A stretch of 37,305 nucleotides of DNA from Treponema sp. (GTDB lineage Bacteria > Spirochaetota > Spirochaetia > Treponematales > Breznakiellaceae): the NCBI GenBank assembly GCA_031286205.1, contig JAITUR010000039.1, forward strand, positions 1-37,305, given 5' to 3'. Within the stretch, counting starts at the first letter, position 1. Every line of letters starts with the position of its first letter. The notes under the pieces are model-generated. The model did no database searches. It was not told the DNA's origin and saw nothing but the letters and a program-made list of their open reading frames with translations. The translations under genes were made by a program, and so were the position numbers. Shown one piece after another: positions 1-37,305 of this stretch.

Positions 1-1
1 C

Positions 2-50
2 CACATTCAACGAATGTGTATATTAATTCCGTATTACAACGTATTAATAC
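2..50. other. Small inverted repeats at the window edge
   Basis: Bases 2-8 (CACATTC) and 12-18 (GAATGTG) form a perfect 7-base inverted repeat with a 3-base spacer. Bases 41-50 (GTATTAATAC) are a perfect 10-base palindrome. No gene lies next to them inside the window. They could belong to a regulatory region or terminator of a gene to the left; no T-run follows, so the role is undecided. Confidence 0.4.
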
Positions 51-131
51 CTGCGAAAGTTTAGAAAAATAAAATTTTTTGTTTGGAAATATACTTAAAT
101 TTGAAAAATTTCTTCTAGTATGTAGTGCTAT

Positions 132-210
<79 letters not shown>

Positions 211-723
211 CGCTTTTCCAGTTTATCATGGTTAATGGGGTTTTGTCAAATTCTTTGGTTTTTTGCCCTTTTTGGGTGTTCCTTTCTGTCACTGTATTAT
301 TTTACCATTTTTGGGTTTTTGCTGTCAAGTGTTTTTTTGGCGGTTTTTTGGGGTTAATCATGCTCTGTTTTTGGGTATTTCTAACCATTTTTTGGGTATA
401 CTTGCCTATTGTTGTTGCGCGACAGCGCATTCCTTATTTTTTTTATTTTATATTCCCATATTTTAATAATTTAATACCATTTATTTTTTTATTCTTTTTG
501 CTTTTTCTGTGATTATTCCATGCGACATGGATGTCGCTTGCGTTCTACCATGTGGGCAAAAAGAATTTTGCTTCTTCTTATCTTTTGTTTATTTTATTTA
601 CAGTTCTGCGCAAATGTCGTATATCTCCCTATGTCTGCCGAAAAGTTTCGTGTAAAGTGACAGGGGGAGGGTTATTGTGACGGAAAAAGGCGTGAAAGGG
701 GCATCGTGTCTATGTGCCGTAAA
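211..723. other. Gene-poor T-rich stretch with short repeats and dyads
   Basis: I see no convincing gene here. The T-rich frames at 228-512 give hydrophobic low-complexity peptides in two frames at once, which is a composition effect. The 9-mer TTTTTGGGT occurs at 269, 308, 368 and 389, with a variant at 344-354. Two small dyads stand out: TGCGC/GCGCA at 416-429 with a GACA loop, and GCGACAT/ATGTCGC at 522-537 with a 2-base centre. The stretch lies 3' of the recombinase gene, so one of the dyads could be a recombination site, but nothing shows this directly. Confidence 0.6.
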
Positions 724-1833
724 TCAAATAATGGTGTCTAGGGGGCTGGTAATGGCAAGGACCTTGCGGCGGGCTACATGGGTGTAGCGTTCGGTGGTGC
801 GAACAGAAGTATGACCCAAAAGGTTTTGGATATAACGGATTTCTATGCCGCTCTCCAAAAGATGTGTGGCAAAAGAATGCCGTAAACAATGAATCGAGGC
901 GTCCTTCTCTATCCCTGCCCTCTTAACGGCTTTTTCAAAAATATGCTGGGCAGAGCGAATGTGTAAATGGCGGCTTTCCGGCTGACCAGGGAAAAGCCAG
1001 TCTTTTATTTCATATCTTTCGTAATAATCTTTTAGAGTTTCTATAACCTTGTCAGAAGTAATAGTATACCTGTCTTTTCTACCCTTGCCGGAAATAATAA
1101 TAATCGATTTTCGGTCTAGATCAATATCCTGCTTCTTTAAACTGACAACCTCGCCAACCCTAAGACCGGAAGAATAAACAAGCATCAGCAAAAGACGGTG
1201 TTTAGTGTTTTTTACCCGACCCAGAATCCTCTTAATTTCTTCCTTCGACAATACAACAGGAAGCCGCTTGTCCTGCTTTGGTCTTTTTTGCTCCCGAATA
1301 ACATCTGATCCTAAAACATTGCAAAAGAAAAACTTTATCGCGCTTAAAGCTAAATTCAAAGAAGCAGCAGATTGATTATCGCGCCTTTCCCTGTAAGCAA
1401 GATAGTTTTTTACATCATCGTTAGAAATCAAATTAGGCGGTTTTTTAAGCCATTGGCAAATAGACCTGTTATAATAAATATACCGCTTAATCGTATTTGG
1501 ACTGTATTTTCTTGCGTGTAATTCCGCCTCCAGTTTTTCCAGCCATTCATCGGAAAAGTAATTCGATACCGCGTCATCCAGCCACGGCCTGCCAAAAAAA
1601 CCCTTAATACCCAAAAAACCCGGAGCATTATAACCCACCTTTACAATCGGTAAATCCGGAATAAAAAGACTTAATTTATCCGCATCCAGCTTACGGTTAA
1701 AAACAAACTCCTTGCCCTCATCATTCCAGGAACCGCCGCCAGTTTTGCAAAAAAGATTGTAAAGACGGAAGTCTTTTCCGGAAGAAGGAATCGAGGTGTT
1801 TTTGTTGTCGTAGAAAAGGTAGATAGCAGTCAT
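724..1833 (-). CDS. Tyrosine recombinase / phage-type integrase
   Basis: A site-specific recombinase that cuts and rejoins DNA through a 3'-phosphotyrosine. Counting from the chosen ATG (369 aa), an N-terminal SAM-like core-binding domain lies at about 93-175. The catalytic domain shows R225 (in SSGLRVGE), K250 (in GKGRKD), H315xxR318 (HCLRH), H341 (LLGHTS) and nucleophile Y350 (TERYTHV), so all active-site residues are present. The C-terminus ends in SPLDTII, as in many XerD-like and integron-type integrases, but the extra segment typical of integron integrases is absent. The frame is open upstream to 1989. I chose 1833 because a near-consensus promoter sits immediately before it and the longer form would overlap the next gene. 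The N-terminal ~90 residues precede the usual core and are of unknown role. No partner excisionase or att sites were recognised. Confidence 0.9.
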   Translation of the reverse strand: MTAIYLFYDNKNTSIPSSGKDFRLYNLFCKTGGGSWNDEGKEFVFNRKLDADKLSLFIPDLPIVKVGYNAPGFLGIKGFFGRPWLDDAVSNYFSDEWLEKLEAELHARKYSPNTIKRYIYYNRSICQWLKKPPNLISNDDVKNYLAYRERRDNQSAASLNLALSAIKFFFCNVLGSDVIREQKRPKQDKRLPVVLSKEEIKRILGRVKNTKHRLLLMLVYSSGLRVGEVVSLKKQDIDLDRKSIIIISGKGRKDRYTITSDKVIETLKDYYERYEIKDWLFPGQPESRHLHIRSAQHIFEKAVKRAGIEKDASIHCLRHSFATHLLESGIEIRYIQNLLGHTSVRTTERYTHVARRKVLAITSPLDTII

Positions 1834-1840
1834 TGAGTAA

Positions 1841-1869
1841 AGTATAGGAAGAAATCGTTGGGGAATCAA
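1841..1869 (-). promoter_or_regulatory. Sigma-70-type promoter of the recombinase
   Basis: On the minus strand TTGATT (1864-1869), a 17-base spacer and TATACT (1841-1846) lie directly before the ATG at 1833. Only 7 bases separate the -10 box from the ATG, so transcription would begin at or next to the start codon. The -35 box overlaps the stop codon of the upstream small membrane gene. Confidence 0.6.
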
Positions 1870-2204
1870 CCTGTACCGGTGGAGATTGTGGTAATAAATG
1901 ATTCCAGAAAAACCATTAAAACCCCGTAAAAAATCATCAAAACATACATCAATGATTTCATCGCCCTGCGAAAATTCGGGCGTTTGCAAAAATGGTAAAT
2001 ATTTATAATCAACTTATACAAAGTACAAATACACATCATAAACGACGAGTACCTTATAATAATAAGCAAAATAAACAAAGTAGTATCATTAAAATTAAAA
2101 TCGATAAGATAAATAACCAAAGTTGACAAGGAAACGCCTAGACACAAATACAGCATCCATGCCGTTAATTTCCATGACAGCCTTACCCTATTATACCACC
2201 TCAT
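1866..2204 (-). CDS. Small hypothetical membrane protein
   Basis: Unrecognised 112-residue protein. It starts MRWYNRVRLSW and has about three hydrophobic segments (roughly residues 13-34, 41-62 and 80-102 from this ATG) separated by short basic stretches, so it is probably an inner-membrane protein with positive loops inside. The frame extends to 2318, but that would run antisense through the start of the gene at 2245. At ATG 2204 a TATACT box lies 6 bases upstream, in mirror image to the promoter of the divergent gene. This supports the shorter start. Its stop codon overlaps the recombinase promoter. It could still be a chance frame, since the region is AT-rich. Confidence 0.45.
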   Translation of the reverse strand: MRWYNRVRLSWKLTAWMLYLCLGVSLSTLVIYLIDFNFNDTTLFILLIIIRYSSFMMCICTLYKLIINIYHFCKRPNFRRAMKSLMYVLMIFYGVLMVFLESFITTISTGTG

Positions 2205-2244
2205 TGCACTAGTATAAGCCGTATAAATAGTATATACTAGGTAC
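2205..2244. promoter_or_regulatory. Mirror-symmetric divergent promoter region
   Basis: Minus-strand TATACT (2211-2216) is 6 bases from the ATG at 2204. Plus-strand TATACT (2233-2238) is 6 bases from the ATG at 2245. The two -10 boxes are 16 bases apart, so each occupies the other's -35 position. The plus-strand box lies within a perfect 12-base palindrome, TAGTATATACTA (2228-2239). Neither ATG has a clear ribosome binding site. The arrangement suggests mutually exclusive, leaderless divergent transcription. Confidence 0.5.
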
Positions 2245-3042
2245 ATGAAAAAGTTTTTAATTACCCTCTTTATACTCATTGCCCTTGCAGGGACAATATT
2301 TTTCTTTGGCTGGGTCACTTTTGCCGTTCCGCCGGGAGCTTACGGAGTTATCACTTCTAAAACCCACGGAATCGATCCTCAGCTTGTTCAATCCGCGCAA
2401 TTCCGCTGGGTATGGTACAGACTAATACCCACCAATGTTAAAATTTCCGTTTTCCGTCTGGATCAAAAGCAATTTCCCGTCGATTACGACAGCACCCTGC
2501 CTTCCGGAGATATATATGCGCAATTTGTAGGACTTGGAAATGCCGATTTTTCCTATAAATTAAAAGGAGATATTTTTCTCGCAATTAACCCCGATTATCT
2601 TGTAAATCTTGCGACAGCAAATAACCTGGAAAATCAGGAAGATTTAACCAATTACTTGCAAGATACAGCCAATAGCATCAAATTGATAATTCTTAATACA
2701 CTTTCTTCCGGCGAAATGGACTCCGAAAGACTGGAAAATATCCTTTCCGGCAGACAGGATGCAGAACTTGAACAGCAAATAAAGGGCAGATTCCCTGAAA
2801 TTAAAGACTTTTCCTTTGTAATAACTACGGCAAAAATTCCCGATTTCTTGCTTTACAGGCAAATTCGCATGATTTACGATGATTTTTTAACAAAACAAAG
2901 GGAAGTAATTACAGCATCTTTTGGGCAAAAGGCAGAAAGCCATATAGAAGCCCAGCTTTTATTCGCAGAACTGGAAAAATACGGAGAATTACTCAGCAAA
3001 TACCCGATTTTATTGGATTATTTGGCACTCCAGAAGCAGTAA
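2245..3042 (+). CDS. SPFH/band 7-like membrane-anchored protein
   Basis: 265 residues. One N-terminal transmembrane helix (about 4-27) is followed by VPPGAYGVITSKTHGIDP and a long beta-rich stretch (about 30-110). These resemble the beginning of SPFH (stomatin/prohibitin/band 7) domains, where a 'PPG..GV' turn precedes the fold. The C-terminal third is charged and helical (about 200-262), as expected of an oligomerising coiled coil. The assignment rests on pattern only. The protein is shorter than most SPFH proteins, and a spirochaete-specific membrane-anchored protein is the alternative. The start is fixed by the ATG after a TATACT box; the ribosome binding site is poor (AGG only 2 bases away). 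Confidence 0.7.
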   Translation: MKKFLITLFILIALAGTIFFFGWVTFAVPPGAYGVITSKTHGIDPQLVQSAQFRWVWYRLIPTNVKISVFRLDQKQFPVDYDSTLPSGDIYAQFVGLGNADFSYKLKGDIFLAINPDYLVNLATANNLENQEDLTNYLQDTANSIKLIILNTLSSGEMDSERLENILSGRQDAELEQQIKGRFPEIKDFSFVITTAKIPDFLLYRQIRMIYDDFLTKQREVITASFGQKAESHIEAQLLFAELEKYGELLSKYPILLDYLALQKQ

Positions 3043-3116
3043 CCCCTCTGCCCTTCCATTTGTTGTTGTATAAATAAGTAAAATTTGTTACCTTTAATAA
3101 AGGCAAAGGAGATTTC

Positions 3117-3728
3117 ATGAAACATAAGGCTGGGGTCATTTTTCTGATAATTTTGATAAGTTTACCCATCCAACTTTCCGCACAAGATTCTAATCCTGAT
3201 GTTGATGATTGGGAAGATTTTAGGACAGAACTTTATGTCCGCGGAGATCAAACAATAATAATTTCGGCCGGGACAGTATTCCCTTTAATTTTTTTAAATA
3301 ACGGTAAAAAACTGGAAATGAATTTTACGCCTCCCGTAGGAGGCTCGGGTTCTTTTGCCTATAATTATTATTTAACTTCCAATTTATTTTTTGGCGGGGA
3401 AATTGCCATTCAATTTATGCCGTCAATAAGAAACGACACCCTTTTTATAGTCCCTCTTGGTGCCAGAATTGGGTATCAATTTTTATTTGGAAAAATAGAA
3501 ATTCCAATATCTGCCGGATTCGGAATGTCGTGGCAGCGTTTTTTAAATGCAGGGTATTACGGTATTTACGCCAGAGGCGGGCTTGGGGTTTATTTCAGGG
3601 CTACAACCGGCTGGTCTTTTGGGCTTACGACAAACTGGTATTGGATTCCTCAATGGACTAATGACAGTGAAAGAAATGTAGACGGACATATGCTGGATTT
3701 ATTGCTTTCGGCAAGGTATCATTTTTAG
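3117..3728 (+). CDS. Secreted outer-membrane beta-barrel-like protein
   Basis: 203 residues. A signal peptide is clear: basic start, hydrophobic core at 6-20, and a probable cleavage after LSA (residue 22). The mature part has alternating polar and aromatic strands such as FAYNYYLTSNLFFGGEIAIQ, glycine-rich turns, and ends in ARYHF, the terminal-Phe signature of outer-membrane barrels. The size fits a small 8-stranded barrel of OmpW/OmpX type, but I cannot name the family. AAAGGAG (3105-3111) lies 5 bases before the ATG. The lipoprotein gene begins 9 bases downstream, so the two are probably cotranscribed and may act together in the outer membrane. Confidence 0.8.
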   Translation: MKHKAGVIFLIILISLPIQLSAQDSNPDVDDWEDFRTELYVRGDQTIIISAGTVFPLIFLNNGKKLEMNFTPPVGGSGSFAYNYYLTSNLFFGGEIAIQFMPSIRNDTLFIVPLGARIGYQFLFGKIEIPISAGFGMSWQRFLNAGYYGIYARGGLGVYFRATTGWSFGLTTNWYWIPQWTNDSERNVDGHMLDLLLSARYHF

Positions 3729-3737
3729 GCGGTTAAT

Positions 3738-4973
3738 ATGAAAAAAAATATAATTGGAACAATTATCTTCTCGTTTTTAATTTTGTTTTTTACAGGGTGT
3801 AACGATCCTGTTTTTTACGAAGTATCCATGCAGATAAAAAGCCCCGAGCCAAGAATAAAAGGCTCCCCTACAAATTTTGCGGCTATTAATGATGTTTTAT
3901 ATGTCGCTTCCGGGAATTCCGTCCATATTTATTACGAGAATAATAACAGTTGGTTTTGGACAAGAACAGATCCGTCGCTGGGCAGAATTAACTTTCTTGC
4001 CGCGACAGATACCCAGCTTTTTATTATTACACCTGCAGGATTATTTACATCTTCCAGTTTATATAAAATTAATGATGCGCCTCCGGAAAATCCCTCTAAT
4101 GCAACCAGTCTTAGATTTAACACAACTCCTATAACATATTCGGGACACCGGTTTATATCGATGTATTCTGCCAATAACGAAATTTTTATCGGCGCAATGA
4201 AGGACAACTCAAGTTATGCAATTTTACACAATACCGGCAGCGCCCTTAACGAAGTTAATATAACATATACCGAATATACAAAAAACGGCCTTCTTAACGG
4301 CGTAGTTTATAATGGAACCGATTATTTTTTCAGCGTAAAAGATCAGGTTTATAATTCTAACGACACAAGTAAAACCCCCAGAGTAGACAGAGTGGGCGGT
4401 ATTTACCAAGGAACAACTGCTTCCGCAAATCTTATAGATGATAATTACTCTATCGCGTTTATGGGTATTATTTCTATTGGAAACAATTTAATCGCAATAG
4501 ATCGCAGCGGGAATTTATACAATGCCGAAACTTTAGCATCGTTAAGTATTTCTACAGGGAAGATTTCCAACGGCGTACTTCAAGTCGTAAATGCTTATAA
4601 TGCGTCCGAAAAAAAATGGAATGGCGCGCCGCTTCTTCTTGCCGGAAGGCAGGATGCTTTACAATACGATGTTTATACCGGTTATACTTACGGTTATTTG
4701 GAAATTGAACTGGACGGAGACAATATTAAATCCGGCGGATCTTTCCGCGAACCGGGAATAACAGGAACAGATGCTCCAAGCACTTTAATAAGAACCACTG
4801 GCTCCAACGATACATTTAAGACAACTATTGGAACCTATGCAATAAGATTTATTTATCAGTCAAATGATTCTTATAAAACTATTTTTACTTCTACACATCA
4901 AAATGGTGTTTGGTCGTTAAGAGATCAAAATGACAGCAATAAAGATTATCCTTACTGGAATACAGAAAGTTAA
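3738..4973 (+). CDS. Putative lipoprotein with beta-propeller-like body
   Basis: 411 residues. The signal peptide ends in LFFTGC, a loose spirochaetal lipobox with Cys21 as the lipidated residue, so the protein should be exported and anchored in a membrane. The rest is a series of beta-rich repeats with motifs such as NDVLYVASGNSVHIYY, TQLFIITPAGLF and NNLIAIDRSGNLYNA. These look like blades of a beta-propeller sensing or scaffold protein. No catalytic motif is visible and I do not recognise a named family. The gene lies 9 bases after the outer-membrane-like gene and 6 bases before rarA. Confidence 0.8.
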   Translation: MKKNIIGTIIFSFLILFFTGCNDPVFYEVSMQIKSPEPRIKGSPTNFAAINDVLYVASGNSVHIYYENNNSWFWTRTDPSLGRINFLAATDTQLFIITPAGLFTSSSLYKINDAPPENPSNATSLRFNTTPITYSGHRFISMYSANNEIFIGAMKDNSSYAILHNTGSALNEVNITYTEYTKNGLLNGVVYNGTDYFFSVKDQVYNSNDTSKTPRVDRVGGIYQGTTASANLIDDNYSIAFMGIISIGNNLIAIDRSGNLYNAETLASLSISTGKISNGVLQVVNAYNASEKKWNGAPLLLAGRQDALQYDVYTGYTYGYLEIELDGDNIKSGGSFREPGITGTDAPSTLIRTTGSNDTFKTTIGTYAIRFIYQSNDSYKTIFTSTHQNGVWSLRDQNDSNKDYPYWNTES

Positions 4974-4979
4974 TATTCT

Positions 4980-7211
4980 GTGGACGAACTTTTTTCTGCA
5001 ACAAATAAAAATACGGAAAAAAGCCCTCTTGCAGACAGAATGCGTCCCCGCACTCTGGAAGATATAGTCGGACAAGATCACATTGTAGGACCCGGTCGCC
5101 TGCTCCGCCGCGCAATTCAGGCAGATCGCCTTTCCTCTATTATACTTTACGGACCGCCCGGAACCGGGAAAACCTCTCTTGCGGCAGTCATTGCCAATAC
5201 AACAAAAGCCGCCTTTGAAAGCCTTAATGCCGTTTTAAGCGGGGTAAAAGATATCCGCGAAGTTATAGACCGCTCTGACGACCGCTCCCGTCTGTACAGC
5301 CAAAGAACCATTCTATTTGTAGACGAGGTACACCGCTGGAACAAAGCACAGCAGGATGCCCTTCTCCCCTGGGTGGAAAACGGCACAGTAATCCTTGTTG
5401 GAGCTACAACGGAAAATCCGTTTTTCGAAGTTAACCGCGCGCTTGTCAGCCGCAGCCGAATTTTTCAGTTAAAACCCCTTGGCGGCGAAGATTTAATGGA
5501 AACAGCGCTCCGTACCCTTTCCGATAAAGAACGCGGCTACGGAAAATGGAAGATAAAATTCGAAGAAAAAGCTCTGGAACATCTTGTAGAAATTGCCGGC
5601 GGAGATGCCCGCTCTTTATTAAACGCTTTAGAACTTGCAATAGAAACAAGCCCCTTATCATGGCCGCCGCCGGAAAATGCGGAAATTTATATCTCTATGG
5701 AAGCCGCCGAAGAAAGTATCCAAAGACGCGCCCTTCTTTACGACCGTGACGGCGATTATCATTTTGATACAATAAGCGCATTTATAAAAAGCGTAAGAGG
5801 AAGCGATCCGGATGCCGCTCTTTACTGGCTTGCCAAAATGGTTCGCGCAGGCGAAGACCCAAAGTTTTTATTCCGAAGAATGATAATCCTTGCAAGCGAA
5901 GATGTAGGACTTGCAGACCCTCACGCCATTTCCGTAGTTATTTCCTGCGCTCAGGCATTTGAACGGATTGGTTTTCCCGAAGGCAACTTCCCTCTGGCTC
6001 ATGCCTGTCTGTACCTTGCAACCGCGCCCAAGAGCAATTCCACAATGGCATATTTTGACGCGTTAAAAGAAGTAGAAAAAGAAGATGCCGAGGTTCCCAA
6101 TCATCTGCGCGACGGAAGCCGCGATGCCGAAGGATTCGGACATGGCGAAGGATATATCTACCCCCATGCGTACCGCGACCACTGGGCTGCCCAGCAATAT
6201 CTGCCCCTGTCTTTACGGGGAAAAACTTTTTACAACCCCTCTATCGTAGGCTACGAAGCAAAAATCCGCGAAGATATACTTCAAAAACGGGAACTGCAAG
6301 CGGCGGTTGTTTTGGGTTCCGCGGATACTGAAGGCGAGCTTCTATCATGGTCGCAGGCGGCAAAAGGGCGGGAAGGCTGGTTTAAACGGCTGGAATCGGG
6401 AAGAAGCAAATTATTGTTAAACGACCGTAATTTGATATTTAATACCGCAAACCCTGCGCGGCAGGGACGAGTCCTTATCCCATTTGCCAACGACGGTCTT
6501 TTGCTTTGGGAATCCTTGCGCCGCTGCCCGGAAGGATTAACCGCCGCGCTTGTAAGCTCCAAAGAAGCAAAAGACGCGCTTTTAGGTTATGCGTCCATTT
6601 TAGATGATACAGAAAAACCATTAATCGCCGTCCCTGCTTCCAACACCTTTCTTCCCGCCCCCTCTCAATGCAATGAATGGTTTGATTGCCCGGAATTTGA
6701 TCATATATTGATCCGCGCGCCGAAGTTTTCCGCAGTTCAGGCTTCGGAGCTTTCCGGGTTTGTAGAAAATGCCAAAAACCTTTTATCTAAAAATGGAAAC
6801 TTTATTTTACTGACATCGCCGCCTGCCCTTGGAGAAAGAATTTCCCGTATTTTACGAATGGAATGTAACGAGGAAACTCTTGCCGTAGAATTGGAAAAGG
6901 CGGAAGAAGATTTTTTTAACAGCGCAGCGGTAACCGGCGGCTTTTGGACAGAAAACGAGCTTGTCTCCGCCTTTGAAAAAGAAGGTTTTAGTATAAAGAT
7001 AGAGACAATCGAGCAAAAAGAAGAACGGCTGATTACAGCAAAAGATCTGGCGGCATGGTTTAATACAGAATCACGCTGGGGTTCATTTATGACAAAAAAT
7101 CTAAAAAAAGAAGCCTTTTCCGCCATAGAGAATGTCATGAGCCTTAGAATTACAAAAGGTCCTATTTTATGGCAGTGGAAATCCATGCTTTTTGAAGCTA
7201 AAAGCCTTTAA
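4980..7211 (+). CDS. rarA: RarA/MgsA AAA+ ATPase fused to a methyltransferase-like domain
   Basis: 743 residues, against about 430-450 for ordinary RarA. Residues 1-440 are the replication-associated recombination ATPase that acts at stalled forks: Walker A GPPGTGKT (58-65), Walker B ILFVDEVH (111-118), sensor 1 GATTENP (141-147), arginine finger SRSR (157-160), and the RarA helical/tetramerisation part with GYIYPHAYRDHW (391-402). Residues from about 485 to 740 resemble a class I methyltransferase fold, with RVLIPFANDGLLLWE as a degraded motif I and FDHILIRAPKF and LLSKNGNFILLTSPP as later strands. The glycine-rich SAM loop is not intact, so activity is doubtful. RarA fusions with such a tail are known in several phyla. 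The start is GTG (4980), 6 bases after the lipoprotein stop. Confidence 0.93.
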   Translation: MDELFSATNKNTEKSPLADRMRPRTLEDIVGQDHIVGPGRLLRRAIQADRLSSIILYGPPGTGKTSLAAVIANTTKAAFESLNAVLSGVKDIREVIDRSDDRSRLYSQRTILFVDEVHRWNKAQQDALLPWVENGTVILVGATTENPFFEVNRALVSRSRIFQLKPLGGEDLMETALRTLSDKERGYGKWKIKFEEKALEHLVEIAGGDARSLLNALELAIETSPLSWPPPENAEIYISMEAAEESIQRRALLYDRDGDYHFDTISAFIKSVRGSDPDAALYWLAKMVRAGEDPKFLFRRMIILASEDVGLADPHAISVVISCAQAFERIGFPEGNFPLAHACLYLATAPKSNSTMAYFDALKEVEKEDAEVPNHLRDGSRDAEGFGHGEGYIYPHAYRDHWAAQQYLPLSLRGKTFYNPSIVGYEAKIREDILQKRELQAAVVLGSADTEGELLSWSQAAKGREGWFKRLESGRSKLLLNDRNLIFNTANPARQGRVLIPFANDGLLLWESLRRCPEGLTAALVSSKEAKDALLGYASILDDTEKPLIAVPASNTFLPAPSQCNEWFDCPEFDHILIRAPKFSAVQASELSGFVENAKNLLSKNGNFILLTSPPALGERISRILRMECNEETLAVELEKAEEDFFNSAAVTGGFWTENELVSAFEKEGFSIKIETIEQKEERLITAKDLAAWFNTESRWGSFMTKNLKKEAFSAIENVMSLRITKGPILWQWKSMLFEAKSL

Positions 7212-7238
7212 AAATGATAAAAACTATGTAAATTTCCC

Positions 7239-7266
7239 TAAAGTTATTTTCCTGATTTGCCGATAA
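7239..7266 (+). promoter_or_regulatory. Sigma-28 (FliA) promoter of the first flagellin gene
   Basis: TAAAGTTA starts at 7239 and a perfect GCCGATAA lies at 7259-7266, with 16 bases between TAAA and the -10 element (the family norm is 15). Both elements match the FliA consensus. Transcription should start near 7272, giving a leader of about 100 bases before the flagellin ATG at 7373. Confidence 0.85.
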
Positions 7267-7331
7267 TTTAACTGGTGAAATGTCCCAAAAACGGGAAAAC
7301 CGCGGATTTTCGTTTAAGACATTCAGCCAAA

Positions 7332-7367
7332 CGGGAGCAAGGATGCTCTCGCCACAAATCAAGGAGG
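7332..7367 (+). promoter_or_regulatory. flaB leader hairpin with AGGA loop plus GGA in the Shine-Dalgarno (CsrA-type site)
   Basis: Bases 7332-7339 (CGGGAGCA) pair with 7344-7351 (TGCTCTCG), eight pairs including one G-U, and leave the tetraloop AGGA (7340-7343). Ten bases further on is the Shine-Dalgarno AAGGAGG (7361-7367). A GGA in a hairpin loop combined with a second GGA in the ribosome binding site is the classical CsrA/RsmA layout. A weaker GAAAA/TTTTC hairpin with GGA in its loop lies at 7295-7311. Confidence 0.6.
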
Positions 7368-7372
7368 ATCTT

Positions 7373-8230
7373 ATGATCATCAATCACAACCTGAGCGCAA
7401 TGTTTGCGGACAGGTCCCTCAAGGTAACACAAGTTTACCTCACCAAAGACATGGAAAAACTTTCTTCCGGTCTTCGTATCAACCGTGCCGGCGATGACGC
7501 GTCGGGACTGGCTGTATCTGAAAAGCTTCGCAGCCAAATTCGAGGCTTAAACCAAGCTTCTGCCAACGCAGCAAACGGTATCTCCTTTATCCAGGTAGCA
7601 GAAGGCTATTTGCAGGAAACCCAGGACATTATCCAGCGCCTCCGTGAACTTTCTGTCCAGGCAGCAAACGGTATCTACTCGGACGAAGACAGATTGTACC
7701 TCCAGGTCGAAGTTTCCCAGCTTGTTGACGAAGTCGACCGTATTGCAAGCCATGCCCAGTTTAACGGCATGAACCTGCTTACAGGCCGTTTCGCCCGCTT
7801 AATTGGTGAAAATGTCGTTACTGCCTCTATGTGGCTCCATATCGGCGCTAACATGGACCAGAGGATTCAGGTCTTTATTGGCACAATGTCTGCCAAAGGC
7901 CTTGGCATCCGCCAAATGGACGACAGCTTTGTTACACTGGAAACCCCGGATGATGCCAACAGAACAATCGGTATTGTCGATGCAGCACTCAAACTTATCA
8001 ACAAACAAAGAGCCGATTTAGGCGCTTACCAGAACCGTTTGGAACACGCAGTACGCGGTCTGGATATTGGCGCTGAAAACATGCAGGCTTCAGAGTCCAG
8101 GATAAGGGATGCCAACATGGCCAACCAGACGGTTGAATATGTTAAAAACCAGATCCTGAGTCAGGCCGGTGTAGCCATGCTCGCGCAGGCAAATCAGAGG
8201 TCAACTTCGGTCTTGTCTTTATTACAGTAA
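7373..8230 (+). CDS. flaB: Flagellin FlaB, periplasmic filament core (first copy)
   Basis: 285 residues, typical of spirochaetal FlaB core proteins, which form the inner filament of the periplasmic flagella. The conserved N-terminal D0/D1 helices ([35 protein letters not shown]) and C-terminal D1/D0 helices ([31 protein letters not shown]) frame a short middle region. No D2/D3 variable domain is present and there is no signal peptide, so it is exported by the flagellar type III system. The start is ATG 7373, 5 bases after AAGGAGG; the in-frame extension to 7280 is not homologous to flagellins and lies in the leader. Expression should depend on sigma-28 and on the leader hairpin. Confidence 0.97.
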
Positions 8231-8250
8231 TGTAATATAATTATTATGAA

Positions 8251-8285
8251 GGGGTTGTTCCGGTCCCCAAAACCGGAACAATTCC
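8251..8285 (+). terminator. Strong hairpin after the first flagellin gene
   Basis: Bases 8251-8264 pair with 8272-8285 in a 14-pair stem (core TTGTTCCGGT/ACCGGAACAA, plus two G-U and two G-C pairs) around a 7-base loop. It begins 20 bases after the stop codon. No T-run follows, so it may protect the mRNA 3' end or weakly attenuate rather than act as a full intrinsic terminator. Confidence 0.5.
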
Positions 8286-8506
8286 CTCCTCTGACTGACC
8301 ACTTAACCAAGGGCAAAAAAGCCTTTGTTTTGGTGGTTAGAGCAATTTAAGCGCTAGACTATGTTTAGGGCTTAAAAAGGGTTCTTTGACAACCACTCTC
8401 TATGTTGGCGCAGAACAGATTATCCAGCACTTTTACAGGTACTGGATGTTCTGTATTCGGTTAAAGGCGGCGGCGCGAAACCGCTTATTTTCCGTACTGT
8501 GGAACA
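8286..8506 (+). promoter_or_regulatory. Structured spacer between the two flagellin genes
   Basis: No gene is visible here. Two more hairpins occur. Arms 8298-8314 and 8321-8337 pair over 17 positions with two mismatches around an A6 loop. CAGAAC (8411-8416) with ATCCAG (8422-8427) pairs with CTGGAT (8442-8447) and GTTCTG (8448-8453), with a 5-base bulge. A possible degenerate sigma-28 promoter, TAAA (8462-8465) then ACCGCTTA (8480-8487), matches only 5 of 8 in the -10. A TTGACA at 8387-8392 lacks a good -10 box. Whether this copy has its own promoter is therefore uncertain. Confidence 0.45.
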
Positions 8507-8565
8507 GCTTCGGCAAGGATGTCGAAGCAAATATGTATCAATATAGATACATAAAACATGGAGGG
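8507..8565 (+). promoter_or_regulatory. Second flaB leader hairpin with AGGA loop (CsrA-type site)
   Basis: GCTTCGGCA (8507-8515) pairs with TGTCGAAGC (8520-8528), nine pairs with one G-U, leaving the loop AGGA (8516-8519). The top, CAAGGATGT, matches the known CsrA consensus ACARGGAUGU at nine of ten positions when read as GCAAGGATGT. The stem sequence differs from that of the first flaB leader while CAAGGATG is kept. The Shine-Dalgarno GGAGGG (8560-8565) supplies the second GGA. Confidence 0.6.
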
Positions 8566-8571
8566 TATAAT

Positions 8572-9426
8572 ATGATTATTAATCACAACATGAGTGCCTA
8601 TTTCGCCGACAGACAGCTTGGCGTAACACAGGTAACGATGACAAAAAACATGGAGAAATTAAGCTCCGGTTTACAGATCAATCGTGCCGGCGACGATGCA
8701 TCCGGACTCGCGGTTTCCGAAAAAATGAGAAGCCAGATTCGCGGTTTGCAGCAGGCAGAACGCAATATCCAAAACGGTGTGTCCTTTATTCAGGCTACTG
8801 AAGGTTATCTTCAGGGAACCCAGGACATTCTGCACCGCCTTAGGGAATTATCGGTTCAGTCAGCCAACGGAATTTATTCGGACGAAGATCGTATGCAGAT
8901 CCAGGTCGAAGTTTCCCAGCTTGTTGACGAAGTTAACCGTATTGCAAGCCATGCCCAGTTTAACGGCATGAATATGCTCACCGGAGCATTTGCAGTAGAT
9001 TCACCCGTAGGAAGAGTAATGCAGTTGCATGTAGGTGCCAACATGGATCAGAACAAGAGAATCTATGTAGGCGATATGACAGCTTCTGCTCTTGGTCTTG
9101 TCGAAGCCCAGGGCGGCGAAGGTGGAATTACCATCGCAGATCCTGAAAGCGCGAATAGAGCCATTGGCATGGTCGACGCTGCATTGAAAGTTGTTTCAAA
9201 GCAACGAGCCGACTTAGGTGCTTATCAAAACCGTTTTGAATTGGCAGCACAGGGTGTCGCTATTGCAGCAGAAAACATCCAGGCAGCCGAATCACGCATT
9301 AGGGATGCAAATATGGCATCGAGAATGGTAGATTATACCAGAGACTCGATCCTTACCCAGAGCGGAACGGCAATGTTGGCACAAGCCAACCTGCGCACAC
9401 AATCTGTGTTGCAGCTGCTTTCATAA
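8572..9426 (+). CDS. flaB: Flagellin FlaB, periplasmic filament core (second copy)
   Basis: 284 residues, paralogous to the first copy and likewise a core filament protein exported by the flagellar secretion system. The N-terminus [18 protein letters not shown] with [17 protein letters not shown] and the C-terminus [18 protein letters not shown] with [14 protein letters not shown] are the conserved flagellin ends. The middle differs from copy one around residues 140-190 (for example [18 protein letters not shown]). The start is ATG 8572, 6 bases after GGAGGG; the longer frame to 8386 runs through the structured leader and is rejected. Tandem flaB genes next to fliD are also seen in Treponema pallidum. 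A 73-base segment is nearly identical to copy one. Confidence 0.97.
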
Positions 9427-9464
9427 CACGATTAATTTCGGTTCTGATTAGTTAAAAACAAAGT

Positions 9465-9493
9465 AAAAGAGGCTTCTGGACGTCGTCTTTTTT
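9465..9493 (+). terminator. Probable intrinsic terminator after the second flagellin gene
   Basis: AAAAGAGGC pairs imperfectly with GTCGTCTTTT across a short loop, and the 3' arm runs into six T residues (9488-9493). The stem has a bulge, so it may be leaky and let transcription continue into flaG. Confidence 0.5.
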
Positions 9494-9500
9494 ACGGAAT

Positions 9501-9588
9501 TGACCGTTCGCGGTCATGCTGGCAGTGAAGTTCGCGCCTTCACTGCTTGTTATTTTCCTGGCTGCTAAAGTAATTTGGCAGTCAGGAA
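9501..9588 (+). promoter_or_regulatory. Series of three strong hairpins upstream of flaG
   Basis: Three consecutive perfect or near-perfect stems occur: TGACCG/CGGTCA (9501-9516) with a TTCG tetraloop; GCAGTGAAG/CTTCACTGC (9522-9546) with a 7-base loop; and an 11-pair stem with one G-U, 9555-9565 with 9578-9588. No reading frame of interest passes through. With the fourth hairpin at 9591-9613 almost the whole 205-base gap is folded. The role may be mRNA processing or stabilisation between flaB and flaG. Confidence 0.6.
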
Positions 9589-9590
9589 CA

Positions 9591-9627
9591 TTACCGCCAG
9601 GGATTGGCGGTAAGAATTACATGGAGG
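9591..9627 (+). promoter_or_regulatory. flaG leader hairpin with GGGAT loop (CsrA-type site)
   Basis: TTACCGCCA (9591-9599) pairs perfectly with TGGCGGTAA (9605-9613), leaving the 5-base loop GGGAT. The apex reads CAGGGAT, the CARGGAU core of CsrA sites. The Shine-Dalgarno GGAGG (9623-9627) follows after nine bases and gives a second GGA. This is the third flagellar leader in the window with this layout. Confidence 0.55.
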
Positions 9628-9632
9628 TAAGT

Positions 9633-9968
9633 ATGTCCGTAGCAAGTGTGGGATTCTCTTTCTCGCAAATGCCTATGCCCGTTGACGCTAACCGTCAGGG
9701 AGCAATAAGGCAGGATACGGCCGCCAAACCGGAAAACAAGGTAAAGCCTCTGGTCATTGAATCTGCAACTAAGGATTTGCAGAAGATTGGAAACGCTTTT
9801 AACAAAAAGCTGCAATTTGTAATTGATCACCAGTCAAATCAGGTCATCGTCAAGGTGATCGATAAAGACACCGATAAGGTGATTAGGGAACTTCCGCCCG
9901 AAGAATTACAAAGGCTGCATCAGAACCTTAGAGAGGCTATCGGTCTTATTTTCGATGAGATGGCCTAG
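9633..9968 (+). CDS. flaG: FlaG family flagellar protein
   Basis: 111 residues, a typical FlaG length. The C-terminal half has the family pattern: NAFNKKLQFVIDHQSNQVIVKVIDKDTDKVIRELPPEE, then a final amphipathic helix. The N-terminal ~50 residues are disordered and Pro/Ala/Lys-rich. FlaG influences filament length or assembly and is commonly encoded beside fliD, as here. The start is ATG 9633, 5 bases after GGAGG. An ATG at 9621 lies within the Shine-Dalgarno stretch and the longer frame from 9516 is leader sequence. It is probably cotranscribed with fliD, whose start is 58 bases downstream. Confidence 0.9.
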   Translation: MSVASVGFSFSQMPMPVDANRQGAIRQDTAAKPENKVKPLVIESATKDLQKIGNAFNKKLQFVIDHQSNQVIVKVIDKDTDKVIRELPPEELQRLHQNLREAIGLIFDEMA

Positions 9969-10026
9969 ATTTACCGTGCGCTATAGCGAGGGCGGGTTAT
10001 AACCGGAATTTGGGGGAGTTAAATCT

Positions 10027-12048
10027 ATGTCCGATGTTTATGTACCTGGAATAAGAAGCCGATTCAACACAGATCAAATTATCGAAGGTTTGATGAATGT
10101 TGAGCGCATTCCCAGAGACAGAGTTGAAAGAAATATTGATTCTCTTCAGGTTCAAAAGGGTTATTGGCAGGAACTCGGCACACGAATTTCATCTTTACGC
10201 GAAAGTTCGCGCTTTCTTTTTTCTTATCAAAACCCCTTTAACGACAGAATTGCGGCATCCGGCAATGATTCCGTAATTACTGCCGCAGCTACCAGAGAAG
10301 CTCTGGAGCAGTCCTACTCTTTCACTGTAAAACAAGTTGCATCGGCAGACCGTTTTCTTTCTCAGCCACTGGACGAAAGAATGAGGGTTGATGCCGGCAC
10401 ATATATATTTACCGTTGGCAATGACGAAATTTCCATAAACTTCCGCGGCGGAACTCTGCGCGATTTTGCGGAGACAATTAACCGCCGGGGACGAGATAAA
10501 ATAGGCGCAAGCCTTATGGCCGTACAAAGCGGCACAAGATCGCTTTTATTAGAATCCAAAGTAACAGGCTCCGAAAACAGGCTTACATTTGGCGGCGATT
10601 CTGTAGAATTTTTAAAAAAAATCGGCATGATGGAAGTATCCAGCAATGCCCAAACTGTAGTTTCTATTACCGACAATTCCGTCCAGAAAAGCGGAACAAA
10701 CGCGCAGCATATCACCATTAATAATGGTGTTGTAAAGGTTGCCCCGCGCGCCTCCGCTTCTATTCCAATGAATATTCCCGTAAGCTCGGATTCAACTTTA
10801 ATGTTAAAATTGGATACCCAAACAAGAGTTGAAACAAGCGATATTTTTAATACCCCTTCCGCTCCGCCGGGTCCTTCAGTCCCCGCAGGCTCCGTTACCT
10901 ATGGCGGAATTACCATAGAAAACGATCCTTCTTTGGCTCCATTTCCGGAATTTGCCGCTCCTCCCCCGCCTGTCAGAAACGATACAATGGAAGTATTAAG
11001 CGTTACTTTTTCTGACGGATCTTCCGCAAAACTTGCGCCCATTACAGACAGCAATGATTTTACAACAAGGCAATATTCGCTTGCGGGTATTGCTCAGGGA
11101 AGAACAATTACCGGTATCAATATAGAAAATGCAAACACACATAGAGAAGTTTCTATAGGCAAAATAGAAGTGTTTGATCCTGCAACCGCGGGCGGTTTAA
11201 CGCCATTAAACGCCGTTGCAAATGCACGGGACGCAATTATCTCTATGGAAGGTATCGAAATAATTCGTTCTTCCAATAATATTGACGATCTTATTCCGGG
11301 AGTAACTTTAAATGTTAAGGGTGTATCCGAAAGACCTGTAGAACTTAATGTAACTGCAAATACAGAAGCCGTTAAAGAAGCAATTATCTCTTTTGTCGGA
11401 AATTACAACAGGGTTATGGCGGAAATTAATGTTCTTACAAGACGAGACGAACAAATTGTAAACGAACTTACATATTTATCCAGAGACGAAGCCAGCGAAA
11501 CAAAAGAAAGGCTTGGCGCTTTTGCCGGAGATTCTACATTAAACAGTTTTAGAAATAATCTTATGAGGGCGGTAACAGCACCCTACCCCACCAGCTTAGA
11601 ACGCGATCTTTCCCTGCTTGCGCAAATAGGAATAAGCTCCAACGCAACAAGGGCAGCCGGTTATGATGTTTCCCGGCTTAGAGGTTATCTGGAAATTGAC
11701 GAAAGGGCTTTGGATTTTGCGCTGGAAACAAAGATTCCGGCAATCAGGCAGCTTTTTGCAAACGACACTACAGGAGACTTGCTTGCAGACACAGGCGTTG
11801 CATTTAATGTCGATGCCCTTGCAAGACCATTTGTAGAAACAGGCGGTATTATTACATTAAAAACCAATACTATCGATTCCCGCATTAGCCAGGATCAAAG
11901 AAGAATTACTTCGCTGGATCGACAGCTTGCCGCAAAAGAACAGGAGCTTCGGATTCAATACGCCAGAATGGAAGCGGCTTACGCGCAAATGGAAAGAACA
12001 TCCCAATCTTTGGATAATTTTAGTCAGCAAAACCGCGGCAACAGGTAA
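10027..12048 (+). CDS. fliD: Flagellar filament cap protein FliD (HAP2)
   Basis: 673 residues, in the usual range for spirochaetal FliD. It caps the growing filament and helps flagellin subunits fold into place. The N-terminal domain is characteristic: VPGIRSRFNTDQIIEGLMNVE, with a coiled-coil run to about 60. The middle is beta-rich (SYSFTVKQVASADRFLS; ISINFRGGTLRDFAETIN) and includes a Pro-rich insert (about 275-320) that may be lineage-specific. The C-terminal helical region (about 600-670) carries DSRISQDQRRITSLDRQL and ends in a heptad-like helix. The ribosome binding site is GGGGGAG (10012-10018), 8 bases before the ATG. The short leader has palindromes (9979-9988, 9995-10004) but no GGA hairpin loop, unlike flaB and flaG. 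Confidence 0.96.
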   Translation: MSDVYVPGIRSRFNTDQIIEGLMNVERIPRDRVERNIDSLQVQKGYWQELGTRISSLRESSRFLFSYQNPFNDRIAASGNDSVITAAATREALEQSYSFTVKQVASADRFLSQPLDERMRVDAGTYIFTVGNDEISINFRGGTLRDFAETINRRGRDKIGASLMAVQSGTRSLLLESKVTGSENRLTFGGDSVEFLKKIGMMEVSSNAQTVVSITDNSVQKSGTNAQHITINNGVVKVAPRASASIPMNIPVSSDSTLMLKLDTQTRVETSDIFNTPSAPPGPSVPAGSVTYGGITIENDPSLAPFPEFAAPPPPVRNDTMEVLSVTFSDGSSAKLAPITDSNDFTTRQYSLAGIAQGRTITGINIENANTHREVSIGKIEVFDPATAGGLTPLNAVANARDAIISMEGIEIIRSSNNIDDLIPGVTLNVKGVSERPVELNVTANTEAVKEAIISFVGNYNRVMAEINVLTRRDEQIVNELTYLSRDEASETKERLGAFAGDSTLNSFRNNLMRAVTAPYPTSLERDLSLLAQIGISSNATRAAGYDVSRLRGYLEIDERALDFALETKIPAIRQLFANDTTGDLLADTGVAFNVDALARPFVETGGIITLKTNTIDSRISQDQRRITSLDRQLAAKEQELRIQYARMEAAYAQMERTSQSLDNFSQQNRGNR

Positions 12049-12051
12049 AAC

Positions 12052-12867
12052 ATGGAAATTAAGGTTAACGGAAAAGCAATTGATTATACTCTGGAAAACG
12101 AAAAAACTATCAGCGAAATAATTGTGTCTCTGGAACAGTGGATAACCGGTTCCGGACACCGTATGTCAGGTTTATCTATCGACGGCAAAACAGCAGGTTC
12201 TTCTTCTTTGGAAGATTTTTTGTCCAGGGATATTGATTCTGTAAATACGCTGGAAATAATTACAAGCTCTAATGCCGATCTTGCAGCAGAAAGCCTTGTA
12301 AAAATTCTTGACAATATAAACGAGTTTCAGACATTAAAACACGAAGATAAAAACAGTTTTTTGGAAAACTGGAAACAAAGCCCTCAGGCTAATTTTACGG
12401 CAGAGTCCATGCCGGATCTTTACAGCGTGCTGACCGGCTCTTTTTCCGGAAGCGGGCTTAACTTAAACAGCGCGTTTTCCATAACAGAAGAAAGATTAAG
12501 AGAAATTAAAGACCCTAAAGCGGAACTGGAAAATTTAAAACCGCTTTTTGACGAAACCTGCACTCGTCTTGCCGATCTTTCTCTGGATGTTCAAACAGGA
12601 AAAGATGCCCGCGCCGCTCAGACTATTCAGTTATTTTCCGGCATTACGGAGAAAATGCTTCGTCTTAGCAGCCAGCTTGATATTCAGGGTTATTTAACTG
12701 AAGCGAAAGATACGGTTAATCAAATTATTAACGAATTGGGAGATATAATTAAAGAACTGCTAAATGCATATGAAAGGCATGATACCGTTCTTGTAGGAGA
12801 CTTGGCGGAATACGAAGCCTGCGGAAAACTACAGGAACTTTATACTGCCATAAAAGGAGACAAATGA
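12052..12867 (+). CDS. Conserved flagellar-locus protein of unknown function (beta-grasp-like N-terminus)
   Basis: 271 residues, not recognised by name. Residues 1-75 look like a ubiquitin-like or beta-grasp fold: a strand-turn-strand start (MEIKVNGKAIDYTLENEKTI), then a helix (SEIIVSLEQWI) and a later strand (VNTLEIIT). The remainder is mainly helical with several long amphipathic helices (about 77-110, 145-185, 190-255). It begins 3 bases after fliD stops and overlaps the PilZ gene by 4 bases, so it belongs to the fliD unit. Many bacteria have the FliS chaperone gene here; no FliS is seen in this window. A chaperone or assembly role is possible, but this is inference from position. Confidence 0.85.
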   Translation: MEIKVNGKAIDYTLENEKTISEIIVSLEQWITGSGHRMSGLSIDGKTAGSSSLEDFLSRDIDSVNTLEIITSSNADLAAESLVKILDNINEFQTLKHEDKNSFLENWKQSPQANFTAESMPDLYSVLTGSFSGSGLNLNSAFSITEERLREIKDPKAELENLKPLFDETCTRLADLSLDVQTGKDARAAQTIQLFSGITEKMLRLSSQLDIQGYLTEAKDTVNQIINELGDIIKELLNAYERHDTVLVGDLAEYEACGKLQELYTAIKGDK

Positions 12868-13946
12868 ATTTTCTACAGGCATTATATCCATTACAAACGG
12901 TACAAGATTTCGCATGGTCTCGTCCAGGCAATAACACTAGCGGCGGTGCTGGTATAGTTATTTTTATAATATTTATAATTATTGTTATAGCTGTTGTTAT
13001 TATCAGCAATTTAAGAAAAGGAGCCGCAGGCGGCGGTAAAGCAATGTCCGCTTTTGCCCTGCACCGTTTAACAAAAAATATTGGGCTTAACCATGATCAG
13101 GCTAAAATGCTTGGATTTGTTTTTAAAACCGACGAGGTTCTAGACCCGTATAAATCGCTTATAACCCCCGAGCTTCTGGACAGGCATTTTAGGAGAGCTT
13201 ACCGTGTTATAGAACAAGGCTCTGCAAATGAACAGGAAAAACAACGGAAACTTGCTATACTTTTTTCCACCAGAAATATACTGGAAAACAGCTCTATCGG
13301 CAAAATATCGTCTACCAAGCAATTAAAAGAAGATACAATCCTTACTCTTAGCACCGGCAGGGAAAAACTGGATGTTACAATTGTTTATAACAAAGGCGAA
13401 CATATTGTCATAGAAACCCCAAAAAATGTCCTTGGAACACAAATAAAAATAGCCAAGGGAACCCGGCTTAATATTATGTTTTTTACAAAAAGCAACAAGG
13501 GTTTTTCCTTCGAAAGCCGTGTATCAGGCTATTCTACCATGCACGGGCACCCTGTAATGCTGCTTGCCCATTCCGACAATTTAAGATTCCTTTCCCAGCG
13601 CAGGTTCCGGCGCAGGCATGCAGGTATTGCTTGTTTTATGTTTTTAGTGTATGTTGAAGGAAGCGGAAAAAAACAAAGGCTTGTGGTTAACAAACGGCGA
13701 ATGGCGGGGACTATTGTAGATATTTCTGTCGGCGGCTGTTCCGTTAAAACCACGGTACCTGTACAAGTTGGAGCAAAATTTAAGTTTGAATTTACACATG
13801 AAGATGAAAATACTGTGGCAGCTTTAGGGCAGGTTTTAAGATCAAATAAAACAGGTCTTAGCACCATAATTCATGTTAAATTTTTAAGGGTTACTCAAAA
13901 GTCTATGAACATTATTAACTCCTTTGTTTATGATTTCGCAAATTAG
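12864..13946 (+). CDS. Membrane-anchored PilZ-domain protein (c-di-GMP receptor candidate)
   Basis: 360 residues. One transmembrane helix lies at about 30-49 after a short N-terminal segment, so most of the protein is cytoplasmic. A mid region (about 155-240) looks like a YcgR-N/PilZN-type beta fold. A C-terminal PilZ domain (about 245-355) follows, with the arginine motif QRRFRRR (245-251) and D286xS288xxG291 (DISVGG), both needed to bind c-di-GMP. The gene starts inside the stop codon of the previous gene (ATGA), so translation is coupled. Placement directly after fliD suggests it couples c-di-GMP to motility, as YcgR does in enteric bacteria. Confidence 0.88.
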   Translation: MNFLQALYPLQTVQDFAWSRPGNNTSGGAGIVIFIIFIIIVIAVVIISNLRKGAAGGGKAMSAFALHRLTKNIGLNHDQAKMLGFVFKTDEVLDPYKSLITPELLDRHFRRAYRVIEQGSANEQEKQRKLAILFSTRNILENSSIGKISSTKQLKEDTILTLSTGREKLDVTIVYNKGEHIVIETPKNVLGTQIKIAKGTRLNIMFFTKSNKGFSFESRVSGYSTMHGHPVMLLAHSDNLRFLSQRRFRRRHAGIACFMFLVYVEGSGKKQRLVVNKRRMAGTIVDISVGGCSVKTTVPVQVGAKFKFEFTHEDENTVAALGQVLRSNKTGLSTIIHVKFLRVTQKSMNIINSFVYDFAN

Positions 13947-13969
13947 TAATATTTGCAAAGAAGGTAAGA

Positions 13970-14233
13970 ATGAAAGTTATTTCTATTAAAGACATGATTC
14001 GAAAAGATGTCCCAATTTATTACCGTAAACTTTATACAGGCGTTGCTGTAATAGAAATGAATAATAGCCCTGTCGATTACCGCATAGATTTTTCTATAGA
14101 ATATAAACCTACTGGCCATAAAGAAATTGCCGTATCTTTTATAGATACTATAGACTACCCCTTAGTGCCTGTTAACAAAGAATTAAAATCATATATATTA
14201 GAACTGGAAAATAATGCAGGGCTTCCAGATTGA
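13970..14233 (+). CDS. Small conserved hypothetical protein
   Basis: 87 residues, not recognised. It has no signal peptide and no membrane segment. The sequence is beta-rich (GVAVIEMNNSPVDYRIDFSIEY; KEIAVSFIDTIDYPLVPVN) and ends in a short acidic helix. The start codon follows GAAGG (13960-13964) at 5 bases. Its 3' end overlaps tsaE by 20 bases, which supports its being a real, translationally coupled gene between the PilZ gene and the tsaE-tsaB pair. Confidence 0.75.
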   Translation: MKVISIKDMIRKDVPIYYRKLYTGVAVIEMNNSPVDYRIDFSIEYKPTGHKEIAVSFIDTIDYPLVPVNKELKSYILELENNAGLPD

Positions 14234-14666
14234 GTCTAACTCTTCCGAAGAAACATTAGAATTTGGAAAAAAAATTGCAAAAAATCTTAAACCCGGACAA
14301 ATTATAGCCCTTAACGGAGAACTTGGCAGCGGCAAAACCTGCCTTACCAAGGGAATAGCATTGGGGATTGGCATTAAAGAAACTGTTACAAGTCCTACCT
14401 ATACAATAATAAGCGAGTATCCGGTTAACAATGAAATATTATTTTATCATGTTGATGCCTACCGTTTGAATACCGAAAGGGATTTTACGGATATTGGCGG
14501 AGAAGAAATACTATACTCCGGCGGGTTTTGTATTATCGAATGGAGCGATAAAATTAAAAACCTTCTTCCCAATAATACAATATCCATATTTATAGAAATT
14601 ACAGGGCAGGAAAAAAGGAATATTACTGTTAAAGGAATTGAAAATTTTAACGGGGTAAAAAAATGA
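14214..14666 (+). CDS. tsaE: tRNA t6A biosynthesis ATPase TsaE
   Basis: 150 residues, the normal length. TsaE is the P-loop ATPase that drives the TsaB-TsaD-TsaE complex making N6-threonylcarbamoyladenosine at position 37 of ANN-decoding tRNAs. Walker A GELGSGKT is at 35-42. The family pieces SPTYTIISEY, HVDAYRL and the C-terminal GGFCIIEWSDKI are present. The gene overlaps the previous one by 20 bases and tsaB by 4, so the pair is cotranslated. tsaD and tsaC are not in the window. Confidence 0.95.
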   Translation: MQGFQIESNSSEETLEFGKKIAKNLKPGQIIALNGELGSGKTCLTKGIALGIGIKETVTSPTYTIISEYPVNNEILFYHVDAYRLNTERDFTDIGGEEILYSGGFCIIEWSDKIKNLLPNNTISIFIEITGQEKRNITVKGIENFNGVKK

Positions 14667-15214
14667 ACCTCCTTGCTATAGATTCCGCCGGTTCAATTTT
14701 GTCTATTGCGGTATCGTGCGGTAAAAATATTTTTTACAAGGAATCGGAAACGGGTTCTCGTTCCAGTGAATCCGCAATGTTAATTATTGATAATGTTATG
14801 ACAGACGCTTCCTTAAAACCGGATGCTCTTAATGGTGTTGTTTGTCTAAGCGGCCCCGGTTCTTTTACGGGGCTTCGTATCGGTTATTCGATTGCAAAGG
14901 GGCTTGCCCTTTCGCTTTCTATTCCATTTACGGTTGTTCCCACTTTGGATTGCATGGCTTATCCTTTTAGTAATAACAATGAATTAATTCTTTGCGCAAT
15001 TGAAGCGCGAAAAAACGCATGGTACTACTCCATTTACCAAAATGGTATTTCCCAATCAGAAATAAAAACAGGCGGTATTGAGCAAATTAACGCGGAGAAT
15101 GTCAGGGTAATTTATAAAGACCGCGGGTATGCCAGGGAATTATTGGAGATTGGAAGAACGCTGGATTTTTCCGGTAATGGCGGGTTGTTTTTGGGGCCGG
15201 AGTATTTTGCTTAG
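14663..15214 (+). CDS. tsaB: tRNA t6A biosynthesis protein TsaB
   Basis: 183 residues, short against about 205-230 for most TsaB proteins, with the loss in the C-terminal lobe. The ASKHA-fold N-terminal lobe is intact: MNLLAIDSAG, then the hallmark LSGPGSFTGLRIGYS around 63-77, and CAIEARKNAWYYSIY. TsaB is the inactive paralogue that dimerises with TsaD to make t6A. The ATG overlaps the tsaE stop (ATGA). The stop codon overlaps the stop of the convergent MEMO-family gene within TTAG. Confidence 0.93.
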   Translation: MNLLAIDSAGSILSIAVSCGKNIFYKESETGSRSSESAMLIIDNVMTDASLKPDALNGVVCLSGPGSFTGLRIGYSIAKGLALSLSIPFTVVPTLDCMAYPFSNNNELILCAIEARKNAWYYSIYQNGISQSEIKTGGIEQINAENVRVIYKDRGYARELLEIGRTLDFSGNGGLFLGPEYFA

Positions 15215-16065
15215 CCCCCAAAACTCATCGAAGCATAACCTACAAAGGAATCCGGCGGTCTGCCTTTATCGACATCTGCGCTGGTTGTATATTCCAATAA
15301 CTTTGCGCTGTTTAAACCTTCCGCGGCGGCAAAACCCATAGCACCAAGGACAGCGCCTGCCGAACATGAAGATGAATCTTTTTCCGCGCAAAGCAGGACT
15401 TCTTCCGGGCTGCCGCTTTCTACGGCTTTTATAAAACAGGCATCGTTATTGTCGCGAACCCAGTGAAGGGCTTTTTCCCCGGAGCCGTGCGGGGAGAAGC
15501 CGTAGTTACTGCCGTAGTGGGTTAAATCTGTAGAGCCGATAACAGCGATAAGCTTGCCAAGTTTTTTTGCGGTTTTGGAAAGCAGTTTTCCCGCTTCGTA
15601 TGCATCTAAAGAAGCCGGCAGCCTTAACCATAATAAATCGGCTTCCGGAAAAAAATAATGTACCATAGGCAGAAGCACTTCTATCGTATTGTCCTTGTAG
15701 CGGTCTTCCGCACAGCCGCAGGAAAGAGAATCAATTTTATTCATTAATTGATAACGCAGTTCTTTATCTATGGGTAATATACCAAAAGGAGTCCTTGCCG
15801 CATCTTCCATTGCAAAAAGAGCGGGGTAATTTGCCGGCAAATGACCTCCAATTACCGCGATTGTCCGGACATCCTTTTTAAGGGAAGCGCAGCTTAAAGC
15901 CATTAACCGCCCGCAATAGTACCAGCCCGCATGAGGAGCCAAACAAGCCAAACTATCGGCTGCAGGGCAGGCAAAACCCTTTAAATAACCGGAAATTTCC
16001 CCGGAAATATCGTCAGGATTGCGGGGAAACCAGCCCTGGGGCAATGAATATTCTCTTATTTGCAT
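15211..16065 (-). CDS. amrB: MEMO1 / AmmeMemoRadiSam system protein B family
   Basis: 284 residues from the chosen start. The MEMO family is a nonheme-iron/extradiol-dioxygenase-like fold. The metal-site landmarks are visible: H45 in LAPHAGWYYCG, H75 in VIGGHLP, the DLTHYGSNYGF stretch, and a cysteine in SCSAGAVLGAMGF near the C-terminus that matches the conserved Cys. In many bacteria memo is linked with AMMECR1 and a radical-SAM gene, but neither is present here. I chose ATG 16065 (MQIREYSL) because the open frame to 16116 would overlap the divergent gene and lacks family similarity. The true biochemical role of the bacterial proteins is unknown. Confidence 0.88.
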   Translation of the reverse strand: MQIREYSLPQGWFPRNPDDISGEISGYLKGFACPAADSLACLAPHAGWYYCGRLMALSCASLKKDVRTIAVIGGHLPANYPALFAMEDAARTPFGILPIDKELRYQLMNKIDSLSCGCAEDRYKDNTIEVLLPMVHYFFPEADLLWLRLPASLDAYEAGKLLSKTAKKLGKLIAVIGSTDLTHYGSNYGFSPHGSGEKALHWVRDNNDACFIKAVESGSPEEVLLCAEKDSSSCSAGAVLGAMGFAAAEGLNSAKLLEYTTSADVDKGRPPDSFVGYASMSFGG

Positions 16066-16074
16066 ATCAATTAC

Positions 16075-16082
16075 GCCGATAA
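16075..16082 (+). promoter_or_regulatory. Possible sigma-28 -10 element before the degenerate GGDEF gene
   Basis: GCCGATAA is a perfect match to the FliA -10 element and lies 16 bases before the ATG at 16099. The expected TAAA at 15 bases upstream is not there (TTAT instead). An 8-mer match is expected about once by chance in a window of this size, so the evidence is weak. Confidence 0.3.
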
Positions 16083-16098
16083 TTATATCAGAGATATT

Positions 16099-17274
16099 AT
16101 GAAAAATAAACAACAAAAAAGCGGTGGCGGATTTAGCTCCCTTATTGCCGCATTATGTATTGTAATTTACCTTTTTGCCCTTGTTCAGGCGGCAGTCCGC
16201 CTGTATTTAAGCATGGAGCAGTACCGTGTTATAGCCGGCAATGAATTTATCAAAATTAGAGACCTAGCTGTTTCTACCGGATCGCAGGGTTTTATGGATG
16301 ACAGATTTATTCAAACAATGAACAATACCCTGCTTTCCAGCAAAGCCCTGGAAGCATTAATAATTTCCGGACCCAACGAAGAATATGCTTTCGAAAAACA
16401 AAAAGGCCGCGCAATTTTATGGGTAAATAATTCTCCAAGATTTATTAACAGATTAAGTTTTTCCAATGTTACATATTATGATCCTTTGCCAATTAATAAT
16501 TTAAGAAACGCAAATATAAAAGCAGTCGCAAATGCTTTTAATTACGACGATATTTCCAGAATTTTAAGAGAAACCCTTCTTTTAATCCTTATTGGTTTTG
16601 CAGTTTCTTTCTTTACCATGCTTTTTCAAATACTTCTTGGCGGAAAAACACAGGAAAAAAACTTTAAACATGCTCAAATGCCTGCACAAACTTATCCTCC
16701 CCCTCCTCCGCCTATGCAAAATTATGCACCACAGCAAACTCAGGATTATGTACCAATACAGCAAAGCAGAGCGCCTGCGGACTCAGGACCCAAAGGGCTA
16801 TATTCGTCACGCAGTAATATTGGCTGGGAAGAATATACAAAAGATCGGTTAGATGCAGAAATACACCGCTGTGCATCCACAGAAAAAGATTTAACTTTTA
16901 TTACGATAGAATTTGCAACAGCAATAAGCGATAAAACATTTAAAGCAATAGCAGAAGATGCCGCTATTTTATCTTCCAAGGATATGCTCTTTGAATACGG
17001 CAGCCAGGGGATTTGCGCGATTCTTCCGGGAACAGACCTGGATTCAGGAATTGCAAAATCCGAAAAATTTTATCAGCGTGTTATGCAAAACAACCCCGAA
17101 TATGATCCCGGTATTGGCCTTACTTCCCGTTCAGGAAGGCTTATTAATGCAGAAAGACTTATGATGGAAAGCAAAGAAGCATTACACAGGGCAAAATCCG
17201 ATCAAACTACTTCGATTATAGCATTTAAAAGCGATCCCGATAAATACCGGGCTTTTATCAGCCAGCAAAATTAA
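16099..17274 (+). CDS. Membrane protein with degenerate GGDEF domain
   Basis: 391 residues. Two transmembrane helices (about 12-34 and 160-181) enclose a periplasmic segment of about 125 residues that may sense a ligand. A Pro-rich linker (about 190-220) follows, then a GGDEF-like domain (about 232-391). The signature position reads FEYGSQGICAILPGTDLD (YGSQG at 300-304) instead of GG(D/E)EF, so it should not make c-di-GMP; it may bind nucleotide or act by dimerisation. I chose the ATG at 16099 (MKNKQQ) because the longer frame from 16060 overlaps the start of the divergent gene. The gene ends 3 bases before the stop of the convergent DUF4340 gene. Two PilZ proteins and an intact diguanylate cyclase are encoded in the same window. 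Confidence 0.82.
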   Translation: MKNKQQKSGGGFSSLIAALCIVIYLFALVQAAVRLYLSMEQYRVIAGNEFIKIRDLAVSTGSQGFMDDRFIQTMNNTLLSSKALEALIISGPNEEYAFEKQKGRAILWVNNSPRFINRLSFSNVTYYDPLPINNLRNANIKAVANAFNYDDISRILRETLLLILIGFAVSFFTMLFQILLGGKTQEKNFKHAQMPAQTYPPPPPPMQNYAPQQTQDYVPIQQSRAPADSGPKGLYSSRSNIGWEEYTKDRLDAEIHRCASTEKDLTFITIEFATAISDKTFKAIAEDAAILSSKDMLFEYGSQGICAILPGTDLDSGIAKSEKFYQRVMQNNPEYDPGIGLTSRSGRLINAERLMMESKEALHRAKSDQTTSIIAFKSDPDKYRAFISQQN

Positions 17275-17277
17275 ATA

Positions 17278-18216
17278 TCACTGCGACTCAAAACTGACAG
17301 CATCTCTAAACAGCCGTCCGCCCGACCACGCCGGAATAGAATAAACAAATTGCCTGTTACTAACAAAAGCCAGGCGGTTTCCGCCTTCGTCCGGTTCGCT
17401 TAAATTAACAGTTACTATTTTACCGTTTCCAAATTCTACAATAATACTGCTATGCGTAAATTGTGTTTCTTCCGAAATTAAACCCAAAAAGTTATCGCCT
17501 TCTGTATTAAGAACAGTTCGTATATAACTGTCTATGCCGGATTTATCGGGATTTGCAGCACCGGTAACTGTCCAAGCTCTGTTGATTCTTCCAAAAACCT
17601 GCCTTTGACCATCATTAACAACTGTAAGCTGCTGCACACTGTCAGCGCTCCATATTTTTCCGTCTTCTTCCGGAAAAAGTTTTAAATTATACCAGCTTAC
17701 AGCAGGGCTGGAAACATAGGTTCTAATTCTGGTATCGCCTGAACGAACCTCGTTCTGTGCAAACTTGCGGACAGATACTTCATTTCCAAAAACATTGTCA
17801 TAACCTATCAAAATATCCAAAAGATTGGAATTGCCGTCGTAAAATGTTACCCTGTCTGCCTGCCCTGTTTCTAATCCAAAACTTGCGTGCGCCGACGGAT
17901 TCGAAGACCTAACCGGCCAGGGACTCCGCTTTGTCAAAATATCCATAAAATCTTCTATACGATGCTCCCGTGCAGGATATTCGATATTATCAACAATAAT
18001 AAACCATTCACGATCTTTTTTAACAAGCTCGATATCCTGTCCGCCGGAATGAATATCTATTTTATTAATTTTGGATACATGTCTTTCGTCCAGCCAAACA
18101 TAGGAAGAAGATCTTCTGTCAGACCCTTCGGGGCTAAAGATAAAACTTCCAATATATAAAAGTACCAGCACCCCAATTATAGATAAAAGAAAATATAATT
18201 TATTTTTATACGACAT
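17278..18216 (-). CDS. DUF4340-type membrane-anchored protein of the ABC/GldG module
   Basis: 312 residues. An N-terminal transmembrane helix (about 7-27) leads to a large extracytoplasmic beta-rich region. It has repeated strand patterns such as INKIDIHSGGQDIELVKKDREWFI and DSVQQLTVVNDGQRQVFGR, matching the DUF4340 architecture of short repeated sandwich units. Proteins of this family are encoded directly after GldG-like genes. The start overlaps the gldG-like gene by 11 bases, so it is the last gene of the operon. No catalytic residues are evident; a scaffold or substrate-handling role outside the membrane is likely. Confidence 0.85.
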   Translation of the reverse strand: MSYKNKLYFLLSIIGVLVLLYIGSFIFSPEGSDRRSSSYVWLDERHVSKINKIDIHSGGQDIELVKKDREWFIIVDNIEYPAREHRIEDFMDILTKRSPWPVRSSNPSAHASFGLETGQADRVTFYDGNSNLLDILIGYDNVFGNEVSVRKFAQNEVRSGDTRIRTYVSSPAVSWYNLKLFPEEDGKIWSADSVQQLTVVNDGQRQVFGRINRAWTVTGAANPDKSGIDSYIRTVLNTEGDNFLGLISEETQFTHSSIIVEFGNGKIVTVNLSEPDEGGNRLAFVSNRQFVYSIPAWSGGRLFRDAVSFESQ

Positions 18217-19792
18217 ATTTTAAGCCCTCCCTGCGGCGTTTTGAAGTAAGAAATAATCCTGCGGCAATAACAAAAGCCGGAATTATAATAATATTTAGTA
18301 TCTGAGAAAATCTCATTGCGGCTATCTTTGCGGAAGCATCCGTTATTTTATCCAGGCGGCCTGTCTGAGGCTGTCTGTTTCTTATATTTATAATATCATC
18401 ATCATTTACCAGCCAGTCGGCTGCCCGTGTAAGAAAATCCAAATTATGGACAGCTTCTGTTTCGGACAATAAGTTCGATGTAAAATCGACATCGCCGACT
18501 ACGATAATGCGGGATGGTCTTGCATTTTGCGGAATATCCGGTAAATCTGCCAGCGGTTTTTCCAGGTCTCTAAAAAAACTTGGGAAGGTTCCGCTTAAAG
18601 CTGCCCCAAGAATTTTTGTGCCTCTTGTATCCGAAGCTTCTAATTCCATCATATAAGGAATTTCCGGGCTTGTGTAAAAATTTTCTCTTTGCAGCCAGGC
18701 TTCTTTTGTAGATGTAAAAAGCGTTTGCGCATCAACATTATATGGCGGCATTAATTCCAAAGGGCTTGCCCAATAAAGATCGAGTCCGCCAAAATTAGAG
18801 CTGACAGGATGCAGAGGGTTTCCGTTTTCCCGTGACACGCTAATCCATAAAGGATACCGCATTATTCTGCGCTGCATCATTCCCTGTTGGGTTCTTGTTT
18901 GGTATTGCAGAAAAAGCGCGTTTCTATCCAGTACAAGTTCGGGTTTAATAATTACGCCGTAAGAAGCTATCATCTCCAGTAATCCCAAACTTTGCTGATA
19001 CCTTGCTTCTGCCGATCCATATACAGTATCGATATAAATACCTTTTACGGCAAAAAATACCTTGCCGCCCATTTGAATAAATCTGTCTATTCTATAAAGA
19101 GTCATTTCGTCTAAATCTTCTACTCCGCCAAGTACAAAAAGTCCCGGAAGATTATCCGGTATTTCCTGACCGGGAGAAACCTGACGCACCCTATAACCTG
19201 CCCCAGATAAAGTCATGTTAAGATAACGATAATCTTCTTCCCAGTTGCGGAAACTATCTCCTGCAATTATTCCAATTTGTCTTTCTGTATTGCTTACCAT
19301 GGCACGAATCCTGGAAGTTAAATCGTATTCGAGGGTGTTGGTAGAACCTACAAAAGGAAGAACATCCAATTTATCTACATATTCAATTACTATGCCGGAA
19401 TAAACAACGGAACGGCTTACTTGATCCTGCTCTACACTATCAATCTGGAACGGATGTATACCAAGCTCTTCTGCTATAGAGGTAAGGCCGGCTTTTACAG
19501 GGTCGCGCACAACAAGGCGAATCTTTCCCCTGGAATAAGCGGCATATTCACGCAAGGTATCTTCTATTTCGCCAAGAACCGGATGTATTGTTCTTAATCT
19601 GTCGGAAAGATAATAAGTAATAGTAACAGGGTCGGGAATTTCCTTATAAAGATTCCTGGAAACCTTAGAAATTGTATATGCTTTATTTTTTGTAAGATCC
19701 AAACGCAGCCAGTAACGACCGCTGACAAGAAGAGCAAGAATAAAAGCAATAATAGATAGAGCCGTAATTATTTTTGTTTGTTTTTTTGTCAT
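18206..19792 (-). CDS. gldG: GldG-like ABC transporter auxiliary protein
   Basis: 528 residues. A transmembrane helix at about 8-27 and another near the C-terminus (about 498-518) hold a large extracytoplasmic domain. The domain carries the family's glutamine amidotransferase-like/DUF4350 style segment: IPDNLPGLFVLGGVEDLDEMTLYRIDRFIQMGGKVFFAVKG. An N-terminal stretch, YTISKVSRNLYKEIPDPVTITYYLS, is typical of GldG/'ABC-type uncharacterised transport system' proteins. In Flavobacterium GldG works with GldA and GldF in gliding. In spirochaetes the transported substrate is unknown, so the symbol marks family only. AGGAGG precedes the ATG, and the permease gene ends 9 bases upstream. Confidence 0.88.
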   Translation of the reverse strand: MTKKQTKIITALSIIAFILALLVSGRYWLRLDLTKNKAYTISKVSRNLYKEIPDPVTITYYLSDRLRTIHPVLGEIEDTLREYAAYSRGKIRLVVRDPVKAGLTSIAEELGIHPFQIDSVEQDQVSRSVVYSGIVIEYVDKLDVLPFVGSTNTLEYDLTSRIRAMVSNTERQIGIIAGDSFRNWEEDYRYLNMTLSGAGYRVRQVSPGQEIPDNLPGLFVLGGVEDLDEMTLYRIDRFIQMGGKVFFAVKGIYIDTVYGSAEARYQQSLGLLEMIASYGVIIKPELVLDRNALFLQYQTRTQQGMMQRRIMRYPLWISVSRENGNPLHPVSSNFGGLDLYWASPLELMPPYNVDAQTLFTSTKEAWLQRENFYTSPEIPYMMELEASDTRGTKILGAALSGTFPSFFRDLEKPLADLPDIPQNARPSRIIVVGDVDFTSNLLSETEAVHNLDFLTRAADWLVNDDDIINIRNRQPQTGRLDKITDASAKIAAMRFSQILNIIIIPAFVIAAGLFLTSKRRREGLKYVV

Positions 19793-19801
19793 AATATCCT
19801 C

Positions 19802-20566
19802 CTATTTCCATTTCCTGAATAAAATTACCCGTGTATTAATAAACAGGAATAAAAGAGTGCTTAATATAAAAAACGCAAGGTCTCTGGAATCTATTAATCC
19901 TTTTGTAAAACTTTCGAAATGATGCGCAAGAGAGAAAAAATTAATAAAATTTGCAAGCCAATATGGAAGATCAAACCTGAATGTTATTTGATTAACAAGC
20001 ATTACAACCATTAATACAACCGCGGTTCCAAGAAAACTGCCCGCCTGATTTTTATACAATGCCGATAACAACAATCCTAACGATAATGCGCAAGCGCCCA
20101 GTAAAAACGCTCCAAAATATTCACAAAACAGTACTCCTAATTCAAAATGTCCCAATGCCAACAAACTTAAAGGCAGGGGCAATGTTAAAAGAAGCATTGC
20201 ACCCAATACAGAAAGAAGCGATAAAAATTTTCCAATTACAAGATCCCATTCTGTGTACGGCATTGTTAATAAAAGTTCTACTGTGCCTGTTTTTCTTTCT
20301 TCCGCCCAGCTTTTCATTGTTAATACGGGAATAATCAGAATAAACGCAATGGGAAAAACCGCAAAATACGGACGCATTGTAGCCTGATTCTGTACAAAAT
20401 ACTGCTGAAAATACAACAACTGCACAGAACAAAAAACCAAAAAGAAAACTATTGCTCCATAAACCGACGGCGTATGTAAATATTGATATATTTCTTTTCG
20501 CGCTAAAGTAAATGCCCGTTTTGATATAAAATTATCCTGCAAGAATATGTCTAAATATTTTTTCAT
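19802..20566 (-). CDS. ABC-2 type permease (GldF/NosY-like)
   Basis: 254 residues with about six transmembrane helices. The family motif MKSWAEERKTGTVELLLTMP after helix 2 is the coupling segment seen in GldF/NosY-type ABC-2 permeases. It should form the membrane channel for the ATPase encoded just upstream; their genes overlap by 4 bases (ATGA), implying coupled translation. There is no substrate clue in the sequence. Together with the GldG-like and DUF4340 genes this is a complete four-part module. Confidence 0.9.
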   Translation of the reverse strand: MKKYLDIFLQDNFISKRAFTLARKEIYQYLHTPSVYGAIVFFLVFCSVQLLYFQQYFVQNQATMRPYFAVFPIAFILIIPVLTMKSWAEERKTGTVELLLTMPYTEWDLVIGKFLSLLSVLGAMLLLTLPLPLSLLALGHFELGVLFCEYFGAFLLGACALSLGLLLSALYKNQAGSFLGTAVVLMVVMLVNQITFRFDLPYWLANFINFFSLAHHFESFTKGLIDSRDLAFFILSTLLFLFINTRVILFRKWK

Positions 20567-21537
20567 TGTTGTACTCCTTCGCTATTGGATGTTCCTGTAA
20601 GTTTTACAAAAATATCTTCTATACTTAGTTTTTTGCGGTTCATTTCCAGTATTTTCATATTATGTTCGCAAGCCCAATCAAAGATATTTTCTCCTGCACC
20701 GGAAGAAGATCTGTCTGCCGGTATAAAAAAGCTGGCGTTTACTAATCCATTTTCCGCTTCCTCTATATTGGCGTTGGCAATATCTCCAAGCAAAAGCAAT
20801 TTATTCCTGATAGAATCTACATTAGATCCTTTTAGAATAAGTTCCCATGTATCGCCGCCTTTCATGGAACCTGCAATTTCTTCCGGTTTTCCAAGAGCGG
20901 CAATTTTCCCGTCGTTAATAATAAGTACCTGATTACAAATTGCTTCTACTTCCTGCATAATATGCGTAGAAAGAATAACGGTTTTTCTTTTGCCAAGCTC
21001 CTTAATTAAAGAACGGATTTCTATTATTTGATTAGGATCAAGGCCGGTGGTTGGCTCGTCCAAAATAAGAATGGGCGGGTCGTGTAAAATAGCCTGCGCA
21101 AGTCCTGTGCGCTGCTTGTACCCTTTGGAGAGGGTTTCTATCCTGCGGCCGCGGTAACCGGTAAGCCCGCATACTTCCAGGCTGTTTTCTATAGAGGTTT
21201 TCCGTTGTTGTTTTGGGATAAACCGCGCATCCGCCGCGAAAGAAAGATATTCATTCACGGTAAGGTCTCCATAGAGAGGCACATTTTCCGGCAAATAACC
21301 AATCCGTCTTTTTACTTCCAACGGCGTTTCTTCTACGGAAAAACCGTCAACCACGGCTGTTCCTTCCGACGGAAAATGAAACCCCGTAAGAATCTTCATA
21401 ACAGTTGTTTTTCCCGCGCCGTTTGGTCCCAGGAAACCAAGCACCTGCTGATCCCCAACGGAAAATGACACATTGTTTACAGCCTGAATGGCTCCGTAGT
21501 TTTTGGATAAATTTTTAACTTCGATTTTTGTTTCCAT
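20563..21537 (-). CDS. ABC transporter ATP-binding protein (GldA/CcmA-like)
   Basis: 324 residues. Walker A GPNGAGKT (37-44), Q-loop region YLPENVPLYGDLTV (81-94), signature LSKGYKQRTGLAQ (136-148), Walker B ILILDE (156-161) and the switch His in LSTHIMQEVE are all present, so it should hydrolyse ATP. A C-terminal domain of about 100 residues (from about 220) is typical of DUF4162-like tails in ABC-2 ATPases. The start is ATG 21537 with GGAG upstream, 11 bases after the RNase Z stop. It powers the adjacent permease. Confidence 0.93.
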   Translation of the reverse strand: METKIEVKNLSKNYGAIQAVNNVSFSVGDQQVLGFLGPNGAGKTTVMKILTGFHFPSEGTAVVDGFSVEETPLEVKRRIGYLPENVPLYGDLTVNEYLSFAADARFIPKQQRKTSIENSLEVCGLTGYRGRRIETLSKGYKQRTGLAQAILHDPPILILDEPTTGLDPNQIIEIRSLIKELGKRKTVILSTHIMQEVEAICNQVLIINDGKIAALGKPEEIAGSMKGGDTWELILKGSNVDSIRNKLLLLGDIANANIEEAENGLVNASFFIPADRSSSGAGENIFDWACEHNMKILEMNRKKLSIEDIFVKLTGTSNSEGVQQ

Positions 21538-21548
21538 TTTCTATTCTC

Positions 21549-22478
21549 CTAATCTACATATTCAATAGGTAAAATCATTCTATCTTTTGTTAAAACCGTC
21601 TCTGGAAATACAGCCTTTGCTTCTTCCAGAACTTTTTTTAACTCATGCTCCGTATAACGAGGGCTGTAGTGAATAAGCGCGAGTTTTTTTACTCCCTGCG
21701 AAGATGCCGCTATCTTTGCCGCTTCTTCGGCAGTCATGTGTTTTTTTGCATGAGCATCTTCTTCCAATGCTTTTTCGAACATTCCTTCGCAGATAAATAA
21801 ATCAGACCCTATAACATGAGCGGCAATATCCGGAGTAGCAAGGGAATCGGTAACAAAGGAAAATTTTCTGCCCATTCTTGGTTTTCCCATTACATCGCCG
21901 GGTTTTATTTCTCTGCCGTCTTCCGTGGTGACAGTTTCGCCCTTTTGCAGTTTACCCCACAATTTACCCATAGGTATTTTTAATTCCTGCGCCTTTGCCG
22001 GATGAAACTCTCCCGGACGCATTTCTTCTTCCAGCGTATAACCATAACAGGGTTTAGTATGCGATAACGGAAAACATCGTATATGAAAACCGTCGCCCTT
22101 GTAAACAATTCCCGGAGCGGTTATTTCCTGTACGATAATTTCATAATTTATATACATATCCAAAATACGGCGGCTTGCCTCGACATACTCTGCAATTTTT
22201 GGTGGACCGATTATGTACAAAGGATCGTCTCTGTCAACCTGCGACGAAAGCATTAAAAGACCGGGAATACCGGTAACATGGTCTGCATGGGTATGGCTAA
22301 TAAAGATAACAGAAATCTTTTTCCATCGCAGATTAAGCCTACGCAATGATACTTGAGTTCCTTCTCCGCAGTCAAAGAGGAACAACTCCCCTTCCCGCCT
22401 AAGCAATACCGATGTTAAATGTCTGTTTGGCAGCGGCATCATACCGCCGCATCCTAGAATAAATGCTTCTAAATTCAT
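21549..22478 (-). CDS. rnz: Ribonuclease Z (tRNA 3' processing endonuclease)
   Basis: 309 residues, the usual short-form (tRNase Z-S) length. It cleaves the 3' trailer from pre-tRNA. The metallo-beta-lactamase motif SHTHADHVTG gives HxHxDH at 62-67. The upstream FDCGEGTQVSLRR is the family's substrate-side motif. Later metal ligands are in FPLSHTKPCYGY, the FVTDSLATPDIA aspartate and LALIHYSPRY. The exosite insert lies around residues 150-200. It sits 9 bases after the diguanylate cyclase gene and 11 bases before the ABC module, in one apparent operon. Confidence 0.95.
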   Translation of the reverse strand: MNLEAFILGCGGMMPLPNRHLTSVLLRREGELFLFDCGEGTQVSLRRLNLRWKKISVIFISHTHADHVTGIPGLLMLSSQVDRDDPLYIIGPPKIAEYVEASRRILDMYINYEIIVQEITAPGIVYKGDGFHIRCFPLSHTKPCYGYTLEEEMRPGEFHPAKAQELKIPMGKLWGKLQKGETVTTEDGREIKPGDVMGKPRMGRKFSFVTDSLATPDIAAHVIGSDLFICEGMFEKALEEDAHAKKHMTAEEAAKIAASSQGVKKLALIHYSPRYTEHELKKVLEEAKAVFPETVLTKDRMILPIEYVD

Positions 22479-22487
22479 TTCTTGTTA

Positions 22488-23675
22488 TCATGCCGGCGGA
22501 GTAATTTTATACTGCTCGCTGTCTCTTCCATTAATAATCGCGCAATTACGACCTGCGCCTTTTGCGGCATACAGGGCATTATCCGCCAATTCGTACAGGG
22601 CATCGATATCATGGGATTCGCCCAATTTCTCTACATATACACCTATACTCATTGTTACATAATCCGATACTTTTGATTTTTCGTGGGGAATCTTTGCGTT
22701 TCTAATTAAGCTGGACATATATGAAACAACAGCATCGACATGAGATGCGTCTTTTTCGAACCATAACATTCCAAATTCTTCCCCGCCAACCCTGGCAGCA
22801 TATACTCCCATTGTATCTTTTAATTTATTAAATGCCGCTCCAATAACACGCAGACATTCATCGCCCTGCGGATGTCCATAGTGGTCGTTATAGTTTTTAA
22901 AGAAGTCGATATCCGAAATTGCAATGCAAAGAAAATCGTCCGAGGTTCTATAATTATTAACATATCTTTTAAAGGTTGCCATAAAGTCTCTGCGGTTATT
23001 AAGTTTTGTAAGTTCGTCAATAATACTTTGATCTAAATATTTGTTTCGTTCATCTTCCAGTACATTTGCGCTTATTTCCATGCCAAGGCGCAGTTTGGTA
23101 ATATGCCAGCTAAAAAAGAGGCTTAACACGCCTGCTGCAATAGTATTAAAAACATCCAGGATAGCAAGCTCGGGAGCCTTTCTTAAAACAGAGAAAATGA
23201 CTAAAGCTATCATTGCACTTAATGTAAGCCCTAAATTAAATAAAGGAGGATTAATAAACATTAACAATGCACATATAAGAATACATAAATAAAAGGCGGC
23301 TATATGACCATCGTAAAACCAGACACAATGGTAAATTCCAAATGTCATTATATTTACAAAAAACAGTGTTGTAAATAAATAGATAAACCGGTTGCTTACT
23401 TCTCCTACCTGCATTTTGTAATTAAGATAAATATAAAACCCAAAGGCTAAAAGACCCGTTATAATATATGCGATAAAATTAAAAAAAGTTATTTCTTTGC
23501 CCGGCAGCAAGTCGATTAAAACATGAAAAGCCGCAAAGAAAGCTGTAAAAAAAACTACCAACAAATTTGCTTGTCGCAGGGAATTCAGATTATTTACAAA
23601 TACCTTGCTCATGCACTCGCGGTACTGATCTTTTCCAAAAGAGTAATATAGCCAAGACTCCAGTTTTCCAATCAT
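22488..23675 (-). CDS. Membrane diguanylate cyclase (GGDEF)
   Basis: 395 residues. Five or six transmembrane helices (between about 35 and 190) form an integral-membrane sensor. They are followed by a short helix and a complete GGDEF domain (about 215-385). DELTKLNNRR (220-229) is the domain's start motif, SDIDFFKNYND gives the metal Asp, and RVGGEEF (295-301) is the intact active site. No RxxD inhibitory site is seen five residues before it, so product inhibition may be absent. It should make c-di-GMP from two GTP. The start is ATG 23675, 7 bases after AAGGA; a TTG six codons earlier is rejected. Confidence 0.92.
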   Translation of the reverse strand: MIGKLESWLYYSFGKDQYRECMSKVFVNNLNSLRQANLLVVFFTAFFAAFHVLIDLLPGKEITFFNFIAYIITGLLAFGFYIYLNYKMQVGEVSNRFIYLFTTLFFVNIMTFGIYHCVWFYDGHIAAFYLCILICALLMFINPPLFNLGLTLSAMIALVIFSVLRKAPELAILDVFNTIAAGVLSLFFSWHITKLRLGMEISANVLEDERNKYLDQSIIDELTKLNNRRDFMATFKRYVNNYRTSDDFLCIAISDIDFFKNYNDHYGHPQGDECLRVIGAAFNKLKDTMGVYAARVGGEEFGMLWFEKDASHVDAVVSYMSSLIRNAKIPHEKSKVSDYVTMSIGVYVEKLGESHDIDALYELADNALYAAKGAGRNCAIINGRDSEQYKITPPA

Positions 23676-23693
23676 ATTATGTCCTTGCAACAA

Positions 23694-23722
23694 ATAATAG
23701 CATTATAATTTGATATATTCAA
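23694..23722 (-). promoter_or_regulatory. Sigma-70-type promoter of the cyclase-rnz-ABC operon
   Basis: On the minus strand TTGAAT (23717-23722), a 17-base spacer and TATTAT (23694-23699) lie 18 bases before the ATG at 23675. A TGC precedes the -10 box. An ordinary leader with AAGGA follows, unlike the leaderless starts elsewhere in the window. Confidence 0.6.
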
Positions 23723-23743
23723 GGGGGTTTTTTAAGGGTTTTC

Positions 23744-24772
23744 TTAATATCTAATCTTGCTTCTTTCGGCAAAACCAGTAAGATTATGGAATTTAACGAT
23801 AGAACCATCATCCAGTACAACCTTGCCCGAAAAGAAGCCGCAGACCTGACGGCGGGTAGAATTGTAAAAAAACAGCCTTCTGCGGTCGATTCTCTCCTGG
23901 TGAGGGACAAAAACCATCTCTAGGCGATTATCGTTGCTGGTAAACCGCCAGGGGGACAGCCAATTAGACAGGGGGATATGGAAGGTTACCTGATCGAGCT
24001 TGTGGAGTATCCCATCTACAAAAAAGCCGTTTTCCGTCCCTAATGAAAAATCCGCCTGGCTATAACCTACGCAGAAGCTTAACTGCCTGCTCCCAATCGT
24101 GCCGGAAGCGCTTGCCCAATACCGTATATCCGCTGCCGGCCGGACGCATCGATTCCAGTCCAAAATACCCCACCCATTTCCACGGGTAAAGATAATTTCA
24201 GCGCCGCCAAACTGGATTACCCCCTCGACGAAGTACCAGGGGGAGCAGCGGGTATATCTAAAGGCGTTTTTTTCGTTACGCCAAGGCTGATTCGTTACCA
24301 ATGACTGGGCATCTTTCGGCTCCATAAGGACAAGTTGACACCTCATACTGCGATGCCTGCCATATTGCGGAATATCCGCCTTTATTATCTTAACCCCGTC
24401 TTCCATGCTGACAAAATCAAGATGGGTCTTTTTCTTGCGCCATTTAACAGAGCCTGTTACGCTGCTTGTCGGCAGTTCATAAGTTCCCAAAGGAAAAGGG
24501 GTACTAAAGGCTTGAGTCGACCGTTTTTTATCGCGAATAGAGATTATAGACACCCCCATATAGCCAAGCCAGCCGTCATCTCTTATTTCGAAGGTAACAA
24601 GATGGGTGGGGTTTTGAACAATATACCTGTCAGATTCCGATATCCTGTGCCGGGGCATAAAAACCATTGCAGGATCGTAAAAAAAAGAGGGTTGTCTTGA
24701 CCAGCCAAAATTCTGGGGTTCTCCTGAATCGTCCAATACAGACAGGGGGCTGCATATTTCTTTTTGTTCCAT
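23744..24772 (-). CDS. DUF2804 family protein
   Basis: 342 residues. The architecture matches DUF2804: an N-terminal NFGWSRQPSFFYDP segment, FEIRDDGWLGYMGVSI in strand-rich context, GHRSM-like arginine and tryptophan motifs, and a C-terminal half with NGWGILDWNRC and FVPHQERIDRR. The function of the family is not established. It has no signal peptide or membrane segment. The start codon lies 21 bases from the divergent murD start and has no ribosome binding site; TATAGA 5 bases upstream could serve a leaderless message. Confidence 0.85.
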   Translation of the reverse strand: MEQKEICSPLSVLDDSGEPQNFGWSRQPSFFYDPAMVFMPRHRISESDRYIVQNPTHLVTFEIRDDGWLGYMGVSIISIRDKKRSTQAFSTPFPLGTYELPTSSVTGSVKWRKKKTHLDFVSMEDGVKIIKADIPQYGRHRSMRCQLVLMEPKDAQSLVTNQPWRNEKNAFRYTRCSPWYFVEGVIQFGGAEIIFTRGNGWGILDWNRCVRPAADIRYWASASGTIGSRQLSFCVGYSQADFSLGTENGFFVDGILHKLDQVTFHIPLSNWLSPWRFTSNDNRLEMVFVPHQERIDRRRLFFYNSTRRQVCGFFSGKVVLDDGSIVKFHNLTGFAERSKIRY

Positions 24773-24793
24773 ATTATTCTATATTAACATAGC

Positions 24794-26146
24794 ATGGATT
24801 ATTCAGAGAAAAAAGTACTAATAATGGGACTTGGTCTGCATGGCGGAGGTTTGGAGTCGGCGCGGTTTATGCTAAAACGCGGAGCCAAAATTACTGTAAC
24901 AGATCTGCGTGAAGAAGCTGTCCTGAAACCCTCGATAGAAAAGCTCGATATCATTGCAAGCGAGTTTGGTCACCCCCCTGTCCGCTATGTAATTGGCAGG
25001 CATGAAACCGATGATTTTGCAGATGCCGATATTGTAATAAAAAACCCCGGAGTTAGGCCGGATTCGCCTTTCCTGCAGAAAGCAAAAAAAATAGAAACCG
25101 ATATTTCGCTTTTTTTATCGGAGTCGCCTGCGCGGCTTTTTGCGGTAACAGGAACTAAGGGAAAATCGGTAACAGCGGCGGCTCTGCATTGGATTATAAA
25201 AAATTCATATCTTGGCGGTAATATTACTGTTTCGCCGTTAACATTTTTGGACGATTTAACATCCAACGATAATGTTGTTCTGGAGCTTTCCAGTTTTCAG
25301 CTTGGGGATTTAAAAGGACGGACATTTGCGGACGGTTCTCCTCTATTAAAACCCGCAGCGGCAATTCTTACCGCAATTATGGAAGATCATTTAGACCGTT
25401 ATTCGTCCATGGAAGAATATATCGATGACAAGCGTTATATTTATCGAGGCCAGGACTCTAACTGCGTAACCGTCGCAGGCAACGATGATTGGGGACGCTC
25501 GTTTCTTGCGGAAACTAAAGCGCGTCCTGTTATGTATTCGCTAAAAGATATAAAAAAAGAACATATAGATTTACTGCCGGAAAAACTTCTTGTTACCGGC
25601 GAGCATCAAAAAATAAATCTTCTTGCCGCAGGGCTTGCGGCTTATGAATGCGGTATTGGCGTAGAAACAGTCCGCACTGCTCTTTCCGATTTCCGGGGGG
25701 TAGAACACCGTCTGGAAATGTTCCACGAAGCAAGGGGCTTGCGTTTTTACAATGACAGCGCCGCTACTATTCCGGAAGCTGCTGCCCTATGTGTCGAAGC
25801 TCTTTGCCTAAATGCCCCTCTTATTCTTGTAACGGGCGGCACCGACAAAAATCTGGACTTCTCCCCGCTTGTAAAAGCTCTTGTTGCGGCAGGCGCTAAA
25901 ATTGCCGCCGTAATTTTACTTGCAGGAACCGGCAGCGAAAAACTTACACGCCTGTTAGCTGAAAACAGTATTTCTTTTTCAGGCCCATTCGATAATTTGG
26001 ACACGGCTGTTCAGACTGCGTTAGACAAAGCAAAACCGGGCTACAGTGTTGCGCTCTCTCCCGGCTGTGCCAGTTTTGGGATGTTTTTAAATGAATTTGA
26101 CCGCGGGCGTAAATGGAAGAATGCGGTGCTTGGCAAAACCGGGTAA
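24794..26146 (+). CDS. murD: UDP-N-acetylmuramoylalanine--D-glutamate ligase MurD
   Basis: 450 residues, the family norm. It adds D-glutamate to UDP-MurNAc-L-Ala in the cytoplasm during peptidoglycan synthesis. The N-terminal Rossmann-like region (VLIMGLGLHGGGLESARFM) binds the UDP. The ATP-binding loop is GTKGKS at 120-125. Later landmarks are ILTAIMEDHLDRYSSMEEY, the linker GEHQKINLLAA, VEHRLEMFHEARGLRFYNDS and the GGTDKNLDFSPL loop in domain 3. No ribosome binding site precedes the ATG; TATTAA ends 6 bases before it, so the message may be leaderless. No other mur genes are adjacent. Confidence 0.95.
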   Translation: MDYSEKKVLIMGLGLHGGGLESARFMLKRGAKITVTDLREEAVLKPSIEKLDIIASEFGHPPVRYVIGRHETDDFADADIVIKNPGVRPDSPFLQKAKKIETDISLFLSESPARLFAVTGTKGKSVTAAALHWIIKNSYLGGNITVSPLTFLDDLTSNDNVVLELSSFQLGDLKGRTFADGSPLLKPAAAILTAIMEDHLDRYSSMEEYIDDKRYIYRGQDSNCVTVAGNDDWGRSFLAETKARPVMYSLKDIKKEHIDLLPEKLLVTGEHQKINLLAAGLAAYECGIGVETVRTALSDFRGVEHRLEMFHEARGLRFYNDSAATIPEAAALCVEALCLNAPLILVTGGTDKNLDFSPLVKALVAAGAKIAAVILLAGTGSEKLTRLLAENSISFSGPFDNLDTAVQTALDKAKPGYSVALSPGCASFGMFLNEFDRGRKWKNAVLGKTG

Positions 26147-26193
26147 GATGCGTGGCTGGTATATTAATAAATTACTGAACAATCAATTAAAAA

Positions 26194-26221
26194 TAGACAT
26201 TTTATTATTTTATGCTATAAT
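26194..26221 (+). promoter_or_regulatory. Near-consensus promoter abutting the Ca2+-ATPase start
   Basis: TAGACA (26194-26199), a 16-base spacer with TGC before the box, and a perfect TATAAT (26216-26221). Only 6 bases separate the -10 box from the ATG at 26228, so the start of transcription should coincide with the start codon. There is no Shine-Dalgarno. Confidence 0.7.
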
Positions 26222-26227
26222 AAAACA

Positions 26228-28858
26228 ATGAATGATTTTCTTGCAGACAAATCCGAATTGGCAAGATATTTTGGTGTTGATCCAAACATAGGATTAACCT
26301 GTGAACAATTAAAAGAAAACACTGAAAAACACGGGGCAAATGTTCTTGCACGATCAAAACCCGCATCTTTGTTAAAAAATATTTGGGACTCAGCAACAGA
26401 GCCAATGCTCCTTCTTTTGATAATGGCTGCATTGCTTGCGCTTGCTGTCAATATGTTTCATGTTTATTCGGGAGGACAGGCGAATTTCCTGGAGGTTGCG
26501 GGGATTTTTGCCGCCATTGTCCTTTGCATAGGCATAACGGTTGCAATGGAAGGAAAAAGCGCTAAGGCATTTTCTGCGCTGAATAAAATCAACGAGGATA
26601 TTGCAGTAAAAGCATTGCGTAACGGAAATGCCGTTATGATAAATCAACGGGACATTGCAGCGGGCGACATTCTGCTTTTAAATACAGGCGATAAAATCCC
26701 TGCGGACGGCAGATTGATCGAAAGCACTGAATTAACCGCCGACGAGTCCGCCCTTACAGGCGAAAGTATGCCTGTAAAAAAAGACGCAGACACTTTAATC
26801 ACAGACGAAAAAACACCGCTTGCCGAACGGTGCAATATGCTTTATTCGGGGACATTTATTACAAGCGGTTTTTGCAGGCTTATGGTAACTGCCGTCGGCG
26901 GAGCTGCGGAGTTTGGAAAAATAGCCCGTGAGCTTGGCGGAGCAGAAAAAACTTCTACGCCGCTGCAAGAACGGCTTGCCAGAATGGGAAAATTAATTAC
27001 AACAGTGGGAATAATTGCCTCTGTGATTGTTTTTATTTCTCAGCTTGTTTCTTTATCGCTTAAAGGTTCGCTTTTCTTTGAAAATATAATAGATGCCTTT
27101 GTAATAAGCATTGTTTTAATTGTTGCTGTAGTCCCGGAAGGACTTCCTACAATAGTTGCCGTTTCGCTTTCTTTAAATATTATCAAATTATCAAAACAAA
27201 ATGCCCTTGTAAAAAAAATAATCGCCTCCGAGACTGTCGGCTGTATAAATGTTATCTGTTCCGATAAAACAGGAACATTGACAGAAAATAAAATGACAGT
27301 AAACGGAGAAATAACAAACAAAAATATTTTGCACAATATTTGTCTTAACAGTACTGCAGAAATCGGAGAAAATTGCATTTTCATAGGCAATCCGACAGAA
27401 TGCGCCCTGCTTGTGGCGGCGGAAAAATCAGGCTTTAATTATCATGATATTCGAAAGAATATCGATATGGTTCATGTGTTTCCTTTTACATCAGAGAAAA
27501 AAAATATGACAACCATTGTGCGTAACAACGGCAGCACCAGTGGTGTCTATACCGCCTACAGCAAGGGAAGCCCGGAAAAAATATTCCGGTTATGCGGCAT
27601 GAACGAAGAGCAAATTAAAGAAATCGAAAAACAAATTATTCCCCGGCAGGAAAAAGCCTGTCGTATTATCGCATTTGCTCGTAAAGATTTTAACGACTGC
27701 CCGGATTTTAACAGCGATTCTGCCGAAGACAGCATCGAAAACAATATGACCTTTGACGGTTTTACCGCAATCTCCGACCCTTTACGCAAAGATGTGTACG
27801 ATGCTGCAGCCCAATGCCGCCTTGCAGGAGTTGATATAAAAATACTTACAGGCGACAATATTTTTACAGCCGCCGCCATTGCCAATGAATTAAAACTTTT
27901 GGATAACGGGCGCGTAGCGGTACAAGCGCATGAAATTGAATCCCTCTCTGACGATGAATTGTCCGAGCAGCTAAAAAAAATCTCTGTTATTGCCCGCAGT
28001 ACTCCCGGGATTAAAATGCGCATAGTTAATCTTTTAAAAGCACAGGGAAATGTAGTAGCAGTTACAGGCGACGGCATCAATGATGCGCCGGCGCTAAAAA
28101 ATGCCGATGTCGGTATTGCGATGGGCATTGCAGGCACAGATGTTTCCAAAGAAGCAAGCGACATTGTCCTTTTGGACGATTCCTTTGCAACCATTGTTAA
28201 AGCAGTCCGCTGGGGGCGCGGAATTTACGAAAACTTTAAAAGGTTTATCACTTTTCAACTAACGGTTAATGTATCTGCGGTAATCGTTGTACTTACTTCG
28301 ATTTTAATCGGTTTAAAAGCGCCGTTTACCGCTCTTGAACTTTTATGGATTAATATTATCATGGACGGTCCTCCTGCGCTTACTCTTGGTCTTGAACCAA
28401 TCCACGGTGATTTAATGAAAAGACCGCCCGTTAAAAGAAACGAAAATATTCTTTCGCGCCCGCTGATTACCCGTATTGTTCTTACTGGTCTGTATATGTC
28501 GATAGTGTTTTTGTTTCAATATACAACAAACTTTTTAAAAGTAACTGAAACACAAACAAACACGGTTCTTTTTACAATGTTCGCGCTGTTCCAGCTTTTT
28601 AATGCAGTTAATTGCAGGCAGTTAAACAATGACAGTATTGTCAAAAATTTCTTTAAAAACCGCCTTTTCCTTGCAGTGATTATATGCACCTTTGTAATGC
28701 AAATATTAATCATTCAGTACGCGGGCGCATTCTTTGGCACAGTCCCCCTGCCGCTTGATTTATGGCTAAAAATATTCGCCGTAACATTCAGCGTGGTAAT
28801 AGCCTCCGAGCTTGCAAAACTTGTAATAAGGAATACCTTGACTAGATTTGACAAATAA
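26228..28858 (+). CDS. P-type Ca2+-transporting ATPase (P2 type)
   Basis: 876 residues. It is an integral membrane cation pump of the SERCA/PMCA-like P2 group. Landmarks are the phosphatase loop TGES (177-180), the membrane motif PEGLP (303-307) in helix 4, and the phosphorylation site DKTGT with Asp346. Further on are KGSPEKIF in the nucleotide domain, TGDNIFTA, VTGDGINDAPALKNADVGIAMG as the hinge, and about ten helices. VVPEGLP and the later NIIMDGPPALTLGLEP are typical of Ca2+ pumps. It would export calcium from the cytoplasm; the ion is inferred from family motifs. A leaderless start is likely. Confidence 0.92.
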   Translation: MNDFLADKSELARYFGVDPNIGLTCEQLKENTEKHGANVLARSKPASLLKNIWDSATEPMLLLLIMAALLALAVNMFHVYSGGQANFLEVAGIFAAIVLCIGITVAMEGKSAKAFSALNKINEDIAVKALRNGNAVMINQRDIAAGDILLLNTGDKIPADGRLIESTELTADESALTGESMPVKKDADTLITDEKTPLAERCNMLYSGTFITSGFCRLMVTAVGGAAEFGKIARELGGAEKTSTPLQERLARMGKLITTVGIIASVIVFISQLVSLSLKGSLFFENIIDAFVISIVLIVAVVPEGLPTIVAVSLSLNIIKLSKQNALVKKIIASETVGCINVICSDKTGTLTENKMTVNGEITNKNILHNICLNSTAEIGENCIFIGNPTECALLVAAEKSGFNYHDIRKNIDMVHVFPFTSEKKNMTTIVRNNGSTSGVYTAYSKGSPEKIFRLCGMNEEQIKEIEKQIIPRQEKACRIIAFARKDFNDCPDFNSDSAEDSIENNMTFDGFTAISDPLRKDVYDAAAQCRLAGVDIKILTGDNIFTAAAIANELKLLDNGRVAVQAHEIESLSDDELSEQLKKISVIARSTPGIKMRIVNLLKAQGNVVAVTGDGINDAPALKNADVGIAMGIAGTDVSKEASDIVLLDDSFATIVKAVRWGRGIYENFKRFITFQLTVNVSAVIVVLTSILIGLKAPFTALELLWINIIMDGPPALTLGLEPIHGDLMKRPPVKRNENILSRPLITRIVLTGLYMSIVFLFQYTTNFLKVTETQTNTVLFTMFALFQLFNAVNCRQLNNDSIVKNFFKNRLFLAVIICTFVMQILIIQYAGAFFGTVPLPLDLWLKIFAVTFSVVIASELAKLVIRNTLTRFDK

Positions 28859-30193
<1,335 letters not shown>

Positions 30194-30232
30194 TGTCTTT
30201 GCGAAAATTTTCATACTAAGGCATCGAAGGTT

Positions 30233-30277
30233 CGGAGATACAGAGGTTATAAAATTTTATAATCCTTTGTGTCTCCG
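30233..30277. repeat. Long imperfect palindrome between eno and lon
   Basis: CGGAGATACAGAGG followed by TATAAAA, then a mirrored TTTTATAATCCTTTGTGTCTCCG, forms a 22-23 pair arm-to-arm dyad with one bulge and two G-U pairs. No T-run follows, so it is not a classical terminator. The arm text (gtctccgtg / ggagacacag) resembles dispersed palindromic elements seen between genes in many bacteria, so it may be a REP- or MITE-like copy. Confidence 0.6.
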
Positions 30278-30308
30278 TGCTTTTATGTGATGTCTTTTGG
30301 ATTAAATT

Positions 30309-32717
30309 ATGTCAGAATCAAATATTATTCCTATTGATCAACTTTTACCCAATAAACTACATTTGGTTGCCCTGATGGGCAGACCGATTTTTCCCGGAAT
30401 TTTTACGCCTATAATGATTGGCAACCCCGCCGATGTCAAAGTTGTGGAAGATGTAGTTACCGGCGACGGTTTAATTGGTCTTGTAATGATGCAAAACGAT
30501 ACCGATACTCCCGCCATTACAGATTTATACACTGTAGGAACAGTTGCAAAAATTATAAAAAAAATTAATCTGCCTGACGGCGGCATTAATATTTTTATTT
30601 CTACCCTTAAGCGATTTAAAGTAAAAAAAACGCTTCATCCGTCCAATCCAATTATTGCGGCAGTAGAGTATCTGGAAGAAGAAGAAGATAATACAAGCGA
30701 AGTAAAAGCGCTTACCCGCGCGCTTATCTCCGAGATGAAGCAGATTAGCGAAAATAATCCGCTGTTTTCCGAAGAAATGCGCCTTAATATGATCAATATA
30801 GATCATCCGGGGAAAATTGCGGACTTTATTGCAAGTATTTTAAATATAGATAAAGCGGAACAGCAAAAAATTCTGGAAATATTAAATGTCCGCAAGCGCA
30901 TGGAGCAGGTACTTGTCTTTATTAAAAAAGAACAAGAGCTTCTTAGGATTCAGAAAAAAATCCAGCGCGAGATAAACGAAAAAATAGAAAAATCCCAGCG
31001 CGATTATTTTTTAAAGGAAGAGCTTAAAGCAATTAAAACAGAATTGGGCATGACAACGGATGCAAAAAATTCGGATTACCAGCGTTTTAAGGAAAAGTTC
31101 GAAGCCTTTAAATTCGAAGGCGAAATAAAAGAAGTTGTAGAACAGGAATTGGAAAAATTTTCGCTAATGGAAACAAATACCGGCGAATATACCATTACAC
31201 GCAATTATCTTGATGTAATAGCGGCTCTTCCCTGGGGGGATCCTGAGCCTGAAGTTTTAGATTTAAAAAAAGCGCAGGAGATTTTGGAAAATGATCACTA
31301 TGGTCTTAAAGATGTAAAAACCCGCATTATAGAATATCTGGCTGTACGAAAACTGCGAAGCGATTCTAAGCGTCCGCCGGGATCTTTAGGTTCGATTGTT
31401 TGCCTTGTTGGTCCGCCGGGAGTTGGAAAAACATCGGTTGGAAAATCCATAGCGCGCGCTCTTGGAAAACAGTTTTTCCGTTTTTCTGTCGGCGGCATGA
31501 GGGACGAAGCTGAAATTAAAGGGCACAGGCGAACCTATATTGGAGCCATGCCGGGAAAAATTATTCAGGGATTAAAAATTACCAAAGCAAAAGACCCTGT
31601 TTTTATGATAGACGAAATAGATAAAATGGGTTCGAGTTATCAGGGAGACCCCGCAAGCGCGCTTTTGGAGGTGCTGGATCCCGAACAGAATAATGCTTTC
31701 CGAGATCACTACCTGGATTTACCTTTTGATATTTCCCATGTATTTTTTATTGTAACTGCAAATACTTTGGATACAATTCCCGTTCCTCTTATGGATCGCA
31801 TGGAAATAATCCAGCTTCCCGGTTATATCGATACTGAAAAACTGGAAATTGCCAAACGATATTTATTGCCAAAGAGTCTGGAAAAAAACGGGCTTAAAAA
31901 AAATCAGGTTAAATACACAAAAGACAGTTTAATGCATATTGCTAATTCGTACGCAAGAGAAGCGGGAGTCCGTAATTTCGAAAAAAACCTGGATAAAATA
32001 CACCGTAAATTGGCAAAGATAATTGTAGAAACAAACGAAGAAAAAGATATGGAAGAAGCCCCGTCCGGCAAGAATAATTCTGCAAATAATACTTTTTCTA
32101 TCGATAAAAAACAAATAGAAAAACATTTAGGCAAACCTGTTTTCCCGGAAGGCGAATATAAAACTGCCGACAAACCCGGAATGTCGGTAGGGCTTGCATG
32201 GACAAGTATGGGAGGCGACACGCTTGTTATAGAAGCGACATCTTTGCCGGGCAAAGAAGGGCTTACTCTTACCGGTAAAATGGGCGACACCATGAAAGAA
32301 AGCGCAAGCATTGCCATGACTGTTGCGCAAAAGATGGCGGTAGAAAAATACGGCGTTAACCGCGAATGGTTCGAAAAAAACCACATACATTTACATATCC
32401 CGGAAGGCGCAACCCCCAAGGATGGTCCTTCTGCCGGAATTACAATGACAACAGCGCTTCTTTCTTTATTGCGAAATAAAGTTATTGCTCCGCATTATGC
32501 AATGACAGGCGAATTATCTCTTACCGGGCTTGTACTGCCGATAGGCGGACTAAAAGAAAAAACGGTTGCCGCCCGCCGCAACAAAGCAAAACATATTATT
32601 TTTCCAAAACAAAATCTGCGCGACCTGGACGAGATTCCGGATCATGTTAAGAAGGGGATAATGTTTCATCCTGTAGAGCGCCTGGAAGAAGTATTGGCTT
32701 TAACTTTGCCGGATTAA
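30309..32717 (+). CDS. lon: ATP-dependent protease Lon
   Basis: 802 residues, full-length LonA. The N-terminal substrate domain (about 15-210) and coiled coil (about 210-250) precede the AAA+ module, with Walker A GPPGVGKT (368-375) and Walker B VFMIDEID (431-438). The C-terminal serine protease domain has the catalytic dyad Ser708 (PKDGPSAG) and Lys751 (GGLKEK). It degrades misfolded and regulatory proteins in the cytoplasm. A low-complexity insert MEEAPSGKNNSANN (about 581-594) lies between the ATPase and protease parts. The ribosome binding site is weak (TTGGA). The stop codon lies in TTAA shared with the convergent PilZ gene. Confidence 0.97.
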   Translation: MSESNIIPIDQLLPNKLHLVALMGRPIFPGIFTPIMIGNPADVKVVEDVVTGDGLIGLVMMQNDTDTPAITDLYTVGTVAKIIKKINLPDGGINIFISTLKRFKVKKTLHPSNPIIAAVEYLEEEEDNTSEVKALTRALISEMKQISENNPLFSEEMRLNMINIDHPGKIADFIASILNIDKAEQQKILEILNVRKRMEQVLVFIKKEQELLRIQKKIQREINEKIEKSQRDYFLKEELKAIKTELGMTTDAKNSDYQRFKEKFEAFKFEGEIKEVVEQELEKFSLMETNTGEYTITRNYLDVIAALPWGDPEPEVLDLKKAQEILENDHYGLKDVKTRIIEYLAVRKLRSDSKRPPGSLGSIVCLVGPPGVGKTSVGKSIARALGKQFFRFSVGGMRDEAEIKGHRRTYIGAMPGKIIQGLKITKAKDPVFMIDEIDKMGSSYQGDPASALLEVLDPEQNNAFRDHYLDLPFDISHVFFIVTANTLDTIPVPLMDRMEIIQLPGYIDTEKLEIAKRYLLPKSLEKNGLKKNQVKYTKDSLMHIANSYAREAGVRNFEKNLDKIHRKLAKIIVETNEEKDMEEAPSGKNNSANNTFSIDKKQIEKHLGKPVFPEGEYKTADKPGMSVGLAWTSMGGDTLVIEATSLPGKEGLTLTGKMGDTMKESASIAMTVAQKMAVEKYGVNREWFEKNHIHLHIPEGATPKDGPSAGITMTTALLSLLRNKVIAPHYAMTGELSLTGLVLPIGGLKEKTVAARRNKAKHIIFPKQNLRDLDEIPDHVKKGIMFHPVERLEEVLALTLPD

Positions 32718-33676
32718 ATGTCCGCAAGAGTTTCTTCTTTAGCCGGCGGCGGCGGAGGCGGCTCTTTTTTTGCGGCAGCAGGCGGAATATTCTGAGAAGG
32801 TTTTGACTTCGCTATAACAGCAGCTTTGGCTTTGGCAAGTTTAGAAGCAGCGGTATCTTCTGCAGTGCCGCGGAAATCTGCTCGCTGCGACGTTAACATT
32901 TCGTTTAATCGAATTTTAAAACCCATAGGAACTACAGTTTCGTTAAAATTAAGACCCAAAGCGACCATTTCCTTTTTGCCCTCTACCATTTCCGCGCGAA
33001 CAAATTTTCCCTGTATAAGGAATGCCTCTTTGGGATCGTTAAATTCAATTTTAAGAGCCGCATCTTTTTCCAAAAGAAATTTTGCCACTCCCATCATTAT
33101 TAATTTTGATCCGGAAAAAGAAATATCCCTTAATATGCAGCGACGCGGCACTCTTTCTATAAAAACAGTACCTTCTGTTGTAAGTATATTTAATCTGCGA
33201 AGATTGTCGGGAGTTAACGGAATACGATCCTCTTTTCGTTTGGAAGAATTTACATTAGCATCCAGGACTCGCCCGACAATTTCTATAAAATCATCCGGCG
33301 GGCGGTTGGAAAACTGGATTGTGAACATATGCACATCCTGCGAATTCCCGTAAGGTACGCTTGCAAGGACTCGTCCGGCCACAAAGAATGTTACCGGGTT
33401 TGTTTCTCCCGGCGGTCTAAAGCAAAAACGAAGGTTAATAAAATTATTTGTTTGCTGCAATTTTCCTAAAAGACCTGTTTTAATATTAGCTACAATTTTT
33501 GCTCCCTCGAATGACGCATTGTAAACCACACACGGCCAAAAATCGTTACCGCATTTTAAGTGTACCTGCTGAGTTAACAAACCTGTAACCTGGATAATTT
33601 CCTTTGTAAAGGTTACTTCTATGTTTTTGAATCGTTCGTAAAAGACTGATAATCTTTGACTTAATAGCACTCCCAT
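32714..33676 (-). CDS. PilZ-domain protein with PilZN-like N-terminal domain
   Basis: 320 residues, soluble. The N-terminal beta-rich domain (about 10-140) resembles the YcgR-N/PilZN type. The PilZ domain (about 145-265) has the arginine motif R147xxxR151 (RKEDR) and D184xS186xxG189 (DISFSG), so c-di-GMP binding is expected. The last 50 residues are Ala/Lys/Pro-rich and end in a poly-Pro run, probably disordered. The two-domain layout is like spirochaetal PlzA-type receptors, though I cannot prove orthology. It is convergent with lon, sharing a TTAA stop. It is a second c-di-GMP receptor candidate besides the membrane form at 12864. Confidence 0.86.
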   Translation of the reverse strand: MGVLLSQRLSVFYERFKNIEVTFTKEIIQVTGLLTQQVHLKCGNDFWPCVVYNASFEGAKIVANIKTGLLGKLQQTNNFINLRFCFRPPGETNPVTFFVAGRVLASVPYGNSQDVHMFTIQFSNRPPDDFIEIVGRVLDANVNSSKRKEDRIPLTPDNLRRLNILTTEGTVFIERVPRRCILRDISFSGSKLIMMGVAKFLLEKDAALKIEFNDPKEAFLIQGKFVRAEMVEGKKEMVALGLNFNETVVPMGFKIRLNEMLTSQRADFRGTAEDTAASKLAKAKAAVIAKSKPSQNIPPAAAKKEPPPPPPAKEETLADI

Positions 33677-33723
33677 TTATTAATTCTAACTGATATTGGC
33701 AGATTCGTCAATAATGCGTAATG

Positions 33724-34150
33724 TTATAAAATGTCGGTTTTTCCCAATTTATTGATTTGCTCTACAATATCTCGTACTTTCTGGGTTTGTCCCTTTTTGG
33801 TTATTAATGCAGAGGCTGGATTCCCGTCTTTTCCCGAGCGAATTACCGGCGGATTTTCCGTCTGCGGGAGCATCAAATATTAATATATTGCTTTTTACGG
33901 CAATTTTTGAGTATTCTTCCCAATTTCCAATATCGATCCAGTTAAAATTGGTTTTTACCATTACTGTTTTTTGCATTTTTCTGCAATTGCATAATCAAAA
34001 AAGGGGTTATTCCAAAGATTGCAAGGCAGCCCTCCGGATTACTGACAGCCTTGGCGGCAAGAGATGCATCTGCCGTTTTCCGTAACTACAAGGGCGCGTT
34101 CTACTGCCATAGAAAAAACTTTGTTTTTCGTTAGCGGGTAAAAATTGCTT
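33724..34150 (-). pseudogene. Decayed mannose-1-phosphate guanylyltransferase remnant
   Basis: Conserved pieces of the family appear in order on the minus strand but in different frames. A piece ending in SNPEGCLAIFGITP (about 33992-34060) matches the N-terminal 'lvtfGI.P' region. FFDYAIAEKCKK follows, and a frame change of one base in an A6 run leads into TVMVKTNFNWIDIGNWEEY, the 'DfgWsDiGsWda' hallmark. After another frame change, QTQKVRDIVEQINKLGK ends at TAA (33724-33726), matching the family's C-terminus. The middle of the enzyme and the GG.G.RLWP start are missing. The intact enzyme makes GDP-mannose. Internal deletions as well as frameshifts make sequencing error alone an unlikely cause. 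Confidence 0.75.
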
Positions 34151-34202
34151 TGGAAGGCGCGGAATTTAACGCAGAACCTAGGCGAATCTACAAAAAACCA
34201 CC

Positions 34203-35999
34203 TCACATAATATCCAGAAATGGAATACAAACTAAATTAAACGCATCTTTTAAAACAAGCATTACAGCACGGGACAACTCTAACCTGGCTTGCGATAATC
34301 TTTTGTCTTCACAGGTTAAAATGGGGCACTCGTGGTAAAAGCGGCTAAAGCATTTGGAAAGCTCGTATAAATATCCCGCTAAATGCGAAGGATCCAGATT
34401 TTCAGCCGCTTCTGCAACTGCCTGTGAATATCCTGCCAATACCTTAATTAAATCCCACTCAGAATCAGACACAAGCAAAGAAAAATCTTTTACCGCTCCA
34501 CTCTCCCCGCTTCCGGATTCATTCTTTCTTAACATCGAGCAAATCCTTGCTCCCATGTATTGTAAATAAGGACCCGTGTTGCCGGTAAACGACAATGATT
34601 CTTTTGGATCAAAAAGCATATCTTTTACAGCGCTAACCTGCAATAGAAAATAATGCAAAGCTCCCAGTGCTATTTTTTCCGCAACCTCCGCCGGGTTTCC
34701 AACTTCTTCTTCGCGTTCTTTTTCGCGGATTTCAGCTAATGCCATATCGCGCAGATTGTCGATTAAATCGTCGGCATCCACTACAGTGCCTTCGCGGCTT
34801 TTCATTTTACCTTCCGGTAAATTTACCATGCCGTAGGAAAGGTGGAAAAGATTATCCGCCCATGAATAGCCAAGTTTTTTTAACAAAATAAACAATACCT
34901 TAAAATGATACTGCTGTTCAGAGCCTACTACATAGATCATTTTGTTAAAAGGCCAGTCTTTGTGCCGGTTTATTGCCGTTCCAAAATCCTGTGTTATATA
35001 AATGGAAGTACCATCGCCTCTTAAAAGAATTTTTTTATCCAGATTTTCTTCGGTTAAATCAACCGCAACCGCGCCGTCTTCCTGTTTGTAGAAAATGCCC
35101 TTTTCCAAGCCTTTAAGAACTTCGTCCTTGCCAAGCATATATGTTTCGCTTTCATAGTAGTATTGATCAAAAGAAATACCTGTTCGTTTGTAAGTTTGTT
35201 TCATACCTTCTATTGCCCAGCTGTTCATTTTTTTCCATAATTCGCAGGTTTCAGAGTCGCCCGCTTCCCATTGCCGCAACAACTCCTGCGCTCTTAACAT
35301 AAGCGGAGCCTGGGCTTCGGCTTTTTTTGGGTCTATTCCATTGGAAATTAAATTTTCAGTTTCCGCTTTTAACTGTCTGCTAAAAATAACATACCAATCT
35401 CCTACAAATCTGTCGCTTTTTATATTTTCAGATTCCGGAGTTTTACCCTGCCCCTGTTCCTTGTAGGAAAGCATAGACTTGCAAATATGGATACCCCGAT
35501 CGTTAATGATACAAACTTTGCGGACATCGGCTCCGCAAGCCGCTAAAATACGCGAAATACTTTCGCCAAGAACATCGTTTCTAAGATGACCCAGATGCAA
35601 AGGTTTATTTGTATTGGGGCTGGAAAATTCCACCATGATTTTTTTACCGGCTAATGTATCAGGTTTACTGCCTTTTATAACATCTTCCAGTATATTTTTT
35701 ACAACAGAACCGCGAGCCAGTTTTATATTGACATACGGTCCCTGCGCTTCTGCCTTGCCGTCGTCGTTCGCAAGCGCATTTAGCTTTTCAGCCGCCATTT
35801 GAGCAATCTGAGGCGGACCCTTGCGAAGCGCTTTGGCAAAACTGAACATGGGAAAACCAATGTCCCCCATTTGAGAATCCGGCGGATTTTCGGCAACAAT
35901 CTGAGCCGAAGTAATATTTTCCTTAATACCCGCTTCGCTTAATATGGCATTAAGAACAGAGGCTAAATTAATTTTCCATGGTTCTTTGTAGTCGTACAT
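34203..35999 (-). CDS. argS: Arginyl-tRNA synthetase
   Basis: 598 residues from the chosen start. Class I synthetase that charges tRNA-Arg. The N-terminal additional domain (about 1-115) is typical of ArgRS. The HIGH motif is HLGH (135-138) in SSPNTNKPLHLGHLRND. The KMSKS equivalent is KMKSREGT, common in ArgRS. The C-terminal DALR anticodon-binding domain is helical and has LQYMGARICSMLRK at its start. I chose ATG 35999 (MYDYKEPWK) rather than the in-frame start at 36035 because a strong promoter covers that extension. Confidence 0.96.
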   Translation of the reverse strand: MYDYKEPWKINLASVLNAILSEAGIKENITSAQIVAENPPDSQMGDIGFPMFSFAKALRKGPPQIAQMAAEKLNALANDDGKAEAQGPYVNIKLARGSVVKNILEDVIKGSKPDTLAGKKIMVEFSSPNTNKPLHLGHLRNDVLGESISRILAACGADVRKVCIINDRGIHICKSMLSYKEQGQGKTPESENIKSDRFVGDWYVIFSRQLKAETENLISNGIDPKKAEAQAPLMLRAQELLRQWEAGDSETCELWKKMNSWAIEGMKQTYKRTGISFDQYYYESETYMLGKDEVLKGLEKGIFYKQEDGAVAVDLTEENLDKKILLRGDGTSIYITQDFGTAINRHKDWPFNKMIYVVGSEQQYHFKVLFILLKKLGYSWADNLFHLSYGMVNLPEGKMKSREGTVVDADDLIDNLRDMALAEIREKEREEEVGNPAEVAEKIALGALHYFLLQVSAVKDMLFDPKESLSFTGNTGPYLQYMGARICSMLRKNESGSGESGAVKDFSLLVSDSEWDLIKVLAGYSQAVAEAAENLDPSHLAGYLYELSKCFSRFYHECPILTCEDKRLSQARLELSRAVMLVLKDAFNLVCIPFLDIM

Positions 36000-36006
36000 A
36001 GTATTA

Positions 36007-36035
36007 AGGATACAGTGATAGGTAAAAAGTGTCAA
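36007..36035 (-). promoter_or_regulatory. Consensus promoter abutting the argS start
   Basis: On the minus strand TTGACA (36030-36035), a 17-base spacer and TATCCT (36007-36012). Seven bases separate the -10 box from the ATG at 35999, so the message should be leaderless or nearly so. No Shine-Dalgarno is present. Confidence 0.7.
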
Positions 36036-36077
36036 TAAATGGGGGTTTTATCCGGTTTTGGGTAAATTTGGACGATT

Positions 36078-36159
36078 TTATCCTTTACTTTCTTTTTAAG
36101 AAAGTTAAAGATAATGGCTTATCCTTTACTTTCTCTATTGACAAGTTAAAGTTCATGGG
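36078..36159. repeat. Tandem 41-base dyads over the fic promoter (candidate operators)
   Basis: Units 36078-36118 and 36119-36159 share their first 16 bases exactly (TTATCCTTTACTTTCT) and GTTAAAG further on, about 31 of 41 positions in all. Each unit is an imperfect dyad of the type CTTTACTTTCT ... AGAAAGTTAAAG; the first is near-perfect with a TTTA centre. The second encloses the -35 box TTGACA. A protein bound there would block the promoter. Confidence 0.65.
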
Positions 36160-36166
36160 TAATAAT
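36138..36166 (+). promoter_or_regulatory. Promoter of the Fic gene
   Basis: TTGACA (36138-36143), a 17-base spacer and AATAAT (36161-36166). The ATG at 36176 follows 9 bases later, so the 5' leader would be at most a few bases. The -10 box lies downstream of the other possible ATG (36155), which argues against that earlier start. Confidence 0.6.
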
Positions 36167-36175
36167 TTAAGGCAA

Positions 36176-37305
36176 ATGCAAAGAAAACGGCAGGCAACAT
36201 TTATAAAATCCTCGGTTGTGGCAGGTGAACATTACAATACCTATGTGCCCAAAGCATTACCGCCTGTACCCGCAATTAATATGGCAGAAATATCCGAATG
36301 GCTGGAAAAAGCCAATTTTGCCATAGGCGAGCTTAACGGAATAGTGGAAAGTGTCCCGGATCCCGCAATTATCAATTATATGTATGTTAGAAAAGAAGCC
36401 GTTTTGTCCTCCCAAATCGAAGGAACCCAATCCACCCTTGACGATCTTTTGCGTTACGAATCCGACGGAACTGCCGGAGTACCGGTCGATGATGTCAACG
36501 AAGTATCTTCCTATGTCGCGGCGTTATGTCATGGGTTGGAACGGCTGCAGGGCGGGTTTCCCCTGTCCTTCCGCCTTGTCCGCGAGGTACATAAAATCCT
36601 TCTTACCAATTCCAGGGGGCACCAAAAAACTCCGGGTATTTTTAGAAAAACACAAAATTGGATTGGCGGGACACGACCGGGAAATGCATATTTTGTTCCG
36701 CCTCCGCCGGAAAAGGTATTGGATTGCCTTGGCAATTTGGAAAAATTTATGCACGCAAAAAATAAAATGCCCATACTGGTAAAGGCGGCTCTTATTCATC
36801 ATCAATTTGAAACCATCCACCCCTTTCTGGACGGCAATGGGCGTGCCGGAAGACTTTTAATAACGCTGTATCTTTATGCTGCGGGTTTTCTGCGTTCGCC
36901 ATTTTTATATTTAAGTTTATTTTTTAGGCAGCACAGAGAACTCTACTACGACAAACTTTCCGAACCCCGCAAGACAGGCAATTGGGAAGAATGGCTTAAT
37001 TTTTTCCTGGAGGGCACAGCCGAAACCGCATGGGATGCCAAAAGAACCCTTTTAGAAATAAAAACCCTTTTTACCCATGATGATGCAAGAGTATCCGTTC
37101 TTGGACGCGCCGGCACTTCCGCTAAAGCAATATTTTTTATTTTTAAACAAAAACCAATTTTAAACATTGCGGAAATTACCAAACGAACAGGGTTAACTAA
37201 ACCTACCGCCATAAGCATTGTTAAACGCCTTATTAAACTTGGCATTGTAGAAAATATAAGCGAGAAAAAATGGGGGCAGGTTTATGCCTATTCAAAATAT
37301 ATCGG
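36176..37305 (+). CDS. Fic-domain protein (class II, C-terminal winged helix), cut by the window end
   Basis: At least 376 residues, with no stop before the window ends, so the 3' end is missing. Fic enzymes usually transfer AMP to target proteins. The N-terminal Fic_N part (about 1-110) contains the self-inhibitory motif SSQIEG (78-83; S78xxxE82G83). The Fic core has the complete active-site motif HPFLDGNGRAGR (215-226) with catalytic His215. A C-terminal winged helix-turn-helix is visible in NIAEITKRTGLTKPTAISIV. I chose ATG 36176 because the promoter -10 box lies after the ATG at 36155 and family members typically begin close to this point. The DNA-binding tail and the tandem dyads upstream suggest autoregulation. 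It is transcribed divergently from argS. Confidence 0.93.
   Translation, partial: MQRKRQATFIKSSVVAGEHYNTYVPKALPPVPAINMAEISEWLEKANFAIGELNGIVESVPDPAIINYMYVRKEAVLSSQIEGTQSTLDDLLRYESDGTAGVPVDDVNEVSSYVAALCHGLERLQGGFPLSFRLVREVHKILLTNSRGHQKTPGIFRKTQNWIGGTRPGNAYFVPPPPEKVLDCLGNLEKFMHAKNKMPILVKAALIHHQFETIHPFLDGNGRAGRLLITLYLYAAGFLRSPFLYLSLFFRQHRELYYDKLSEPRKTGNWEEWLNFFLEGTAETAWDAKRTLLEIKTLFTHDDARVSVLGRAGTSAKAIFFIFKQKPILNIAEITKRTGLTKPTAISIVKRLIKLGIVENISEKKWGQVYAYSKYI

Follow-up and report, generated by a model that had tools for sequence, protein, structure and literature searches.

The filaments of spirochete flagella are built from several flagellins in a defined ratio, and control of flagellin synthesis by CsrA is already known from a number of bacteria. 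In Bacillus subtilis the hag leader carries CsrA sites, one of which overlaps the Shine-Dalgarno sequence (PMC7652899), and in Campylobacter jejuni coIP and gel shift have identified the flaG leader as a target of CsrA, whilst the GGA motifs of the flaA leader lie 21 nt apart (PMC4894983). Among spirochetes CsrA represses flaB in Borrelia burgdorferi, which has a single flagellin (cited and stated, respectively, in PMC9481697), and one sentence in section 3.1 of the same paper places CsrA sites at flaB1 and flaB2 of Treponema denticola; that section gives no structure, conservation or spacing for them, and it does not name the second flaB of the cluster (flaB3) or flaG as bearing a site. When one flaB of T. 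denticola is deleted the shares of the other FlaB proteins in the filament change, mostly upwards (PMC9481697). A further precedent is the icaR message of Staphylococcus aureus, in which the Shine-Dalgarno sequence is the pairing partner of the 3' UTR (PMC3868564).

The window considered here is a stretch of 37,305 nt from a Treponema sp., and Pfam bears out the two flagellins, FlaG and FliD that the initial annotation had named in it:

7373..8230, + strand: first flaB, core flagellin (Pfam PF00669, PF00700)
8572..9426, + strand: second flaB, core flagellin (Pfam)
9633..9968, + strand: flaG (Pfam PF03646)
10027..12048, + strand: fliD, with a leader that lacks the hairpin signal described below (Pfam)

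By position and synteny the first flaB would correspond to FlaB1 of T. denticola and the second to FlaB3 (names from PMC9481697). A third, unlinked flaB, which had been overlooked, lies on another contig (G000:C55, L056) and carries the same hairpin signal, and the two T. denticola genes with published sites, flaB1 and flaB2, appear by position to be the first and the unlinked flaB of this organism. The organism itself is probably a treponeme of the termite-gut type, judging from the Termite-flg RNA described below and from its nearest named loci, which belong to MAGs that we take from their isolate names to be of termite origin.

Three leaders in the window contain a hairpin that displays GGA in its loop, each followed by a Shine-Dalgarno sequence:

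7332..7351, + strand: GGA-loop hairpin of the first flaB leader, 8 pairs, GGA at 7341-7343, ANGGAX hexaloop (fold, compensating changes, recurrence)
7363..7368, + strand: GGAGGA of the Shine-Dalgarno sequence, presumed second CsrA site, 19 nt past the loop GGA (sequence, gap statistics)
8507..8528, + strand: GGA-loop hairpin of the second flaB leader, 9 pairs, GGA at 8517-8519 (fold, recurrence, Rfam)
8532..8553, + strand: additional A+T hairpin in the spacer from loop GGA to Shine-Dalgarno sequence, second flaB (fold, gap analysis)
8560..8565, + strand: GGAGGG Shine-Dalgarno sequence, second flaB (sequence)
9591..9613, + strand: GGA-loop hairpin of the flaG leader, 9 pairs, GGA at 9601-9603 (fold, flaG comparison)
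9623..9625, + strand: GGA of the flaG Shine-Dalgarno sequence, 19 nt past the loop GGA (sequence, flaG comparison)

We read these hairpins, with a probability of about 85%, as CsrA docking sites that are bridged to the Shine-Dalgarno sequence, so that the flagellins and FlaG would be repressed together and released by FliW. The positions, pair counts and apex sequences given in the initial annotation all hold, and when the leaders are folded the three hairpins are the local minimum-free-energy structures and also appear in folds of longer leaders. Their energies are -11.8 (first flaB), -13.5 (second flaB) and -14 kcal/mol (flaG), with z scores against dinucleotide shuffles of -2.6, -4.8 and -5.2 for the local folds and -1.4, -3.7 and -3.5 for the longer leaders. 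When the 2.34 Mb genome was searched, with filtering, by a hairpin covariance model, the first and second flaB leaders took ranks 1 and 2, as is expected since the window's own two flaB hairpins were among the training sequences; the flaG and unlinked-flaB hairpins were not listed in this genome-wide search, and hits 3 and 4 were rejected as regulon members, being located in a tRNA-adjacent repeat and not in a message leader.

The same hairpin recurs in the leaders of relatives, in 39/40 for the first flaB, 37/46 for the second and 28/34 for the unlinked gene, which far exceeds its frequency in 100 shuffles per leader (leaders shorter than 45 nt, four of the first flaB and one of the second, were left out of the count). 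As had been predicted, the apex is conserved across relatives whilst the stems vary in a compensating way: 32 distinct first-flaB stems contain 63 double-change cells against 18.3 when shuffled, and 94.1% of their cells are paired against 73.6% shuffled and at most 48.7% in slid versions, percentages that are inflated, at the two innermost pairs by selection, because the set had been preselected for a GGA-loop stem with A-U around NGGA. A sigma-28-like pattern was also seen in 14 of 40 regions upstream of the first flaB.

In the folds of the window and in relatives the GGA is single-stranded within the hairpin loop, as it is in CsrA/RsmE sites, and the precise form of the loop differs between genes. 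The hexaloop ANGGAX, which is the high-affinity CsrA/RsmE form (PMC4005645), sits directly on the stem in all 39 first-flaB and all 28 unlinked-flaB hairpins, whilst the loop has one additional 3' nucleotide in 30/37 second-flaB and 11/15 flaG hairpins. This suggests a graded affinity for CsrA, tighter at the hexaloops of the first and unlinked flaB and weaker at the loops of the second flaB and flaG, which are mostly heptaloops. A shared CsrA switch with loop affinities graded in this manner would be a concrete and testable answer to the question of how the flagellin ratio is maintained.

A second GGA lies within the Shine-Dalgarno sequence at a distance suited to bridging; published CsrA bridging spans 10-63 nt with an optimum above 18 (PMC7652899). 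In the second flaB the gap is 40 nt and falls to 18 nt once the hairpin at 8532..8553 is removed. Of the leaders compared, 40 have a raw gap above 30 nt (mean 47.2, sd 9.4), and with their spacer hairpins folded the effective gap becomes 18.0 (sd 3.4), against a standard deviation of 9.9 on average and 7.2 at the least in 300 rounds of shuffled spacers; these 40 are not independent, because 27 of them are unlinked flaB leaders. The effective gap lies within 14-24 nt, a band set after the gap data had been seen, in 37 of the 40 compared with a mean of 18.0 and a maximum of 26 for shuffled spacers, and the remaining 76 leaders have a raw gap of 20.9 (sd 2.3). A fixed distance from loop GGA to Shine-Dalgarno sequence would be expected if one CsrA dimer bridged both. 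The structural rule, in which hairpins fold away the extra spacer, is new here and could sharpen the prediction of CsrA targets.

The mechanism that we envisage is that one face of the CsrA dimer would bind the ANGGAX loop and the other the Shine-Dalgarno GGA some 16-22 nt away, thereby blocking the ribosome, and that where evolution had lengthened the gap a spacer hairpin would bring it back to a similar length. Free CsrA would then jointly repress the three core flagellins, plus FlaG in this lineage, and FliW would be expected to lift the repression during flagellin export, in the manner of a sensor of flagellin. The likeness to the CsrA-FliW-flagellin systems of B. subtilis hag and C. jejuni lies in the (here putative) CsrA sites in flagellin leaders and in the position of fliW beside csrA in two treponeme relatives read; it differs in that three or four separate filament messages bear a putative site and in that longer spacers are shortened by hairpins. 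As in B. burgdorferi a spirochete flagellin would be under CsrA, here as a prediction, and the proposed switch reaches from termite-gut treponemes to a genome of T. pallidum size.

The csrA gene on which this proposal depends is indeed present, the search having covered the window's own genome (C92:16-171, E 8.9e-25, with Pfam and PDB relatives in agreement). It begins 16 nt into its contig, right after a stop codon where that of fliW would be, and fliW was not found in this assembly, from which flgL is likewise missing. Since csrA sits at the contig start, flgL-fliW-csrA are contiguous in the two relatives read and flgL is missing too, the absence of fliW is probably an assembly gap at the contig end. 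Across 59 genomes, this one included, fliW was found in 46; the five that have no flaB match all lack fliW, so that it accompanies flaB in 46 of 54.

The proposal of one switch for both flagellins and FlaG is supported overall, with altered limits: the regulon is wider because the unlinked flaB also bears the hairpin, and narrower because the flaG hairpin is limited by lineage and 13 second-flaB leaders have no GGA. In a larger set 27/152 second-flaB leaders fall short of the -4 kcal/mol cut, and among these 27 are the 13 leaders of family f3, which retain a hairpin whose apex is short of one G and which may there have another use. The flaG hairpin is largely confined to this genus and the relatives nearest to it; at most 51 of 114 flaG leaders (starts via tblastn) have CANGGA, and in some of these (L142, L151, G083) it involves the Shine-Dalgarno sequence itself. 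The fliD leader had been thought to escape the signal, and it indeed folds without such a hairpin in the window, whilst of 85 fliD leaders found by motif search among 154 loci six reach the energy cut and none has a CANGGA apex; fliD was accordingly rejected as a member. Genes for FlaA and FlaA-like proteins were rejected also, a stable GGA hairpin being present in 0/23 leaders with a called start (30 loci, seven without one), although for several of the 23 the called start is doubtful, being non-ATG or lacking a Shine-Dalgarno sequence, among them L281, the best flaA of the window's genome.

The second flaB leader turns out to be an RNA that has been described before, a membership that had been overlooked, and its message contains three further elements:

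8439..8532, + strand: Rfam RF01729, Termite-flg RNA, the second flaB leader (49.8 bits against a gathering score of 40)
8472..8479, + strand: GGCGCGAA, within the apical loop at the centre of Termite-flg, complementary to 9531-9538 (loop comparison)
9463..9495, + strand: 3' UTR hairpin displaying CTGGACGTC (9476-9484), YYGGAYGT motif (fold, relatives)
9521..9547, + strand: terminator-like hairpin with its loop in TTCGCGCC (9531-9538), complementary to 8472-8479 (fold, loop comparison)

A list of 2010 gives Termite-flg as a certain RNA found only in the termite hind gut, with 'n' in the riboswitch column of the table and no function assigned in that paper (PMC2864571); within the literature collection searched no other paper names it, and hence none there links it to CsrA. 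RF01729 has 31 matches in 30/59 genomes; every one belongs to this genus and lies immediately in front of the second flaB, and the GGA-loop hairpin at 8507..8528 is its last hairpin. The identification of this orphan family as the second-flaB leader, ending in a GGA-loop hairpin, is new here, and the family can now be assigned to a gene and to a group of hosts, with CsrA as its probable protein partner.

Some observations sit awkwardly with a CsrA site: the stems of 7-10 pairs exceed those of most CsrA SELEX ligands, which have four or fewer (PMC7652899), and to this can be added the second-flaB leaders below the energy cut, the lineage-limited flaG sites and the fliW gene not found in the assembly. 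It could be argued that such abundant leaders mainly titrate CsrA and so regulate other messages, as the C. jejuni flaA leader does in part by drawing CsrA from flaG and, less, from flaB (PMC4894983), and the high-affinity form of the hexaloops on the first and unlinked flaB would suit that role; a sponge would not need a Shine-Dalgarno GGA at ruler-like distance, and we regard this as the unlikely main function, whilst noting that titration and direct regulation are not mutually exclusive. It is decidedly improbable that CsrA is uninvolved and that another factor binds the hairpins or Termite-flg is a ligand-sensing element: the lack of an assigned function in PMC2864571 and the 13 leaders with a hairpin and no GGA would fit, yet the first-flaB, unlinked-flaB and flaG leaders share the hairpin and none is an RF01729 match, the loop matches the ANGGAX form, and the published table says 'n' to a riboswitch.

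Abundant mRNAs often have stable stems close to the 5' end, and the hairpins might merely stabilise these ends. Neither the ANGGA of the loop nor its spacing from the Shine-Dalgarno sequence would be fixed by stability alone, and FlaA is also a filament protein, yet a stable GGA hairpin is absent from all 23 flaA or FlaA-like leaders with a called start, which makes this explanation very improbable indeed.

Also new here is the complementarity between the apical loop of Termite-flg and the terminator loop of the same gene, which on comparison of loci appears to be accompanied by some compensatory change. As in icaR, complementary UTR segments are involved, with modest statistics, misfits and one contrary position; the candidate pairing differs from icaR in being loop-to-loop and ~1 kb apart, with a terminator-like hairpin as partner, and in lying upstream of a putative CsrA site. 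We tentatively suggest, at somewhat less than even odds, that the second-flaB message forms a ring in which the two loops kiss beside a bridging CsrA dimer, in these treponemes and their order, and that the GGA-bearing 3' UTR hairpin is perhaps also bridged by CsrA. Were this true, the translation of this flagellin, the stability of its message and read-through into flaG would be coupled through the state of CsrA, and Termite-flg, an RNA without explanation since 2010, would form the 5' half of the device; loop-loop pairing, if real, would be a widespread case of bacterial 5'-3' UTR pairing. The YYGGAYGT motif of the 3' UTR hairpin is kept in 149/154 loci, and its stem, roughly parsed and only suggestive, has C:G or T:A in 101/144.

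There is a considerable chance, itself short of even, that the match is coincidental, two loops rich in GC both happening to contain the palindrome GCGC. This core is self-complementary and so supplies part of the match at no cost, and TTCGCGCC is no rarity, with 3 matches in the window where 1.9 would be expected. Outside this core, among 100 distinct flank combinations, position +1 is paired in 92, where permutation gives 66.9 (0/5000), and +2 in 62, where it gives 50.4 (10/5000), whereas pairing at -1 and +3 does not exceed the permuted level and +1 is unpaired in 11/147 loci; these counts leave out 7/154 loci (no GCGC in the loop, or too short a leader) and include G045 anchored on the wrong GCGC. 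An anchor-free swap test gave 231/20000, and a genome's own loop ranked in the top five for only 13/20 genomes, the 20 terminator loops having been picked by eye and their presence in the sequences checked, as automatic calling missed or misplaced some. On the tree, from which G045 was removed, same-branch double changes number 3, 2 and 6 at -1, +1 and +2 (expected 0.65, 0.41 and 2.94) and 7/11 of these are pair-to-pair; position -2 has an equal excess (140/5000), none of it pair-to-pair, and the best of 30 off-register comparisons reaches only 656/5000. Five loci in which one side or both no longer have the GCGC core (G045, whose genome is a single contig of 1,139,633 bases, G051, G053, L189 and L196) nevertheless keep, by reading, at least six complementary bases, G-U included.

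The GGA-loop hairpins that the initial annotation had described upstream of the first flaB, the second flaB and flaG are found where it placed them, all three as predicted local structures, and its gene identities (two flagellins, FlaG and FliD) also held. The features discussed here, in window coordinates on the forward strand, are:

7332-7351, GGA-loop hairpin of the first-flaB leader
8439-8532, second-flaB leader, Rfam RF01729 Termite-flg (49.8 bits, gathering 40)
8472-8479, Termite-flg apical loop GGCGCGAA, exact reverse complement of 9531-9538
8507-8528, GGA-loop hairpin of the second-flaB leader
9463-9495, 3' UTR hairpin that follows the second-flaB stop and precedes the terminator, with CTGGACGTC in its loop
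9531-9538, TTCGCGCC in the terminator-like hairpin behind second flaB
9591-9613, GGA-loop hairpin of the flaG leader

No Pfam match at E 0.001 was obtained for two ORFs beyond fliD, 12052-12867 (which directly adjoins fliD) and 13970-14233.

Conservation was followed through 46 cluster regions from relatives in the same taxonomic order, a few of them truncated at contig ends or lacking a flaG match, and 34 regions around a third, unlinked flaB, the window's own genome included. A hairpin counted if it was ungapped, displayed GGA in its loop, reached -5 kcal/mol or lower and lay within the final 90 nt of the leader; leaders under 45 nt, five in all, were excluded, and expectations come from 100 shuffles per leader. 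Such a hairpin is present in 39 of 40 first-flaB leaders (1.7 expected), 37 of 46 second-flaB leaders (3.2), 28 of 34 unlinked-flaB leaders (1.4) and 15 of 46 flaG leaders (1.6), many flaG starts being misplaced in that scan. Of 152 regions, 114 had the flaG start re-set by tblastn and Shine-Dalgarno. CANGGA hairpins with an energy of -4.3 kcal/mol or lower then appeared in 24 of the 30 leaders from the window's genus and in 23 of the 59 from further named relatives; other groups gave 3 of 14 and 1 of 11, and shuffled leaders averaged 0.3 of 114. A few of the matches in the real leaders involve the Shine-Dalgarno itself. At two loci, L060 and L061 (genomes G010 and G033), the unlinked flaB has a first-flaB-type leader, with hairpin and AAGGAGGAT Shine-Dalgarno, which suggests that the leader may have been replaced or duplicated.

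The covariation anticipated around an invariant GGA was seen in the first-flaB leader, where 32 distinct aligned hairpins show compensating stem changes. Stem cells are paired in 94.1% of cases versus 73.6% when shuffled, a percentage that is inflated, with the two innermost pairs fixed, because the hairpins were selected for a GGA-loop stem and A-U around NGGA. Compensating changes were no selection criterion, and double-change cells number 63 versus 18.3 shuffled; slid controls are less than 49% paired. Seven of the nine pairs have at least one double change, a count that is unexceptional (52 of 500 shuffles).

Every one of the 39 first-flaB and 28 unlinked-flaB hairpins has an ANGGAX hexaloop sitting directly on the stem, with a fixed A two bases before GGA and a variable N; X is U or C in the first-flaB hairpins, and the unlinked-flaB hairpins have U, A or C there. 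PMC4005645 describes this loop as the high-affinity form. One extra loop nucleotide is carried by 30 of 37 second-flaB and 11 of 15 flaG hairpins, and this difference in loop form predicts graded CsrA binding, which would be strong at the first and unlinked flaB and weaker at the second flaB and flaG.

A CsrA dimer is proposed to bridge the loop GGA and the Shine-Dalgarno GGA; according to PMC7652899, CsrA dimers can span 10-63 nt between two sites, best at more than 18 nt. The median raw gap is 20 nt in first-flaB leaders (39) and 22 nt in second-flaB leaders (37), and 48 nt in both unlinked-flaB (28) and flaG leaders (12); removal of predicted spacer hairpins brings these last two to 16 (quartiles 16-17) and 21 (20-24). 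Raw gaps exceed 30 nt in 40 of the 116 leaders, 27 of them unlinked flaB. This set of 40 has an effective gap of 18.0 nt (sd 3.4) and a raw gap of 47.2 (sd 9.4), whilst 300 rounds of spacer shuffling gave an effective-gap sd of 9.9 on average and 7.2 at minimum. Effective gaps of 14-24 nt, a band set after they had been seen, occur in 37 of the 40 (shuffles 18.0 on average, maximum 26); the remaining 76 leaders have a gap of 20.9 nt (sd 2.3). In the window the gap is 19 nt in first flaB and flaG, and in second flaB it would fall from 40 to 18 nt through a predicted extra A+T hairpin at 8532-8553.

Against reading these hairpins as CsrA sites, their stems are longer than those of most SELEX ligands, and 27 of 152 second-flaB leaders have no GGA hairpin at -4 kcal/mol. 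Thirteen of the 27, all from part of family f3, keep the hairpin with one G lost, the apex being CANGA rather than CANGGA (G048, G051, G054, G057, G160, G135, G111, G083, G066, G118, G097, G163 and G142), and in several more the GGA hairpin has a stem that is weaker or interrupted.

Control by CsrA with FliW had been expected; csrA was found (contig C92, 16-171), and neither fliW nor flgL was found in this draft assembly (2.34 Mb, 126 contigs, 94% complete). The 15 bases preceding the csrA ATG end in a stop codon, and in two relatives fliW ends within one base of the csrA start with flgL in front. Of 59 genomes 46 have fliW, which is absent from all five that lack a flaB match.

CsrA control of flagellin is already established. 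The flaG leader is bound as a CsrA target in Campylobacter jejuni (PMC4894983), and one sentence in section 3.1 of PMC9481697 places sites near flaB1 and flaB2 of Treponema denticola, which by position correspond to the first and unlinked flaB here. In the literature searched we did not find the sites described here for second flaB and flaG, the split between hexaloops and heptaloops, the distance rule based on spacer structure, the assignment of Termite-flg or the complementarity of the two loops.

The 3' end of the RF01729 consensus, hairpin gccccGGCAaGGAUaGCCggggc, is the second-flaB GGA hairpin. With stricter filters in scoring, the model gave 31 matches, spread over 30 of the 59 genomes. 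All are in the window's genus, each ~20 nt upstream of second flaB, with none in the other genera searched; many leaders from other families show a similar arrangement, a GGCGC apical loop followed by a hairpin. The account in PMC2864571 has Termite-flg as a certain, non-riboswitch RNA of the termite hind gut only, and no second paper naming it was found in the literature searched.

The apical loop of Termite-flg probably pairs with the loop of the terminator-like hairpin, judging from sequence comparison. By itself the octamer is no rarity in the window (3 matches versus 1.9 expected). GCGC is present in both loops at 147 of 154 distinct loci (one, in G045, wrongly anchored). The base after this core is paired in 136 of the 147 (G:C 95, A:U 31, U:A 5, G:U 3, U:G 2). 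Over 100 distinct flank combinations, pairing exceeds that of permuted partners at +1 (92 versus 66.9, 0 of 5000) and +2 (62 versus 50.4, 10 of 5000), and not at -1 (81 versus 79.8) or +3 (45 versus 39.1). Permutation ignores kinship. In a test on a coding-sequence tree (146 loci, G045 removed; values uncorrected for multiple testing), same-branch double changes at -1, +1 and +2 number 3, 2 and 6 (expected 0.65, 0.41 and 2.94; 94, 247 and 210 of 5000), seven of the 11 going from standard pair to standard pair. Position -2 has six double changes (140 of 5000), none pair-to-pair, +3 and +4 show no excess, and the best of 30 off-register comparisons reached 656 of 5000. By reading, at least six complementary bases remain at five loci where the core is missing from one side or both, among them that of a T. 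pallidum-like genome (leader GTGCGGC, loop GCCGCAT). Swapping loops among 20 genomes gave 231 of 20000, the own loop ranking in the top five in 13 of the 20; controls with first-flaB and unlinked-flaB leaders gave 1497 and 4504 of 5000.

Mononucleotide shuffling predicts YYGGAYGT in 3.6 of the 154 second-flaB 3' regions, and the motif is present in 149, in the window within a hairpin loop; it is similar to the 3' half of the CsrA consensus and is not claimed as a CsrA site because the A two bases before GGA is missing. A repeat adjacent to tRNA genes, at locus L242 (~1430-1640, after tRNA-Met) and on the reverse strand of locus L243 (beside tRNA-Gln), has hairpins carrying ATGGAT and ACAGGATGT, the latter matching the core of the consensus that SELEX gave for CsrA. 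Similar DNA, often partial, is found in 19 of 35 genomes including this one, and the repeat could be a CsrA decoy or a mere mobile repeat.
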